Shown piece by piece: positions 1-64,000 of a DNA stretch of 64,000 nt. The DNA is from Sporosarcina trichiuri (GTDB lineage: Bacteria > Bacillota > Bacilli > Bacillales_A > Planococcaceae), in NCBI RefSeq assembly GCF_030406775.1, contig NZ_CP129119.1, forward strand, positions 1,212,001 through 1,276,000. The letters are read 5' to 3'. Within the stretch, counting starts at the first letter, position 1. Each line of letters opens with the position of its first letter. Made by a program: the position numbers and the translations under genes. The notes beneath the pieces are model-generated. The model searched no databases. It was not told the DNA's origin and saw only the letters and a list, made by a program, of their open reading frames with translations.

Positions 1-1193
1 TCCATTGTCTCCGGGACTCCGTCGAGAATCGCTTCACTGTACCCTTGCAGCATGGAAATCGGCGTGCGCAGTTCGTGGGATACATTCGCGATGAAATCCG
101 ACCGCAGCTTGTCGAGCTGATGCTGCTCCGTCATGTCGCGGAGGACCGCGACCGCCCCGCGGATGCTGTTCCGGCTGTACAGCGGACTGATCGCTACGAC
201 GAAGTAGAGTCCGCCGATTTCAAGTTCGGCATCCACTTCCTCCGCGAAGGTGATCGCATGCTCGAGCATGTGGTTGATCTCCGGGGGGAGAAGTTCGTCG
301 GTTTCCTGGTTGAGGAACGACCATTTTTGCAGCAGCTTCTCCGCCTGCGGATTGCTCAGCAGTATCGTGTGGTCGCGATTGAATGTGATGACGGCATCTG
401 TCATGGACGTCAGGATGCTGGAAAGCTGTTCCTTGTCCTGCTTGATGAGTTCCATATTGTATTTCAGCTGCCGGCCCATCTGATTGAATGCTGTCGACAG
501 CTGACCGATTTCATCATTTTGCTTCACGGGGATCCTTGCATTGAAATTCCCTTTCGACAGCTGGAATGCCGCTTCTTTCAGCTGCCGGAGCGGCCGTGTG
601 ATCTGCGTGGACAGGAAGAACGCAAAGAAGGTCGTCAGCAGGAATGCGATGAACGCCGACAGCAGGACGATATGCGTCGTCCATTTCGTCGTATCATGGA
701 TGGCTTCGAAGCTTTGATAGACGATGACATGGCTCGCCCGGTCGTTCGGGACCGGTGCGGAACTCACGATATACCGTTCGGATACGTCCTTTTCCGTCAT
801 CGACGGGAGGATCATCTGCTTGGAAAGGCTGTCCTTTCCGCTTCGGCTGCTGAGTTCTTCGTCCTGCAGGATTTTACTTTCAATCGGCTTTGCGTCCAGA
901 TCCTTATCGTGGAACGAATAGGCGATGCCCCCTGTATTATCCACGATGATTGCGCTCGTTCCGTTATTCAGGATGTCATGGACGACCAGCTGCATCGCCT
1001 GTTCGTTATCATGGTCCTGAATGATGCTTCCAATCGTATTGGCTTCACGCAGAAGCGTCTCTTCCGCCTGACGCGTATGGAAATTATCAAAGAACTCCAG
1101 CAGCAGAGCCGTTACGATGAACAGGACAAATGAAACGAGAAGCAATATGGTTGCCCATAGCTTCCCGACGATTGAATTCCATATTCGGTTCAT
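1..1193 (-). CDS. resE: Sensor histidine kinase ResE (3' end beyond window)
   Basis: Membrane sensor kinase that phosphorylates ResD in response to oxygen/NO and respiratory state. The 397 visible residues show a first membrane helix at about 10-34, an extracytoplasmic sensor region, a second helix ending just before a HAMP segment (TRPLRQL...), a PAS-like region, and the phospho-acceptor H-box HELRTP with His near 373. The window ends 24 residues after that His, so the ATP-binding domain is not seen. The ATG overlaps the resD stop (ATGA), giving translational coupling. Family and neighbours (resD, resCBA) make the name firm. Confidence 0.93.
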   Translation of the reverse strand, partial: MNRIWNSIVGKLWATILLLVSFVLFIVTALLLEFFDNFHTRQAEETLLREANTIGSIIQDHDNEQAMQLVVHDILNNGTSAIIVDNTGGIAYSFHDKDLDAKPIESKILQDEELSSRSGKDSLSKQMILPSMTEKDVSERYIVSSAPVPNDRASHVIVYQSFEAIHDTTKWTTHIVLLSAFIAFLLTTFFAFFLSTQITRPLRQLKEAAFQLSKGNFNARIPVKQNDEIGQLSTAFNQMGRQLKYNMELIKQDKEQLSSILTSMTDAVITFNRDHTILLSNPQAEKLLQKWSFLNQETDELLPPEINHMLEHAITFAEEVDAELEIGGLYFVVAISPLYSRNSIRGAVAVLRDMTEQHQLDKLRSDFIANVSHELRTPISMLQGYSEAILDGVPETM

Positions 1194-1909
1194 TCAGCCG
1201 GCACCTCGAACTTGTAGCCGACTCCCCACACTGTAACGATCATTTTGGCAGCACGTTCGGATACTCTGTTGAGCTTTTCACGGAGCCGCTTGACGTGTGT
1301 ATCAACAGTACGCAGATCGCCGAAAAATTCATAGTGCCAGACTTCCTTCAGCAGCTGCTCACGGTCGAATACTTTGTCAGGTGCTTTTGCCAGGAAATAG
1401 AGGAGTTCGTATTCCTTCGGCGTCAGGCTCACTTCCTTGCCCTCCGCGGTGACCCGGTGTGCATCATGATCGATCGTCAGCTGCGGGAACACGACAAGGT
1501 CTTTCGAAGATGCAGTCGCCTGCGTCCCATTGACAGCACCGGCACGGCGCAGAAGCGCTTTCACGCGCAGGACGACCTCCCGCGGACTGAACGGTTTCAC
1601 GATATAGTCGTCCGCTCCTGTCTCGAAACCGGTGACCCGGTCCGATTCTTCTCCTTTAGCCGTAAGGAGGATGATCGGCGTCTGGTCCTCTTCAGCGCGG
1701 AGTTCATGCAGAACTTCGATACCGTCTTTCTCAGGCATCATGACATCCAGCAGGATGCAGTCATATTGTGTTTCCTGGATTTTCTCCAATGCTTCCATTC
1801 CGTTTTGTGCTTCATCCATTTCATAGCCTTCACGTGAAAGATACATCGTTAGAAGGCGGCGTATCCGGTCTTCGTCGTCTACGACGAGCAATTTGACGTT
1901 TTCATCCAT
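1190..1909 (-). CDS. resD: Response regulator ResD
   Basis: OmpR/PhoB-type DNA-binding response regulator of aerobic/anaerobic respiration genes. A receiver domain fills residues 5-118, with the acidic pocket DDED at 11-14, phospho-acceptor Asp55 in LLDVMMP, Thr83 and Lys105. A winged-helix domain runs from about 135 to 236 (TPKEYELLYFLA, TVDTHVKRLREKL). At 239 residues it has the usual family length. It forms an overlapping pair with resE. A terminator lies between it and resC, so resDE probably also has its own promoter in the 160 bp upstream, as in B. subtilis. Confidence 0.95.
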   Translation of the reverse strand: MDENVKLLVVDDEDRIRRLLTMYLSREGYEMDEAQNGMEALEKIQETQYDCILLDVMMPEKDGIEVLHELRAEEDQTPIILLTAKGEESDRVTGFETGADDYIVKPFSPREVVLRVKALLRRAGAVNGTQATASSKDLVVFPQLTIDHDAHRVTAEGKEVSLTPKEYELLYFLAKAPDKVFDREQLLKEVWHYEFFGDLRTVDTHVKRLREKLNRVSERAAKMIVTVWGVGYKFEVPAE

Positions 1910-2071
1910 TGACGATTGCCCCTTTCAGAACTGCTGTCTTCATTGTACTTGTCCTCTTCCGAAAAAGAAACTACAATACTTTGCTGTGTAATATGCACCG
2001 TGCCCGGCTGGTGTGCTTCGGCAGAGCTGCACGATGGCGGCCGCCATTCTTTCCTGTATCGCAAGGGTCCA

Positions 2072-2104
2072 TAAAAACACCGCACAGCGGATAGGCTGTG
2101 CGGT
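2072..2104 (-). terminator. Intrinsic terminator after resC
   Basis: A perfect 9-bp stem (ACCGCACAG / CTGTGCGGT, 2079-2087 and 2096-2104) with an 8-nt loop is followed on the minus strand by GTTTTTAT. It starts a few bases after the resC stop, so it separates resABC from resDE. Confidence 0.85.
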
Positions 2105-2111
2105 CTGTTGG

Positions 2112-3296
2112 TTATGCGTATGAATGGAGACCTGCAATGATCAGGTTGACAGCCACCAGGTTGAACATGATGATGACGAACCCGACGACCGCGAGCCAGG
2201 CGGATTTCTTCCCTTCCCAGCCCTGCGACAGGCGGAGATGGAGGAATGCCGCATAGAACAGCCATGTGATGAGCGCCCAGACCTCTTTCGGGTCCCAGCC
2301 CCAGAAACGCGACCAGGCTTCGTGAGCCCAGATCATCGCGAAGATGAGTGCCCCGAGGGTGAACACCGGGAACCCGATCAAGACAGACCGATAACCGATT
2401 TCATCCATCAGCTGGGAGTTCGCTTTCTTCGCGAACGGCTGCAGCACGGCTGCGATCGGCCGCCTGAAGATCAGGCGCAGCAGCACGTACAGCACGATTC
2501 CGGATGCAAGCGACCAGACGAATGTCGTCAGCGTCTTCGCATTGACGATCGCCGGCATTTCCGCCCATGGTTTCATCGTGTCAGTCGTTACCTGTTCATA
2601 GTCATGCATGCCGAAGAGCGGCGGATAATTGTACGTGATTTCTGCCGGCTGGTTGTTCTTGTCGACATAATTGAATTTCGCTTCATAGCCTGAAAGCGTA
2701 AATGCAGAAGACGAAACAACAAAGCCAAGCACCAGCACCAGCGTGAACATGACGGCTTCCAGCCAGAACCGCTCTTTCGACTTCTTCGTCAGATCCACAT
2801 TTTTCGCCAGATAGATCAGACCGGCAACCGCACTGATTGCCAGGATCGATTCCCCGATTGCCGCTGTGATGACGTGAACAGTCAGCCAGTAACTCTTCAG
2901 TGCAGGGATCAGCGGTGTGATTTCCCGCGGGAACATGCTCGCATAGGCGATGATCACGATTGCGATCGGCAGAGCGAACAATCCGAGTGAAGGCGTCTTG
3001 TAGATGAAGAAGATCAGGATGAATGCACCGACAAGCATCATGCTGAACGCTGTCGTGAATTCAAACATGTTACTGACAGGTGCATGCCCGGAGGCCATCC
3101 ACCGTGTAATGAAGTAGCCGAGCTGGGAGATGAAACCGACAATCGTGATCAGAATGCCGATTTTCCCCCATACACTGTCTTTGTACGTTTTCTCGGACTT
3201 CGATTTTTTCACTGCTCCGCCGAAGAAGAATGTCCCGAGCAAATACGCGACAAACGAAATCAGCAGTAAATTGGCACTTAACGAAGCGTAATCCAT
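2112..3296 (-). CDS. resC: Cytochrome c biogenesis protein ResC (CcsA/CcsB-type)
   Basis: Polytopic membrane protein of the System II cytochrome c maturation complex. With ResB it handles heme across the membrane and attaches it to apocytochromes. The 394-residue protein has many hydrophobic helices and the tryptophan-rich heme-handling (WWD) motif [15 protein letters not shown] near residue 325. Conserved His residues flank it ([33 protein letters not shown]). Its ATG overlaps the resB stop as TAATG. Last gene of resABC, closed by the terminator at 2072-2104. Confidence 0.95.
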
Positions 3297-4951
3297 TAAA
3301 CTGTCTCTCCTTCCACTGCATCAGCCGCTGCATCCTTGTCCTGCTTATCCGTATACTCGGGAAGGGCTGCTGCTTCTTTCACTTTATCCAGATCCTTTTT
3401 CAGCGCATACCAGTTCTTGTTCGTATGGGCGGCAAGCACCATATCGGCGCTGTCCCCCTTCTGGATCCAGATGCGGCGGTGCTGCCAGTAGGATCCCTGG
3501 ATGACACCGATCATGAAGACGATACCGCCAAGAAGCAGGATGTACAGCGTTTTGTCTTTCCGGATGGTCAGACCTGAAGCATTGCGGGTGTCTGCATCCT
3601 GGAACTTCACTTCGTAATCGTTCGGTTCCACCTCGAGCGTCTGGCGGATGGCGACAAAACTCTTTTCACCTTCCGGATGCTCAGGCGTGATCATATTGAA
3701 AATGAAGGCCGGATTGTTCGGAATCGGTGATTTGGAGGTCGGTTCCCCGTCTTTGATGCCGTCGTAATCTGCATAGTATTCCATCAGTTCGACTGCAGAA
3801 CCGTCTCCTACATCATACTTCTTCGCCGGATTGTTCAAGTCGACCGTAAAATCACCGAGTGATTCACCGGTTTCCTTGTTCTGAAGGGAGAAGGTCATGT
3901 TTTTCAATTCCCCGGTCTTGAAATCCATCTGGAAGATGCTGTAGCCGTCGAATGTCAGCGGTTTGTTGACGACGATCGGGTATTCCTTGATGAATTCGAC
4001 ATCAGCAGAACCCGGCAGGCTGCCTTCTTTCTCTTTGTACAGCTTGACATCGGACTGATAGTTGCTGACGATGGCGCCGTTCTTCTGGATGGCTTCATCG
4101 AATACAGCATCAGCATTTTCCTCTGAATATGTCTCCATCGTGAATGCGACGTTCTCGAGGAGATAGCCGGGAGCGCCCGGAATCTCTCTTGTTTCACCTT
4201 CACGGATCCACATCGTCTCGTCAACGTAGAAGCCCGGGATGCCCCTCAACAGCACACCGAGGAGGAATATGATAAGGCCTGTATGATTGACGTATGGACC
4301 CCAGCGCGAAAAGCGGTTCTTTTCCGCGAGGATCGCTCCGTCTTCGGTTTTCACATTGTAGTGAAGCTCTTTCAATGTTTTTTCCGCTTCCGTCATGGAA
4401 TGGTCAGCATCCGTTACAGGACCTTCCCCGTAGATCCGCTGACGTTTCATGAAGGAAAGATGGCGCTTCGTCCGCTGCTTTTTCAGCGATTTGTACAGCG
4501 GGATGACACGGTCCAGGCTGGCGATGATGATCGACGTGCCGAGCATGCCGATCAGGACTTTGAAATACCAGCTGTCATAGATATTATAAAAGCCCAGCTG
4601 ATAGTAGATCTTGCCGAATGTTCCATACAGACGTTCATAGTAATCCAAGTACTCGGATGGATCGTTCCCGGCTACAGGGACATAGAACTTCTGCGGCAGG
4701 ATCGTGCCGATAGCGGACACGGACAGCACAGCGACGATGATGCTGACTCCGATCTTGACGCTCGAAAAGAAGTTCCAGATTTTGTCGATGATCGATTTTT
4801 TATAGGTCTGTGATCGCCTGGCGGACCCTTCGTAGCGCATGTCCACCATTTTACTGTCTTTTGCCTCATCCGTTTGCGGCCGGCCGCACTTTTCACAGAG
4901 TACTGTGCCGTATGGATTCTCGTGACCGCATTGACATTTGATTTTGCTCAT
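3296..4951 (-). CDS. resB: Cytochrome c biogenesis protein ResB (Ccs1)
   Basis: Second subunit of the System II heme export/ligation complex. The 551-residue protein starts with a short Cys-rich zinc-ribbon-like segment (CQCGHEN then CEKCGRP, residues 6-24), as in B. subtilis ResB. Membrane helices follow at about 68-88, 130-150 and 225-245, then a long extracytoplasmic region (about 250-465), a last helix near 470-490 and a charged C-tail. The SD AAGGAG lies 8 bases before the ATG. It sits 14 bp after resA and overlaps resC by one base. Confidence 0.94.
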
Positions 4952-4965
4952 TGGTACCCTGCTCC

Positions 4966-5502
4966 TTACTCGGGCTGTACGCTTTGCATGAGTGAGACGA
5001 TTTCAGTCTCGCTCATTTCCCGTGTAATAATGTTTTGAATGACGCCGTCTTTGTCGATGAGCATTGTGGTCGGCAGAGGAACAACATTGTAGCTGTTGCG
5101 GCTGACACTCTTATTTTTGTCGATCATTACAGGAAACGTCAGTCCATATTGGTCGATGAACGTGCTGACTTTGAAGTCGGACTCACCGATGTTGACGGAA
5201 AGGACCTGGACTCCCTTATCTTTGAATTCCTTGTAATGCTTTTCGATATATGGCATCTCTTTTTTACAGGGAGGACACCATGTTCCCCAGAAATTCAAAA
5301 AGACACCCTGGCCTTCGTAATCGGACAGCTTCACTTTGCTGCCATCCATATCAAGGAGTTCGAAATTAGGTGCACGGTCTCCTGCTGCAAGAGTTTTTGT
5401 CTCCTTCTTAGAAGTCAGTGCAAAGACAATGGCAGCTGCAAGAAGGAGGAGAATGACACCCCGTATGATGAGCCGCTTTCTCTTCTTGTCCATTTTCGCC
5501 AC
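4966..5502 (-). CDS. resA: Thiol-disulfide oxidoreductase ResA
   Basis: Membrane-anchored thioredoxin-fold reductase that keeps the apocytochrome c CXXCH cysteines reduced on the outer face. Residues 9-30 form a signal anchor, and the AhpC/TSA-like fold follows from about 40. The redox motif is WCPPCKKE with Cys76 and Cys79. B. subtilis ResA has CEPC, in which the Glu tunes the active site, so CPPC is a visible difference. At 178 residues it is of normal length. First gene of resABC, preceded by an extended -10 promoter candidate at 5551-5559. Confidence 0.94.
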   Translation of the reverse strand: MAKMDKKRKRLIIRGVILLLLAAAIVFALTSKKETKTLAAGDRAPNFELLDMDGSKVKLSDYEGQGVFLNFWGTWCPPCKKEMPYIEKHYKEFKDKGVQVLSVNIGESDFKVSTFIDQYGLTFPVMIDKNKSVSRNSYNVVPLPTTMLIDKDGVIQNIITREMSETEIVSLMQSVQPE

Positions 5503-5550
5503 TTCTTTCCCCCCTCACGTGATTCGTTCAGCTCCTGCACAGCAACCTTT

Positions 5551-5559
5551 ATTATAACA
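5551..5559 (-). promoter_or_regulatory. Candidate resABC promoter (extended -10)
   Basis: On the minus strand TGTTATAAT is a perfect TATAAT preceded by TGn, about 50 bases upstream of resA. No good -35 box is seen at 16-18 bp spacing, so this would be an extended -10 SigA promoter, perhaps helped by ResD. No ResD site was identified. Confidence 0.45.
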
Positions 5560-5616
5560 AAGATGTGTTTTTGAATGGAGTCGCTTCGTGAGCGTTTTGT
5601 GACACTTGGCGATTGT

Positions 5617-6348
5617 TCAGCCAATTGTGCCGGTTTCGGCAAGGACCCGCAGCTGTTTCACTTCGTGCGTTGTGAGTTCCCTCGCTTCACCTGCATTGAG
5701 ACCGTGTGTGGTCAGGTTCGCAAACGATTCCCTGCGTAATTTGACGACGGGGCAGCCGATTGCATCGAACATGCGGCGCACTTGGCGGTTCCTGCCTTCT
5801 GATATTGTAATCTCCACAAGAGCGGTCTGCGCTTTCTTGTCCATTGAACGGAGTTTGACATGGGCCGGGCCTGTCATTCCGTCTTCAAGCTCGATGCCGT
5901 TTTCCAGCTTCTTCAGTGCTTCCCTCGTGGGAACACCTTTCACTTTTGCAATATATTGCTTCTTGATGCCGTATTTCGGATGGGTCATCGTATAGGAGAA
6001 ATCACCATCATTCGTCAGTATGATCACACCGGACGTGTCATAATCCAGACGGCCTACAGGGAAAATACGCTGTTCGACGCCCGGCAGCAGATCGAGAACC
6101 GTTTTCCGTCCTTTCTCATCGTGGACCGTCGAGATGTATCCTCTCGGTTTGTAGAGCAGATAATAGACGAATGTCTCTTTGACGATCTGGATGCCTTCCA
6201 CTTCGATCCGGTCTGACGCCGTCACTTTCGTACCGAGCTCCGTCACGACCGTGCCGTTCACTTTCACTTTCCCGTCTGTGATCAGACCTTCCGCTTTCCT
6301 GCGGGATGCCACGCCTGCACGGGCTAATACTTTTTGCAGTCTTTCCAT
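5617..6348 (-). CDS. rluB: 23S rRNA pseudouridine synthase RluB family
   Basis: Isomerises a uridine to pseudouridine in helix 93 of 23S rRNA (RluB position by homology). An S4 RNA-binding domain covers residues 2-60 (RLQKVLARAGVASRRKAE). The RsuA/RluB catalytic domain carries GRLDYDTSG with catalytic Asp102. The motif GRNRQVRRMFDAIG lies near residue 185. Length 243 is typical. It sits between dacB and resA as in Bacillus, but the spmA-spmB pair normally upstream is missing. Confidence 0.93.
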   Translation of the reverse strand: MERLQKVLARAGVASRRKAEGLITDGKVKVNGTVVTELGTKVTASDRIEVEGIQIVKETFVYYLLYKPRGYISTVHDEKGRKTVLDLLPGVEQRIFPVGRLDYDTSGVIILTNDGDFSYTMTHPKYGIKKQYIAKVKGVPTREALKKLENGIELEDGMTGPAHVKLRSMDKKAQTALVEITISEGRNRQVRRMFDAIGCPVVKLRRESFANLTTHGLNAGEARELTTHEVKQLRVLAETGTIG

Positions 6349-6468
6349 TCCGTCACCTCATTCTTCAGTCTAAAAAATTATGTCACATTTCACAGCAAAT
6401 GAAAAGGAGACCGACTGTAAATCGCCGGGCGCCCGCCTCGATACTTTGCAAAACAGCCGATTCACATG

Positions 6469-6522
6469 AAAAAGAGACTCCACGGTACAATGGGACGCCG
6501 CCTCATTGTTCTGTGCAGTCTC
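6469..6522 (-). terminator. Terminator after dacB
   Basis: A 19-bp imperfect stem (6474-6492 with 6504-6522; GAGACT / AGTCTC at the base) encloses an 11-nt loop and is followed on the minus strand by TTTTTCATG. It begins 16 bases after the dacB stop and separates scpAB-dacB from rluB. Confidence 0.8.
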
Positions 6523-6537
6523 TCATCATGTTTACGG

Positions 6538-7545
6538 TCAATCGGTCCTTGTCAGTTTCACAGCAGCTGTCACCAGAGGTTCCTGGCCGAGCGTGACGAT
6601 CCACTGGCCGGTGTCCCCGCTGGAACTGCTTCTTGGCAGCCGCATGATGGATGTTGTCTTTTTCCGTTCATCCTTGGTAAGCAGAAGTTCGATCGGATGG
6701 TCCAGTTCAGCTGTGACACCCGGCAGTACCGAGTATGTGCCTTTCTTCGCGATCCTTACGATATCATGGGTTTTGAAAGCTTCAGCGGCAAGTGTCTTAT
6801 GGACGTTCCAGTCGTTGCCGTTATTCAGCGTCACCACTATCACCCGTTTGCCGCCATGCTCGAAATACGTAGCGAGCGTCCTGCCGGCTGCCTTCGTGAA
6901 TCCCGTCTTTCCGGCGACGGCATCCGTATCGGATGTCACGAGCCGGTGCTTGTTCTGCCAGGCGGCTGCCTGACCAATACCGGACGTATAGTTCTCGGTG
7001 GAGGCGATTTTTCGGAACTCCTTGTTCTTCATGCCGTAATGCAGCATCATGGCGGTATCATATGCACTGGATAAGTGCTCCTCGTCATGCAGGCCGGACG
7101 GATTCGTGAAACGGGTGTTTTCCAGGCCGTAGAGCCGCGCCTGCTCATTCATCATCGTGACGAATCCTTCAAGCGAGCCGCCTGCATGCTCAGCGAGAGC
7201 TGCAGCCGCATCGTTGCCGGATCTCAGCATGAGACCGTACAGGAGGTCTTCCGATGAAACCGAGTCGCCCGGCGTCAGATAGATGGAGGATCCTTCCGCC
7301 GAAGCGGCCCGCGGAGAGATTTCCACCTCTTTTTCAGTCACGCCGGATTCGATGAACGTCAGAGCCGTCCACATCTTCGTCAGGCTCGCAATCGGCAGTC
7401 TGTCATGGGGGTGATACCCGTCCAGCAGCCTTCCTGTGTCCGCATCGATGACGGCCCACGAGGAATGCACAGCCGCCGACGCGGGCAGCTGGAATGGAAC
7501 ACTGACGAACAGCACAAGCAGCAGGCATACAAATGCTTTCTTCAA
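6538..7545 (-). CDS. dacB: D-alanyl-D-alanine carboxypeptidase, DacB/PBP5*-like
   Basis: Penicillin-binding carboxypeptidase that trims pentapeptide stems. Position after scpAB points to the sporulation-specific PBP5* that lowers spore cortex cross-linking. A signal peptide covers 1-25 (cut near ASAA). The three active-site motifs are present: SLTK (Ser54, Lys57), SGN (109-111) and KTG (213-215). The start is TTG, with AAGGAGG 9 bases upstream. At 335 residues it is shorter than many DacB proteins (about 380), lacking part of the C-terminal region. DacF-like function cannot be excluded, because dacF is absent from the spoIIA operon here. Confidence 0.85.
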   Translation of the reverse strand: MKKAFVCLLLVLFVSVPFQLPASAAVHSSWAVIDADTGRLLDGYHPHDRLPIASLTKMWTALTFIESGVTEKEVEISPRAASAEGSSIYLTPGDSVSSEDLLYGLMLRSGNDAAAALAEHAGGSLEGFVTMMNEQARLYGLENTRFTNPSGLHDEEHLSSAYDTAMMLHYGMKNKEFRKIASTENYTSGIGQAAAWQNKHRLVTSDTDAVAGKTGFTKAAGRTLATYFEHGGKRVIVVTLNNGNDWNVHKTLAAEAFKTHDIVRIAKKGTYSVLPGVTAELDHPIELLLTKDERKKTTSIMRLPRSSSSGDTGQWIVTLGQEPLVTAAVKLTRTD

Positions 7546-7559
7546 GCATGATTTCCTCC

Positions 7560-8150
7560 TTAACCTTCTTCTGTTTCAAGCATATCCTGGAACTTGGTCA
7601 AAAATAGATCGGTATCTTCTTCGTCGTCCGTTTCCTGCAGCAGTTCGGGAAGGTCTTCCAATGTATTCAGCCCGAACCGGTCGAGGAAGTAAGGGGTCGT
7701 TGCGTAGAGGATAGGCCGCCCGCTCGCTTCGAGCCGGCCTTTTTCCATGACGAATCCTTTGGACAGCAGTGTCTGGATGGCCCGTTCGGATTTGACGCCC
7801 CGGATTTCATCGACTTCCACCCGTGTCACAGGCTGTTTATATGCGATGATGGCAAGGACTTCAAGCGCGGCCTGGGTCATCATTTTGGAAGGCGGGTTCT
7901 CGAACAGCCGTTTGATGTCCTCCGCGAATTCCGCTTTCGTCACCAGCTGATAGCCGCCGCTGTATTGGCGGAGTGTGATGCCGCTGTCTTCCCTCGCCTC
8001 ATATTGTCCGAGAAGGTGTTCCAGTGCGGCGGTCACTTCCCCTTCCGTACAGACGGTCAGGGCAGCCAGCTGCTTCAATGGCAGTCCTTCTTCCCCCGCA
8101 ACAAACAGGAAGCTTTCAATTGAGGCTGCCAGCCGTTTCGTATTTGTCAT
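7560..8150 (-). CDS. scpB: Segregation and condensation protein ScpB
   Basis: Kleisin-associated winged-helix protein of the SMC-ScpA-ScpB condensin that compacts and segregates the chromosome. It has 196 residues with two winged-helix units (about 10-85 and 90-165) and family motifs such as ALEVLAIIAYKQPVTR and RGVKSERAIQTLLSKG. The acidic C-tail is typical. Its ATG overlaps the scpA stop by 4 bp, as expected for subunits made together. Confidence 0.95.
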   Translation of the reverse strand: MTNTKRLAASIESFLFVAGEEGLPLKQLAALTVCTEGEVTAALEHLLGQYEAREDSGITLRQYSGGYQLVTKAEFAEDIKRLFENPPSKMMTQAALEVLAIIAYKQPVTRVEVDEIRGVKSERAIQTLLSKGFVMEKGRLEASGRPILYATTPYFLDRFGLNTLEDLPELLQETDDEEDTDLFLTKFQDMLETEEG

Positions 8151-8905
8151 CCATTCGTTCCTCCAGTTGGCAGCATGATGTACAGGCGGTCGAAGTTCCC
8201 CTGCTGTTCGACATAGACATCCCTGCGTTTCATCAGTTCAAGAACCGACAGGAATGTGACGACCAGTGAACTGACATCCCCCTCGTCGAAAAGTTCATCG
8301 AACGTACAGCGGCCGCCTTTTTGTACGATGCTGCCCATGATCTCATCCATCTTTTCTCCGACAGACTGTTCGTTGTTTGCTATACTGGCTGTCAGGGGCG
8401 CTTTCAGCCGCCTTCTCTGCAGCATCTTCTGGAATGCACCGACTAAATCGAAAACGCTGAGGGCCTCCCCTGTATCGTTTTGCGGGAGCGTTCCGTATGC
8501 ACCCATGTCGGCAGGCTGTTTCGTGAAGTGGACGGCCCGTTCCTCTGCCGACTCTTTCAGCTGGACGGCCGCTTCTTTGTATCTCTTATACTCAAGCAGA
8601 CGTGCGATCAGTTCTTCGCGCGGATCATCTTCCATCTGGAAGTCTGTTCCGTCTTCATCGAATACGTCACCTTCATGGACCGGCAGCAGCATTTTGCTCT
8701 TGATCTCTATCAATGTTGCGGCAAGTACGAGATATTCACTGAGTTCATCCAGCTCCAGGACTCGCATGGCATGTAAATGTTCTATGTATTGGTTCGTCAG
8801 CTGAGCCATCGGGATATCATAGATATCGATCTCCAGCCGGTTGATAAGATGGAGCAGAAGATCCAGCGGTCCTTCGAATGCTTCCAGTTTCACTTTGTAT
8901 GACAC
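8147..8905 (-). CDS. scpA: Segregation and condensation protein ScpA (kleisin)
   Basis: Kleisin that bridges the SMC ATPase heads. The N-terminal motif LEAFEGPLDLLLHLI (7-21) and EYLVLAATLIEIKSKMLLP (about 58-76) are diagnostic. The C-terminal winged helix includes FDELF and VVTFLSVLELMK. Length 252 is normal. The start is GTG at 8905, with AGAAGGTGA just upstream. First gene of scpA-scpB-dacB, divergent from the DUF309 gene with only 53 bp between the starts. Confidence 0.95.
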   Translation of the reverse strand: MSYKVKLEAFEGPLDLLLHLINRLEIDIYDIPMAQLTNQYIEHLHAMRVLELDELSEYLVLAATLIEIKSKMLLPVHEGDVFDEDGTDFQMEDDPREELIARLLEYKRYKEAAVQLKESAEERAVHFTKQPADMGAYGTLPQNDTGEALSVFDLVGAFQKMLQRRRLKAPLTASIANNEQSVGEKMDEIMGSIVQKGGRCTFDELFDEGDVSSLVVTFLSVLELMKRRDVYVEQQGNFDRLYIMLPTGGTNG

Positions 8906-8958
8906 GGTTTCACCTTCTCTGCTTTCGGCAGACGGAATTCCTTGTAAAGGAGAATAAT

Positions 8959-9471
8959 ATGCAACCTTACCATCATCCTCTTTTTGTTGAGTTTCTCGTC
9001 TATTTTAATAGGAATCAAGACTATTTCGAAGGTCATGAAGTGCTCGAAGAGTATTGGAAATCGGTGCCCGGTTTTTCGAAAGAACATCCTCTCACGGCCT
9101 TCATCCTGCTGACGACTGGTATGTACCATTGGCGGCGCGGAAACTTCAGCGGCGCATCACGGACGTTCGGCAAATCGTCAGAGCGGTTCGCAGCTGCCGC
9201 TCGTTCGTATCCCGAGTACAGGGAGGAGCTGGATATCGGCAGGCTGCTCGCGGATCTGGAGTCGGCTCGCGGACTGGTGCAGCAGCGCCGGCCGTTCAGA
9301 CCGTTCCCGATCATCGTCCTCTCGCAGACCCTCTTGCAGAAGACGGAAGAAGCCGGGCGGACGATGACGCTGCTGCCCCGCGGCAGTGAAGATGTTGTCC
9401 ATAAGCATATGCGCAGGGACCGGTCCGATATTCTGGAATTGCGGAACGAAAAGAAGAAGAGCGGACGCTAG
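8959..9471 (+). CDS. ypuF: DUF309 domain protein (YpuF-like)
   Basis: Small helical protein of unknown biochemical role. The DUF309 signature FEGHEVLEEYWK lies at about residues 17-28, followed by a Trp/His-containing helix (YHWRRGNFSGA). ATG at 8959 is chosen because AAAGGAG lies 6 bases upstream and upstream codons would run into scpA. 170 residues. In B. subtilis ypuF reads in the same direction as scpA; here it is divergent. Its stop codon shares the palindrome CTAG with the convergent ribT stop. Confidence 0.85.
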   Translation: MQPYHHPLFVEFLVYFNRNQDYFEGHEVLEEYWKSVPGFSKEHPLTAFILLTTGMYHWRRGNFSGASRTFGKSSERFAAAARSYPEYREELDIGRLLADLESARGLVQQRRPFRPFPIIVLSQTLLQKTEEAGRTMTLLPRGSEDVVHKHMRRDRSDILELRNEKKKSGR

Positions 9472-9836
9472 CGATCCGCTCTTGCTTCTTCCAGCATGCA
9501 TTTATTGACGAAAGCATCTGTATAATCGTTCCCATACGGGATCTTATCCGGATATTCCTCCTGCAGCTTCGCCATCACTTCTTTGCCGATTCCTTCCCCG
9601 CGGAATGAAGGGTTCAGTGACAGGTGGTGCACCGTCATCGTGTCCTCTTCAATCTCAGCCCCTACTATGCCGATGAAATCTTCCTGCTGTTTCACAAGAA
9701 ATAATTCAAGGTCCTCTTCGGTTTCATAACGGGCAAGGATTTCCTGCAATTGCTTCACAGAATACTCACCTGGGATGTAAGAAAGAAATCCCATTGCTAT
9801 TTTCTGGTGCATTTTTTTGTAGCGAACAAGTTTCAT
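9468..9836 (-). CDS. ribT: GNAT-family acetyltransferase RibT
   Basis: Predicted N-acetyltransferase, the ortholog of RibT found at the end of the B. subtilis riboflavin operon; its substrate is not known. The 122 residues show the GNAT acetyl-CoA site as LSLNPSFRGEGIGKEVM (residues 72-88). The other rib genes are absent here, so ribT stands alone, preceded by AAGGGG before its ATG. It converges on the DUF309 gene and the two reading frames overlap by 4 bp. Confidence 0.8.
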   Translation of the reverse strand: MKLVRYKKMHQKIAMGFLSYIPGEYSVKQLQEILARYETEEDLELFLVKQQEDFIGIVGAEIEEDTMTVHHLSLNPSFRGEGIGKEVMAKLQEEYPDKIPYGNDYTDAFVNKCMLEEARADR

Positions 9837-9909
9837 GGATACCCCTTCTTTTTCAGCATTGCCTATCCGTTGATTTTACAGGAAACCCGCACAATTTTCA
9901 ACTGATGGT

Positions 9910-10017
9910 TCAGCGGGGGTCGATGACAGGCATGACATAGTACCAGTAGACCGCACCCCAAATCAGCGCCACAACAGCGATGCTGACAAACAAAATGATA
10001 TTCCTCTTTTTCTTCAT
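9910..10017 (-). CDS. 35-residue single-pass membrane peptide coupled to lysA
   Basis: Short open frame whose ATG overlaps the lysA stop (TAATG), with a good ribosome site (GAGGAAAGG) inside the end of lysA. It encodes a basic start (MKKKRN), one hydrophobic helix at about 7-29 ending in aromatic residues (YWYY), and a short tail ending in DPR. The topology and coupling look real rather than chance. I do not recognise the family. It could be a membrane micropeptide unrelated in function to lysine synthesis. Confidence 0.6.
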   Translation of the reverse strand: MKKKRNIILFVSIAVVALIWGAVYWYYVMPVIDPR

Positions 10018-11342
10018 TACTGCCCTTTCCTCACCTTCTGCTGCAGGGGAAGGTCCAGCCGGGTGAGATCCTCGTAGGTTTCACGGCGGATCACGAGCTG
10101 GTGGTGTCCCTCCTCGGCAAATACTACCGCCGGCCGCGGCAGCCGGTTATAATTACCGGCCATTGAGTACGTATAAGCACCTGTGCAGAAAACGGCGAGC
10201 AAGTCACCTTCCTGAAGCCGCGGGAGCGTGGCATCGGTAATCAGTTTGTCTCCGGATTCGCAGCATTTTCCGGCGATGGTCACACGCGTATCATGTGGAC
10301 TGTGCATCTGCTGAGCAGCTGCCGCCGTATATTTGGCATCATACAATGCCGGACGGATATTATCCGACATGCCTCCGTCGACCGCGATGTATGTCCGTAT
10401 GCCGGGCACCTGCTTTTCACTGCCTGCAGTGTAGAGGGTCGTCCCGGCGTCGCCGACCAGCGAGCGGCCGGGTTCTATCCATATCTCGGGCATCGGGTAT
10501 CCCCATTCCTCTGACAGGCCGGATACCACTTCCGCCATCTCCTCGGCATACTGCATCGGTTCCAGCGGCCTGTCTTCGTCCGTGTACCGGATGCCGAACC
10601 CGCCGCCGAGATTGAGGACGGAACATACGAAACCATGTTCGTCACGCCATGCTTTCATTTTCTCCATCAAGGAATGCGCAGCGTGCGTGAACGCTTCCGT
10701 TTCGAAGATCTGGGACCCGATATGGCAATGGAGACCAAGCACCTCGACGTATGGCATGTCCGCTGCCCGTCTGAACGCCTCATCCGCCTGACCGTTCTTC
10801 AGATCGAAACCGAACTTCGAATCTTCCTGTCCCGTCGTGATGAATTCATGGGTATGCGCTTCGATTCCCGGTGTCACACGGAGAAGGATTTTCATCGTCT
10901 GCTTCCGGGACTGGGCGATTTCGCTGATCATTCCAAGTTCAAGGAAATTATCTGCCACGATACATCCTATTTTTTCGTCAAACGCAAAATTCAATTCCAT
11001 GTAACTCTTGTTGTTGCCATGGAAATGGATGCGCTCACGCGGGAAATCCGCCTGGACGGCGGTGAAGAGCTCTCCGCCTGACACGACATCCAGGGACAGG
11101 CCTTCCTCTGCGGCCAGCTGATAGATGGCGACGGAAGAGAACGCTTTGCTGGCATACGCAACCTGTGCCTGCACACCCATCTTCCTGAAAGCTGCCTGGA
11201 AGCCGGCAGCCCGTTCACGGATAAGTGCTGTATCGTAGACGACAACCGGTGTTCCGTAAATATGAGCAAGATCGACTGAGTCCACTCCGCCAATCATAAG
11301 ATGGCCCTGTCCGTTCACTGTCTGAGTTCCGTATAATTCCAT
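10017..11342 (-). CDS. lysA: Diaminopimelate decarboxylase LysA
   Basis: PLP enzyme making L-lysine from meso-diaminopimelate, the last step of lysine synthesis. Fold III decarboxylase of 441 residues, with the PLP lysine in AYASKAF (Lys66), the glycine-rich phosphate loop LNLGGGFGIRY, and the dimer-donated CCESGD and GAYTYSMAGNYN motifs near the C-terminus. It is adjacent to spoVAF as in Bacillus. A 35-residue peptide gene follows with overlapping stop and start. Confidence 0.95.
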   Translation of the reverse strand: MELYGTQTVNGQGHLMIGGVDSVDLAHIYGTPVVVYDTALIRERAAGFQAAFRKMGVQAQVAYASKAFSSVAIYQLAAEEGLSLDVVSGGELFTAVQADFPRERIHFHGNNKSYMELNFAFDEKIGCIVADNFLELGMISEIAQSRKQTMKILLRVTPGIEAHTHEFITTGQEDSKFGFDLKNGQADEAFRRAADMPYVEVLGLHCHIGSQIFETEAFTHAAHSLMEKMKAWRDEHGFVCSVLNLGGGFGIRYTDEDRPLEPMQYAEEMAEVVSGLSEEWGYPMPEIWIEPGRSLVGDAGTTLYTAGSEKQVPGIRTYIAVDGGMSDNIRPALYDAKYTAAAAQQMHSPHDTRVTIAGKCCESGDKLITDATLPRLQEGDLLAVFCTGAYTYSMAGNYNRLPRPAVVFAEEGHHQLVIRRETYEDLTRLDLPLQQKVRKGQ

Positions 11343-11380
11343 ACGCCAGTCCCTCCCTCTCCAATATGCAGTTCGTCACC

Positions 11381-11403
11381 TGTTTTCCGGCGATTGGAAA
11401 ACA
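11381..11403. repeat. 8-bp perfect inverted repeat upstream of lysA
   Basis: TGTTTTCC and GGAAAACA are separated by 7 bases, about 40 bases before the lysA start. No T-run follows on either strand, so a terminator is unlikely. It may be an operator in the lysA leader or a hairpin in the spoVAF-lysA message. Confidence 0.45.
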
Positions 11404-11449
11404 GTATCTATGGACAAATCTAACATAAGTCAGGAGGGCAGGCAATGGC

Positions 11450-12898
11450 CTATGGCATCCGGCTCCGTTTCGGCGAATGGGTGATGAACGGACGCGGCAT
11501 GTCTTCAGTCATCGGCATGCGCAGAAGTATGCGCATCATGGCTTTCGGGAAGAACGGCAGCAATGGCCACAAGTATGGCGTGTTGAGCGGTTTCATGGAA
11601 CTCAGGTAATAGACCAGAACAGCGAGCATGATGAAGAACCCGGGAGCTCCGGCTGCGGCTGCCGCAATCAGCAGGGCGATCCTGAATAGTTTGGTCGTGA
11701 TGCTCAATTCGTAAGAAGGGATTGCAAATGTCAGAATTGCGCTTACCGCTACGTATAGGACGACTTCGCCCGTGAAGAGACCGACATCGATCGCCACCTG
11801 GCCGATGACGATAGCCGCCACGAGCCCCATGGCGGTCGTCATCGGGGTCGGCGTATGGATGGCCGCCATCCTCAGGACTTCGATCCCAAGATCAGCCAGC
11901 AAAAGCTGGACGAAGAGCGGAACGGCGCCCGGATCATCGGGTCCGATATAATGCAGGAACTGCGGGATATACTGTGTCTTGGTGGCGAGCAGATACCAGA
12001 AAGGAAGCAGCAGCAGACTGAACAGCGCACCGGTCAGCCTGACCCACCGGACGAATGTCCCGATGAAAGGGGCCTGACGGTATTCCTCCGCGTGCTGCAG
12101 ATGGTCGAAAATCGTAGTCGGCACGAGGATAGCAGAAGGAGATGTGTCAACAATCAATGCAATATGGCCTTCCAGGAGATGGGCCGCACAAATATCCGGC
12201 CGCTCCGTATACCGCACGAACGGCATCGGATTGAATCGCTGCTTGAAGAGGAACTCCTCCAGCGACTTGTCGGTCATCGTCAATCCGTCCGTCTTGATAT
12301 CATCAAGCCGTTTCCGGATGCCGTCGAGCATTTTTTCATTCGCCGCGCCTTTCATATAGGCGATGGCCACGTCCGTCTTGCCGACTGCGGACACTTGGTG
12401 CATCTCGAAACGCAGATTGTCCGTCCGGAGCCTTCTGCGGACCAGTGTCGTGTTCTGCAGGATGTTTTCCGTGAATCCGTCCCGTGAACCGCGGATGACT
12501 TTCTCGTTGTCCGGCTCTTCCGGCTGCCTGCCCGGATAGCTCCGCACATCGATGAGAATCGTGAAACCATCCTCGGTGATGAAAGCCGCAAGTCCGCTTA
12601 GCAGTGACGTCAGCAGATTGTCTCGGCTCTTCGGCTGCTCCACTGCATGATATGGAAAGAAGGAAAGCAACTTCTCACCTGTATCGTGAGAAGTTGTGAC
12701 TTCTTTGGACTGATCCTGCATTTCCGTCAGCAGCGTCGTGACGGTTTGTCCATCTACCAGGCCATTGACGTACAGCATCAGGACAGGCAGATCATACAGA
12801 TGCAGCTCCCTGGAGACGGCGTCGTATGTTTCACCTGTACCGAACTTGTCGACAAACCAGGCTTCCGCTTCACGTTTTGTTGCAAATAATGGATTCAT
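11450..12898 (-). CDS. spoVAF: Spore germination protein SpoVAF (GerA-family A subunit)
   Basis: Inner spore membrane protein related to GerAA, thought to act with the SpoVA dipicolinate channel during germination. It has a soluble N-terminal region (about 1-280), then several membrane helices from about 290 to 460 and a basic C-tail. Length 482 is near that of B. subtilis SpoVAF. Its ATG follows the sigF TAG stop with no base between, so it is co-transcribed with sigF. The spoVAA-spoVAE genes that normally lie between are not here. Confidence 0.88.
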   Translation of the reverse strand: MNPLFATKREAEAWFVDKFGTGETYDAVSRELHLYDLPVLMLYVNGLVDGQTVTTLLTEMQDQSKEVTTSHDTGEKLLSFFPYHAVEQPKSRDNLLTSLLSGLAAFITEDGFTILIDVRSYPGRQPEEPDNEKVIRGSRDGFTENILQNTTLVRRRLRTDNLRFEMHQVSAVGKTDVAIAYMKGAANEKMLDGIRKRLDDIKTDGLTMTDKSLEEFLFKQRFNPMPFVRYTERPDICAAHLLEGHIALIVDTSPSAILVPTTIFDHLQHAEEYRQAPFIGTFVRWVRLTGALFSLLLLPFWYLLATKTQYIPQFLHYIGPDDPGAVPLFVQLLLADLGIEVLRMAAIHTPTPMTTAMGLVAAIVIGQVAIDVGLFTGEVVLYVAVSAILTFAIPSYELSITTKLFRIALLIAAAAAGAPGFFIMLAVLVYYLSSMKPLNTPYLWPLLPFFPKAMMRILLRMPMTEDMPRPFITHSPKRSRMP

Positions 12899-13684
12899 CT
12901 ACTGATCAGCCCTCGCTTTTTCTAATGGTTCCTCTGCTGCTGCGCCCATCCAGGTCTTCAGCTGTGCCAGTATTTTCTTCTCCAGCCGGGATACCTGCAC
13001 TTGCGAAATTCCGATCCGCTCTGCAATATCACTCTGTGTGCAGTCGAGATAATAGCGCATGTAAATGATCGTCTGATCCCGTTTGTTGAGCCTTGAGACG
13101 ACATCGCGGAGCGGAATGTGATCGAACAGCCTTGCAGATCGGTCATCTTTCAGCTGATCCATCAGGGTCAGGCTGTCTCCATCGCTGTCATAGAGCTGTT
13201 CGTGGAGGGAAGCCGGATCCCGCAATGCGTCCGACGCCAGGATGATGTCGTCCACTGAGACGTCCAGCTCGGCGGACAGCTCCGAAATGGAAGGCGACGT
13301 CCCGTATTTCTTCACATAATTATCAGTGGCATGCCGGATTTTAAAGCTCAGTTCCCGGATGGATCTGCTCACTTTCACCATGCCGTCATCCCTCAGGAAG
13401 CGCTGGATCTCTCCGACGATCATGGGGACTGCATACGTGGAAAATTTTACATCGTACGACAAATCGAATTTGTCGACGGATTTCATGAGACCGATACAGC
13501 CGATCTGAAAGAGATCTTCCAAGTCTGCACCGCGCGATGCGAATCGCTGGACAATCGACCAGACGAGCCGTGTGTTTCCTTCTATCATCCGGCGCCGCGA
13601 TTCTTTGTCGCCTGCTTGGGACTGTTGAATCAGCATTCTCATTTCCTCTTGGGATAGAAGTGCTTCAGTTTTTTCAACAGACAT
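12899..13684 (-). CDS. sigF: RNA polymerase sigma-F factor SpoIIAC
   Basis: First forespore-specific sigma factor. The 261 residues show region 1.2/2 (NTRLVWSIVQRFASRG, DLFQIGCIGLMKSVDKFD, YAVPMIVGEIQRFLRDD), region 3 (SRSIRELSFKI) and region 4 with the helix-turn-helix (TQSDIAERIGISQVQVSRLE). The start has GAGGTGA 9 bases upstream. It follows spoIIAB by 9 bp in the spoIIA operon and runs directly into spoVAF. Confidence 0.96.
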   Translation of the reverse strand: MSVEKTEALLSQEEMRMLIQQSQAGDKESRRRMIEGNTRLVWSIVQRFASRGADLEDLFQIGCIGLMKSVDKFDLSYDVKFSTYAVPMIVGEIQRFLRDDGMVKVSRSIRELSFKIRHATDNYVKKYGTSPSISELSAELDVSVDDIILASDALRDPASLHEQLYDSDGDSLTLMDQLKDDRSARLFDHIPLRDVVSRLNKRDQTIIYMRYYLDCTQSDIAERIGISQVQVSRLEKKILAQLKTWMGAAAEEPLEKARADQ

Positions 13685-13693
13685 ATTCTTCGG

Positions 13694-14140
13694 TCACCTC
13701 ATTCTGCTTTTTTCCGTGACCGGAGAAAATGTTTTTTCGAAACGGACGACAGTCCCCTGCCCGATGGCAGATTCGACAGACAGCGAATCCGCAAAGCTTT
13801 CCATGATCGTAAAGCCCATCCCGGATCGTTCGAGAAGCGGCTTTGTTGTGAACATCGGCTCCATCGCCTGGTCCACGTCGAAGATGCCATTGCCTTCGTC
13901 CTTCACTGTCATCGTCACTTTGCTGTCTTCGATTTTGGCGTGGATGGTCACTTCCCGGATGCCGTCACAGTCATAGCCATGGATGATCGCATTCGTGACT
14001 GCTTCGGAAACGATCGTCTTGAACTCGGACAGTTCTTCGAGCGTCGGGTCCAGCGGTGTGATGAAGCACGTCATCGTCATTCTGGCGAGTGCTTCGTTTT
14101 CTTCATGTGCGACAAATGACAATGTCATCTCATTGTTCAT
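13694..14140 (-). CDS. spoIIAB: Anti-sigma F factor / serine kinase SpoIIAB
   Basis: GHKL-fold protein that holds sigma-F inactive and phosphorylates SpoIIAA. N-box EAVTNAIIHGY (about 46-56), G1 box DEGNGI and G2 box ERSGMGF form the ATP site. Length 148, one or two residues longer than in Bacillus. GGAGGGG lies 6 bases before the ATG, and the start overlaps the spoIIAA end by 11 bp. Confidence 0.96.
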   Translation of the reverse strand: MNNEMTLSFVAHEENEALARMTMTCFITPLDPTLEELSEFKTIVSEAVTNAIIHGYDCDGIREVTIHAKIEDSKVTMTVKDEGNGIFDVDQAMEPMFTTKPLLERSGMGFTIMESFADSLSVESAIGQGTVVRFEKTFSPVTEKSRMR

Positions 14141-14483
14141 GTAAAACCCCTCCGATTTCCCCTATCGCATTTTCTACGGTGCCGCGCCTCAATACATCTC
14201 CGAGCCCCGAAAACTGAAAGATCTTTTCCATAGTCGGGGACGGATTCAGAATCAGCGTCTCCCCCTGCTGCGGGGCAAGATCGCGCATCCTCCCGAGAAC
14301 AAGCCCGATTCCCGAACTGTCCATGAAACTCAAGTGTGTAAGATCCCAAATGATCGCATGCGCCGTCCCGCTGAAGATCTCCGAAGAGATTTGTGTCCGG
14401 ATCCGGTTCGCCTCATGATTCCCTAATTCTCCCTGCAGCGTCACGACAATGATTCCATCAGGTGTAATTGACATTTGTGTCAC
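14130..14483 (-). CDS. spoIIAA: Anti-anti-sigma factor SpoIIAA
   Basis: STAS-domain protein that, when dephosphorylated by SpoIIE, releases sigma-F from SpoIIAB. The conserved segment LSFMDSSGIGLVLGR carries the phosphorylated Ser. I place the start at a GTG (14483), because AAGGAGG lies 8 bases upstream. This gives 117 residues, the same as the B. subtilis protein. First gene of spoIIAA-spoIIAB-sigF-spoVAF; no dacF precedes it. Confidence 0.93.
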   Translation of the reverse strand: MTQMSITPDGIIVVTLQGELGNHEANRIRTQISSEIFSGTAHAIIWDLTHLSFMDSSGIGLVLGRMRDLAPQQGETLILNPSPTMEKIFQFSGLGDVLRRGTVENAIGEIGGVLHEQ

Positions 14484-14543
14484 GTGTACCGCCTCCTTCC
14501 CGCCCTCTATTCTGCGGCGGTCGGACGGAACCCTTCTCGGTGA

Positions 14544-14586
14544 CAAAACTAGTCAAAACTAGTGGAAAGCACTGTTATTCCGACAA
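14544..14586 (-). promoter_or_regulatory. spoIIA upstream control region (direct repeat, Spo0A-box-like site)
   Basis: Two head-to-tail copies of CAAAACTAGT (plus-strand reading, 14544-14553 and 14554-14563) lie 60-80 bases before spoIIAA. On the minus strand TTGTCGGA (14579-14586) is one base off the Spo0A box TTGTCGAA. In Bacillus the spoIIA promoter uses sigma-H plus Spo0A~P. I could not place a sigma-H promoter with confidence. Confidence 0.4.
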
Positions 14587-14637
14587 TTGTTTCTCCGGTC
14601 AGTGTGAACAGATTCGGCCGTGATTAGACATGAAACC

Positions 14638-14674
14638 AAAAAAACACCATCCGGAATGAATACGGATGGTGTTT
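14638..14674 (-). terminator. Terminator after pdp
   Basis: A perfect 12-bp stem (14642-14653 and 14663-14674, AAACACCATCCG / CGGATGGTGTTT) is followed by seven T on the minus strand. It ends the xerD-deoB-pdp unit before the spoIIA control region. Confidence 0.9.
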
Positions 14675-14693
14675 CCTATGGCAAGTCCTATTG

Positions 14694-16007
14694 TCACTTT
14701 GCAATCCGGTCGATGACTTTGTAAATCAGTTCCGGCCGCTTCTGCGGATGCCGTGAAACGTGAATATGCTGTACCAGCATTTTCTCTGTCTGCTGGGTCT
14801 GTTCCGAGTTGGCATGGATGACGGCGATCGTTTCGCCGGCCTGGACGGCATCCCCGATCTTTTTCTTGAGGACGATTCCGACAGCCAAGTCGATTTCGTC
14901 TTCTTTCGTCGCCCGTCCCGCTCCAAGGAGCATTGCAGCGACGCCGATTTCATCTGCTTCCATCTTCGAAATATACCCTGTTGATGTCGACTTGACCTCT
15001 CTGACGATAGATGCCTTCGGCAGGAGCTCGGGGTTGCGGGCGATCTCAGGATTGCCTCCCTGGGCTTCGAGGAACTTGGCGAAGAGTTCAAGCGCGGAGC
15101 CATCATCGATGACACGCTGCAGCTGCTGACGCGCCTCCTTCGTATCCTTCGCTTTCCCGCCTGCAATGAGCATTTTGCTGCCGAGGACGAGACAGAGTTC
15201 CGTCAGATCATCCGGCCCCTGCCCTTTCAGCGTTTCGATCGCTTCCTTCACTTCCAGCGCATTGCCGATCGCATATCCGAGCGGCTGGCTCATATCCGAT
15301 ATGACGGCAATCGTATGGCGGCCGACCTCGCTGCCGATGTCGACCATCGCCTCGGCCAGAACCTCTGCATCCTCCGGTGTTTTCATGAAGGCGCCGTCCC
15401 CCGTTTTGACATCCAGCACGATTGCGTCCGCTCCAGCAGCGATCTTCTTGCTCATGATCGAACTCGCAATCAGCGGAATGCTGTCCACTGTGGCTGTAAC
15501 GTCGCGCAGCGCATACAGTTTCTTATCGGCAGGTGTCAAATTCCCGCTTTGACCGATGACCGCGATTTTCAGGTCATTCACCTGACGGACAAATTCCTTT
15601 TCCGTAATCTCGACATGGAACCCATCGATGGCTTCCAGCTTGTCGAGAGTGCCTCCTGTGTGGCCGAGACCTCTCCCGCTCATCTTGGCAACGGGCACAC
15701 CGCATGCTGCCACCAGTGGGGCAAGGATGAGCGTCGTCGTGTCCCCGACACCTCCTGTGGAATGTTTGTCCACTTTGATGCCTTCGATGGCGGACAGATC
15801 GATCCTGTCTCCCGAGTCCGCCATCGCCATTGTCAATGCTCCCTGCTCTTCAGGCTCCATGCCCGAGAAATAGGTTGCCATCAAAAATGCACTTGCCTGG
15901 TAATCTTGGATGGATCCATCCGTATAACCGTTCACGAAATACCGGATCTCCGCTTCCGACAGCGTATCCCCGTCTCTCTTCTTCTGAATTACATCGACCA
16001 TCCTCAT
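14694..16007 (-). CDS. pdp: Pyrimidine-nucleoside phosphorylase Pdp
   Basis: Phosphorolysis of uridine, thymidine and deoxyuridine to the base and (deoxy)ribose-1-phosphate, feeding the adjacent phosphopentomutase. Family motifs: [12 protein letters not shown] (phosphate site), [16 protein letters not shown] and [21 protein letters not shown] use the ATG at 16007 ([10 protein letters not shown], as in the B. subtilis protein), 437 residues. A GTG three codons earlier (16016) would overlap the deoB stop and is also possible. Confidence 0.93.
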
Positions 16008-16012
16008 GTCTA

Positions 16013-17212
16013 TCACCGAACCTTTTCTATAAGTACTTGCAGGAAGCTCTCTCCGAATTCAGGCGCCGTGACATGGAAGTTCTCGGCGACGGTTGCACCG
16101 ATATCCGCAAACGTCTTGCGGAGCGGCAGCGATCCTCCGCTCTCGAACGATGGCGAGTATACGAGAAGCGGTACATACTCACGTGTATGGTCCGTTCCTG
16201 CATGGATCGGATCGTTTCCGTGATCTGCCGTGATGATCAGCAGGTCATCCCCACGCAGGCGCTCCATGATCTCCGGCAGACGCGCGTCGAATTCCTGCAG
16301 TGCATCCCCATATCCCTGCGGATCCCGCCGGTGACCGAACAAGGCGTCGAAATCCACCAGATTCGTGAAGCTGAGACCATGGAAGTCTTCCTCCATTTCA
16401 ATCAGCAGCTTATCGACACCATCCATGTTGCTTTTCGTACGGACCGCCTTCGTCACACCTTCGTTATTGAAGATGTCCGAAATCTTGCCGACTGCGACGA
16501 CATCCAGACCTTCGTCCTTGAGCGCGTTCATGACTGTCGGTGAGAACGGTTTCAATGCGTAATCATGTCGATTGGACGTCCGGGTGAAACTTCCCGGCTC
16601 CCCGATAAACGGGCGGGCAATGACACGGCCGACGAGGAATTCCGGCTGCAGTGTCAGCTCGCGGGCGATTTCACAGATTCTGTACTGCTCCTCCAGCGGG
16701 ATGATCTCTTCATGGGCTGCGATCTGGAGCACGGGATCTGCCGACGTATAGACGATGAGCGCACCGGTTTCCATATGTTCTTCCCCGTATTCCTCGATGA
16801 CAGCTGTCCCGCTTGCCGGCGCATTGCAGATGACTTTCCGGCCGGTCCGTTCTTCCAACTGGCTGACGAGTTCCTCCGGGAAACCGTTCGGATATACTTT
16901 GAACGGTTTATCGATATTGAGGCCCATGATCTCCCAGTGGCCGGTCATCGTATCTTTGCCGACGGATGCTTCCTGCATTTTTCCATAGAACCCGATCGGC
17001 TCCTGCTCTTCAGGGACGCCGGGGATCTTTTTGATGTTGGACAGGCCCATACGTGCCATGTGCGGCAGCTGGAGACCGTTTTCCATATGGTCCCCTATGT
17101 GGCCGAGTGTATCGGCACCTTCGTCTCCGAACAGGTGTGCATCCGGTGCTTCTCCGATACCGACGGAATCGAGTACGATCAGATGGATTCTTTCAAATGA
17201 ACTTTTCGTCAT
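16013..17212 (-). CDS. deoB: Phosphopentomutase DeoB
   Basis: Converts (deoxy)ribose-1-phosphate to the 5-phosphate in nucleoside salvage. Alkaline-phosphatase-superfamily metal motifs are visible: DSVGIG near residue 15, [16 protein letters not shown] (catalytic Thr) and TADHGNDP with GTDHTREY near residues 325-345. Length 399 is normal. AAGGAGG precedes the ATG by 9 bases. It lies between xerD and pdp, as in the Bacillus drm region. Confidence 0.95.
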
Positions 17213-17237
17213 AATTCTTTTCCTCCTTCAGTTTCCC

Positions 17238-18131
17238 TTATGCTCTCGGATGGTACTGGCTGTACACATCTTTGAGGCGTGTCCTGCTTACGTGCGTATA
17301 GATTTGTGTGGTGGAGATGTCGGCATGTCCGAGCATTTCCTGGACAGCGCGCAGATCCGCCCCGTTTTCCACCAGATGGGTGGCAAACGAATGCCGCAGC
17401 ATGTGGGGGGTCAGTTTTCTGCTCAGCTGGGCCTTTTCAGCGACATCCTGCAGCAGGCTCCAGATGCTCTGCCGCGTCAGCCGGCCGCCGCGTGCATTGA
17501 GGAACAGTGCATCTTTGGAAGCGGCGGCAGCAAACTCGGGCCGGACTGTCTCCATGTATATTGTACACGCTTTCACAGCCGAACTGCCGAGCGGGATGAT
17601 CCTCTCTTTCCCGCCTTTGCCGAACACCCTTGCAAAGCCCATTATACCATTCAGATCGTCGGTATTCATGCCTATCAGTTCACTGACACGCATCCCTGTT
17701 CCGTAGAGCAGTTCCAATATGGCAGTGTCCCGCCTGTTTTGCGGGGATTCGCCGCCGGCCGCCCGGATGATGCTGTCCACTTCTTTGACGGACAGTACAC
17801 GGGGGAGCTTCTTCTCGAGTTTCGGGAGCTCCAGGTGGACTGTCGGATCTGTCGGCAGCACCTGGTCACGAAGCAGGAACTGATGGAATGACCGGATGGA
17901 CGAAATGTGCCTGGAGATCGTCCTGGATGACTTGCCCTGTTCTTTCAGCAGATGCAGATACTCCAGTATTTTCTGGTGATCGACGGCATCCGTCGCCACT
18001 TGCTGGCTGTCCAGCCACGAGACGTACGGAGCCAGGTCCCGCCTGTAGGATGAAATCGTATTTTCCGCAAGCTGCCGCTCCACTTTCAGGAAATGCAGAT
18101 AATCCTGCAGCGGATCTTTCAAATCAGCCAT
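17238..18131 (-). CDS. xerD: Site-specific tyrosine recombinase XerD
   Basis: Acts with XerC at dif to resolve chromosome dimers. All catalytic residues are seen: Arg148 (TGMRVSEL), Lys172, His243 and Arg246 (TPHMLRHSFATH), His269 (LGHADISTTQ) and Tyr278. It ends in the usual RLKDVYSQYHPRA. The start at 18131 gives 297 residues, matching the family. No clear Shine-Dalgarno lies just before it; the purine-rich AGGGAGG is about 45 bases upstream, so the true start is less certain. Confidence 0.92.
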   Translation of the reverse strand: MADLKDPLQDYLHFLKVERQLAENTISSYRRDLAPYVSWLDSQQVATDAVDHQKILEYLHLLKEQGKSSRTISRHISSIRSFHQFLLRDQVLPTDPTVHLELPKLEKKLPRVLSVKEVDSIIRAAGGESPQNRRDTAILELLYGTGMRVSELIGMNTDDLNGIMGFARVFGKGGKERIIPLGSSAVKACTIYMETVRPEFAAAASKDALFLNARGGRLTRQSIWSLLQDVAEKAQLSRKLTPHMLRHSFATHLVENGADLRAVQEMLGHADISTTQIYTHVSRTRLKDVYSQYHPRA

Positions 18132-18204
18132 ACATGACGGCAGTCCGGCAGTTGTTGCCCGAAGGATCGCCGTACTGCCTCCCTCCTTTTTCGGATGGAA
18201 CAGT

Positions 18205-18232
18205 AAAAGAGGGCAGCACGAAGCCACCCTCT
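18205..18232 (-). terminator. Terminator after fur
   Basis: AGAGGG / CCCTCT arms (18208-18213, 18227-18232) with inner GGC/GC pairs are followed by TTTTAC on the minus strand, directly after the fur stop codon. xerD-deoB-pdp must then have its own promoter between here and xerD. Confidence 0.7.
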
Positions 18233-18233
18233 C

Positions 18234-18692
18234 TCACTTTCCCTTTGTATCCCCCTCTGATTTGCATCGTTTGCAAATACCATGGAAGGTGAGCCAATGA
18301 TCTTTGACTGTAAATCCAAACCGCTTTTCAACGACTTTCTCCACCTCACCGAGAAGGTCTTCCTGGATTTCATCGACCGTCCCGCATTCGATACAGATCA
18401 GATGGTGGTGGAAGCGGTCCGCCCCCTCCTGCCGTAAATCGTATCGCGCTACGCCGTCGCCGAAATTGATTTTGTTGACCACTTTCAATTCAGTTAATAA
18501 TTCAAGTGTTCTGTAGACTGTCGCAAGACCGATCTCCGGGGCTTTTTCCTTTACCAGAAGAAATACATCTTCTGCACTCAGATGGTCTGCTTCATTTTCC
18601 AAGAGTACCGCTACGGTAGCTTCTCGCTGAGGCGTCAATTTATAGCTGGCCCCATGCAGTTGTTTTTTTATGCGTTCGATTCGGCTTTCCAT
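18234..18692 (-). CDS. fur: Ferric uptake regulator Fur
   Basis: Iron-dependent repressor. N-terminal winged helix (YKLTPQREATVAVLL; IGLATVYRTLELL), metal-site HHHLICIECG, and a structural zinc CXXC pair (CIEC about 100, CKRC about 143). Length 152. The ATG is preceded by AGGGGGG. Located between spoIIM-like and xerD genes as in Bacillus, which favours Fur over PerR or Zur. Confidence 0.93.
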   Translation of the reverse strand: MESRIERIKKQLHGASYKLTPQREATVAVLLENEADHLSAEDVFLLVKEKAPEIGLATVYRTLELLTELKVVNKINFGDGVARYDLRQEGADRFHHHLICIECGTVDEIQEDLLGEVEKVVEKRFGFTVKDHWLTFHGICKRCKSEGDTKGK

Positions 18693-18707
18693 AGGACGCC
18701 CCCCTCA

Positions 18708-18748
18708 AGAATGATTCTATTATAGCAAATCGTCATTCGTGTTGACAA
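18708..18748 (-). promoter_or_regulatory. fur promoter with adjacent palindrome
   Basis: On the minus strand TTGTCA (18743-18748), an 18-bp spacer and TATAAT (18719-18724) form a good SigA promoter. The 11-bp palindrome AGAATGATTCT (18708-18718) abuts the -10 on its downstream side. This is a fitting place for an iron or peroxide repressor, but it matches neither the Fur nor the PerR consensus closely. Confidence 0.7.
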
Positions 18749-18775
18749 TAGAAAGGAAACCGTCCCGCCGAACGT

Positions 18776-19291
18776 TCAGCCGCCTGTTAACTTGTATACT
18801 ATCTTATCGGCAAAAAAGACGATCAGGCCTGCCGCTGCGAACAGGACAGGCACCCGCCAGGAGAACTTCTTCTTTTTCGGCTGTTTCAGATAGAATGGCG
18901 GGGAAAGGGTCCAGCAGCAGAAAAACACAAGGAGTGTCGCCGCAAGCTGGAATGGGAACCACCAGCCTGCATATACAGTCATCTTCAGGCCGTCTGCCAG
19001 CAAATAGGCGGATGACAGCCCGAACAGGACGCTCTTCAGTGCTCCGGACATCATGACCAGCCACTTCGTCCTGCCGGAAAGCGCCAGCGCGGCCGCCACT
19101 ATATAGAAAGACAGGACAGAGAGCAGCTGGTAGACGAGAGACGGGCTGCCATCAGAGACAGCGCGCTGATCATACAGCTGCACAAGCAGCGTGAAATCCG
19201 CAGAGGGAATGCTTCGATAGAGCAGGACTCCTCCGGTATATCCTACGGTCAGGATGACAAACAGCTGGATAAAGGACAGTGAACGTATCAT
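18776..19291 (-). CDS. SpoIIM-like polytopic membrane protein
   Basis: 171-residue protein with about five hydrophobic helices (about 3-23, 57-77, 85-105, 110-140, 150-166). It occupies the exact place of spoIIM, between fur and nudF. Weak resemblance to the DUF95/SpoIIM fold is seen in the ALKSVLFGLSSAYLLADG stretch, but sequence identity looks low. If it is SpoIIM, it would act with SpoIID and SpoIIP in septal peptidoglycan degradation during engulfment. Start chosen at 19291, with GGAGGT upstream. An unrelated membrane protein remains possible. Confidence 0.55.
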   Translation of the reverse strand: MIRSLSFIQLFVILTVGYTGGVLLYRSIPSADFTLLVQLYDQRAVSDGSPSLVYQLLSVLSFYIVAAALALSGRTKWLVMMSGALKSVLFGLSSAYLLADGLKMTVYAGWWFPFQLAATLLVFFCCWTLSPPFYLKQPKKKKFSWRVPVLFAAAGLIVFFADKIVYKLTGG

Positions 19292-19350
19292 GTAACTCAC
19301 ACCTCCGCATAGTTTGTACATCCTATGCTCGTCCGGAGGCAATTAGTAGA

Positions 19351-19896
19351 TCAGCCCGGGAACCGCTGCTTCACATACAAAACTGCAAAAGCGGTTTTGG
19401 CATCGTAGATCCGCCCGTCTTCCACCATCGTTTCCGCCTGTTTGAGCGTGCATTCCAGCACATTCAGGAATTCATCCTCATCCCCTTCGGCAGGGTTGTC
19501 CACACGTTCCAGGTCCTGTGCCACATAGAGATGGATGATTTCGTCCGCGAATCCCGGTGATGTCGCAAATGACTGGAGGTACTCGAGACTGCCTGCACGA
19601 TATCCCGTCTCTTCTTCCAGTTCCCGGGCAGCTGTCAGTTCGGGCTGCTCACCCGGATCGATTTTTCCCGCGGGAATCTCGATGATCGTCCGCTCAAGCG
19701 CTTTGCGGAACTGTTCCACCAGCACGATCTTCCCCTGATCCGTCAGTGCGATGACAGCGACCGCGCCGGGATGCTTGATGAGTTCGCGGGAAGACCGCTT
19801 GCCATTCGGCAGTTCGACTTCCTCCACTCGCAGGTCGATGATCTTCCCCTCATAGATTGTTTCGCTCGTAATTGTCTTTTCTTCAAATTTGGCCAT
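19351..19896 (-). CDS. nudF: ADP-ribose pyrophosphatase NudF
   Basis: Nudix hydrolase that cleaves ADP-ribose to AMP and ribose-5-phosphate. The Nudix box GKIDPGEQPELTAARELEEE (about 93-112) followed by TGYRAG is intact, and the N-terminal YEGKIIDLRVEEVELPNG strand pair is typical. 181 residues. It is divergent from yqkF with 62 bp between the starts, and upstream of the SpoIIM-like gene. Confidence 0.92.
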   Translation of the reverse strand: MAKFEEKTITSETIYEGKIIDLRVEEVELPNGKRSSRELIKHPGAVAVIALTDQGKIVLVEQFRKALERTIIEIPAGKIDPGEQPELTAARELEEETGYRAGSLEYLQSFATSPGFADEIIHLYVAQDLERVDNPAEGDEDEFLNVLECTLKQAETMVEDGRIYDAKTAFAVLYVKQRFPG

Positions 19897-19958
19897 AAGC
19901 TTCCCCGCTTCCTTTCTCGTTTCGACCAGTATACCATGAGGTTACAGGAGGTGTTTAC

Positions 19959-20861
19959 ATGGACAAACGGGAACTCGGCAACAGCGGTCTGTATGTCTCG
20001 GAACTCGGGCTCGGCTGCATGTCGCTGCCATCCGGGCAATCAGATGCGGACCGTATCGTTGCGGCAGCCATCGACGCGGGGATCACGCTGATCGACACAG
20101 CGGATCTCTATGACGGCGGTGCGAATGAGGAACTTGTCGGCAGAGCATTGAAAGGGCGCCGGCAGGATATCATCCTTGCGACGAAGGTCGGCAACCAGAT
20201 CGACCCGGACGGGAAGGGCTGGACGTGGAATCCTTCGAAGAAGCATATTCTCGAAGGCGCCAAGGCGAGTCTGAAACGCCTAGGCACGGATTATATCGAT
20301 TTGTATCAGCTGCACGGTGGGACTATGGAAGATGACTATGAAGAGACGATTGAAGCATTCGAGCAGCTGAGGAAGGAAGGCCTGATCCGCCAGTATGGAA
20401 TCTCTTCGATCCGGCCGAATGTCATTGAGCGGTTCCTATCGCACAGCAGTGCAATATCCGTCATGATGCAGTACAGCATGCTCGACCGGCGTCCCGAAGA
20501 GTGGTTCAATGCAGTATCCGATCAAGGTGCATCCGTCATCGCCAGAGGGCCGCTTGCCAAGGGTCTGCTGACTGCCGAAGGACAGGGACGGGCGGAGAGG
20601 GCGGGGGCGTTCGCCGCATTCGGACAGCCCGAATTGACGGATACCGTCCGGCGTCTGACGGCAGAATCATCCGATCTGCATGCGGCCGCCATCCGGTTCT
20701 GCCTGTCGGACAGCACCGTCGCATGCGCTTTGGCAGGCGCACGCACTGAGGAACAGCTGACAGACACACTGAATGCGTATCGGAGCGCAGTGTCCGATGA
20801 GGAAATCGGGAATCTCGTCACCCTCCTTCCGAAGCACGTGTATGACCAGCACAGAATCTGA
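19959..20861 (+). CDS. yqkF: Aldo/keto reductase (YqkF family)
   Basis: NADPH-dependent oxidoreductase with an unknown natural substrate. TIM-barrel AKR with the catalytic tetrad Asp46, Tyr51 (DTADLYDGGANEE), Lys76 (ATKVG) and His119 (YQLHGG). Length 300. GGAGGTG lies just before the ATG. The B. subtilis yqkF gene also neighbours nudF, which supports orthology. A bidirectional terminator closes it against the convergent pbuX. Confidence 0.88.
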   Translation: MDKRELGNSGLYVSELGLGCMSLPSGQSDADRIVAAAIDAGITLIDTADLYDGGANEELVGRALKGRRQDIILATKVGNQIDPDGKGWTWNPSKKHILEGAKASLKRLGTDYIDLYQLHGGTMEDDYEETIEAFEQLRKEGLIRQYGISSIRPNVIERFLSHSSAISVMMQYSMLDRRPEEWFNAVSDQGASVIARGPLAKGLLTAEGQGRAERAGAFAAFGQPELTDTVRRLTAESSDLHAAAIRFCLSDSTVACALAGARTEEQLTDTLNAYRSAVSDEEIGNLVTLLPKHVYDQHRI

Positions 20862-20862
20862 A

Positions 20863-20898
20863 AAAAGAGCAGGAGGACTGGATGTCCCCCTGCTCTTT

Positions 20899-20899
<1 letters not shown>
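20863..20899. terminator. Bidirectional terminator yqkF / pbuX
   Basis: AAAAGAGCAGG (20863-20873) and CCTGCTCTTTT (20889-20899) form an 11-bp perfect stem with A/T runs on both sides, between two convergent genes. It touches the last base of the pbuX stop. Confidence 0.85.
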
Positions 20900-22784
<1,885 letters not shown>

Positions 22785-22805
22785 TCAATGATATGGCGGG
22801 CATAC

Positions 22806-22869
22806 AAAAAAGCCGCATGACCCGCGCATCCAATCATATCTATGAGTGGAGCAAGGGTCATCACGGCTT
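22806..22869 (-). terminator. Riboswitch-controlled terminator in the xpt leader
   Basis: On the minus strand an AGCCG...ATGACCC arm pairs with GGGTCATGCGGCT and is followed by TTTTTT. Its large loop contains TTGCTCCACTCATAG (22840-22854), which is complementary to the 3' strand of riboswitch stem P1 (CTATGAGAGCA). When P1 is open these can pair as an antiterminator; ligand binding closes P1 and frees the terminator. Confidence 0.9.
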
Positions 22870-22936
22870 CAGAATCACCAGATGAAACGCAAAACAGTGA
22901 CCTGCAGTCTTTCCGCAGGTTGTTTCACATCCGCTG

Positions 22937-23008
22937 CTCTCATAGTCGGTTCGTTTACGGCAAACCGGTAGAAACTTGCGGGCCATATCCCCGCTATTAT
23001 ATGAGTGA
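22937..23008 (-). promoter_or_regulatory. Purine (guanine/xanthine-class) riboswitch aptamer
   Basis: The three-way junction is readable on the minus strand: P1 ACTCATA / TATGAG, P2 GCGGG / CCCGC with loop containing GATATGG, P3 GGTTTG / CGAACC with loop CCGTAAA, and the core AAGTTTCTACC. The specificity base before TATGAG is C (position 22945, the C74 equivalent), so guanine or hypoxanthine is read rather than adenine. It lies upstream of xpt-pbuX. Confidence 0.95.
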
Positions 23009-23028
23009 ATGTATTCGATTTTGATATC

Positions 23029-23056
23029 AGTATAGCATGCCGCACTGAAAAAACAA
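23029..23056 (-). promoter_or_regulatory. xpt-pbuX promoter
   Basis: TTGTTT (23051-23056), 16-bp spacer and TATACT (23029-23034) with an upstream TGC (extended -10) on the minus strand. Transcription would start about 10-15 bases before the aptamer. Confidence 0.7.
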
Positions 23057-23093
23057 GGGGTCCGCAAAGATTTAAGAATGTAAACGGTTTCCT

Positions 23094-24212
23094 CTACAAG
23101 GCGCGGATCGCTTGGTCCGGTGAATACACATCCATCTCAAGGTCGGTTTTCTCTCCCGTGCACATTTGAGCGATCAGCTTGCCGATGAATGGCCCCGCAG
23201 TCAGGCCGGAAGCGCCGAGTCCGTTGACAACGTAAAGACCCGGATGTGTCGGTATCTCCCCCGCAACCGGCAGAAACCCCGGTGTGAAGGGACGAACACC
23301 CGCACGCGCCCCGATCCATTCGGATGCCGCCAATCCCGGCGCGACCCGCAAGGCCTTGTCCAGCACTTCATGCAGACCGCCGGCCGTTGCCGCCGTATTG
23401 AACACATCCTCGTCTTCGTGGGTGGCCCCGGCAGCCACCCGTCCGTCATCGAAGGACAGCAGATACTGGTCGCCGGGCGGTATGACGACCGGCCAATCCG
23501 ATGCCCCGCTGTCATGCGGATCCAGGTGGACAATCTGCGCTTTCTGTCCGCGTATATCGAGCTGGATGCCTGCAGCTTCCAGGGCAGGAGGCCATGCCCC
23601 CGTCGCAAAGATCAGCCGGTCGGCAGTAAAGCTCTCTGAACCTGCACGCAATGACAGACAGCCAACAGCATAACTGTCCAGCACAGCATTCCCTGCAATG
23701 AACCGCGCTCCGAGCCGTTCTGCCGCACGCTTGAGTGCAAGCCGCAGCTGTCTGCCATCCACCCGGGCAGCCCCCGAAACGTACAGTGCCCTGTACCCTT
23801 CAGCAGCAGGCGGGTAAGCGTCTTTCACTTCCGTTTCATCGAGCATATGCACTTCACCGATTTCGGGGGCGTCTTCCCGTCTTGAAAGCGCACGCTCGTA
23901 TGCTTTTTCCAGCTTCTTCTGGTCAGTGAACAGGCTGAGGGCTCCGACTTGCCGGTAACCTGTTTCTGTCTCGCCGAGCTGCTCCAGCTCGGGAATCAGA
24001 ACGCGGTAATGCCTCGCCCCCTCCCGCACAAGCCGGTACCAATCCTGGTTGCGCCGCTGCGACAGCCAGGGACAGATGATGCCTGCTGCCGCATCTGTAG
24101 CCCTTCCTTTGTCGTCTCTGTCGATCACCGTCACGCGGCATCCCCGTTTGGCCAGTTCATAGGCAGCGGCGCAGCCCGCAATGCCGCCCCCGATGACAAT
24201 TGTTCGAAGCAT
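23094..24212 (-). CDS. FAD-dependent amine/D-amino-acid oxidoreductase (DAO family)
   Basis: Flavoprotein of the DadA/ThiO/YurR type. The N-terminal dinucleotide fold is VIGGGIAGCAAAYELAKRG (about 5-23). The C-terminal FAD signature lies near 340-355 (GLYVVNGLGASGLTAGP), and GARAGVRPFTPGFLPVAG matches the DAO substrate region. The start at 24212 has AAAGGAG 9 bases upstream (372 residues). No neighbouring thiamine or amino-acid catabolism gene fixes the substrate; glycine or a D-amino acid is likely. Confidence 0.8.
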   Translation of the reverse strand: MLRTIVIGGGIAGCAAAYELAKRGCRVTVIDRDDKGRATDAAAGIICPWLSQRRNQDWYRLVREGARHYRVLIPELEQLGETETGYRQVGALSLFTDQKKLEKAYERALSRREDAPEIGEVHMLDETEVKDAYPPAAEGYRALYVSGAARVDGRQLRLALKRAAERLGARFIAGNAVLDSYAVGCLSLRAGSESFTADRLIFATGAWPPALEAAGIQLDIRGQKAQIVHLDPHDSGASDWPVVIPPGDQYLLSFDDGRVAAGATHEDEDVFNTAATAGGLHEVLDKALRVAPGLAASEWIGARAGVRPFTPGFLPVAGEIPTHPGLYVVNGLGASGLTAGPFIGKLIAQMCTGEKTDLEMDVYSPDQAIRAL

Positions 24213-24323
24213 AGCATCCCACTCCTTTTCAGTTCCCAAGTGTACATGCTAAACAGATATTCAACAAACGATATTACTGAAAACGATTTCAAAATTGTAA
24301 TAAAAATAAAATACGGACTATTC

Positions 24324-24371
24324 TTTCATTTCTTGACAGAAGGCGTATAATGGCTGTATTCGATATATCGA
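24324..24371 (+). promoter_or_regulatory. ilvE promoter region
   Basis: A perfect TATAAT (24346-24351) has a weak TTTCAT 16 bp upstream. A perfect TTGACA (24333-24338) is too close to serve it and lacks a good -10 of its own. A 12-bp palindrome TCGATATATCGA follows at 24360-24371, just before the start of ilvE, and could be an operator. The 190-bp gap upstream is AT-rich; no confident CodY box was seen. Confidence 0.45.
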
Positions 24372-24400
24372 TGTAATGAACCGCAAAGGGGATATGCCTG

Positions 24401-25495
24401 ATGACAACATCTAAGATCACTTATAACTTAACCGAATCCCGGAAAACAAAGCCGGATGACAAAACTCTTGTATTCGGCAGAAGCTTCACAGACCATATGT
24501 TCATCGCGGATTATGTCAAAGGCTCAGGCTGGCAGAATCACAGAATTGTACCGTATGCACCAATTTCCCTTGACCCGGCTGCCATCGTATTCCATTACGG
24601 GCAGACTGTTTTCGAGGGCCTGAAAGCCTACCGGGCCGAAGACGATTCCATCCGGCTGTTCCGTCCCGAGGAAAACTTCAGACGGCTGAATCGTTCACTG
24701 GACCGTCTCTGCATGCCGGAAATTGATACAGAAGATGCACTGGCGGGGCTTCTGGAACTGCTGCGTGTCGAAGAGGGATGGGTCCCTCATCTTGAAGGAA
24801 CGTCTTTGTACATCCGTCCGTTCGTCATTGCGACTGAAGCATTCCTCGGCGTGGCGCCTGCAGCCAGTTATCAATTCTACATCATCCTGTCGCCGGTCGG
24901 CTCCTATTACGAAGAGGGGATCCATCCAGTCAAGATATTGGTGGAGAACGAATATGTCCGTGCTGTCAAAGGCGGGACAGGCGGCGCCAAGACTGCAGGA
25001 AACTATGCTTCTGCCCTGAAAGCGCAGGAGACCGCCAGCTCGAGAGGGTACTCCCAGGTCATGTGGCTCGATGGTGTCGAGAAAAAGTACGTGGAAGAAG
25101 TCGGCAGCATGAATATCTTCTTCAAGATTGACGGAGAGATCATCACACCTGCCATCAATGGAAGCATCCTGGAAGGGATCACACGCAAATCGATCATCGA
25201 ATTGCTAGCCCACTGGGGAACTCCGGTGACTGAAAGGAAAATTTCAATCGATGAAGTCGCAGATGCCCATGCCGCCGGTAAACTCGAGGAAGTGTTCGGT
25301 ACCGGTACTGCCGCGGTCATCTCCCCGGTCGGTGAACTGAATTGGAATGATACGGTCATGGTAGTGAACGAAGGTGAAACCGGACCCGTCTCCAAAAAAC
25401 TTTACGAAACGCTCACTCAAATCCAGACGGGCGAGGAAAGCGATCCTCTCGGCTGGGTCACGGAGGTTCCTTCTTCCCTGGAGAAAATCAGCTGA
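24401..25495 (+). CDS. ilvE: Branched-chain amino acid aminotransferase IlvE
   Basis: Fold-IV PLP transaminase interconverting Leu, Ile and Val with their 2-oxo acids. 364 residues. PLP lysine in GGAKTAGNYA (Lys197), conserved FHYGQTVFEGLKAYR (65-79), SLYIRPF and GTGTAAVISPVG near the C-terminus. This group II type resembles B. subtilis YbgE/YwaA. It is transcribed alone between a palindrome-containing promoter region and a strong terminator. Confidence 0.94.
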   Translation: MTTSKITYNLTESRKTKPDDKTLVFGRSFTDHMFIADYVKGSGWQNHRIVPYAPISLDPAAIVFHYGQTVFEGLKAYRAEDDSIRLFRPEENFRRLNRSLDRLCMPEIDTEDALAGLLELLRVEEGWVPHLEGTSLYIRPFVIATEAFLGVAPAASYQFYIILSPVGSYYEEGIHPVKILVENEYVRAVKGGTGGAKTAGNYASALKAQETASSRGYSQVMWLDGVEKKYVEEVGSMNIFFKIDGEIITPAINGSILEGITRKSIIELLAHWGTPVTERKISIDEVADAHAAGKLEEVFGTGTAAVISPVGELNWNDTVMVVNEGETGPVSKKLYETLTQIQTGEESDPLGWVTEVPSSLEKIS

Positions 25496-25496
25496 C

Positions 25497-25534
25497 AAAA
25501 ACCCGGCTCCCCCATTTGGGAAGCCGGGTTTTTT
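25497..25534. terminator. Bidirectional terminator ilvE / lipoprotein gene
   Basis: AACCCGGCT (25500-25508) and AGCCGGGTT (25522-25530) pair perfectly. TTTTTT runs on the plus side and AAAAA on the other, serving both convergent genes. Confidence 0.9.
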
Positions 25535-25537
25535 GAG

Positions 25538-26098
25538 TCAGTGTGCATCGGGGAACATTCGGGACATGGCATCGCCGATTTCTTCGAACAATCCTTGGAC
25601 CGGTTCCCCGTTCCGGATCTTGTCACTATACTCGTCGATTTCTTTCGCAAAATCAGGATTCGTGGACACATACACTTTGTCGGCATCATCGGAGGCTTCT
25701 CTCGCTTTGTCTGCAATCTGACCATCGAGTTCCGTTGTGGAATTAGTTCCTTCTTTCAGTGTTGCACCTACATAGAGGGTATCATTCATCTTCAGGACAT
25801 TGGCATGGTCGACGCCGTCGATCGATTTAACCGCTTCTGCAATGTCATCACTCGTCTCCACATTGTTCTGATCATCCGCTGCGCTGTCACCGTTCTCAGT
25901 ATCCATATCTGCATCCGTGTCTGTACCTGCAGTTGTATCATCATCGGCCATGTCATCCGTTTCGTCCGTTTTGTCCATCTGCCCGGTGGTATCCGTATTG
26001 TTGTCTGCAGTCCCATTATTGGCATTGTCTTTCTTTCCGCAGGCAGCAAGCGAAGCCATCAGCAGGCAGGCAGCAAGAAGCATCATCAGTTTCTTCAT
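25538..26098 (-). CDS. YhcN/YlaJ-family spore lipoprotein
   Basis: Predicted lipoprotein. The signal peptide ends in the lipobox LAAC with Cys20, followed by a roughly 60-residue low-complexity stretch rich in Asp, Thr and Asn. A C-terminal domain (about 90-185) contains DIAEAVKSIDGVDHANVLKMNDTLYVG, matching the YhcN/YlaJ sporulation lipoprotein domain. Members sit in the inner spore membrane and affect germination or outgrowth. I use the MKK start (26098); an ATG two codons earlier is possible. Confidence 0.75.
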   Translation of the reverse strand: MKKLMMLLAACLLMASLAACGKKDNANNGTADNNTDTTGQMDKTDETDDMADDDTTAGTDTDADMDTENGDSAADDQNNVETSDDIAEAVKSIDGVDHANVLKMNDTLYVGATLKEGTNSTTELDGQIADKAREASDDADKVYVSTNPDFAKEIDEYSDKIRNGEPVQGLFEEIGDAMSRMFPDAH

Positions 26099-26158
26099 AA
26101 TCATTTCTCCTCCATCCTGTTTACTGACAGTATGGACGAAGAGAAAGAAACTATGTAT

Positions 26159-27274
26159 TCATCGGAGCAAATCGAATGTCAGCCGATTGACTGTGTGTTG
26201 CTCAAGCTCTTCCCAGTCGATATCGAATCCGATCCCCGGTCCTTCAGGTACGGGGATGTGTCCGTCTTCCGCCTGTATTTCAGGCATCACGATGTCACGT
26301 TCCCAATAATTCGAGGAGCCTGCCGTATCGCCTGGCAGACTGAATCCAGGCAGCGACGTCAACGCTATGTTATGGGCACGGCCAATGCCGGCTTCAAGCA
26401 TTCCTCCGCACCAGACCGGAACACCTGCTGCCTGACAGATGTCATGGATTTTTTTTGCTTCCGTCAGTCCCCCGACACGGCCAATCTTTATATTAATGAT
26501 TCTGCAGCTCCCGAGCTGGAGCGCTTTACGGGCGTCTTCCGCCGACAGGATGCTTTCGTCCAGGCAGACCGGCGTCCGCAATTCCTTCTGCAGGGCTGCA
26601 TGATCCACGATGTCATCTTCCGCAAGCGGCTGCTCGATCATCATGAGATCGAACCGGTCGAGCTTTTTCAGCAGGCTGATATCCGCGAGGGAGTAAGCGG
26701 AATTGGCGTCAGCCATGAGCGGGATATCGGGAAACACCTCCCGTATGCCTGCGAGCAACTCGAGATCATTGCCGGGTTTAATTTTCACTTTGATCCGTTT
26801 GTATCCCGCTGACAGACTCTGCCGAATGCGGTCCTGCAGAGCAGCAGGTGACGGCTGGAGGCCGATGCTGATCCCTGTTTCGATGAGGGATTTCGTTCCG
26901 CCGAGTGCAGCGGACAAAGAAACTCCAATGCGTTTTGCCCAGCAATCCCAGACAGCGCATTCGATTGCCGCCTTCGCCATATTATTTTTGCGGATCGGCC
27001 GGAAGATCACTGATACATCGTCCGGGTGTTCGATTGTTTTCCCTGCAAGGAGGGGAATGAGGAAGTCCTGCATCATATGGAGAGCCGTCCCGGCTGTTTC
27101 TTCCGTATAGGATGGTTCGGTGAATGCGACTCCTTCCCCGAACCCGCAGTTTCCGAGTTCGTCCTGCACTTCGACGACAGAGAACCGCCGTTTCTGCATC
27201 GTGCCGAAACTTGTCGTGAACGGATTCTTCATCATCATTTCCAGTTCTCTAATAATGATCCTCTCGATTTTCAT
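26159..27274 (-). CDS. menC: o-Succinylbenzoate synthase MenC (enolase superfamily; NSAR-type alternative)
   Basis: Enolase-superfamily TIM barrel that dehydrates SHCHC to o-succinylbenzoate in menaquinone synthesis; close relatives also racemise N-succinyl amino acids. Catalytic Lys162 and Lys164 (KVKIKPG), metal ligands Asp189 (MADANSAY), Glu214 (IEQPL) and Asp239 (LDES), and Lys263 (NIKIGRVGG). The start at 27274 gives 371 residues. No other men gene is adjacent, so racemase activity cannot be ruled out. Confidence 0.82.
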
Positions 27275-27296
27275 CCAGCCTGCCAGCTCCTTCAAA

Positions 27297-27324
27297 AGAA
27301 GACCGCACAAAATACTGTGCGGTC
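27297..27324 (-). terminator. Terminator-like hairpin after the DUF3886 gene
   Basis: GACCGCACA (27301-27309) and TGTGCGGTC (27316-27324) form a 9-bp perfect stem followed by TTCTTTT on the minus strand. It lies 7 bases after the DUF3886 stop and 23 bases before menC, so it may reduce read-through into menC. Confidence 0.6.
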
Positions 27325-27330
27325 CCCTGT

Positions 27331-27582
27331 TCAATATTTGCGTGCCGGTCCATCGTATTCGTCCAGCAGCTCAGCAAACGACTTGTTCGCTTCCCGTTCC
27401 TGCCGTTCGCGGATTGCACGCTGTTTCTTTTCTTCCTCTTCTTGTGCGGCTTTCTGGGACAGCTCTGTTTTCGCTTGTTTCAGCTTGGATAGTACGCTGT
27501 CTCCGAGGGCGTCCGCAAGTGTCAGATTCCCGTCATCTTGTTTACCAGCGGGCTTTTGGCTGCTTGTCCGTTTCTTACTCAT
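27331..27582 (-). CDS. DUF3886 small charged protein (YqkK-like)
   Basis: 83-residue, very polar protein with a long Glu/Lys/Arg-rich predicted coiled-coil (about 30-68) and the C-terminal segment [12 protein letters not shown]. These features match my recollection of the DUF3886 (YqkK) family, whose function is unknown. It lies 14 bases after the thiolase gene in the same direction. Confidence 0.65.
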
Positions 27583-27596
27583 TCCATCGTCTCCTT

Positions 27597-28787
27597 TTAC
27601 ACATCAGTGCGTTCGACAACAGCAGCGACACCCTGGCCGCCGCCGACACAAAGAGCTGCCAGACCGCGCTTCGCATCCCTGCGCTTCATCTCATGCAGCA
27701 GGGTGACGAGGATCCTGGCACCGCTTGCGCCGATCGGATGACCGAGTGCGATTGCCCCGCCGTTGACGTTCAGCTTAGCGTTATCGAATTTCAATTCACG
27801 GCCGACTGCAAGCGACTGGGCGGCAAACGCTTCGTTCGCCTCGATCAGGTCGATGTCGTCAAGCGTCAGGTCAGCACGTTTCAGCACATTCGCAACCGCC
27901 TGGACAGGTCCGATTCCCATGACAGCGGGATCGACGCCTGCGGTGGCATTCGCCCGGATCACCGCGAGCGGTTCGACGCCAAGCGCATCCGCTTTCGTCT
28001 TCGACATGATGACCAGTGCTGCAGCACCGTCATTCAAGCCGGATGCGTTCCCTGCCGTCACACTGCCTTCCTTCTTGAAGGCCGGACGCAGTTTCCCCAG
28101 TTTTTCCGCTGTTGTGCCTTCTTTGATATATTCGTCTTCTGAAAACAGGACGGGGTCCCCTTTGCGGACCGGGATCTCCACCGGAACAATCTCTTCTTTG
28201 AACCTGCCGGCAGCACGCGCAGCCGCCGCTTTCTTCTGAGAATCTGCAGCGAACTCATCCTGCTCTTCGCGGGTCAGCTCATAACGGTCACACAGATTTT
28301 CTGCGGTGATACCCATATGGTAATCGTTGAATGCACACCAGAGCCCATCGGAAATCATCGTGTCGACGAGCTGCTGGTCCCCCATCTTGAACCCTTCGCG
28401 TGCATTTTTCAGCACATAAGGCGCCTGGCTCATGCTCTCCATTCCGCCTGCGACAATTACGTCAGCATCCCCTGCGAGGATCGCCTGCCTGGCCAGCTGG
28501 ACTGCTTTGAGACCGGACCCGCAGACTTTGTTGATAGTTGTTGCAGGCACCTGTTCGGACAAACCGGCTTTAATGGAGGCCTGCCGTGCAGGATTCTGTC
28601 CTGAGCCCGCCTGAAGCACATTCCCCATGATGACTTCATCGATTTCTTCCGGCACGATGCCGGCACGCTGCACCGCTTCCTTGATGGCGATTGCGCCAAG
28701 CTCCGCCGCGCTGACTGTTTTCAGGGCGCCCAGGAACGAACCGATAGGCGTACGTACAGCACTTGCAATAATGATCTCTTCTGTCAT
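27597..28787 (-). CDS. Acetyl-CoA C-acetyltransferase (thiolase)
   Basis: Biosynthetic/degradative thiolase joining two acetyl-CoA to acetoacetyl-CoA, or the reverse. 396 residues from the ATG at 28787 (AGGGGGG upstream). Active sites: Cys89 ([11 protein letters not shown]), His350 (GHPIGASGA) and Cys380 (CVGGGQG). It is divergent from HMG-CoA lyase, a pairing that suggests leucine or short-chain acyl catabolism yielding acetoacetate. Whether it is MmgA- or ThlA-like cannot be decided here. Confidence 0.92.
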
Positions 28788-28856
28788 GAACAATTCCCCC
28801 CTTATGTAATGGAACATGCCCTCCCGTCCGGTTCTCTGAACATTCCCACATATGGA

Positions 28857-28886
28857 TTGCCTGCATCTGCAAGTGTCCGGTAGAAT
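28857..28886 (+). promoter_or_regulatory. Candidate promoter for HMG-CoA lyase
   Basis: TTGCCT (28857-28862), 18-bp spacer and TAGAAT (28881-28886), 20 bases before the start codon. The short palindrome GTTCTCTGAAC at about 28831-28841 lies between the divergent thiolase and lyase genes and could be shared control. Confidence 0.4.
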
Positions 28887-28905
28887 AGACTGCAGGAGGG
28901 ATACT

Positions 28906-29808
28906 ATGTTCAGTTTACCAAATCGTGCAACAATAATCGAGGTGGGACCGCGTGACGGACTCCAGAATGAGAAGAACCAGGTGCCGACAGACGCCAAACT
29001 CGAATTCATCCGCCTTCTGAAAACCTCGGGCGTCCGGGAGATCGAGCTGACATCATTCGTATCGCCCAAATGGGTTCCGCAGATGAAGGATGCCGGGGAT
29101 ATTGCCAGGAATGCCGTACCGTTCGAGCGCGCCATCGTTCTGACACCGAATTCAAAAGGAGTCAGTCTCGCCCGGGACGCAGGGGCAGAAGCCGTTGCCG
29201 TCTTTGTCGGAGTAAGTGATACATTCAATCAAAAGAATATCAACCGGTCGACTGATGAAAGTGTGGAGGCGCTGACACCGGTCATCGAACAATTGAAAGA
29301 GGATGGAATCTTTGTCCGCGCATGCATCTCCACTGCATTCTATTGTCCATATGAAGGCAAGACGGATATCGAGGACGTCATCGAACTATGCCGGCGGTTC
29401 GTCGCTCTCGGAGTCGACGAACTGAGTGTCGCCGATACGATCGGTATGGCGAACCCTGCAGAGAGCTTCGAACTGTTCTCCCGTCTCCGCCAGGCGTTCC
29501 CGTCAGTCCTGCTGACTGCTCATTTCCACGACACCCGTAAAATGGCATTGGCGAACATTTTTGCTGCACTCCAGGCGGGTGTGGATCGGTTCGATACGTC
29601 GGCAGGCGGACTTGGCGGCTGTCCGTTTGCAGAAGGGGCGACCGGTAATGTGGCGACGGAAGACGTTGTCAATATGTTCGATTCCCTTGGAATCGAAACG
29701 GGAATCGACGTTGGGAAGATGTGCGAAGCGATATCCGCTATCGCCCCTTACGTCTCCCGGCCAATCGACACCGGAATGTACCGTCTTTTCGAAAAAGGAA
29801 CATGCTGA
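28906..29808 (+). CDS. mvaB: Hydroxymethylglutaryl-CoA lyase (YngG-like)
   Basis: Cleaves HMG-CoA to acetyl-CoA and acetoacetate in leucine breakdown. TIM barrel of the HMGL/DRE family: GPRDGLQNE with Arg16 and Asp17, metal ligands His206 and His208 (TAHFHDT), and the catalytic loop [14 protein letters not shown] with Cys239. The start at 28906 follows GGAGGG. 300 residues. The acetoacetate formed could pass through the neighbouring thiolase after activation. Confidence 0.92.
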
Positions 29809-29824
29809 GAGGGGCTGGAAGGAT

Positions 29825-30754
29825 GTGAAGAAACGATTTCTTGCGATCACGGGCGGACTGACAGCACTGGCAGCGGGTACCGTGACGGCGTTCGGCATAA
29901 TTGCGACGAACCGGCTCATGTTCTTGAAAGTCAAGGATGCCGAGCTGGTGCTGAAACGCGAGACGATCGCGAGACGGTTCGATGGCCATTGGTATGAAAC
30001 GGTTCCGAAGGCTGTCATGAAGATCCAGTCGCCGAACGGCTATCTGCTGCATGCTGTCTATTTGAAACCGCTCGATACGACAAGGACGGTCATCATCACG
30101 CATGGTGTCACCGAGAATAAGATCAACTCCATGAAATTCGCCCGTATGTTCGAGCGTCTCGGTTTCAATTCGGTGGTGTATGACCACCGGCGACACGGAG
30201 AGTCCGGAGGGAAGACGACGAGTTTCGGGTTTTACGAAAAAATGGATCTGCATGCGATCATCGGTGCTGTGCGCAGCCGGATCGGCAAGCGTGCACTGCT
30301 CGGGATCCACGGAGAGTCGATGGGCGCCGCCACGATGATCCTGACGGCCGGAACGTACGAGGAGGAGGCGGACTTCTATGTGGCGGACTGCCCGTTCTCC
30401 GATTTCACGGAGCAGGTGTTCCACATACTAAGGACGACGACGCCTCTCAGAAGTCCGAAAGTGATACGGATTGCCAATCTTTTCTTGAAGATCCGGGATG
30501 GCTACACAACAACGCTCGTTTCACCAAAAGAGGCCGTCGATCAAGTCAAAAAACCGATGCTGTTCATCCACAGCCTCGAAGATGATTTCATACTCCCCGC
30601 GATGACGGAAGATCTGTATGAACGGAAACAAGGACCGAAAGCCATCAAACTGTTTCCGAAAGGGGCGCATGCACGCTCCTTCAATGAGAACCCGGAAGAA
30701 TATGAAATGACCGTCCGGCGCTTCCTGAGGAAATACGGGCTGCTGAACTCATGA
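29825..30754 (+). CDS. Membrane-anchored alpha/beta hydrolase (YqkD-like)
   Basis: 309-residue hydrolase with an N-terminal hydrophobic anchor (about 5-28) and a serine-hydrolase core: nucleophile motif GESMG (Ser165), HGVTENK oxyanion loop near 93, and late Asp (about 250, HSLEDDF) and His (about 280, KGAHARS). I use the GTG at 29825, which has GAGGGG 10 bases upstream. The substrate is unknown. It follows mvaB by 16 bp and ends at a long perfect hairpin. Confidence 0.75.
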   Translation: MKKRFLAITGGLTALAAGTVTAFGIIATNRLMFLKVKDAELVLKRETIARRFDGHWYETVPKAVMKIQSPNGYLLHAVYLKPLDTTRTVIITHGVTENKINSMKFARMFERLGFNSVVYDHRRHGESGGKTTSFGFYEKMDLHAIIGAVRSRIGKRALLGIHGESMGAATMILTAGTYEEEADFYVADCPFSDFTEQVFHILRTTTPLRSPKVIRIANLFLKIRDGYTTTLVSPKEAVDQVKKPMLFIHSLEDDFILPAMTEDLYERKQGPKAIKLFPKGAHARSFNENPEEYEMTVRRFLRKYGLLNS

Positions 30755-30772
30755 ATGGTTCTAAATTGGCAA

Positions 30773-30817
30773 AGGGCGCTTGCGGAAGATCACGTTATGA
30801 TCTTCCGCAAGCGCCCT
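30773..30817. repeat. Perfect 20-bp inverted repeat between convergent genes
   Basis: Arms 30773-30792 and 30798-30817 are exact complements around the 5-base loop CGTTA, starting AGGGCGCTTGCGG. No T-run follows on either strand. It lies between the hydrolase stop and the convergent yneF stop, so it is probably a shared RNA hairpin (3' stabiliser or non-canonical terminator). Confidence 0.85.
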
Positions 30818-30867
30818 ATTCCAGCAAGTGATCACCTATGTACAGGAACACTTCGTATATCAATGAA

Positions 30868-31104
30868 TTACTTCTTCTTTTTCGCTTCTTTGTCAGACAT
30901 CTTATTCATTTGAGCCATCATTTGATTGATTTTCTTTTGAGAAGGTTTTTGCCCCATCTGCATCATCATCATGCGGAGCATATCTTCATTAATCGGCGGG
31001 TTTTCTTTCAGATATTTCATCATGTATTGACGAGCCAAGAAGAAGCCAAGAGCCACCCCGGCTGCAAGTGCAACAATGATTCCAACAATCCACCAAACAG
31101 TCAT
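30868..31104 (-). CDS. yneF: UPF0154 membrane protein YneF
   Basis: 78-residue protein with one N-terminal helix (about 3-25) and the highly conserved tail [32 protein letters not shown] (split here only by helix end). The start is at MTVWW (31104), with AGGGGAGG upstream. Function unknown. Order sirA-yneF matches B. subtilis. Confidence 0.9.
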
Positions 31105-31153
31105 ACGTACTACCTCCCCTGCTGCAATAGTCCAAGTGTTTCCACCAAGTAGG

Positions 31154-31183
31154 ATTATACAGCATCGCAGTCCATCTTCGCAA
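31154..31183 (-). promoter_or_regulatory. yneF promoter
   Basis: Minus-strand TTGCGA (31178-31183), 18-bp spacer and perfect TATAAT (31154-31159), about 50 bases before yneF. Confidence 0.65.
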
Positions 31184-31240
31184 CGTCTCAATCACGACTT
31201 TCAGGAATTACGGCATTCACTCGAACGCGCTGCAGCGATT

Positions 31241-31690
31241 TCACTGGGCCAGAAGGCATCCTGCGGACAGGACGTGATCAGATGTGCGAATCGGTTTCAG
31301 CCAGCCCCACTCGCACGATTCATCCATCACTGCGAAATATCGGTCTTCCGCACTGGAGAGGGCAACGAACAAGTCCAGGTCGAGCATACGGGATCCGTGG
31401 CAGGTCGCATGAAGGGCATGGCTCGAGAAGCCGACGTCAATCGTTCCTTTCAGCGGATGGGTCAGTGTATACTTCATATCGCCTCTGTCGATTGTATGAA
31501 AGTTCTTGCCAAGCTGTTTCATGATCGCATTTTCAATCGCGCCGATTTCCAGACGATCGCACAAGTATCTTACTTCATTCAGATGGGTGTCGCTTCCGTC
31601 CGCACTAAGTAAATCATACAGCAGCCGTTCTCTGCCAAGTACGAAGTCCTGATAAGTTTCTTTGATTTTATAGATGCCATAAGTTCGCAT
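31241..31690 (-). CDS. sirA: Sporulation inhibitor of replication SirA
   Basis: Binds DnaA domain I and blocks new replication rounds when sporulation starts. 149 residues. It aligns by eye with B. subtilis SirA at the N-terminus (YGIYKIKETYQDFVLGRERLLYDLL) and near the C-terminus (YFAVMDESCEWGWLKPIR); the middle is diverged. Position after tkt fits. A Spo0A-box-like site upstream agrees with control by Spo0A~P. Confidence 0.85.
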   Translation of the reverse strand: MRTYGIYKIKETYQDFVLGRERLLYDLLSADGSDTHLNEVRYLCDRLEIGAIENAIMKQLGKNFHTIDRGDMKYTLTHPLKGTIDVGFSSHALHATCHGSRMLDLDLFVALSSAEDRYFAVMDESCEWGWLKPIRTSDHVLSAGCLLAQ

Positions 31691-31714
31691 GGATGACCAC
31701 TCCTTTCCTACATC

Positions 31715-31744
31715 GTATAACAACGATTTCAAAAAGACTGTCAA
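31715..31744 (-). promoter_or_regulatory. sirA promoter
   Basis: Minus-strand TTGACA (31739-31744), 18-bp spacer and TTATAC (31715-31720), 25 bases before the start codon. The -35 is perfect. Confidence 0.7.
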
Positions 31745-31769
31745 TTCACGGAACGGAAGTCGACTAGTT

Positions 31770-31777
31770 CTGTCGAA
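31770..31777 (+). promoter_or_regulatory. Spo0A box-like site upstream of sirA
   Basis: CTGTCGAA matches 7 of 8 positions of the Spo0A box TTGTCGAA, with the TGTCGAA core intact. It sits about 26 bp upstream of the sirA -35 box, a usual place for an activator. In B. subtilis sirA is activated by Spo0A~P. Confidence 0.55.
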
Positions 31778-31796
31778 TCACATCGTCGGCGCTGTC

Positions 31797-31853
31797 AAAA
31801 AAAAAAAAACACTGCCTGCAGGCGCCATCCGGAGATGGCTCTGCAGGCAGTGT
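31797..31853 (-). terminator. Strong terminator after tkt
   Basis: Arms ACACTGCCTGCAG (31809-31821) and CTGCAGGCAGTGT (31841-31853), with an inner GCCATC/GATGGC helix, are followed by a run of 13 T on the minus strand. Confidence 0.95.
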
Positions 31854-31884
31854 ATAAGAGGGATGGAAACCGCCGGACAGGCAA

Positions 31885-33891
31885 TTACTTGCCGAGCAGT
31901 CCGGTCACTTTCTCCATGACGTTCCCTGTATGGAAGCCGTATTCTTTCATGACGATATCTCCAGGTGCGCTGGCGCCGAATGTATCAATCGCCAGTACGT
32001 CCCCCTCAGTGCCGACGTACTTGTGCCAGCCGAGGGAAGATCCCATTTCAAGGGAGAGACGCGCGGTGACAGCTTTCGGCAGTACTTGTTCCTTGTAGCC
32101 GGCGTCCTGTTCCTCGAAACGATCCCAGGAAGGCATGGAGACAACGGAAACGTCGATCCCTTTGCTGCGGAGCTCTTTCTGTGCGTCCACAGCGAGACTG
32201 ACTTCGGAGCCGGTGGCAATCAGGATGGCTTCCGGCTGGTCCGCTTCGCTCGGCGAAACGATGTACGCCCCTTTCCGGACACCTTCGTCTGCCAATTCCT
32301 TCGATTTTTCAAGGACTGGCAGGTTCTGGCGGGACAGCACAAGCACGGTCGGTTTGTCCGCCGACGTGACAGCAAGCTTCCAAGCCGCCGATGTCTCGTT
32401 GGCATCCGCAGGACGGATTACGGACAACCCGGGCATTGCACGAAGGGATGCCAGGTGTTCGATCGGCTCGTGAGTCGGACCGTCTTCCCCTACTGCGATG
32501 CTGTCGTGGGTGAATACGTATGTGACAGGAAGTCCCATAAGCGCCGAGAGACGGACTGCAGGACGCACATAGTCGCTGAAGACAAAGAACGTCCCGCCGA
32601 AGACATTCAATCCCCCGTGGAGCGCCATTCCATTCAATGCAGTGCCCATTGCGAATTCACGAACACCGAACCAGATATTGCGTCCTTCCATAGTGCCCGG
32701 CAGGAAGTCCCCTGCCCCTTTGATTGCCGTTTTGTTGGAACCTGCGAGGTCCGCACTTCCGCCGAAGAACGAAGGGAGTGCTTTTGCAATCGCATTGATG
32801 GCATCGCCGGAAGCTGAGCGGGTCGCAATCGACTTGCCTGTTTCATATACAGGCAGCGCAGCGCCGACCGACTCGGTGTCAATACCGTCGATTGCAGCCT
32901 TCAGCTGTTTTGCAAGTCCGGCATGTTCAGCTTCATAGGCGCCGAACAATTTGTTCCATTCGGATTCACTGTCCATGCCGTTTTCCTGGATGGACGTCTT
33001 GAACGTTTCATAGACTTCCTCAGGTACATGGAAATCCTGATCGAACGTCCATTTATAGTATTCTTTCGTCAATTTCATTTCATCTTCACCAAGCGGCGCG
33101 CCGTGGACATCCGATTTACCGGATTTGTTCGGAGAGCCGTAGCCGATGATCGTCTTCACTTCGATGAGCGTCGGGCCGCCGGTGTTCTGTTTTGCCTGTC
33201 CGATCGCGTCAGAGAGTCTGTCCGTATCATTGCCGTCTTCCACGCGGATATAATTCCAGCCGTAAGACTCGAAACGCTTCTGGATCTTTTCAGTGAAGGA
33301 CATGTCCAGTTCTCCGTCGAGTGAAATATCATTGCTGTCATACAGGACGATCAGCTTATCAAGCTCAAGATGGCCGGCAAGGGAGATCGCTTCCCCGGCA
33401 ACACCTTCCATCAGGTCGCCGTCACCGCAAAGTGCGTATGTGTAGTGATCGACAATGTCGTACCCCGGTTTGTTATAAGTGGCAGCCAAGTGCTTTTCTG
33501 CCATCGCCATGCCGACCGCCATGCCGATTCCCTGCCCAAGAGGACCTGTCGTCGCTTCCACACCGGCTGTGTGGCCATATTCAGGATGCCCGGGTGTCTT
33601 GGAGCCCCATTGGCGGAAATTCTTCAGCTCATCGAGTGGAAGATCGTACCCGCTCAGATGGAGCATGCTGTACAGCAGCGCAGACCCGTGTCCGGCTGAC
33701 AGGACGAAACGGTCACGGTTGAACCAGGAAGGATTCGATGGATTGTGATGCATATGCTGTGTCCACAGTACATACGCCATAGGTGCAGCTCCCATAGGAA
33801 GGCCCGGATGGCCGGAGTTTGCTTTTTCGATTGCATCGATCGACAATGTGCGGATCGTATTGATCGCCAATTGATCAACAGGTTTGGTCAT
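31885..33891 (-). CDS. tkt: Transketolase Tkt
   Basis: Thiamine diphosphate enzyme of the pentose phosphate pathway moving two-carbon units between sugar phosphates. 668 residues. TPP/Mg motif [13 protein letters not shown] (near 155) with the usual NSN-like turn ([10 protein letters not shown]), His28 ([13 protein letters not shown]), the pyrimidine domain with [18 protein letters not shown], and a C-terminal domain. Full length. It sits between ynzC and sirA as in Bacillus. Confidence 0.96.
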
Positions 33892-33941
33892 CGATTAGAA
33901 CACCCTTTCAAGTTATCTTCATGAAACTAGTTTCCTCTTTC

Positions 33942-33970
33942 ATTGTAATGAAAAAACCGCAGGAATACAA
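33942..33970 (-). promoter_or_regulatory. tkt promoter, interleaved with the ynzC terminator
   Basis: Minus-strand TTGTAT (33965-33970) lies in the terminator loop, followed by a 17-bp spacer made of the terminator's 3' arm and T-run and by TACAAT (33942-33947). A 12-bp palindrome GAAACTAGTTTC (33923-33934) follows in the leader. Confidence 0.6.
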
Positions 33971-33978
33971 ACTGCGGT
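33951..33978 (-). terminator. Terminator after ynzC
   Basis: ACCGCAG (33956-33962) and CTGCGGT (33972-33978) with a 9-base loop, followed by TTTTTT on the minus strand. It lies 20 bases after the ynzC stop. Confidence 0.85.
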
Positions 33979-33997
33979 GGTCATGAGCATTTCCGGC

Positions 33998-34231
33998 TCA
34001 ATTCAGGAATTTCCTGTTTTTTGCGTCTTTCACCTTGTCAGGCGTGACATCGTTCCCATCGGGGTCGATCACCTTCACATTTTCGATCGTATCCCTCATC
34101 GTCGAGCGGAATGTCTTCAGATATTCACTCCGCAGCTGTGACTGCTCCTTCGCCTCTTCGACCGATAATCCGGTCGTTTTCGCTTTTTTTGCAAGTTCGT
34201 TGATCCGCTTGATTTTCTTGTCTTCCAGCAA
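33998..34231 (-). CDS. ynzC: DUF896/UPF0291 protein YnzC
   Basis: 77-residue helical-hairpin protein with the family sequence KIKRINELAKKAKTTGLS and EYLKTFRSTMRDTIENVKVID. In B. subtilis it is the last gene of the LexA-controlled yneA-yneB-ynzC operon. The role is unknown. AGGAGGG precedes the ATG. Confidence 0.93.
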   Translation of the reverse strand: MLEDKKIKRINELAKKAKTTGLSVEEAKEQSQLRSEYLKTFRSTMRDTIENVKVIDPDGNDVTPDKVKDAKNRKFLN

Positions 34232-34295
34232 TTGAATCCCTCCTGTTCGTTTCCGTCATTTTAACGTATACAATTACAGGCGGAAGTGCAACCAA

Positions 34296-34958
<663 letters not shown>

Positions 34959-35273
34959 TCACTCCTCCTCTGCGAAGACAAGCCGAACATCATCGGCCCC
35001 CTGATACGATTGTAAAGGAAGCTTGAGATCTTCTCCTGCCATGATCGCCGCTCCGTCCAGATCATTCAATGCTGCAACTTCCCTGATCCACCGGTCTGCG
35101 GGCATCTCTCCCGAGTACCGTTCTGCAAGCGCTGATAATGTATCCCCCTGGATGACCGTCACCTCGACGAATTCATTGGGAACTGAGAATTTCAGTATAA
35201 GGACGAATGTTAGGACTGTCAAAACCGCAAAAGCCCCGATGATATTTTTATTCCTATTCAAGATGGCAGCCAT
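34959..35273 (-). CDS. yneA: SOS cell division suppressor YneA
   Basis: 104-residue protein with one membrane helix (about 11-29) and an extracytoplasmic LysM domain (about 36-85, VTVIQGDTLSALAERY). It delays septation during DNA damage, the Gram-positive functional counterpart of SulA. It is divergent from lexA, with candidate LexA boxes in and around its promoter. Its start has AAAGGGG upstream. Confidence 0.92.
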   Translation of the reverse strand: MAAILNRNKNIIGAFAVLTVLTFVLILKFSVPNEFVEVTVIQGDTLSALAERYSGEMPADRWIREVAALNDLDGAAIMAGEDLKLPLQSYQGADDVRLVFAEEE

Positions 35274-35290
35274 GAAAAAAACCCCTTTCA

Positions 35291-35303
35291 GAATGTACGT
35301 TCG
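35291..35303 (-). promoter_or_regulatory. Candidate LexA box near yneA start
   Basis: Minus-strand CGAACGTACATTC: a perfect CGAAC half-site and spacer with one imperfect half (ATTC for GTTC), 18 bases before the yneA start. Weaker than the box in the promoter. Confidence 0.45.
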
Positions 35304-35316
35304 CTTCGTTGTTTTT

Positions 35317-35346
35317 ATTATATGCGAACAGAGGTTTGGAAGTCAA
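35317..35346 (-). promoter_or_regulatory. yneA promoter
   Basis: Minus-strand TTGACT (35341-35346), 18-bp spacer and TATAAT (35317-35322). The spacer contains the LexA box at 35325-35338, so bound LexA would block polymerase directly. Confidence 0.8.
35325..35338 (+). promoter_or_regulatory. LexA box in the yneA promoter
   Basis: CGAACAGAGGTTTG fits the CGAAC-N4-GTTYG type site of Gram-positive LexA with one half perfect and the other one base off. It lies inside the -35/-10 spacer of yneA. Confidence 0.75.
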
Positions 35347-35366
35347 CCTTGAAATTAGAACCTGTG

Positions 35367-35396
35367 TTTGCTATATGTACGAACACCTGTTATACT
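35367..35396 (+). promoter_or_regulatory. lexA promoter with LexA box (35380-35393)
   Basis: TTTGCT (35367-35372), 18-bp spacer and TATACT (35391-35396). CGAACACCTGTTAT at 35380-35393 is a LexA-box-like site overlapping the spacer and -10, consistent with autoregulation; its second half is two bases off. Confidence 0.6.
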
Positions 35397-35460
35397 ATTT
35401 TTATAGAAACAGGCCGCAGCGCTGCCAATGACTGCGAAATCAGCGAAGAGGTGAACACGT

Positions 35461-36081
35461 TTGAAGAAGATCTCAAAAAGGCAGGAAGACATCCTGTCAT
35501 TCATTAAAGACGAAGTCCAGAAGAAGGGCTATCCGCCTTCCGTCCGTGAAATCGGTGAAGCGGTCGGTCTGGCCTCGAGTTCGACCGTCCACGGCCATCT
35601 TGCCCGGCTAGAGAGCAAGGGTCTTATCCGACGGGATCCTACAAAGCCCCGTGCGATCGAAGTTCTCGGCCAGGAAGATGCCGACGAACTCAAGACAGGT
35701 GTCGTACATGTCCCTCTTGTGGGAAAGGTCACGGCAGGACTGCCGATCACCGCAATCGAGAACATTGAAGAATATTTCCCGATTCCCGACTCGTTCGGTA
35801 CTTCAGAGGACAACCTTTTCATGCTGGAGATCATGGGGGAGAGTATGATTGAAGCAGGAATCCTGAACGGCGACCGTGTCGTCGTGAAGCAGCAGCACAC
35901 TGCGAGCAACGGTGAAATCGTCGTCGCGATGACTGAAGAGGATGAAGCGACAGTGAAACGTTTCTTCAAAGAGAAAGATTATTTCCGGCTGCAGCCGGAG
36001 AACTCATCGATGGATCCGATCATTGTCGAAAATGTATCGATTCTCGGCAAGGTCGTCGGCGTGTATCGTACCATCCATTGA
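35461..36081 (+). CDS. lexA: SOS repressor LexA
   Basis: Represses SOS genes until RecA filaments stimulate self-cleavage. 206 residues. Winged helix 1-65 ([20 protein letters not shown]), cleavage site Ala92-Gly93 (TAGLPI), and catalytic Ser128 (GESMIEAG) with Lys166 (ATVKRFF). The start is TTG, with GAGGTG upstream. Nearly identical in motif layout to B. subtilis LexA. Followed by a bidirectional-looking terminator. Confidence 0.97.
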
Positions 36082-36087
36082 ATTAGC

Positions 36088-36135
36088 AAAAAACAGCACG
36101 GACGTCACGTTTTCATGGCGTCCGTGCTGTTTTTT
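36088..36135 (+). terminator. Terminator after lexA
   Basis: Arms ACAGCACGGACG (36093-36104) and CGTCCGTGCTGT (36119-36130) form a 12-bp perfect stem with a 14-base loop, preceded by A-run and followed by TTTTT. Confidence 0.93.
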
Positions 36136-36189
36136 GAGGTTTCCCCCGGCAGGCGGCAGCTTGCGCAGGCCGGCTGGCATTCCGGGAAG

Positions 36190-36249
36190 TTTATGAGTGC
36201 ATATCGTGATTTATGATCACTTTGCTTAGTTTATGATCCCTTATCTTCC
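36190..36249. repeat. 20-bp tandem repeat, first block (3 units)
   Basis: Three consecutive 20-base units start at 36190, 36210 and 36230. Each begins TTTATGA; unit 2 is TTTATGATCACTTTGCTTAG. The first 14 bases are conserved and the last 6 vary. Because 20 is not a multiple of 3, this is not a coding repeat. No gene overlaps it. Confidence 0.9.
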
Positions 36250-36398
36250 AGTGAACCTCTCTGCTCCGCTCCCGCTCCGAATACGCGGAGCGAAGCGCAG
36301 CCGGCAAATCCGATCCTTGGCTTGCTCCTTTTCTGCGCGGCCGTGTCTGCTGCAGGAACGGGGTACGGGCCGCGTACCGGCGGGTGCCGGTATGTGAA
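36250..36398. other. GC-rich gene-free insert with short palindromes between repeat blocks
   Basis: About 150 bases without a credible gene on either strand. They hold GCTCCG-N6-CGGAGC (36274-36291), GGTAC-N7-GTACC (36362-36378) and ACCGGC-GGGT-GCCGGT (36376-36391), the last two overlapping by three bases. The stretch 36136-36189 just before the first repeat block is also GC-rich and gene-free. It may be a transcript-structure element or the remains of an insertion into one original repeat array. Confidence 0.55.
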
Positions 36399-36558
36399 GT
36401 TATGAGCGCTTTTCGGATTTTATGATCACTTCCACGTGTTTATGAGCGGAAATCCGGATTTATGATCACTTTCCTGTTTTTATGGTCACTATTGCGGATT
36501 TATGATCACTTTTACAAATTTATGATCATTATCCCTGTTTCATGATCGTGTTCAAGAT
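36399..36558. repeat. 20-bp tandem repeat, second block (8 units)
   Basis: Eight units start exactly every 20 bases at 36399, 36419, 36439, 36459, 36479, 36499, 36519 and 36539. The consensus is TTTATGATCACTTT plus six variable bases; some units carry GAGCG in place of GATCA. The array ends about 45 bases before the ynbB stop codon. It lies between convergent genes. Confidence 0.92.
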
Positions 36559-36601
36559 GTCGTTAGCGACCAGGACAAGTTCCGGCAGTCGCCCGGGCCT
36601 G

Positions 36602-37864
36602 TCACTTGATAAGACCCAGTTCCTCCAGTCGGCCGACCGCACTCAGGATGGCCGCCTTGACGTGCTCGTAGGTGAGGCCGCCCTGGACGTACGCCGTGTA
36701 TGGCGGCCGGATCGGACCGTCCGCTGTCAGTTCGATGCTGGAGCCCTGGATGAACGTACCGGCCGCCATGATGACATCATCGGCATATCCCGGCATGTAC
36801 GACGGCACCGGGCTGACATGGGCGTCGATCGGCGAGTTTTCCTGGATGGTCTGGCAGAATGCGATCATCTGCTCAGCGCTGGCAAATGAGACGGATTGGA
36901 TCAGGTCAGTCCGCTTGGCGGAGAAATGCGGCGCTGTCTCCAGTCCATAGGAGGCGAGCATGCCCGCGGTGAACTGTGCCCCTTTGACCGCCTGGCTGAC
37001 GACGTGCGGTGCCAGGAAGAAACCTTGATACATTTCACGAAGCGTGTCGAGACTCGCGCCGGCTTCCGCGCCGAGTCCCGGGGAAGTCATCCGGTAGCTG
37101 CATTTCTCGATCAGATCCGCGCGCCCGGCAATATAGCCGCCTGTACGCGCAAGACCGCCTCCCGGGTTTTTGATGAGGGACCCGGCCATGATATCGATGC
37201 CGACCTCGGTCGGTTCCAGTTCTTCTGTGAATTCACCGTAGCAGTTGTCGGTGAATAGGATGAGGCCGGGGTGCTTCGATTTGATGCGCTCCGCCATCTC
37301 CTGGATTTTGCTGATTGTGAACGACGGACGGTCTGCGTACCCGCGGGAGCGCTGGATGGCGATCATCTTTGTTTCAGGGCGGATCTGCCGCTCGACTTCG
37401 TCGAAATCGACACTGCCGTCATCCAGAAGATCGACGTGACGGTAGCTTATATTCAGATCCTTCAGCGAGCCGGTATCCTTGTCCCCTCCGGATACGATGG
37501 ATTCCAGCGTGTCGTATGGTTTCCCGGTAATATAAAGAAGCTCATCACCCGGCCGCAGAATGCCGAAAAGCGTGATGGCGATGGCGTGTGTGCCTGAGAT
37601 GATCTGACCGCGGACGAGACAATCCTCCGCACCGAACGTATCCGCATACACCCGTTCGAGGACTTCACGGCCTGAGTCGTCATAGCCGTATCCGGTCGAG
37701 CCATTCAGATGGAAGTCGCTGACGCGGTTGTTACGGAATGTGGCAAGCACTTTCTGCTGGTTGAACAGGGCGATCCGCTCCGTCTCCTGCGAATATGGCC
37801 GTATTTCCGTCTCTATCTTTTCTGCGCGCGCAAGGATTTCGTTGTTCAATTGCTGTATACTCAT
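36602..37864 (-). CDS. ynbB: Methionine gamma-lyase family PLP protein (YnbB-like)
   Basis: 420-residue fold-I PLP enzyme of the YnbB (aluminium resistance/Met-gamma-lyase-like) family. Features: GSTGYGYDDSGREVLERVYADTFG near the N-terminus, TDNCYGEF, and the PLP lysine in GSLIKNPGGGLARTGGY near residue 230. The physiological substrate is not established. It is not next to glnRA as in Bacillus; here it lies between the repeat array and a TRIC-type gene. Confidence 0.85.
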   Translation of the reverse strand: MSIQQLNNEILARAEKIETEIRPYSQETERIALFNQQKVLATFRNNRVSDFHLNGSTGYGYDDSGREVLERVYADTFGAEDCLVRGQIISGTHAIAITLFGILRPGDELLYITGKPYDTLESIVSGGDKDTGSLKDLNISYRHVDLLDDGSVDFDEVERQIRPETKMIAIQRSRGYADRPSFTISKIQEMAERIKSKHPGLILFTDNCYGEFTEELEPTEVGIDIMAGSLIKNPGGGLARTGGYIAGRADLIEKCSYRMTSPGLGAEAGASLDTLREMYQGFFLAPHVVSQAVKGAQFTAGMLASYGLETAPHFSAKRTDLIQSVSFASAEQMIAFCQTIQENSPIDAHVSPVPSYMPGYADDVIMAAGTFIQGSSIELTADGPIRPPYTAYVQGGLTYEHVKAAILSAVGRLEELGLIK

Positions 37865-37983
37865 TCAGGATGCTCCATTCTTGTCCATAGATATACAATC
37901 CATTTTAGCAGTTCAGACGCCGCCGGTAAATGAATGAAGCCGGCTGGCGCAGCTGCACATTATAAGAACGGAGGCACGATTCG

Positions 37984-38589
37984 GTGACTTGGGACATTTT
38001 CAGTCTGATTGGGACTGCTGCTTTTGCCATCTCCGGCGCAATTGTTGCAATGGAGGAGGACTTTGATATGTTCGGGGTGTACATCCTCGGGATGGTGACC
38101 GCTTTCGGCGGAGGGACTGTGCGTAATCTGGTGATCGGCATCCCTGTTTCCGTCCTGTGGGAACAAGGTCTGTTTTTCACTGTCGCTTCCGTCCTGATCG
38201 CTGTGATCTTCTTCTTTTCCGGCTACTTGCTGAAGACCTGGAACAGATGGGGAGCGTATTTCGATGCGATCGGACTCGCGGCTTTTGCGATCCAGGGCGC
38301 CCTGATGGCTGTCCGGATGGATATGCCGCTGTTTGCGGTCGTGGCAGCCGCCGTATTGACCGGAGCAGGCGGGGGTGTGATCCGTGATCTGCTTGCCGGC
38401 CGCCAGCCGCTCATCTTCAAGAGCGATATCTATGCGGTATGGGCAGCACTCGCGGGGCTCATCGTCGGGTTCGATAACTATGTGCATGATGCTGCTCTTT
38501 ATGTACTGCTGGCTGCCACTGCCGCCCTGCGCATGCTGTCGATCAAATATCACTGGCAGCTGCCCCAGCGGTCTCTGCTGCCAAAATAA
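37984..38589 (+). CDS. TRIC/UPF0126 cation channel family membrane protein
   Basis: 201-residue protein with seven hydrophobic helices arranged as two repeats, each carrying the glycine-rich signature (MVTAFGGGTVRNLVIG near 38-53; VLTGAGGGVIRDLLAGR near 124-140). Prokaryotic relatives form trimeric K+/cation channels. GTG start with GGAGG 9 bases upstream. Similar to B. subtilis YvgT. It converges on hfq through a shared terminator. Confidence 0.88.
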   Translation: MTWDIFSLIGTAAFAISGAIVAMEEDFDMFGVYILGMVTAFGGGTVRNLVIGIPVSVLWEQGLFFTVASVLIAVIFFFSGYLLKTWNRWGAYFDAIGLAAFAIQGALMAVRMDMPLFAVVAAAVLTGAGGGVIRDLLAGRQPLIFKSDIYAVWAALAGLIVGFDNYVHDAALYVLLAATAALRMLSIKYHWQLPQRSLLPK

Positions 38590-38615
38590 AAAAAAGGCCC
38601 GCACAGGCCTTTTTT
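38588..38615. terminator. Bidirectional terminator TRIC gene / hfq
   Basis: AAGGCC and GGCCTT arms around a 6-base loop, with eight A on one side and six T on the other, between the two convergent stop codons and touching the hfq stop. Confidence 0.85.
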
Positions 38616-38838
38616 ATTGTTCATCTTTCAGGACGACTGGTTTCGCCGGCACATAGGTCGAAATCGCATGTTTGTAGATGAGCTGCTGTTTCGAGTCGGA
38701 TTCAAGCAGGACCGTGTAATTGTCATAGGATTTGATGATCCCTTTCAGCTGAAACCCGTTTGTCAGGAATATCGTGACGAATGTATTGTTCTTGCGGAGC
38801 GAATTCAAAAACACGTCCTGCATATTTGCATTTGCCAA
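38614..38838 (-). CDS. hfq: RNA chaperone Hfq
   Basis: Sm-like hexameric RNA-binding protein. 74 residues. Sm1 [20 protein letters not shown] (27-46) and Sm2 [10 protein letters not shown] (55-64) are intact, and the proximal-face Gln and the Tyr-Lys-His triad are present. It follows miaA by 12 bp, the usual arrangement. Confidence 0.97.
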
Positions 38839-38850
38839 TGAGGAGTCCCC

Positions 38851-39825
38851 CTACCGTTGTTTTTCTTCAAAGCTTCCTTCTCTATTCGCCATCGATTCAC
38901 TGCATTCCTTCACCTTGCTGCAAATAATCCTGACGAGCTCATCTCTTCCCGCCTGCGCGTCCAGCCAGCAGACCGGGAGCTTGTTGCGAAAGTACGTCAT
39001 CTGGCGCTTTGCATACCGGCGGGTGTTCCTTTTGACCAGATCGACGGCTTCATCCAGCGGCTGTCCGCAGTCCAATGCTTCATACAATTCCTTATAGCCG
39101 ATCGCCTGGACGGATTGGACGTCACGGATCCCCTGTCTCCGCAGTTCCCCGACTTCCTCCAGCAGTCCGGCGTCCATCATCCGCTCCACCCGCCGGTCTA
39201 TGCGCTCATACAGGATCTCCCTCGGCATGTCCAGCCCGGCGATCAAGGCATTCATGACCGGGACGGCACCCACATCCGATTCTTGTTCGGCTTTTGTATT
39301 GCCGCTCACTTCAAGGATTTCAAGCGCACGGATCAGCCGGCGGTGGTTGTTCGGATGGATTTTCCGGGCACTTTCAGGGTCCAGCTCTGTGAGCCGTCTG
39401 TACAGCGGCTCCTGCCCTGTTTCCGCCAGTTCCTCTTCAAGACGGGCACGTACACGTTCATCACCCGCTGCCTCCGTGAAACGGTAGTCATACAGGACCG
39501 ACTGGATGTACAAACCGGTCCCGCCGACGACAATCGGCATCTTACCGCGCTGCTTGATTTCCGTGATCTTTTCCCTGACAATCTGCTGATACTCCGCGGC
39601 AGAGAACGGCTCTTCCGGCGCCTTGATGTCGAACAGATGGTGGGGGATCCCTTCCATTTCATCTGCTGTGATCTTTGCTGTGCCGATATCCAGCCCCCGG
39701 TATACCTGCATGGCATCGCCGTTCACGATTTCCCCAGCCAGGCAGTGAGCTAGACCGACAGCGGTGTCCGTCTTCCCAGAAGCGGTCGGTCCGACAATGA
39801 CGATAACATCCAGCTGGTTCTTCAC
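38851..39825 (-). CDS. miaA: tRNA dimethylallyltransferase MiaA
   Basis: Adds the isopentenyl group to A37 of tRNAs reading UNN codons. P-loop GPTASGKT near residues 12-19, DAMQVYRGLDIGTAKI, HHLFDI, VGGTGLYIQSVLYDY, and the tRNA-binding QAIGYKEL and RRYAKRQMTYFRNK. I choose the GTG at 39825 because it overlaps the upstream stop (GTGA) and gives 324 residues, close to B. subtilis MiaA. An ATG five codons earlier is possible. Confidence 0.94.
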   Translation of the reverse strand: MKNQLDVIVIVGPTASGKTDTAVGLAHCLAGEIVNGDAMQVYRGLDIGTAKITADEMEGIPHHLFDIKAPEEPFSAAEYQQIVREKITEIKQRGKMPIVVGGTGLYIQSVLYDYRFTEAAGDERVRARLEEELAETGQEPLYRRLTELDPESARKIHPNNHRRLIRALEILEVSGNTKAEQESDVGAVPVMNALIAGLDMPREILYERIDRRVERMMDAGLLEEVGELRRQGIRDVQSVQAIGYKELYEALDCGQPLDEAVDLVKRNTRRYAKRQMTYFRNKLPVCWLDAQAGRDELVRIICSKVKECSESMANREGSFEEKQR

Positions 39826-40727
39826 GATTTCACCAGCCATTCAAGCATGACGGCAAGTGTACGCGCCTGAGCCGCCCCTTGCAGTATTTCGTGCCGCTCC
39901 CCTTCACGGAAACTGACGGTAACACTCCGGACACCGGCATTCCGATAAAGGGCTGCTGCCTCGAAAACCCCTGCTCCCATATCGCCGACAGGGTCATCAC
40001 TCCCGGAAATCAACAGCACCGGCAGGCTTTTCGGGACTGATCGGTAGGCATCTGCGGTGCTGATCACTTTCAGACCCTCAAACAATACACGGAAAAACTT
40101 ATTCGTCGATACGGCTCCGGACAGCGGGTCGGCGATGTATTCACGGACTGCTCTCCGGTCTGTTGACAGCCAGTCGAATTTCGTTTCCGGATGATCGACG
40201 GATCTGTTATACCCGCCGAACCCAAGCTTATCCAGCAGATAACTCGGGGCATGGCTGCCGTCTTTCACAGACAGCATGGAGGCCAATATTGTTCCGCCGA
40301 TGCCCGGTCCGCCTGCCGTCCCCGACAAAATGAGGGCATCCAGTTCACGGCCGTGTTTCTGGCTGTAACGCCGGACGACGAACGAGCCCATGCTGTGACC
40401 GAACAGTATACATGGCACCCTTCCGAACCGTTTTTTGTAATGGGCCAGCACTTCCCGGACATCCTCTGCAAGACGGTCGAATGTGACGTTGTCTCCAAAA
40501 TCACCGAGACGGCCGGCCTCTTCTGCAAGCGGGCCATGTCCCCGCTGGTTCTGTCCGCTGACCGCATACCCTTGTGCTGCAAGTTCTTCCATCACACCGG
40601 AATACCTGCCGATATGTTCCGCCATGCCATGCACGAGGTGAATATGGCCACGTGGGGTGCTGCCGGGCCCGAGCGACACGGCTTCCACCATGCATCCGTC
40701 GGACATGATCAGAGTTTCTCTTTCCAC
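39822..40727 (-). CDS. Alpha/beta hydrolase, monoacylglycerol lipase-like
   Basis: Serine hydrolase of the lysophospholipase/monoglyceride lipase type (hydrolase_4). 301 residues, no signal peptide. HLVHGMAEH oxyanion loop (30-38), nucleophile GHSMGS (Ser112), and Asp and His near 240 (SGSDDPVG) and 275 (EGERHEIL). It lies between mutL and miaA, not part of the standard mismatch repair set. The substrate is not known. Confidence 0.8.
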   Translation of the reverse strand: MERETLIMSDGCMVEAVSLGPGSTPRGHIHLVHGMAEHIGRYSGVMEELAAQGYAVSGQNQRGHGPLAEEAGRLGDFGDNVTFDRLAEDVREVLAHYKKRFGRVPCILFGHSMGSFVVRRYSQKHGRELDALILSGTAGGPGIGGTILASMLSVKDGSHAPSYLLDKLGFGGYNRSVDHPETKFDWLSTDRRAVREYIADPLSGAVSTNKFFRVLFEGLKVISTADAYRSVPKSLPVLLISGSDDPVGDMGAGVFEAAALYRNAGVRSVTVSFREGERHEILQGAAQARTLAVMLEWLVKS

Positions 40728-40745
40728 TGCTTTCCCTCCTATTCG

Positions 40746-42617
40746 CTACATGACCCGTTTAAACATCTTTTCCAGTTCATAGGTCGTGAAATGGATGAGC
40801 ACCGGCCTGCCATGAGGACATGTGTAAGGGTTCTCGGCTGCTCCCAGATCTTTCAGGAGGCGCTGCATATCGGACGGTGTCAAATGATGATTCGCCTTGA
40901 TGGAACGTTTGCAGCTCATCATGATGGCTGTATCTTCGCGGAGCTTCGCAATGTCGACTTTCCTCGTGTGGAGTACTTGTTCGATCATCTCCTCGATGAT
41001 CGAGGACGCCTCTTCCGGCGGGAACCAGGATGGATACTCTTTCACGGTATAGGATGACGGCCCGAACTGTTCGAGGAATACACCGACTTCTTCCAATGCA
41101 CCGAGCCGTTCCTCGATCTTCAGCTGCTCATCGGCCGAGTAATGGAAGATGAGGGGCATGAGGAGCATCTGCCGCTCCGCATGATCCACTTGCGCGATCT
41201 TTTTCCGGAAGTATTCGTACTTGATCCGTTCCTGCGCCGCGTGCTGATCGATCAGGTAGAAACCGTCTTCGTTCTGCGCGACGATATAGGTGCCATGCAC
41301 CTGACCGACAGGCAGAAGGACAGGAAATGATGCAGCAGGCACTGGCATGGGTGTTTCCGCCTTGGTTGGTATTTCAGCTGACTCCGGAGACGTCGGCATC
41401 CTTTCCGTGAGATCCGGTGTCCAGGCTGCCGACTGTACCGTGCTGAATTCCTGCCGGGTTTCAGCCGTCTGCTCTGCTGCCGGGCTCTCGGTCTGTTCAA
41501 AACCGCTGACCGATGGAGCAGGCTGTTCTGCAGGCACCGGATCTTTCCGGAAACCTGCAGTCTTCCAGAATGATTCCTGGACACTGTCCGCCTGCTTCGG
41601 TTTCTTCTCCTTTGGTACCGCATCCGGGATGATCAATGCGCGTTTCACCGCCGTGCGGATCCCCTCCCGGACAGCCGACAGCAGTTCGGATTCCTTGCTC
41701 ACCTTTATGAACTGTTTCGAAGGATGCACATTGACGTCTGTCAGGTACGGATCCGCCTCCGCTTCAATCACCGCGATCGGGAAACGTCCGATCGGCAAAT
41801 ACGTATGGAGTGCGTCGAGCACCGCATTGTTGACCGCATAGCTCTTGACCCATCTGCCGTTGATGAGGACAGTCATATAGTTCTTCGAAGCCCGTGTCAT
41901 CTCCGGAAGTGTCACATACCCTCTTACGCTGTAATCGGCATTCCCGCCTGCGAAAGGAATCATCTTCTTTGCGACTGCGATGCCGTATACATCGGAGAGC
42001 ACCCGCTGCAGGTCCCCTGACCCCGAGGTTTTCAGCAAGACCTGCTGTCCGTGCGATAGACGGAAGGCGATGCGCGGATGGCTGATCGCCAGACGGTTGA
42101 CGAGATCGATCGTATGGCCGAGTTCCGTCTGGATGGTCTTCATATATTTCAGCCGCGCCGGTGTATTGAAGAATACTTGGGAGATTGTGATATCCGTCCC
42201 TTTCCGCAGGGCGGCCGCCTGGTGACCGAGAATCCGGCCGCCTTCCAGCTGCACCTTGGTGCCTACCTCGCCATCCGACGTCCACAGATCGATTTTCGAA
42301 ACGGCGGCGATACTTGCCAGGGCCTCCCCCCGGAAACCGAGTGTCCGGATCCGGAACAGATCATGCTCATTCTCCAGCTTGCTCGTTGCATGCCGTTCGA
42401 ATGCCCGGATGGCGTCCGCGAAACTCATCCCTTTTCCATTGTCCGTCACCCGGATGCTCGTCAGGCCGGCCTCTTCCAGGCTGATTTCAATCGATGTGCT
42501 GCCGGCATCTATCGAGTTCTCCGCCAGTTCCTTCACGATGGAAGCCGGGCGCTCCACCACTTCCCCGGCTGCTATTTTGTTGGCGAGCGGAGCATCCATC
42601 ACTTTTATGATGTCCAT
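40746..42617 (-). CDS. mutL: DNA mismatch repair protein MutL
   Basis: GHKL ATPase and endonuclease that acts after MutS. N-terminal motifs ENSIDAG, DNGKGM and GFRGEALASI, a variable linker rich in Pro, Glu and Thr (about 345-435), and a C-terminal endonuclease domain with DQHAAQERIKYE and CPHGRP. The intact DQHA(X)2E(X)4E motif indicates strand-nicking activity, as expected without MutH. 623 residues, 16 bp after mutS. Confidence 0.96.
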   Translation of the reverse strand: MDIIKVMDAPLANKIAAGEVVERPASIVKELAENSIDAGSTSIEISLEEAGLTSIRVTDNGKGMSFADAIRAFERHATSKLENEHDLFRIRTLGFRGEALASIAAVSKIDLWTSDGEVGTKVQLEGGRILGHQAAALRKGTDITISQVFFNTPARLKYMKTIQTELGHTIDLVNRLAISHPRIAFRLSHGQQVLLKTSGSGDLQRVLSDVYGIAVAKKMIPFAGGNADYSVRGYVTLPEMTRASKNYMTVLINGRWVKSYAVNNAVLDALHTYLPIGRFPIAVIEAEADPYLTDVNVHPSKQFIKVSKESELLSAVREGIRTAVKRALIIPDAVPKEKKPKQADSVQESFWKTAGFRKDPVPAEQPAPSVSGFEQTESPAAEQTAETRQEFSTVQSAAWTPDLTERMPTSPESAEIPTKAETPMPVPAASFPVLLPVGQVHGTYIVAQNEDGFYLIDQHAAQERIKYEYFRKKIAQVDHAERQMLLMPLIFHYSADEQLKIEERLGALEEVGVFLEQFGPSSYTVKEYPSWFPPEEASSIIEEMIEQVLHTRKVDIAKLREDTAIMMSCKRSIKANHHLTPSDMQRLLKDLGAAENPYTCPHGRPVLIHFTTYELEKMFKRVM

Positions 42618-42633
42618 TCTGCCACTTCCTTTC

Positions 42634-45195
42634 TCACTTCAGCTTCGCTTTCAAATCGAACAGGATCTGCAGTCCCTGGAGAGGTGTCGTATTGGCAGGA
42701 TCCAATTCCGCGATCATCTCCAGGACTTCCTTATGTTCGGCCGGCATCGTTTCAGGCTCTTCCTGGGCAAAATCGAAGAAGCTGATCTGCTCCCCGGCCG
42801 GTTTTTGCGGCTGTTCATCCGCATGCTGGTTCTCGAAACCTTCCAGCAGGACGCGGGCACGGTCGAGAAGTGCTTCAGGCAGTCCTGCGAGCTCCGCCAC
42901 ATGGATGCCGTAGCTCTTATCGGCCGGCCCTCCCATCACCTTGTGGAGGAAGACGACCTTCCCTTCCTGTTCCATCGCAGCAACGTGCACGTTCACCAGG
43001 CGCTGCAGCTGTCCATCCAATGCCGTCAGCTCGTGGTAATGCGTGGAGAACAGGGTGTTGGCACCGATTTTGTCGTGGATATACTCCATCATCGCCTGCG
43101 CGAGCGCCATGCCGTCATACGTGGAGGTTCCCCGTCCGATTTCATCGAACAGGAGGAGACTGCGGTCTGTCGCATGTGCGATCGCCTGCTGGGATTCCAT
43201 CATCTCCATCATGAATGTACTCTGTCCCGAAGCCAGGTCATCCGCCGCCCCGATCCTCGTGAAAATCTGATCGGTGACCGGCAGCACGGCCGACTCGCAA
43301 GGGACATAACAGCCGATCTGCGCCATGACGACCGTAAGTGCCACCTGCCGCATGTATGTGCTTTTCCCGGACATGTTCGGCCCGGTGATGAGCAGCATAT
43401 TGGATTCCTTCGTCAGCTTGCAGCTGTTCGGCACATACAGGGAGTGATCCATCATCTTTTCCACGACAGGATGGCGTCCGTCCCTGATCTCGAGTGTCCG
43501 GGCATCCGTGAAACTCGGTTTCGTATATTGCTGTGTTTCGGATACTTCTGCGAACGCAGCGAGTACATCCAGTTCACTGATGACCGAGGCGAGCTGCTGT
43601 ATTTCTTCGATGCCAGCCTTCATCCGCTCCCTCACTTCGGTGAACAGGGTGTATTCGAGTTCCAGGCTCTGCGCTTCCGCATTCAGGATCAATTCCTCTT
43701 TCTCCTTCAGTTCAGCGGTGATATAGCGTTCCGCGTTCGCGAGTGTCTGTTTCCTCTCGTATCGGGTGAGATCCGCGAGATGCAGGTTGGACCTGGTGAT
43801 TTCGATGAAGTAACCGAAAATCCGGTTATAGCCGATTTTCAATCCTTTAATGCCGGTCAGTTCCCGTTCTTTCTGTTCGAGTTCGGCCAGCCATTGCTTG
43901 CCGTTCTGTGCAGCATCCCGGTATGTATCCAGCTGACCGTGGTAGCCGTCCCTGATGACACCGCCATCTTTTGCGGACAGCGGAGGTGTTTCCGCAATCG
44001 CTTCCACGAGCAGCCGGCAGTGATTCTCGCACGGTCGGATCCGATCGGCGAACTCCCGGAGCCGCGGCATGTTTGACTCCGCAAGCAGTCTTTTCAGTGC
44101 CGGGATGGTCTGCAGGGAGTTGCGCAGCTGCGCCAGATCCCTTGCATTGGCACTGCCCATCGAAATCCGTCCGGCCAGCCGTTCCAGATCGTATACGTCC
44201 CGGAGGGCGGCTTTCAGGTCATCTCGCAGGAAGAACGCGGCAATCAGTTCCTCCACGATGGCGAGTCTCTGTTCAATCTCCTTCTGGTCTGCAAGCGGCT
44301 GGCGGATCCACGTTTTCAGTTTCCGTGCTCCCATGGCGGTGTTCGTTTCATCGAGCAGCCAAAACAGCGTCCCTTCTTTGCCGCCCGAACGGATCGACTC
44401 GACAAGTTCCAGGTTTCTCATCGAGTTGGCATCAATGGACAGCTTGGCTTCCCTTGCCAGGAACCGGAAAGGCTGCAGGTGATCAAGGCTCGATTTCTGG
44501 GTCTGCTGCAAATATCCGACCAGGCGTCTGCACGCCGGGACAGCAGGGGCAGGCAGTCCATTGAACAATTCACGGCCGTGCGGTTCATAACTATCCGTAT
44601 CACAGGAAGACAGGACGATCCCTTTGGTCCCTGCCGATTCGGCGAGCGCAATCTGCAGCTGTTCATCCACGACGGCTTCTCTCATGCCGAGAGAGTCGAT
44701 CGCCTGTACAATCGACGTTTCATCCCCATAAATGTACTCGGCAGTACCTTCGCCCGTTGCCAGGTCGATGTAGGAGATGGCACATGCGGCTTCTCCGACG
44801 CGGTCCAATGATCCGATGTAGTGGTTGGTACGGGCATCGATAGCCTTTCCTTCAGTAATCGTACCTGGCGTGACGACACGGACGACCTCCCGCTTGACCA
44901 GTCCTTTCACCTGCTTCGGATCCTCGGTCTGTTCACAGATCGCCACCTTGTACCCTTTGCCGACCAGCGTCTCGATATAGCCATCGGCAGAATGGTACGG
45001 CACGCCGCACATCGGTATCCTGCCTGACTCTCCGCCATCCCGGCTCGTCAGCGTGATTTCCAGGAGATGGGAAGCTTCTGTTGCATCCGAAAAGAACATT
45101 TCATAAAAATCACCCAATCTGAAAAACAAGAACGCATCTTCATACTGGGATTTCACTTGCAGGTATTGTTGCATCATTGGTGTATAAGTTGTCAT
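42634..45195 (-). CDS. mutS: DNA mismatch recognition protein MutS
   Basis: Mismatch sensor ATPase. N-terminal mismatch-binding motif GDFYEMF (residues 28-34), core and clamp domains, Walker A GPNMSGKSTYMRQ near 600, DEIGRGTSTYDG and STHYHEL. The C-terminal region after 800 ends in a helical tail. 853 residues, near B. subtilis MutS. GAGGGA lies just before the ATG. mutS-mutL are co-directional and follow cotE behind a terminator. Confidence 0.97.
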   Translation of the reverse strand: MTTYTPMMQQYLQVKSQYEDAFLFFRLGDFYEMFFSDATEASHLLEITLTSRDGGESGRIPMCGVPYHSADGYIETLVGKGYKVAICEQTEDPKQVKGLVKREVVRVVTPGTITEGKAIDARTNHYIGSLDRVGEAACAISYIDLATGEGTAEYIYGDETSIVQAIDSLGMREAVVDEQLQIALAESAGTKGIVLSSCDTDSYEPHGRELFNGLPAPAVPACRRLVGYLQQTQKSSLDHLQPFRFLAREAKLSIDANSMRNLELVESIRSGGKEGTLFWLLDETNTAMGARKLKTWIRQPLADQKEIEQRLAIVEELIAAFFLRDDLKAALRDVYDLERLAGRISMGSANARDLAQLRNSLQTIPALKRLLAESNMPRLREFADRIRPCENHCRLLVEAIAETPPLSAKDGGVIRDGYHGQLDTYRDAAQNGKQWLAELEQKERELTGIKGLKIGYNRIFGYFIEITRSNLHLADLTRYERKQTLANAERYITAELKEKEELILNAEAQSLELEYTLFTEVRERMKAGIEEIQQLASVISELDVLAAFAEVSETQQYTKPSFTDARTLEIRDGRHPVVEKMMDHSLYVPNSCKLTKESNMLLITGPNMSGKSTYMRQVALTVVMAQIGCYVPCESAVLPVTDQIFTRIGAADDLASGQSTFMMEMMESQQAIAHATDRSLLLFDEIGRGTSTYDGMALAQAMMEYIHDKIGANTLFSTHYHELTALDGQLQRLVNVHVAAMEQEGKVVFLHKVMGGPADKSYGIHVAELAGLPEALLDRARVLLEGFENQHADEQPQKPAGEQISFFDFAQEEPETMPAEHKEVLEMIAELDPANTTPLQGLQILFDLKAKLK

Positions 45196-45228
45196 TCCAT
45201 TTCCCTCACAGCTTAATAGTATTCCTTT

Positions 45229-45259
45229 AGTATACCAGAAGGGGGGCCGTCCCGTTCAA
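45229..45259 (-). promoter_or_regulatory. Candidate mutS promoter (extended -10)
   Basis: Minus-strand TATACT (45229-45234) preceded by TGG, with TTGAAC (45254-45259) at a long 19-bp spacing. It lies between the cotE terminator and mutS. Confidence 0.5.
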
Positions 45260-45281
45260 CCACACGGCTGCCTATTTTGGG

Positions 45282-45314
45282 CAAAAAGAAAAAGCCGAAG
45301 ACTGCTTCGGCTTT
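45282..45314 (-). terminator. Terminator after cotE
   Basis: AAAGCCGAAG / CTTCGGCTTT (45291-45300, 45305-45314) with a 4-base loop, followed by TTCTTTTT on the minus strand. The stem begins within the cotE stop codon. Confidence 0.93.
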
Positions 45315-45858
45315 AAAATGATGAATGGTCGTTCCCCTGGCGGCCGGGTCCGTTGCCTGCATGCTGTTCATTGGAAGATTCGTCATCAAATGACCACTCT
45401 TCCTCCAGCTCATTCGAGTGGACCGTAATCAGCACTTTCGTTTCACCGATCACTTCCGCCAGAAGTTCCCGTTCTACTTTAATCTGGAATTTTTCCTGGC
45501 ATTCCGAGATGATGGCTTCTGTGCAGTTCGGCTGCTGAAGCACCTCTACGCGGATTTCCTCTTTGGATGAAGACGGCTCATCCCGGTACCGCAGTTTGAT
45601 CGTATCCTTGTACGGTACCGTTTCGGTGAATACCGAAGTTTTTGAATGGTCATGATGAGAATACCAGACGTTCACATCGAATTTCCCTGTCACTTCGATG
45701 GTGGAACCGACTTTTTTGGCGCTATGCGAGTGGTTGATGACCCAGCAGCCGAGTATGCTGGACGGACGATTCGGCGGAGTCAGAGAAACTTCCTTCTCCG
45801 TCCGCTTCTTGCCCTTTGCGATAATTGCTTTCGTAACGACCTGCCGTAAGTTTTTCAA
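45313..45858 (-). CDS. cotE: Outer spore coat morphogenetic protein CotE
   Basis: Directs outer coat assembly and links it to the spore surface. 181 residues. Conserved blocks: TKAIIAKGKK, RPSSILGCWVINH, DVNVWYS, IKLRYRD, LQQPNCTEA and ERELLAEVIGETKVLI. The tail is less acidic than in B. subtilis. The minus strand upstream contains GCATAGGATG, a weak match to sigma-E/K -10 elements. Order ricA-cotE-mutS is that of Bacillus. Confidence 0.95.
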   Translation of the reverse strand: MKNLRQVVTKAIIAKGKKRTEKEVSLTPPNRPSSILGCWVINHSHSAKKVGSTIEVTGKFDVNVWYSHHDHSKTSVFTETVPYKDTIKLRYRDEPSSSKEEIRVEVLQQPNCTEAIISECQEKFQIKVERELLAEVIGETKVLITVHSNELEEEWSFDDESSNEQHAGNGPGRQGNDHSSF

Positions 45859-45915
45859 ATTCTTTCCCCCTTCGTAGACTTCTATACATCCTATGCAGCA
45901 GAAGCCCAGAAAGTG

Positions 45916-45952
45916 AAAAAAATCGGAAGAGAATGATTCTCTCCCGATTTTC
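45916..45952 (-). terminator. Terminator after ricA
   Basis: Arms 45921-45934 and 45936-45949 (AATCGG-AGAGAAT / ATTCTCT-CCGATT, one mismatch) form a long stem with a tiny loop, followed by seven T on the minus strand. Confidence 0.92.
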
Positions 45953-45954
45953 CT

Positions 45955-46389
45955 TTAGGATAACGGTTTATGCTTGGTGTTCTCGATGTACGATCCTGTC
46001 TGTCCTTTCAGCACATCCCCGCCCGTCGACTCGATGATCTCGTCTGTCACCCGGTTGGAGATTGTGTTGGAAACGAGCTGCAGCAGGTCATTGACATCAT
46101 TCTGGGATTGCTTGAATTCCTGAACGAGCGGAATTTCATCGATCTCATTTTCGATCTCTTCAATCTTCTTTTCGATGATGCCGAGCGCCCGTTCTTTGTC
46201 GTATTCCTGGAAATTGACCGCCTGTTTCTGCAGTGATTTCAGGCTCGCGATCTTTTCACGCACCTTTTTGTTTTCGTTGATGTGCGCTTCGGTCTGCTTG
46301 AACAGTTCGACCTGTTCTGTATTCGCGATCATATGGGCGATTTCCCTCGCCTTGTCGATGATCTGTTCTTTCGTGTATTGTTCCGCCAT
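45955..46389 (-). CDS. ricA: RicA/YmcA, subunit of the RicAFT (Y-) complex
   Basis: Member of the YlbF/YmcA family. With YlbF and YaaT it forms an Fe-S complex that speeds Spo0A phosphorylation and directs RNase Y cleavage. 144 residues, all helical, with KVREKIASLKSLQKQAVNFQ and LVQEFKQSQNDVNDLL. AAAGGTGG precedes the ATG. In Bacillus miaB lies directly upstream; here spoVS does. Confidence 0.93.
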   Translation of the reverse strand: MAEQYTKEQIIDKAREIAHMIANTEQVELFKQTEAHINENKKVREKIASLKSLQKQAVNFQEYDKERALGIIEKKIEEIENEIDEIPLVQEFKQSQNDVNDLLQLVSNTISNRVTDEIIESTGGDVLKGQTGSYIENTKHKPLS

Positions 46390-46477
46390 TATGCCGCCAC
46401 CTTTTCTTCTTCGTTCGTGGATACAGACCTTTTCCTGGTTTGCCGGCTCTTCGTCAAACCAAGCATCAGGTACACCT

Positions 46478-46506
46478 AGTATACTGAAGGGATTTCCATA
46501 TGTACA
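46478..46506 (-). promoter_or_regulatory. Candidate ricA promoter
   Basis: Minus-strand TGTACA (46501-46506), 17-bp spacer and TATACT (46478-46483), about 90 bases before ricA. The 90-base leader shows no gene I trust. Confidence 0.45.
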
Positions 46507-46539
46507 GGAGCTTACCGGATTGTCCCTCCTTTGTCACAG

Positions 46540-46579
46540 AAAAAGCACTGCGAAAAGAATTCACTCTTTTCGCAGTGCT
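46540..46579 (-). terminator. Terminator after spoVS
   Basis: A 15-bp perfect stem (46544-46558 and 46565-46579, AGCACTGCGAAAAGA / TCTTTTCGCAGTGCT) with a 6-base loop, then TTTTTC on the minus strand. Confidence 0.93.
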
Positions 46580-46583
46580 CGGT

Positions 46584-46862
46584 TTATAAAGCTTGCTGGC
46601 GGGTCCTTTTTTCCACAAACAGTTTCAGTGCCGTGCGTCCCTCGCCGTTGATTTCGATATCCGCAAAAGCAGGGGCGCAGATGAGATCGCTCCCGCTCGG
46701 TGCGACAAAGCCGCGTGCAATCGCAACCGCTTTGATGGCCTGGTTGAGGGCACCGGCACCGACTGCCTGCATTTCAGCATAACCTTGGTCTCTGATGACT
46801 GCAACAAGTGCTCCTGCTACTGAATTCGGATTCGATCGGGAAGATACTTTCAATGGGTTCAA
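46584..46862 (-). CDS. spoVS: Stage V sporulation protein S (SpoVS)
   Basis: Small Alba-like protein that affects septation, coat assembly and heat resistance. The core LKVSSRSNPNSVAGALVAV and GAGALNQAIKAVAIARGFVAPSG are almost invariant in Firmicutes. The start is a TTG at 46862, with AAGGAGG 7 bases upstream, giving 92 residues; ATG starts further upstream lack family similarity. Located between ymdB and ricA. tdh and kbl, which follow it in Bacillus, are absent. Confidence 0.94.
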   Translation of the reverse strand: MNPLKVSSRSNPNSVAGALVAVIRDQGYAEMQAVGAGALNQAIKAVAIARGFVAPSGSDLICAPAFADIEINGEGRTALKLFVEKRTRQQAL

Positions 46863-46951
46863 CGTGTTTCCTCCTTGTGGACAGTAGTGTATGGAATGCA
46901 GTTCTCCATGCACCATCCTATGAAAGGAGACGGAGTTTTAGACGCTGAGCC

Positions 46952-47749
46952 TCATGGCTGGAACGGCTGGTCATCATTGATCATGATCCGTTCGATGGAT
47001 GACGCCCGCCCGGTTGCATCATCGATGTCCGCGATGATACCGTTCAGCTGGGTGCGTCCCTGCTTCGGCACCTGGAACCGGACCGGCAGATTCGTCTGGA
47101 ACCGATAGATGACGTCTTCTTTCTTCATGCCGAGGATGGCATCGTAGGGACCTGTCATCCCGACATCGGTTATATAGGCCGTGCCTTCCGGAAGAACCCG
47201 GCTGTCCGCTGTCTGGACATGCGTATGCGTGCCGACAACAACCGATGCGCGGCCATCCAGGTGGAAGCCCATCGCGATTTTTTCACTGGTCGCTTCCGCA
47301 TGGAAATCGACGAAGACGAGCGGCGTGCGTTCTTTCGCTTCCCTGATCAGCTCATCGGCTTTCTTGAACGGATCGTCATGCGGCGGCAGGAATGTCCGCC
47401 CGTGAAGGTTCAGGACAGCCAGCAGTACGCCTCCGCGTTCGATATACGTCATCCCCTGCCCGGGGGCTTCGTCCGAGAAGTTCGCCGGCCGGATGAGAAA
47501 CTCCGTATCATCGATGAAATCATAGATTTCCTTATGGTCCCACGTATGGTTGCCCATCGTCACGACATCCACTCCTGTACGCAGGAGGTCGTCGAAAATA
47601 TCTTTCGTGATGCCTCTTCCGGCAGCTGCATTCTCCCCATTGACAATGACGGCATCCGGCTTGTATTTCTTCCGTAAGCGCGGCAGATAGTCGAACACCA
47701 TGTCTCTGCCGGGCGACCCGACAATGTCTCCGATAAATAAGATTTTCAT
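46952..47749 (-). CDS. ymdB: Metallophosphoesterase YmdB
   Basis: Cyclic-nucleotide phosphodiesterase needed for normal biofilm and motility expression in Bacillus. Motifs GDIVGSPGRDM, NGENAAAGRGI, GNHTWDH and GTHTHVQTAD supply the two-metal site. The start at 47749 (MKILFIGD) gives 265 residues, matching the family; an ATG two codons upstream is possible. It follows rny, with an rny terminator between. Confidence 0.94.
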   Translation of the reverse strand: MKILFIGDIVGSPGRDMVFDYLPRLRKKYKPDAVIVNGENAAAGRGITKDIFDDLLRTGVDVVTMGNHTWDHKEIYDFIDDTEFLIRPANFSDEAPGQGMTYIERGGVLLAVLNLHGRTFLPPHDDPFKKADELIREAKERTPLVFVDFHAEATSEKIAMGFHLDGRASVVVGTHTHVQTADSRVLPEGTAYITDVGMTGPYDAILGMKKEDVIYRFQTNLPVRFQVPKQGRTQLNGIIADIDDATGRASSIERIMINDDQPFQP

Positions 47750-47765
47750 AGCCATTCCCTCTCCA

Positions 47766-47805
47766 AAAGAAAGAGGCTCCTGCCTGAAGCAGGAAGCCCC
47801 TCTTA
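47766..47805 (-). terminator. Terminator after rny
   Basis: AGAGG-CTCCTGC and its complement form a long, slightly imperfect stem across 47772-47802, followed by TTCTTTT on the minus strand, between rny and ymdB. Confidence 0.75.
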
Positions 47806-49362
47806 TTATTTAGCGTACTCCACAGCACGGGTTTCCCGAAGCACTGTGATCTTGATATGACCCGGATAGTCAAGCTCCTCTTCGATCCGTTTCCGGATAT
47901 CCCGGGCAAGCCGGTGTGCCGTGATGTCATCGATGACATCCGGCCGTACGATGATGCGTACTTCCCGTCCCGCCTGGATGGCGAATGACTTCTCCACACC
48001 TTCATAGGACTCTGAAATCTCTTCGAGTTTCTTAAGACGGCGGATGTAGTTTTCAAGAGTTTCACTGCGCGCTCCCGGACGTGCTGCCGACAGGGCATCC
48101 GCCGCTGCAACGAGCACTGCGATCACGGACGTCGCTTCTTCGTCTCCGTGGTGTGACGCAATGCTGTTGATGACGACCGGGTGCTCTTTGTACTTGATGG
48201 CAAGCTCTTTACCGATCTGTACGTGGCTTCCCTCGACTTCATGGTCGATCGCCTTGCCGATATCATGCAGCAGTCCTGCACGTCTTGCCAATGTGACATC
48301 CTCCCCGAGTTCCGCTGCAAGCAGACCGGCGAGATACGCCACTTCCGTCGAATGTTTCAGGACGTTCTGACCGTAGCTCGTCCGGAATTTCAGCCGGCCG
48401 AGAATCTTGATAAGGTCCGGGTGGAGGTTATGGACGCCGATATCGAAGGTCGTCTGCTCACCGGTTTCCCGGATTAGCTCATCGACTTCGCGTCTCGACT
48501 TATCCACCATCTCCTCGATCCGCGCAGGGTGGATCCGTCCGTCCGCCACCAATTTCTCCAATGCCAGCCGTGCAATTTCACGGCGCACCGGATCGAATCC
48601 GGACAAGATGACCGCTTCAGGGGTATCGTCGATAATGAGATCGATTCCTGTAAGCGTTTCAAGCGTACGGATATTCCGGCCTTCCCGACCGATGATCCGC
48701 CCTTTCATTTCATCATTCGGCAGATTGACGACAGATACTGTCGTTTCTGCCACATGATCAGCTGCAAACCGCTGAACGGCAAGAGACAGAATTTCGCGTG
48801 AGCGTTTTTCGGACTCTTCCTTGGCACGCTGTTCGGACTCCTTCGTCATCACGGCGATATCCGTGGACAATTCACGTTCCACGTCATCCAGGATGAGATG
48901 CTTCGCCTCGTCGCGTGTCAGCGCTGAAATCTTCTCCAGTTCCGTCTGCTGTTCAGCCACCAGGTTTTCCGCCTTGCGTTCCATCTCTTCAATATGCTGT
49001 TGTCTTCCGGACAGCGCATCGTCTTTGCGCTCCAGACTCGCTTCGCGTTTGTTGAGGGAGTCATCTTTACGGTCCAGGTTCTCCTCCCGCTGCAGCAGGC
49101 GGTTCTCCTGCTTCTGCAGCTCGGAGCGCCGTTCCCGTATTTCCGTCTCAGCCTCCACACGCAATTTGTGATTTTCATCTTTCGCTTCAAGCAGTGCTTC
49201 CTTTTTCAATGCCTCCGCTTCGCGCTTCGCCTCTTCCACGATAGTTTCAGCGGAGTGCTTGGCACCTGTCACTTTCGACTCGTTCACGTTTTTGTTGTAC
49301 ACAAACATAACAACTGCACCGACGATGAGACCGAGCAAAGCGGAGATGATGATTGTACCCAT
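47806..49362 (-). CDS. rny: Ribonuclease Y
   Basis: Membrane-anchored endoribonuclease that starts mRNA decay. 518 residues: N-terminal helix (3-22), long charged coiled coil (about 30-190), KH domain with [15 protein letters not shown] (near 220-235), and HD domain with [17 protein letters not shown] and [12 protein letters not shown]. The SD GAGGAGGTGA precedes the start. Adjacent to ymdB and recA as in Bacillus; pbpX is absent. Confidence 0.96.
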
Positions 49363-49481
49363 TCAGGTCACCTCCTCTTGCTTATTTTTCATGTGTAGTC
49401 GGCTTGTACATCAGCTTTCAATATACCGCCATGAATCATTTCAGCAAAATCTTTTCTTATGATGAGAGTTAGACAATTCTA

Positions 49482-49510
49482 ATTGTATCGGTGTCATTCT
49501 GGCATGTCAA
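49482..49510 (-). promoter_or_regulatory. rny promoter
   Basis: Minus-strand perfect TTGACA (49505-49510), 17-bp spacer and TACAAT (49482-49487), leaving a roughly 110-base leader before rny. A palindrome ACAATT-CT-AATTGT (49473-49486) overlaps the -10. Confidence 0.85.
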
Positions 49511-49542
49511 GATGGGAGATACAGGATTGTCGCTCTCAAACA

Positions 49543-49580
49543 GGAAAGCCGGCCCCCATGGACAGGCAGCCGGCATTTCC
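49543..49580 (-). terminator. Terminator-like hairpin after recA
   Basis: GGAAA-GCCGGC / GCCGGC-ATTTCC arms (49543-49553, 49569-49580) around a 15-base loop begin 6 bases after the recA stop. The following T-run is poor (TTTCCTGTTT). Confidence 0.6.
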
Positions 49581-49586
49581 AATCTA

Positions 49587-50648
49587 TTATTCTTCGTCTT
49601 CGAACAATGCAAGTTCTTCTTCGTCTTCGTTTTCGTCATGTGCTGCGATGACGTAATTATCCGTCGTCAATCCATAGCTGCTGCGGATCTTGTCGGAAAT
49701 CTCGGAACGGATCGCCGGATTTTCCTTAAGGAACTGCTTGGCATTCTCACGTCCCTGCCCCATGCGTTCCCCTTCATAGGAATACCAGGCACCGCTTTTC
49801 TGGACGACTTCCGCTTCGACACCGAGGTCGACGATTTCCCCTTCTTTGGAAATCCCCTCCCCATACATGATATCCACTTCCGCCGTGCGGAATGGCGGTG
49901 CCACTTTGTTTTTCACGACACGGACACGGGTCTTGTTCCCCATGATCTCGTTCCCGTGCTTGATAGCTTCACCGCGGCGCACTTCAAGACGGACGGAGGA
50001 ATAGAATTTCAGTGCACGGCCGCCCGGGGTCACTTCCGGGTTCCCGAACATGACGCCGACTTTCTCACGGATCTGGTTGATGAAGACTGCGATCGTTTTG
50101 GATTTGTTAATGGCACCGGACAGTTTCCGGAGTGCCTGTGACATCAGGCGCGCCTGAAGGCCGACGTGGGAATCCCCCATCTCGCCTTCGATTTCCGCTT
50201 TCGGCACGAGGGCGGCCACTGAGTCGATGACGATGATATCGACTGCGCCGCTCCGGACAAGCGCTTCAGCGATTTCCAGTGCCTGCTCTCCGGTATCCGG
50301 CTGCGACAGCAGGAGTTCGTCGATATTGACGCCGAGTTTCTGCGCATATACCGGGTCGAGAGCATGCTCTGCATCGATGAAGGCGGCCTGTCCGCCTGAT
50401 GCCTGCACTTCAGCGATCGCGTGGAGTGCGACAGTCGTCTTACCTGAACTTTCCGGTCCATAGATTTCGATGACACGGCCCCGCGGGTAGCCGCCTACGC
50501 CGAGCGCTGCATCCAGGGCAAGCGATCCTGTGGAGGAAGTGGCGATCTCCCTGTCGGTCTTTTCACCAAGTTTCATGACCGATCCCTTACCGAATTGCTT
50601 TTCTATCTGTTTCAACGCCTGATCCAACGCTGCTTTACGTTCGCTCAA
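49587..50648 (-). CDS. recA: Recombinase RecA
   Basis: DNA strand-exchange ATPase and SOS co-protease. Walker A GPESSGKT (64-71), [20 protein letters not shown] (L1 region), [20 protein letters not shown] (L2 region), and a very acidic C-tail. 353 residues. The start is TTG with AAGGAGG 7 bases upstream. Promoter and LexA box are visible upstream. Confidence 0.98.
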
Positions 50649-50685
50649 AAAAATTCCTCCTTAAAGGTGTTTTCCAACTATCTCT

Positions 50686-50714
50686 ACTATACTCCTTTTG
50701 AGAAAAATAAACAA
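50686..50714 (-). promoter_or_regulatory. recA promoter
   Basis: Minus-strand TTGTTT (50709-50714), 17-bp spacer and TATAGT (50686-50691), about 38 bases before the start codon. Confidence 0.75.
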
Positions 50715-50747
50715 GCAAAAAGCGAACGAGCATTCGACTTTTTGCTT
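50713..50747 (-). promoter_or_regulatory. LexA box of recA inside a 35-bp inverted repeat
   Basis: CGAACGAGCATTCG (plus strand, 50723-50736) is a strong LexA box 9 bases upstream of the recA -35. It is flanked by perfect 10-bp arms AAGCAAAAAG / CTTTTTGCTT (50713-50722, 50738-50747). As RNA from cinA this forms a hairpin followed by GTTTATTTTT, so the element may be both operator and cinA terminator. Confidence 0.75.
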
Positions 50748-50825
50748 GAAATAACCGATTTAATTGAGAAAATGCTCCACTTTAGAAATCTAATTGAGAA
50801 TACGGACGAAAAACAAAGTTTGCAG

Positions 50826-52064
50826 TCAGGCCGTCCGCAGCTTCCTTATGAGATAGTACAGCGTGAAATTCGCAGCCCTCATCCTGTTGGAATTCCGGGA
50901 TCCCGACAGTTTCAGCTGGTAGGTTTCTGTTGAGCCCGCAAAGGAGATGCCGATCCATACGGTGCCGGCAGGCTGTCCATCATGCGGGTCAGGACCTGCA
51001 GCACCTGTCAGCCCGATGCCGATATCCGTCAGGAACCGCTTCCGGACACTCGCGGCCAGAGCCCCGGCACATTCACTGCTGACGACGCCATGGCGTTTCA
51101 GCATGGCTGGGTCGAGACCAAGCTGGCGGATCTTCTCTTCTTCCGTATAGACGGTCATACCGCCTTTGAGCGCTCCGCTGATGCCGGCATGCTCTGCGAG
51201 AAGGGAGGTGAACAGACCCGCTGTCAGGCTTTCTGCTGCAGAGATGCTCAGCCCTTTTTCCAGAAGCAGCTCAGCAGCCTTCGAAGAGAGCGTATCGTCA
51301 TCGAATCCGTAAATGAATTCTCCGACCTGTTCCTGCAGATCTCCGATAACAGGCAGGATCAGTGTCCGCGCCAGTTCAGGCGTGTCCGCTTTCGCCGTCA
51401 GCCGCAGTGTCACCCCATCCCTTGAGGCCAAAGGGGCGATGGTCGGATTCGACTGGCTGTCCAGCAGATCCTGCACCTTGAACGCGAGTTCCGCCTCCCC
51501 GATGCCATAGAACTTGACGACGGTCGAAACGATCGCTTCCTTGCGGCCGAGCGCCCTGTGCACATAGGGGATTGCAAGCTTCTCGAACATCGGCTCCATC
51601 TCGTGAGGAGGGCCGGGCAATAAGATATAAATATGATCATTTGCAGCAAGTGCCATACCGGGCGCCATCCCGTGATGATTTGCAAGGATGGTTGACCCTT
51701 TCAGGACGAGTGCCTGTTTGCGGTTGTTTGCTGTCATCTGCCGCCCTGTGCGTTCGAAATAGTCCTCTATGGTGTGCAGTGCATCTTCGTCCATTTCAAG
51801 TGCTATCCCTATATGCCGGGCGATCGTCTCTTTGGTCAGGTCATCTTTTGTCGGGCCGAGTCCGCCGGAGAAGACAAGCAGGTCCGCCCGTTCTTCTGCG
51901 ATGCGGATCGCTTCTTCCAGACGCGCCGGATTGTCACCTGCGACCGTCTGATAGTATACATCCACACCGATTTCAGCGAGCCGGGAAGAGATGAATCGTG
52001 CGTTCGTATTTGTGATTTGTCCGAGCAGCAGCTCGGATCCCACTGCGATGATCTCCGCTTTCAT
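50826..52064 (-). CDS. cinA: CinA family protein (competence/damage-inducible)
   Basis: Two-domain protein. The N-terminal MoaB/MogA-like domain (about 1-170; GSELLLGQITNTNARF, GGLGPTKDD) is linked in relatives to ADP-ribose pyrophosphatase activity. The C-terminal CinA domain (about 255-412; SAAESLTAGLFTSLL, GAAGPDPHDGQPAG) resembles NMN deamidase. 412 residues. In Bacillus it is co-expressed with recA in competence. It follows pgsA by 15 bp. Confidence 0.94.
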   Translation of the reverse strand: MKAEIIAVGSELLLGQITNTNARFISSRLAEIGVDVYYQTVAGDNPARLEEAIRIAEERADLLVFSGGLGPTKDDLTKETIARHIGIALEMDEDALHTIEDYFERTGRQMTANNRKQALVLKGSTILANHHGMAPGMALAANDHIYILLPGPPHEMEPMFEKLAIPYVHRALGRKEAIVSTVVKFYGIGEAELAFKVQDLLDSQSNPTIAPLASRDGVTLRLTAKADTPELARTLILPVIGDLQEQVGEFIYGFDDDTLSSKAAELLLEKGLSISAAESLTAGLFTSLLAEHAGISGALKGGMTVYTEEEKIRQLGLDPAMLKRHGVVSSECAGALAASVRKRFLTDIGIGLTGAAGPDPHDGQPAGTVWIGISFAGSTETYQLKLSGSRNSNRMRAANFTLYYLIRKLRTA

Positions 52065-52079
52065 TGTCCGCTGCCTCCT

Positions 52080-52658
52080 TTACATCGACTGTGTCAGCAC
52101 ATGCCGGTTTTTCACGAAATAATCCAATCCGGACCAGACAGTGAATACGAGACACAAATAGAGCATGACTGTGCCGAACGGGAAATTGACAGCTTCGAAG
52201 AAAATATTGTGCAGCAGCAGTGAAGCGATTGCGAGAATCTGTGTCACGGTCTTGATCTTGCCGAGCTGGTTGGCTGCGACCACTTCCCCTTCGCCTGCCA
52301 GCAGAAGCCGGAGACCGGTCACCGCAAACTCACGGCTGATGATGATGATGACAACCCAAGATGGCGCAGCTCCGAATTCCACTAAAATGATGAAGGCAGC
52401 TGACACGAGCAATTTGTCTGCGAGCGGATCCAAAAACTTTCCCATATTGGTGACGAGATTGTTTCTGCGTGCGATATAGCCGTCCAGCCAGTCAGTGGCG
52501 GATGCGAATATGAAGATCAGACCTCCGATGAACTGCTCGACCGGCAGTTCAGTCCCGCCGATCGAGATCATCCCCATCCCGAAATCAGCAAGCATGAATA
52601 CGATGAATACCGGAATCAGCAGAACGCGGGATACTGTAATTTTGTTTGGCAAGTTCAT
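52080..52658 (-). CDS. pgsA: CDP-diacylglycerol-glycerol-3-phosphate 3-phosphatidyltransferase PgsA
   Basis: Makes phosphatidylglycerol-phosphate, the committed step to anionic lipids. Membrane protein with the CDP-alcohol phosphotransferase motif DWLDGYIARRNNLVTNMGKF then LDPLADK (near residues 55-80), all three key Asp present. The start at MNLPNK (52658) gives 192 residues, as in the family. GGGAG lies upstream. Two hairpins separate it from rodZ. Confidence 0.95.
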   Translation of the reverse strand: MNLPNKITVSRVLLIPVFIVFMLADFGMGMISIGGTELPVEQFIGGLIFIFASATDWLDGYIARRNNLVTNMGKFLDPLADKLLVSAAFIILVEFGAAPSWVVIIIISREFAVTGLRLLLAGEGEVVAANQLGKIKTVTQILAIASLLLHNIFFEAVNFPFGTVMLYLCLVFTVWSGLDYFVKNRHVLTQSM

Positions 52659-52690
52659 AGGAATACGCTCCCTCTCTGTAGGTAAAAGTC

Positions 52691-52747
52691 CTTCCTGGCC
52701 CGGCTTGGCCGGAACAGGAAAGAAAAAAGTCATCGCAGCGGATGACT
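52691..52747 (-). terminator. Two tandem terminator-like hairpins between rodZ and pgsA
   Basis: The first (52723-52747) has AGTCATC / GATGACT arms followed by TTTTTTC on the minus strand. The second (about 52691-52719) pairs TTCCTG/CAGGAA ends with CCGGC/GCCGG inside and is followed by CTTTTACC. They should limit read-through from rodZ, although pgsA then needs a promoter that I could not place. Confidence 0.7.
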
Positions 52748-52750
52748 ATT

Positions 52751-53683
52751 TCATTTTTTATATTGGATGATGATATTTTGAGTGATCTGATCGTTCGGAT
52801 AAGACAGCGGTTCGCCATTCACGAGAATCTCGGTGAATTGCGTGCGTCCCACTCGGATCCTCGCTGACTCCTGTCCGCTCAGATCGACGGTCTCTTCCTG
52901 TCCTGCTGTCATGACACGTGCGCCTTGCGGCATCAGTTCCTGACCTGCCGGATTTGTGATCCCGATCCAGGATTCGCCTTCTGGTTTGACCTTCACAGTA
53001 ACCGAGAACTTCTCGGCATTCTCCAGTGTGAATGTCGAATCCGCACCTGATACGGAGGCCTGGGTCAAGGTCTGATCAGCAGCAGGTTCTTCCGGTTCTT
53101 CCGGTTCTTCCGGTTCTTCCGGTTCTTCCGGCTCTTCTTCTTGCGCCGGCTGCTCCTCTTCATCTGTATCAGCATCTTCTTTTCCTTCGTCTTTCTTGCC
53201 GTCCTCTTCAAGTGTCGGCTGGTCTGACGGCTTATCGACCGTCAACTCATCCGCAGCGCCGGGCTCATCGGGTTTCTGTGTATTTGCCTGATGTTTATAG
53301 AGGAATACGACAACAGCCAATATGACGACGATGAAAAGAGCTGCGATAATCTTAGGCAGCATTTCATTCATCCTGCCTGACCGGCTGAAGCCTGTCTTCT
53401 GGTTCATCTGCGGGGCACTGCGCTGCACTTCCTCTTCCCGCATCTGGGCGGATGATTCGTTTTCACGATAGAGGGCCAGCATTTCCTGGGCATCAAGTCC
53501 GACCGCTTCGGCATATTGTTTGATGAATGCCCGGACATAGAAAGAGCCCGGCATCATGCTGTAATCCTCGTTCTCGATTCCTGCTAAATACCGTTTTTGT
53601 ATTTTCGTTATTGCTTGTAAGTCATCCAGGGTATACCCTTTTGCTTTTCGTGCATCTTTCAGCCGTTCGCCCAATCCGGACAA
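52751..53683 (-). CDS. rodZ: RodZ/YmfM-like helix-turn-helix membrane protein
   Basis: Cell-shape protein thought to link MreB to the envelope. N-terminal HTH_25 domain (about 5-70, LGERLKDARKAKGYTLDDLQ), one helix (about 110-132), an acidic Pro/Glu-rich linker with six EEP-type triplets, and a C-terminal DUF4115 beta domain (about 215-305). I choose a TTG start at 53683 because AGGTGA lies just upstream; a GTG three codons earlier lacks one. 310 residues. Confidence 0.87.
   Translation of the reverse strand: MSGLGERLKDARKAKGYTLDDLQAITKIQKRYLAGIENEDYSMMPGSFYVRAFIKQYAEAVGLDAQEMLALYRENESSAQMREEEVQRSAPQMNQKTGFSRSGRMNEMLPKIIAALFIVVILAVVVFLYKHQANTQKPDEPGAADELTVDKPSDQPTLEEDGKKDEGKEDADTDEEEQPAQEEEPEEPEEPEEPEEPEEPAADQTLTQASVSGADSTFTLENAEKFSVTVKVKPEGESWIGITNPAGQELMPQGARVMTAGQEETVDLSGQESARIRVGRTQFTEILVNGEPLSYPNDQITQNIIIQYKK
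53085..53138. repeat. 9-bp tandem repeat inside rodZ
   Basis: Six consecutive copies of GGTTCTTCC (plus-strand reading; the last is GGCTCTTCT), in frame with the gene and encoding the Glu-Glu-Pro linker. Such arrays change copy number by slippage without shifting the frame. Confidence 0.9.
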
Positions 53684-53700
53684 CTTAATCACCTGCCTGT

Positions 53701-54498
53701 TTAAAAATTGAACATACCGAAACCATCCGCGCTGCCGCGTCCTGAATTCATCACATTGTTATCGATGACTTCATATGTAATTTCCTGGTCTGGATCTGTC
53801 CGCAATTCAATAATGTAGTCAAAGTCTTCAATGGAGTATTCCGAGTGCTGTACGAACATGTCCGGGTGCTCGACAACTTTTGTGGAAGGAAGGCGCATCA
53901 TTTCCCGAACAAGCTGCATATGCCGCTCATCTCCGGATTTTCTAGTCACGATGCCATCCAGAAGGAAGATATTGTCTTTCGAAAATTCATCGCCCATCAA
54001 ACTGCTGCGCAATGTCTGCTTGATCATCGTGGAAGAGAGGAAGATCCACTTCTTATTTGCACAGACGCTGGCAGCAACAACGGATTCCGTTTTCCCGACC
54101 CGCGGCATTCCCCGGATACCGATCAGCTTATGACCGTCCTGTTTGAAAATTTCAGCCATGAAGTCCACAAGCACACCGAGTTCGCTGCGCAGGAACCGGA
54201 ATGTCTTCCGGTCATCCTCCGTACGCTGGATGTAACGTCCGTGCCGCACTGCCAGGACATCGAGCAGCTTCGGCTGCCTCACTTTCCGGATTTCAATCGT
54301 ATCCATGGTGGAAGCAATCAGTTCGAACCGTCTGATCTGGTCATCATCCTCTGTCCGTACGAGCATCCCCCGGGTATCTCCATCGACTCCATTGATCGTC
54401 ACAATATTGACCCGGAGCATCCCTAATAATGAAGCAATGTCCCCGAGAAGTCCGGGACGGTTCACCTGCAGTTTGTATTCAAGATACCACTCACCCAT
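53701..54498 (-). CDS. ymfK: DUF3388 protein YmfK
   Basis: 265 residues of unknown function. An ACT-like N-terminal part (about 1-75, LEYKLQVNRPGLLGDIASLLGML) is followed by a P-loop-like segment GIRGMPRVGKTES near 130 in the DUF3388 domain. In Bacillus it lies in the same ymf cluster. GGAGGGG precedes the ATG. It follows its own promoter and is 17 bp upstream of rodZ. Confidence 0.88.
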   Translation of the reverse strand: MGEWYLEYKLQVNRPGLLGDIASLLGMLRVNIVTINGVDGDTRGMLVRTEDDDQIRRFELIASTMDTIEIRKVRQPKLLDVLAVRHGRYIQRTEDDRKTFRFLRSELGVLVDFMAEIFKQDGHKLIGIRGMPRVGKTESVVAASVCANKKWIFLSSTMIKQTLRSSLMGDEFSKDNIFLLDGIVTRKSGDERHMQLVREMMRLPSTKVVEHPDMFVQHSEYSIEDFDYIIELRTDPDQEITYEVIDNNVMNSGRGSADGFGMFNF

Positions 54499-54565
54499 CG
54501 GAACCCCTCCTTCGTCAGTAGACCGCTCACGTACATAGGACGCAGAAACGGACAGCTTAGTTTCT

Positions 54566-54594
54566 ATAATAGCTGAATTAGCACGTGAGTGAAA
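54566..54594 (-). promoter_or_regulatory. ymfK promoter
   Basis: Minus-strand TTTCAC (54589-54594), 17-bp spacer and TATTAT (54566-54571), between the ymfI terminator and ymfK. Confidence 0.5.
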
Positions 54595-54596
54595 GG

Positions 54597-54620
54597 AAAA
54601 ACTAAAACAGGGAGACCCTG
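54597..54620 (-). terminator. Terminator-like hairpin after ymfI
   Basis: CAGGG / CCCTG (54608-54612, 54616-54620) with a 3-base loop, followed by TTTTAGTTTTT on the minus strand. The stem is short. Confidence 0.55.
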
Positions 54621-54636
54621 GGCAGAACGGAAACGG

Positions 54637-55368
54637 CTATATATACCAGCCGCCGTTCAGCTTCAGGATCTCCCCGGTCATGTAATCGGCTTTTCCGCTT
54701 GTCAGGAAACCGACAAGATCTGCCACTTCTTCAGGACGGCCCGGAATCTGCAGAGGAATCTCCTGCATGACGAGTGCGCGCTCCTCATCAGGAATCTCCT
54801 CATTCATCCTCGTCTCGATCCAGCCGGGAGCGATCCCGTTCACCCGGATGCCTCCGAATGCAGCCTCTTTGGCATATGCTTTGACGAATGCATGCTGGGC
54901 ACCTTTCACACTGGAGTACATCACTTCACCCGCCGCTCCGGCACTGCCCCAGATGGAACCGATGAACACGACGTAAGCGGGAGCGTGTTTACGCAGTTTT
55001 GAGGACAGCAGACTGATCAGACGCGCAGGATTCTGGACGTGGACACGCCACAGGGCTTCCATCTCGTCTTCCGTCGTCTCGGTCAGGAGTTTCAGCGCGG
55101 ACTGCCCGCCGGCAGCGACAATGCATGAAATATCACCTGCCGCCGTGGCAAGGGCATCGGCAGCCCCTTTTGCCGTGAAGTCTGCCTGCATACAGACGAA
55201 TTCGCCATCCGGGTGCTCTTGCTGCAGGCTGTCACGCAGGTCTGCGGCCGCAGATCCATTCGTATTATACTGCATGCAGAGCGACCAGCCGTCCGCAGCG
55301 AGACGGCGGCAGATCGCCTGCCCGATCCCTCCGGATGCACCGAGGATGAGCGCCCTGCGCCTGGTCAT
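54637..55368 (-). CDS. ymfI: SDR-family reductase YmfI (EF-P modification)
   Basis: Short-chain dehydrogenase/reductase. In B. subtilis YmfI converts 5-aminopentanone on EF-P Lys32 to 5-aminopentanol. 243 residues. NAD(P) motif GASGGIGQA (residues 10-18), catalytic Tyr and Lys in MYSSVKGAQ, Ser in FIGSIWG, and a C-terminal DYMTGEILKLNGGW. Its ATG overlaps the ymfH stop. Confidence 0.9.
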   Translation of the reverse strand: MTRRRALILGASGGIGQAICRRLAADGWSLCMQYNTNGSAAADLRDSLQQEHPDGEFVCMQADFTAKGAADALATAAGDISCIVAAGGQSALKLLTETTEDEMEALWRVHVQNPARLISLLSSKLRKHAPAYVVFIGSIWGSAGAAGEVMYSSVKGAQHAFVKAYAKEAAFGGIRVNGIAPGWIETRMNEEIPDEERALVMQEIPLQIPGRPEEVADLVGFLTSGKADYMTGEILKLNGGWYI

Positions 55369-56666
55369 CCCTGCTCGTTCCCCGTCGGATGGATCGTCAG
55401 CACGGTCTGTCCGTTTTCATAGTACAGATCACGGAATGCTTCCTTCATCTGTTCCACAGTCAGCTGTTCCAGAACAGGCACGACATCGAACAGATTCATC
55501 TCATTGAAATTATAATGGGTGAACTGGTTGGCGATATACTCCGGTGAATTGAGCGCCCTCATGAAGAGCCCGATCCGCTTCTTCCGGATCCTGTCCAGCT
55601 GGCCGTCCGTGATTGACCAATTGCTCTTAGCTTCATCCAGGACGCTGAAGATCAGCTTCTCCAGTTCCTCAGGGTGATCCGTATCCGAGCCGACGACCGC
55701 GAAACCGAATCCGTTCTCCAAGTTGAATTCATAGGAGAATGACTCGTCGATCAGCCCCTCGTTATACGCTTTTGTATAAAATTCAGAAGAACGGCCGAAC
55801 AGAATATCGAGCGTCACATCGGATGCGAGCTCGCGGATGAGCATCTCTTTCCCGCTCATAGCCGTATTCCGGCATTTCGTTCCGATCATCAGCTTCGGCT
55901 TCGTGACGTCCATCCGCAGGTCGCTGCGCGTCTCGGCCGCTTCATCCGGCTCATCCGGGAACTGCCGGACGACAGGTTCAGGTGCCTTGAATGATTTCGA
56001 ATGCTGGTCCTCTTTCACGAACTTCAACATTTCTGCAGGGTCGACATTACCCACCGCAAAGAACACCATGTTGGATGGGTGGTAGAACGTTTCATAGCAT
56101 TCATACAGATGGTCGGCTGTGATGTCCTGAATGGTTTCGACGGTTCCCGCGATATCAATGCGGACCGGATGGTTCCTGAACAGATTTTCGATTGTCCCGA
56201 AGTACTGGCGCCAGTCCGGCTGGTCATCATACATCGTGATTTCCTGTGCGATGATGCCTTTTTCCTTCTCGACGGTCTTCTCTGTGAAATACGGCTGCTG
56301 TACGAAATCCAGGAGAGTCTTCGTGTTTTTGTACAGGTTCGATGTAGATGAAAACAAGTAGGAAGTCCGTGTGAATGACGTGAATGCATTTGCGGCTGCC
56401 GCATTTTCACTAAATTCCTGGAAGACATCCCCCTCTTCCTTTTCAAACATCTTGTGTTCCAGGAAGTGCGCAATCCCATCAGGGACCGTTACGTACTCCT
56501 TTCTATCCCGCGGGATGAATGTACGATCGACGGAGCCGTATTTTGTCGTGAATGTCACGTACGTCTTCGAAAACCCTTCTTTCGGAAGAACGTAGACGTT
56601 CAACCCATTCTCAAGCTTTTCGTGATACAGCGTTTCCTGCAGCTGATTGAAATGTATTTCATTCAT
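55365..56666 (-). CDS. ymfH: M16-family zinc peptidase YmfH
   Basis: 433-residue insulinase-type protein with an intact inverted zinc motif: His67, Glu70, His71 (AHFLEHKMF), and a third ligand Glu near 142 (KGIIAQEI). Its partner ymfF lacks the motif, which suggests a heterodimer with one active subunit, as in M16B peptidases. NCBI-style names link the pair to EF-P 5-aminopentanol modification. It overlaps ymfF by 8 bp. Confidence 0.9.
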   Translation of the reverse strand: MNEIHFNQLQETLYHEKLENGLNVYVLPKEGFSKTYVTFTTKYGSVDRTFIPRDRKEYVTVPDGIAHFLEHKMFEKEEGDVFQEFSENAAAANAFTSFTRTSYLFSSTSNLYKNTKTLLDFVQQPYFTEKTVEKEKGIIAQEITMYDDQPDWRQYFGTIENLFRNHPVRIDIAGTVETIQDITADHLYECYETFYHPSNMVFFAVGNVDPAEMLKFVKEDQHSKSFKAPEPVVRQFPDEPDEAAETRSDLRMDVTKPKLMIGTKCRNTAMSGKEMLIRELASDVTLDILFGRSSEFYTKAYNEGLIDESFSYEFNLENGFGFAVVGSDTDHPEELEKLIFSVLDEAKSNWSITDGQLDRIRKKRIGLFMRALNSPEYIANQFTHYNFNEMNLFDVVPVLEQLTVEQMKEAFRDLYYENGQTVLTIHPTGNEQG

Positions 56667-57945
56667 CTTCGAGTGCCTCCCGTCCGGAAAGAAGATACGT
56701 GATCTCTTTCGTAAGCTGTCCCGCCATCTGCTGGACGTCTTCCTTCGTCACCTGTTCCCACTTCGCAATCAGGTGATCAGCGCGGAAGTTTTCGTCCAGC
56801 TGTTTATATTGGTCGTAAATATCGATCTGGCCTTTTGCCGAGTCGAATGCGCTGCGTATACTGTTCGACAGCAGTGCGAGCGTCTGCCTCATTTCCAGAT
56901 CCGAGATCTTCCCTTGTTTCATGGCTTCGATCTGCTCACCGATCAATCTTGCCGTTTTTTCCTCTTCTTCCGCATCGATTCCCGACATGATATACAGCAG
57001 ACCATACTGGGATGAATAGGAGCTGGAGCAGTAGTAGGCCAGACTCTCTTTTTCACGAACATTGACGAACAGCTTGCTGTGCGCAAATCCGCCGAGGACT
57101 CCGTTGGCCATCTGCATTTTCGGATAATCGGGATGGCGGAAGTCGACCGGCGTGCTGTAAGCCATGTTGAGTTTCCCCTGTTTCATGTCCTGTTTCTCGC
57201 GGATATGTTTCGGCGGGGTCTCCCCGGAATGCTCATGACCGGCCGGCTGGACCGTTTGACGGTCTCCCGCCGGGAAGCTGAACAGGTCTTTCACCTGTTC
57301 GATCATCTGCTGCTCATCGATATCGCCGAGCACGTAGATATCGATCGAGTCGTTGTTCAGCATGCTGTCGTATGTCTGTCTGAGAGTTTCTGCCGTCACG
57401 GCCAGTACAGCCTCCTCCGATCCGTTCGCGGAGAGGGATGCCGGTTCGCCCGGGCGGATCAGTTCGAGCATCCGCTTGTTGGCGTAGCGAGTCTTGTCGT
57501 TGTAGACGGAGCGGATCCGATCCGCCACCGATTGTTTCTCACGTTCGACGATCGTTTCACTGAACGCTCCGTCTGTGAGGTTCGGCTCGAACAGGCTCTC
57601 CTTGACCAGAGACAGCAGCTGCTCGAACACCGGGCCATCCGGATTGTTCAGATACTCATCGTTGACACTTTCCGCAAACACCATCAGGCTGTGTTGGTTC
57701 CCCCGCTTGCCCGTGTCCGTGTAGAATACCGCACCATACAGCTCTTCGAGAGCCTGGCGCAGTTTCGTGCGGGTCGGATAATGGGCAGTCGAGTCTTCCA
57801 GGACATTCGCAAGCACCGTACGGGCTCCCGCGTTCTCCTCTGTCAGAGGCGCCGTGAATTTGATGGAGAGACTGATGGTTTTGAACTGAGCAGTCGGGCG
57901 TGTATAAAGAGTGACACCGGGCTGCAGAATAGTTTTGTTGAACAT
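56659..57945 (-). CDS. ymfF: M16-family peptidase-like protein YmfF (no zinc motif)
   Basis: 428-residue M16-like protein. Where the HXXEH motif should be (near residue 45-50) it reads LANVLEDST, so it is probably non-catalytic and pairs with YmfH. The C-terminal half contains the usual M16 features (MAYSTPVDFRHPDYPKMQMANGVLGG). First gene of ymfF-ymfH-ymfI. AGGTGA directly precedes the ATG. Confidence 0.88.
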   Translation of the reverse strand: MFNKTILQPGVTLYTRPTAQFKTISLSIKFTAPLTEENAGARTVLANVLEDSTAHYPTRTKLRQALEELYGAVFYTDTGKRGNQHSLMVFAESVNDEYLNNPDGPVFEQLLSLVKESLFEPNLTDGAFSETIVEREKQSVADRIRSVYNDKTRYANKRMLELIRPGEPASLSANGSEEAVLAVTAETLRQTYDSMLNNDSIDIYVLGDIDEQQMIEQVKDLFSFPAGDRQTVQPAGHEHSGETPPKHIREKQDMKQGKLNMAYSTPVDFRHPDYPKMQMANGVLGGFAHSKLFVNVREKESLAYYCSSSYSSQYGLLYIMSGIDAEEEEKTARLIGEQIEAMKQGKISDLEMRQTLALLSNSIRSAFDSAKGQIDIYDQYKQLDENFRADHLIAKWEQVTKEDVQQMAGQLTKEITYLLSGREALEDE

Positions 57946-58071
57946 TCACCTACACCTCGATTTATCAAAATGGATTCAGTTCGTTCACGTACAAAGCGTA
58001 CAGTAGCAGTATGCTTCTTTCCAACTTCACTATACATTTCCAAAGTGGCGCATTCAAGCGAAGGGACCCAC

Positions 58072-58116
58072 AAAAAAACTGCCCCGCGCCATCCTTTGCA
58101 GGACAGCCGGGACAGT
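58072..58116 (-). terminator. Terminator after nupQ
   Basis: ACTG-CCCCGC and its partner GCCGGG-CAGT form an imperfect stem (58078-58116) followed by seven T on the minus strand, just after the nupQ stop. It closes the nup operon. Confidence 0.75.
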
Positions 58117-58122
58117 CTGATA

Positions 58123-59085
58123 TCAACGGGACCCTTTGACGTACGGATCACCGAGTGCTTTCGGACCATTCGCCCGACCGATGAATCCGGCCAGTGCAAC
58201 GATTGTCAGCACATATGGCAGGATGTACAGCACGAACGATGGGACGTTTTCCATGAACGGCAGCGACGAGGAGTTGATCGCCAGCGCCTGTGCGAAGCCG
58301 AAGAAGATGGCAGCGCCCATTGCTCCGATCGGATGCCATTTTCCGAAGATCATCGCAGCCAGCGCCATGAAGCCCTGGCCGTTGATAGTCGCATGGCCGA
58401 AGTCATTTGTCATCGTCTGGGCATAGACGGCACCGCCCATACCGGCAAGTCCGCCGGAGATGATGACAGCGATGTAACGGATGCGGTTGACCTTGATCCC
58501 CATCGTATCAGCTGCCATCGGATGCTCACCGACAGAACGGAGACGCAGGCCGAATGGCGTTTTGTAGATGATGAACCAGGCGAGAACCGCTATGGAGATT
58601 GCCAAGATCGACGAACCATATACCGACTTGAAGAACATCGGACCAAGTACAGGGATGTCCTTCAAGAAGGGAATGTTGAAGCGGGCGATCTTTTCCTGGA
58701 TGAAATCCGTCTGCCCTTTCCCGTAGATCATCTTCACCGAGAATAGGGCGATCGCGATCCCCAGCAGGTTGATGGCCACCCCTGAGACGACCTGGTCGGC
58801 GCGGAAGGTTATCGAAGCGACCGCATGCATCAGCGAGAAGATCGCCGATACCAGCATGGCTGCAAGAATCGAAACCCACGGTGTCCAGGCGCCGAATGTA
58901 TCGGCGAAGAACAAGTTGAATACGATACCGACGAACGCACCCATGACCATAAGACCTTCCAGCCCGATATTGATGACACCGGAGCGTTCGGAGAACACTC
59001 CGCCAATCGCTGTGAAGATGAGGGGGGCTGCATACGCAATCGACAAAGGTACGATTATATACAATACATTAAGGAGCGTACTCAT
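58123..59085 (-). CDS. nupQ: Nucleoside ABC transporter permease NupQ
   Basis: Membrane subunit of the nupNOPQ guanosine/nucleoside importer (BMP family). 320 residues with about 8-10 helices. Conserved APLIFTAIGGVFSERSGVINIGLEGLM at the N-terminus and GLAGMGGAVYAQ. AAGGAGG precedes the ATG, 1 bp after nupP. Confidence 0.92.
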   Translation of the reverse strand: MSTLLNVLYIIVPLSIAYAAPLIFTAIGGVFSERSGVINIGLEGLMVMGAFVGIVFNLFFADTFGAWTPWVSILAAMLVSAIFSLMHAVASITFRADQVVSGVAINLLGIAIALFSVKMIYGKGQTDFIQEKIARFNIPFLKDIPVLGPMFFKSVYGSSILAISIAVLAWFIIYKTPFGLRLRSVGEHPMAADTMGIKVNRIRYIAVIISGGLAGMGGAVYAQTMTNDFGHATINGQGFMALAAMIFGKWHPIGAMGAAIFFGFAQALAINSSSLPFMENVPSFVLYILPYVLTIVALAGFIGRANGPKALGDPYVKGSR

Positions 59086-59086
59086 C

Positions 59087-60133
59087 TCACTTCGCCTCCT
59101 TTTTCTTGCTCAGTCGCAGCAAGCCGACCCGGATGATATAGCCTGATGCTACAAAGAATATGATTAACGCAATGACAATCGAAACGATTTCAATCGGGAT
59201 ATTGGCGGCATTCGGCATGTTGTTCGCACCGTATTTGAGGGAACCGAACAAGCTGGCACCGAATATTACGCCAAGCGGTGTATTGGCACCAAGGAGCGCA
59301 ACGGCGATCCCATCGAATCCGATTCCGGTGAAACCGGCACGGGACGAAATATTTCCGAACGTTCCGAGTGCTTCCATAGCGCCGCCAAGTCCGGCGAACG
59401 CCCCTGAAATGACCATTGCCAGGATGATGTTCTTCTTCACGTTCATACCGGCATACTGTGCAGCGTTCTCATTGAACCCTACGGACTTGAGCTCATAACC
59501 GAGCTTCATGCGCTCGAGGATGAACCACATGATGAACACCATGAACAGTGCAACGAAAATACCATAGTGGAGTGTCGAGAAATCCGTCAGCTCCGATAGG
59601 AAATCCGATCGCAGTGATGCCGTATCCTGGATTTTATCCAGCTTGAAGCCGCCGCCTGAAATCGTCTTGATGAGCGCATTGACGATATGAAGGGCAATGT
59701 AGTTCATCATGATCGTGACGATAACTTCGTGGACTTTGAGTGTCGCTTTCAGAAGTCCCGGGATGAGTCCCCAGATTGCACCGGCAGCAGCTGCTGCCAG
59801 GAGTGCAAGCGGCAAGTGGATGACTTTCGGCAGTTCGAACGCCATTCCGACGTAGGCAGCCGCGAACCAGCCGACGATGAGCTGTCCTTCCACACCGATA
59901 TTGAACAGGCCGGTGCGGAATGCAAATGCGACAGCAAGTCCCGCAAGTATGTACGGGCTGATCTGGCGGATCGTTTCACCGATCGCATAGGAATCTCCGA
60001 AAATGCCGTTCCATAACGCAGCATAGCCTGCCACGGGATCATATCCGCTGACCAGCATGACAACAGCTCCTACAAGCAATCCGAGGATGATCGAGATTAC
60101 CGGAACGAGCAGATTGATAATACGATTAGACAT
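59087..60133 (-). CDS. nupP: Nucleoside ABC transporter permease NupP
   Basis: Second permease subunit, about 9 helices, with GLAVAFAFRTGLFNIGVEGQL and FAGLGGAMEALG. I use the ATG at 60133, which has AAGGTGA 8 bases upstream (348 residues). A GTG four codons earlier has no ribosome site. Its start lies within the end of nupO. Confidence 0.92.
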   Translation of the reverse strand: MSNRIINLLVPVISIILGLLVGAVVMLVSGYDPVAGYAALWNGIFGDSYAIGETIRQISPYILAGLAVAFAFRTGLFNIGVEGQLIVGWFAAAYVGMAFELPKVIHLPLALLAAAAAGAIWGLIPGLLKATLKVHEVIVTIMMNYIALHIVNALIKTISGGGFKLDKIQDTASLRSDFLSELTDFSTLHYGIFVALFMVFIMWFILERMKLGYELKSVGFNENAAQYAGMNVKKNIILAMVISGAFAGLGGAMEALGTFGNISSRAGFTGIGFDGIAVALLGANTPLGVIFGASLFGSLKYGANNMPNAANIPIEIVSIVIALIIFFVASGYIIRVGLLRLSKKKEAK

Positions 60134-61694
60134 GCTTGTCGTCACCTTCTTTCAAAACAGGGCTTTCCTTACTTTCAGCAATTTCTTTTTTGTCATGACC
60201 GGCCATGAACAGTCCAAGTTCCTGCTCTGTTGTTTCTGCCGGTGTTACCGTATCGACGATGGCTCCGTCGTAGATGACCGCAATCTTATCGGACACATTC
60301 ATGACTTCATCCAGCTCGAAGGAGATGAGCAGGACAGCCTTCCCCTGGTCCCGCTGCTCGATGAGACGTCTGTGGATGAATTCGATAGCTCCGACATCCA
60401 GTCCGCGCGTCGGCAGAGCGGCAATCAGGAAATCAGGATTGCGTTCGACTTCCCGCCCGATGATCAGCTTCTGCTGGTTACCGCCGGACAGGGCTCTGGC
60501 CAGTTCGTGCTCCCCCTGTGTCCGGACATCATAGTCCGCGATGATCTTATTGGCATGGTCGGCGACAGCTTTGTAGTTCATGAGACCGTTCGACGAAAAC
60601 GGTTTCTGGTAATACGACTGCAGGGCGGCGTTATACCCGACACTGAAGTCGAGGACGAGACCGTGTTTGTGGCGGTCTTGCGGAATATGGCCGAGACCTG
60701 TCTCTGTAATCGTCCGCGGTTTGCGGTTTGTAATATCCTTGCCGCCGAGGATGATCTTCCCGGATTTAACTTTGCGCAGACCGGTGATCGCCTCGATCAG
60801 CTCAGACTGACCGTTGCCGTCGATACCTGCCAGCCCGACAATTTCGCCTCTCCGGACAGAAAGATTCAGGTTTTTGACTTTGTTGACATTGCGGTAGTCC
60901 GCCACTATCAGGTCCTGTATCGACAGGATTTCTTCGGTCGGCACTGCCGGTTTCTTTTCCGTCTTGAACGTCACCTGGCGTCCGACCATCAGGGTTGCAA
61001 GTTCTTCCGGATTGGTCTCTTCGGTGATCACCGTTCCAATCCCTTCGCCCTTCCGGATGACTGTCACCCGGTCGGACACCGACATGATCTCCTGCAGTTT
61101 GTGTGTGATGAGTATGATGGATTTCCCTTCTTCGATCAGCTTATGCATGATGCGGATCAGCTCATCGATTTCCTGTGGTGTCAGGGAAGCTGTCGGCTCA
61201 TCGAATATCAGGATTTCCGCACCGCGATAAAGCGTTTTCAGAATTTCCACACGCTGCTGCATTCCGACGGAAATATCCTCGATTTTAGCGGACGGATCGA
61301 CATTCAATCCGTAAAGCTTCGAAATCTCGGCAACTTTCTTGGCGGAGTCTTTGATGTTGATCCTCCCGCCTTTGGTCGGTTCGCTGCCCAGGATGATGTT
61401 TTCTGTTACTGTCAGATTTTCAACGAGCATGAAGTGCTGGTGGACCATGCCGATCCCGAGATCGTTGGCAACATTCGGATCCGTGATATTGACTGCTTTG
61501 CCATTCACTTTGATCTGTCCGCCATCCGGCTGGTACAGGCCGAACAGGACGTTCATCAGAGTGGATTTACCCGCACCGTTTTCGCCGAGCAACGCATGGA
61601 TTTCTCCCTTTTCCAGCTGAAGGGTAATATTTTTGTTCGCATAGAAATTGCCGAATTTCTTATCAATATTCAGCATCTCGATGACGTATTCCAC
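60126..61694 (-). CDS. nupO: Nucleoside ABC transporter ATP-binding protein NupO
   Basis: Fused double ATPase, 522 residues. First domain Walker A GENGAGKST (near 39-47), signature ISVGMQQRVEIL, Walker B ILIFDEPTAS. The second domain has a degenerate Walker A (GIDGNGQSEL) and signature ALSGGNQQKLIIGRE, as in sugar/nucleoside ABC ATPases. The start is a GTG at 61694. Preceded by two hairpins that separate it from nupN. Confidence 0.94.
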   Translation of the reverse strand: MEYVIEMLNIDKKFGNFYANKNITLQLEKGEIHALLGENGAGKSTLMNVLFGLYQPDGGQIKVNGKAVNITDPNVANDLGIGMVHQHFMLVENLTVTENIILGSEPTKGGRINIKDSAKKVAEISKLYGLNVDPSAKIEDISVGMQQRVEILKTLYRGAEILIFDEPTASLTPQEIDELIRIMHKLIEEGKSIILITHKLQEIMSVSDRVTVIRKGEGIGTVITEETNPEELATLMVGRQVTFKTEKKPAVPTEEILSIQDLIVADYRNVNKVKNLNLSVRRGEIVGLAGIDGNGQSELIEAITGLRKVKSGKIILGGKDITNRKPRTITETGLGHIPQDRHKHGLVLDFSVGYNAALQSYYQKPFSSNGLMNYKAVADHANKIIADYDVRTQGEHELARALSGGNQQKLIIGREVERNPDFLIAALPTRGLDVGAIEFIHRRLIEQRDQGKAVLLISFELDEVMNVSDKIAVIYDGAIVDTVTPAETTEQELGLFMAGHDKKEIAESKESPVLKEGDDKHV

Positions 61695-61744
61695 AGTTCT
61701 CACTTCCTTGCGTATAGTTTCTGCCTCATTAAAATTGACACAAT

Positions 61745-61841
61745 AAAAGATTTTGGAACAAAATCTTTTAGTCTGGCAACTTACCGGGCTCCGACCCACC
61801 AATTATGTATACAAAAGAACGAAGGCCGGATTGCACCGGCC
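61745..61841 (-). repeat. Two intercistronic hairpins between nupN and nupO
   Basis: AAAAGATTTTG / CAAAATCTTTT (61745-61755, 61759-61769) is a perfect 11-bp AT-rich stem. GGCCGG / CCGGCC (61824-61829, 61836-61841) is a GC-rich stem followed on the minus strand by TTCGTTCTTTTG. Partial termination or 3' protection here would make more binding protein than ATPase. Confidence 0.7.
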
Positions 61842-61868
61842 CCCATCATTCAAATCCATGAGCTTTTC

Positions 61869-62942
61869 TTACTTTTCACCTGGTACTTCAATTTCGCCGT
61901 CAGCGATTTTCTTGCTGTATTCGTCGATTTTTGCAAGAACGTCTTCCGGAATCGCACCGCGGGAGTCAGCAAGTGCCACCCCTTCGTCATGGAGACCGTA
62001 GACTTTTGTTTCGCCGCCAGGGAACTTGTCTTCTTTCGCCAATTCAGCGACGTCGTTAACCGCATTGTCCACACGCTTCAGCATGGAAGTGAGTGTTACG
62101 TTGTCATCGCCGACCTGTCCTTCGTCGTACTGGTCGGAGTCGACACCGATGACCCATACATAAGCGTCTTTGTCAGCTGACTTGCGTTCTTTCGCTTCAC
62201 TGAACACACCGTTTCCTGATCCGCCGGCAGCGTGGAAGATGATATCCACACCTTCGGAATACATACGGTTCGCTGCTGCTTTACCAAGTTCCGCCTTATC
62301 GAACGCGCCAGTGTACTGGACATCCACTTTAAGATCTGGCTTCACTGCTTTGACGCCTTCAAGGAAACCGACTTCGAAACGCTCGATGACCGGGATTTCC
62401 ATACCGCCGACAAAACCGATTTTGTCCGATTTCGTCATGAGAGCAGCTGCAACTCCAGCGAGGTAGGCACCTTCCTGCTCCTTGAAGAGGATGCTTGCAA
62501 CGTTCGGCTGGTCCACTACGCCGTCAATGATTGCAAACTCAGTGTCCTTCTGCTGAGTTGCGATCGAGTCGATAGCATCTTCCATCAGGAAACCTACTCC
62601 GAATACAAGATTGAAGTCGCGTCGTGCAAGCGCATTCAAGTTTGTTGTGTAGTCTGCGTCACTTTGTGATTGCAGGTAATCGAAGCCGCCGTCGCCTTTC
62701 TTAAGATCATTCGATTCACCGAATTCCTGAATCCCTTTCCAAGCGGATTGGTTGAACGACTTATCGTCGATACCGCCGACATCTGTAACCATAGCCACAG
62801 AGAATTCAGAAGACTTGTCTCCGCCAGAAGCTGAGCCTTTGTCATTCCCCTTGCTGTCATCCTTGTCTGAACCACAAGCTCCCAACACTGTGCCTGCAGC
62901 AAGTACGAGGGACAGGGCAAGACCGAATCTGCGTTTACTCAT
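61869..62942 (-). CDS. nupN: BMP-family nucleoside-binding lipoprotein NupN
   Basis: Substrate-binding lipoprotein of the nup importer. Signal peptide with lipobox LGAC (Cys22), then a Ser/Gly/Asp/Lys linker and the Bmp fold (about 45-355): [31 protein letters not shown] and [14 protein letters not shown]. 357 residues. First gene of nupNOPQ, downstream of nupR in the same direction. Confidence 0.93.
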
Positions 62943-62994
62943 GTTTGTGTGACCTCCCTATTTATATGTTGGTATGATGAGGGCGGAATCCGCC

Positions 62995-63720
62995 TTATAC
63001 CCGTTTCCGGACTACATGGAAGCTGAATTTATCAGCACGGAAGTAATTCTTCGAAAGAAGCACCATTTCACCAGTGTCTGTGTAGTGCTTCTGCAACAGG
63101 ACGAGAAGAGGTACATCGACCCCGCACCGCAGGATGGATGATGCTTCCTGATCATATCCCACTGGTTCAATATGTGCAATAGCCTGTGCGATATGGATCT
63201 TACCATCTTGTTCAAGCGCGTCGAAAAGCGAATTTTTCATCAATTCAGAGGAAGTATTCCGTAAACTGCCGGATTTAACCTGATCGATACAATAGACGAC
63301 CGGTTCCCCGTCCGCTGTGCGGACCCTCTTAATTGTAACAATGGAATCCTCCGCAGCGCAACCGAACTTTTCAATGCTGTCATCCGCAGCCGGTGCTTCC
63401 GTCACTTCCATGAAAATCGTGCCGGGTTCCATGCCTGCATTGCGGATCATCGTTGACACACTGGATAATTCCTCGATCCCTGATGAGAAGACTGGACTTG
63501 GTTTCAGGAATGTACCGACACCATGCTTGCGGACAATCACTTTCTCTTCTTCCAAGACACGCAGTGCTTCACGCAGCGTCGCGCGGCTGACACCAAGTGT
63601 CCTGGCGAGCTCGAATTCAGAAGGGAACTTCTCATTTTCCTTGAAAACGCCGGCTTCGATGTTCTGCTTGATGTGCTCAATGACTTGGACATACAGATGC
63701 CGCTGGTCTGCCTTGATCAC
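62995..63720 (-). CDS. nupR: GntR/HutC-family transcriptional regulator NupR (YmfC)
   Basis: 241 residues. N-terminal winged helix (about 8-75, EKFPSEFELARTLGVSRATLREALRVL) and C-terminal UTRA ligand domain (about 90-235). In Bacillus the spoIIIE-adjacent GntR protein YmfC represses nupNOPQ, and here it sits directly upstream of that operon. GTG start with GGAGGG upstream. Its leader has a strong palindrome that may be its operator. Confidence 0.85.
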   Translation of the reverse strand: MIKADQRHLYVQVIEHIKQNIEAGVFKENEKFPSEFELARTLGVSRATLREALRVLEEEKVIVRKHGVGTFLKPSPVFSSGIEELSSVSTMIRNAGMEPGTIFMEVTEAPAADDSIEKFGCAAEDSIVTIKRVRTADGEPVVYCIDQVKSGSLRNTSSELMKNSLFDALEQDGKIHIAQAIAHIEPVGYDQEASSILRCGVDVPLLVLLQKHYTDTGEMVLLSKNYFRADKFSFHVVRKRV

Positions 63721-63740
63721 AAATCCATCTCCCTCCGGTT

Positions 63741-63792
63741 GAGGTCAGACCTCTGATGTTATACGTCGTTCCATTCAACCATACTATAACAT
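63741..63792 (-). promoter_or_regulatory. nupR leader palindromes (candidate operator)
   Basis: GAGGTC-A-GACCTC (63741-63753) is a perfect 6-1-6 palindrome, in the style of HutC-type operators. A second inverted pair ATGTTATA...TATAACAT (63756-63763, 63785-63792) frames the likely start region. Minus-strand TATAGT (63783-63788) is a possible -10. I saw no copy of the GAGGTC palindrome before nupN. Confidence 0.5.
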
Positions 63793-63879
63793 TACCGGGG
63801 GAGAAAATAAACAATGCATTTTAAAAAAACTTGTAAGAGAGTGACTTTCTGTTCATCTTCCGACAATCTTTCAACAGGA

Positions 63880-64000
63880 TTACTCCGCCGCATCCCTGTC
63901 CGCCAGGACCTGCCGCGGTTTGCTGCCTTCCGGCGGCCCGACGACGCCCCTCATCTCCATCTGATCGACAATACGGGCGGCACGGGAATAGCCGATACGG
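63880..64000 (-). CDS. spoIIIE: DNA translocase SpoIIIE/FtsK, C-terminal end (partial)
   Basis: The last 39 residues before a TAA stop match the gamma (winged-helix, SRS/KOPS-reading) domain of SpoIIIE/Fts[21 protein letters not shown] followed by [12 protein letters not shown]. The rest of the gene lies beyond the right edge. Neighbouring nupR/ymfC agrees with the Bacillus order. Confidence 0.9.

Follow-up and report, generated by a model that had tools for sequence, protein, structure and literature searches.

Arrays of 20-bp units are dispersed in the chromosome

The array located between lexA and ynbB is no local oddity, as it belongs to an element with copies dispersed over the chromosome. 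Our leading explanation, still tentative, is that such arrays are DNA-level, helically phased, putative protein-binding platforms that lie outside transcription units and have an architectural role. A protein-binding array was among the roles listed by an earlier, sequence-only reading of this DNA, and it is the one favored by the evidence below.

In the window (the whole stretch of 64,000 nucleotides that was analyzed), lexA (35461..36081, plus strand; Peptidase_S24 and LexA_DNA_bind Pfam domains) is separated from the array by an intrinsic terminator (36088..36135) made of an A-run, a hairpin (36094-36129), and a T-run. On the other side, a ynbB-like coding sequence (36602..37864, minus strand; Met_gamma_lyase Pfam domain) converges on the array, and both blocks lie between the lexA terminator and the 3′ end of this gene. 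Rereading the unit starts confirmed 11 units in exact 20-bp steps, close to two helical turns as had been noted, and their partition into two blocks. Block 1 (36190..36249, plus strand) has three units, starting at 36190, 36210, and 36230, and is the same in the sister strain. Block 2 (36399..36558, plus strand) has eight units, starting every 20 bp from 36399 to 36539, for which TRF reported periods of 20 and 40. The 14-base core, with at most two mismatches, had eight matches in the window, seven of them inside the array, against 0.52 expected, and none of 100 shuffles reached eight. The 14-base sequence TTTATGATCACTTT, first taken as common to all units, turned out to be exact in only 3 of the 11. 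There are in fact two types of units, A (TTTATGATCACTTT) and B (TTTATGAGCGGAAT), sharing the core TTTATGA[G/T]C and following each other in block 2 in the order B-A-B-A-A-A-A-A. Similarly, the palindrome TGATCA, previously regarded as the key conserved part, is present in 5 of the 11 window units and confined to type A, type B being devoid of it and not palindromic. The stretch between the two blocks is not empty, since it carries a conserved leader module (36277..36346, plus strand). The left-end motif GTGAAGTTATGAGC is found at 36394..36407 (plus strand), and GTGAAGTTATGAKC has 39 exact matches in the genome. These 39 left-end motifs, inspected by eye, occur in both orientations along the genome, and a replication polarity of the arrays was discarded. 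Elsewhere in the window, a 9-bp repeat, GGTTCTTCC, lies within a predicted coding region (53085-53149), and a purine riboswitch (22923-23024, minus strand) is the only Rfam match at the gathering score.

The genome (3.06 Mb) contains 259 TTATGAKCR pairs exactly 20 bp apart (110 forward and 149 reverse), while the reversed-pattern control gave none. The sequence of this genome that we read amounts to 923 kb, comprising the window, one contiguous stretch of 400 kb, and stretches picked because they hold arrays. Over these 923 kb, a chain rule, which overlooks weak blocks (block 1 of the window, for instance), identified 59 array pieces with 412 units, forming 49 loci. Most pieces (41 of 59) have 7-8 units, and the units of an array are all head-to-tail. 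The spacing between units of this family (F1) is 20 bp in 283 cases, 21 bp in 66, and takes four other values once each. Positions 2-7 and 9 of the unit carry 1.8-2.0 bits, a value inflated by the selection of units with at most one core mismatch; the base at position 8 is either G or T, A/T accounts for 96% and 90% of the bases at positions 12-13, and positions 15-20 are nearly free. A leader profile built from the sequence between the two blocks retrieved 20 copies at E < 1e-6 in the own-genome sequence read, that of the window included. Nineteen of them stop 7-91 bp short of an array in the same orientation, and the 20th is 31 bp from one array and ahead of another that is split by an insertion sequence (IS); as most of the sequence searched had been picked for arrays, this says little about the rest of the genome. 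When 54 loci from other genomes were searched, the leader had no match at E up to 0.01.

Unit cores diverge less than spacers between strains

The main rival of the protein-binding platform is a satellite-like selfish extragenic repeat without host function, a possible if doubtful explanation, whereby slippage or unequal recombination would amplify the units, composites of leader and array would duplicate locally, and the core would be kept by unit conversion or a replication-level bias. The comparison with the sister strain G226, classed as the same species, gave evidence on both sides. At several loci, array length differs between the strains by whole units (e.g., -40, -40, +40, and -60 bp), and two loci show differences of 293 and 338 bp, as a satellite might. 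Against this, all of the 45 array loci (out of 49) that could be mapped on both sides in G226 carry arrays, with no empty site. The 21-bp spacings and the unit types are also ordered, which argues against a satellite: in the 41 pieces of 7-8 units, a 21-bp spacing opens the array in 29, closes it in 15, and occurs at other places 7 times, and types A and B alternate 204 times, compared to 164 ± 7.5 in shuffles (largest, 189).

Another argument against a satellite is that the core is 6.5-fold less divergent than the spacer. Substitutions between the strains affected 7 of 2672 sites (0.26%) at unit positions 1-9, 14 of 1484 at positions 10-14, and 30 of 1779 (1.69%) at positions 15-20, the spacer, whereas the flanks showed 175 in 17568 noncoding (1.0%) and 208 in 33337 coding sites (Fisher's test; P = 4.9e-7 for core versus spacer, P = 3.6e-5 for core versus noncoding flank). 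Skipped units were filled in for this count and 43 of the 59 pieces were usable, the 16 others being dropped for having no match, cut or interrupted loci, a length difference, or an identity below 95%. A first count, made before filling in units and dropping pieces, gave 12/2312 for the core, 46/1536 for the spacer, and 280/18987 for the flank. The low divergence of the core supports selection without proving it, because the end units were still chosen by their core in the own genome (G000) and because conversion between units sharing a core could give the same result.

Arrays are found in many Sporosarcina genomes

The sequence-only reading had proposed a search for the 14-base core at 20-bp spacing across relatives, and held a functional role to be unlikely if the array were unique to this genome and varied freely. 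This refutation fails: the search revealed arrays in many Sporosarcina genomes, and the core varies less than the spacer between strains. At least one TTATGAKCR pair was present in 34 of 261 Planococcaceae genomes; the other 227 had none, so the F1 element is not generally required. Each of the 10 genomes whose LexA is at least 92% identical has between 259 and 613 pairs, and an array of the same orientation is present in the lexA–ynbB gap of all 10, one of these gaps being cut by a contig end. The number of exact-core units in this gap ranges from 3 to 32 (39 in the longest by a looser count), thus the exact length of the array is not essential. This wide variation between species and the absence from most relatives are both in line with a satellite.

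Among 20 other genomes read at the lexA locus, a different motif, which ends in ACAGTT, was present in three or more units in 5, and neither motif occurred in 15. Pairs of the ACAGTT type occur in 9 of 68 genomes of the genus, most of them in G175 (127) and G217 (87). Spacings of 19 and 21 predominate: counts with the full motif were 14 and 14 at two G175 loci and 15 and 5 in G217, with none at 20, and a looser count added one spacing of 20 in G175. The two motif types may co-occur, as in G191, with 27 TTATGAKCR and 26 CATKACAGTT pairs. When 11 array loci from four other Sporosarcina genomes were compared with the own genome, the flanks of 4 matched array-bearing loci (L007, L012, L018, and L020, two of which correspond to the lexA locus), and those of the other 7 had no match in the 923-kb subset compared. 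Some of the array positions are therefore old, and turnover may affect others. In a sample of the class, three TTATGAKC at 20 bp were found in 4 of 398 genomes, two of which are outside the family: G612 (22 matches) and G338 (2 matches). Five arrays were read in G612 (L257-L261), which belongs to another family of the class; they have the same TTATGAKC core at 20 bp, with a rest-of-unit sequence that differs by locus. All are located between open reading frames of at least 90 codons, 3 of the 5 between convergent ones. One G612 array is made of 18 near-identical units, which again speaks for a satellite.

Several motif families share one period

Scanning the own-genome sample without a preset motif revealed intergenic arrays of five other families, grouped by eye: F2 (AAGTGTCCGATAC, spacing of 21), F3 (GCTTGAGCG, 20-21), F4 (AATGGAKCGSTTCG, 21), F5 (GAACCCGCCCGTTC, about 21), and F6 (ATACGCGCGGCC, about 21). 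F5 and F6 are represented by single arrays, at L113:15741-15949 and L124:1336-1514, respectively. F2, with the core TGTCCGATA, was found at L101:955-1600, L107:2407-2847, L122:4726-5128, and L125:3861-4280; its spacing was 21 in 34 of 34 adjacent pairs counted, and a leader-like sequence is interleaved between its blocks. The third family, with the core CTTGAGCG at 20-21 bp, occupies intergenic positions at L104:2714-2960, at L105:228-457, and at ~2,424.8 kb and ~2,454.7 kb of the own genome. F4, searched with a strict three-unit pattern, is present in 5 of 261 genomes. The spacing rules differ between motif families. The noncoding tandem arrays of the own genome have almost only periods of 20-21 bp. 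Between lags 6 and 130, in a sample partly picked for F1 arrays, 38 noncoding tandem loci were at lag 20, 15 at lag 21, and the rest at sums of these, with one exception each at lags 30, 39, 51, 52, 79, and 99; coding repeats in the same scan were at multiples of 3. In a contiguous 464 kb, 9 of 10 noncoding loci were at lag 20, 21, 40, or 61, and one at 52. The eight loci classed there as coding, by a crude open reading frame rule, included six at lags 20, 21, 40, 40, 42, and 61, and two at 51 and 18. The exception of the contiguous stretch is a noncoding 52-bp tandem repeat at ~2,668.4-2,668.7 kb of the own genome. The same scan of 200 kb in each of four other genomes gave no locus in G220 and G228, one in G172 (lag 40), and five in G217 (lags 21, 40, 61, 61, and 62), the last of which is not obviously an array. 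That one period is shared by different motifs argues against a satellite; a selfish repeat, too, must account for noncoding tandem repeats almost confined to one period.

Helical phasing could matter in itself, without protein recognition, if the arrays were intrinsically curved DNA or a preferred topoisomerase substrate, which we consider unlikely. The A/T-rich stretches at unit positions 1-5 and 12-14 are compatible with this idea, as is the half-period A/T phasing (p < 0.05) of 41 of the 59 F1 pieces, although these share one motif and are not independent. The predicted curvature, calculated with wedge parameters, was 69.5 in 38 arrays, compared to 43.6 in intergenic DNA and 45.7 in column-permuted arrays. 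Yet only 1 of 12 arrays of the other families of the same genome showed A/T phasing at p < 0.05; the phasing is thus no general property of the families, which makes curvature alone a less likely explanation. Moreover, the exact bases of the core are conserved, beyond their A/T content.

Most arrays probably lie outside transcripts

None of the 59 array pieces overlaps a predicted gene, either with a custom gene caller or with an earlier one, and the previous view that the window array is not coding is supported. Of these pieces, 26 are located between convergent genes, 28 between tandem genes, and 5 between divergent genes, versus 36, 187, and 41 of 264 gaps, respectively. The frequent position between convergent genes is therefore confirmed, although this enrichment may merely reflect the avoidance of promoters. 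Of 73 gene 3′ ends that face an array at most 400 bp away, 55 have an intrinsic terminator in the interval; terminators are frequent without arrays too, at 12 of 22 convergent ends and 64 of 153 tandem ones. With a strict test requiring perfect stems, which misses long loops such as that of the lexA terminator, the frequencies were 19 of 76 facing ends versus 5 of 90 control ends. Because 55 of the 73 facing ends are terminated before the array, most arrays are probably outside transcripts.

These terminators also count against the arrays acting as RNA, within the 3′ regions of their flanking genes, a role that had been suggested for the window array and that now seems very unlikely. For the strand complementary to the array, 3 of 4 cases do fold better than their shuffles (z of -2.48, -3.06, and -4.33; +1.19 for the fourth), by means of GTGATCAT of two units. 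However, no consistent fold emerged: the array strand reached z < -2 in 2 of 8 cases, RNAalifold predicted six pairs in the leader, one of them with a compensatory change, and there is no Rfam match at the array.

Arrays are interrupted by an IS110-family element

Three arrays are each interrupted by an identical copy of an IS of ~1,767 bp with DEDD_Tnp_IS110 and Transposase_20 domains (L105:7936-9702, L102 ~14120-15890, and L103 ~5365-7227). Every copy sits in a TTTATGAGC unit, after TTTATGAGC, and in one orientation relative to the array. The sister strain is devoid of the three copies: at one locus, the uninterrupted unit could be read, and the other two loci are shorter there, by roughly one IS length or more. 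In its 376-nt 3′ noncoding region, the IS carries TTATGAGCAT, which might be its target guide; guide RNAs of IS110-type elements come up in PMC11208160 and PMC11187229. Repetitive extragenic palindromes (REPs) are reported as IS targets in PMC1525189, and the apparent targeting of the arrays parallels REP biology, without making the arrays REPs.

Arrays as putative phased protein-binding platforms

The cores are head-to-tail and two turns apart, they diverge more slowly than the spacers, and each family has its own spacing, a combination that fits a protein reading each unit from one face. In the protein-binding platform, each 20-bp unit would offer the recognition core TTTATGA[G/T]C, with A/T favored at positions 12-14, to a candidate sequence-specific DNA-binding protein. 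The two-turn spacing would align 7-8 bound molecules on one face of the DNA, and these could bind cooperatively. We infer the protein and its cooperativity from this anatomy and the architectural function from position only. As the element is found between transcription units, and above expectation where genes converge, its likeliest job would be to pin or insulate the chromosome between converging transcription units.

More broadly, and with considerable doubt, the arrays could represent a new class of element defined by its period and not by its sequence. Recognition sites two helical turns apart would occupy intergenic gaps, with several motif families per genome and, at a given locus, different motifs in different species, as if they co-evolved with a diversifying family of DNA-binding architectural proteins. 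Our searches of open-licence papers returned no description of such arrays. If this is true, these bacteria mark their intergenic gaps with phased protein platforms that keep the two-turn period while their sequence differs from one species to another. The arrays would then offer a Gram-positive counterpart of REP/BIME elements that can be tested, and would lead directly to a new nucleoid or insulator protein.

Comparison with known systems

Like CRISPR, the arrays are made of repeats that include a variable part and are preceded by a leader-like module. They differ from it by their diverging units and dozens of loci, and the near-identical repeats and ~30-bp spacers of CRISPR contrast with 20-bp units whose variable part is ~6 bp, so the initial judgment that the array is not CRISPR-like stands. 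The tandem units, in numbers that differ between strains, recall minisatellites or VNTRs, from which the arrays are set apart by a slow core with a spacer that changes faster, the recurrence of one motif at dozens of loci, a period confined to 20-21 bp, and a nonrandom order of units.

Plasmid iterons are phased direct repeats of about 17-22 bp with the motif TGAGNG. The arrays are also phased direct repeats of similar length (spacings of 20 and 21), and G at positions 8 and 10 (TGAGCG), found in 150 of the 412 units, fits TGAGNG. Sites of this kind for a protein of the replication-initiator type are nonetheless a highly improbable explanation, because the arrays are dispersed over dozens of chromosomal loci, the four window neighbors tested with Pfam are not rep genes, and two F1 arrays and one F3 array had no match in 72,556 plasmids. 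Among viral contigs, 16 have an F2 pair, and two of these hold 21-bp arrays of TGTCCGATA (TATCGGACA), at L244:1-300 and L236:7100-7340; that of the phage contig L244 lies directly before apparent replication genes, whose roles were assigned by eye. Given the size of the collection, these arrays are possibly a chance match of a 9-mer to some 21-bp repeat, but they are the reason why we keep a replication-linked reading open. A phage origin of F1 was considered and rejected: 31 viral contigs had one unit pair each and none had more, in a count made without a shuffle control, and one F1 array had no match in 50,697 phage records.

The closest likeness is to REP/BIME elements. According to PMC3733652, PMC2817692, and PMC1525189, REPs are dispersed, extragenic, present in many copies, often located between convergent or co-directional genes, represented by several families in one genome, and targeted by site-specific IS. 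The arrays share the extragenic and dispersed location, the many copies, the several families, the frequent convergent or downstream placement, and the repeated hits by one IS, and the own genome has one PF01797 gene. A REP/BIME-type element mobilized by a RAYT transposase is nonetheless highly improbable. REP/BIME elements are hairpin-capable palindromes in alternating orientation, with a cognate RAYT flanked by repeats, while the arrays consist of direct head-to-tail units at 20 bp, those of type B not being palindromic, and have ordered ends and a leader. Furthermore, their presence does not correlate with PF01797, which is absent from the array-rich G166, G189, and G190 and present in array-free genomes. 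Within the 6.5 kb that surround the G000 PF01797 gene, there is one lone TTATGATC and no array, and none of the 45 sister-strain loci is an empty site. The arrays are thus placed like REP/BIME elements but are most likely not REPs.
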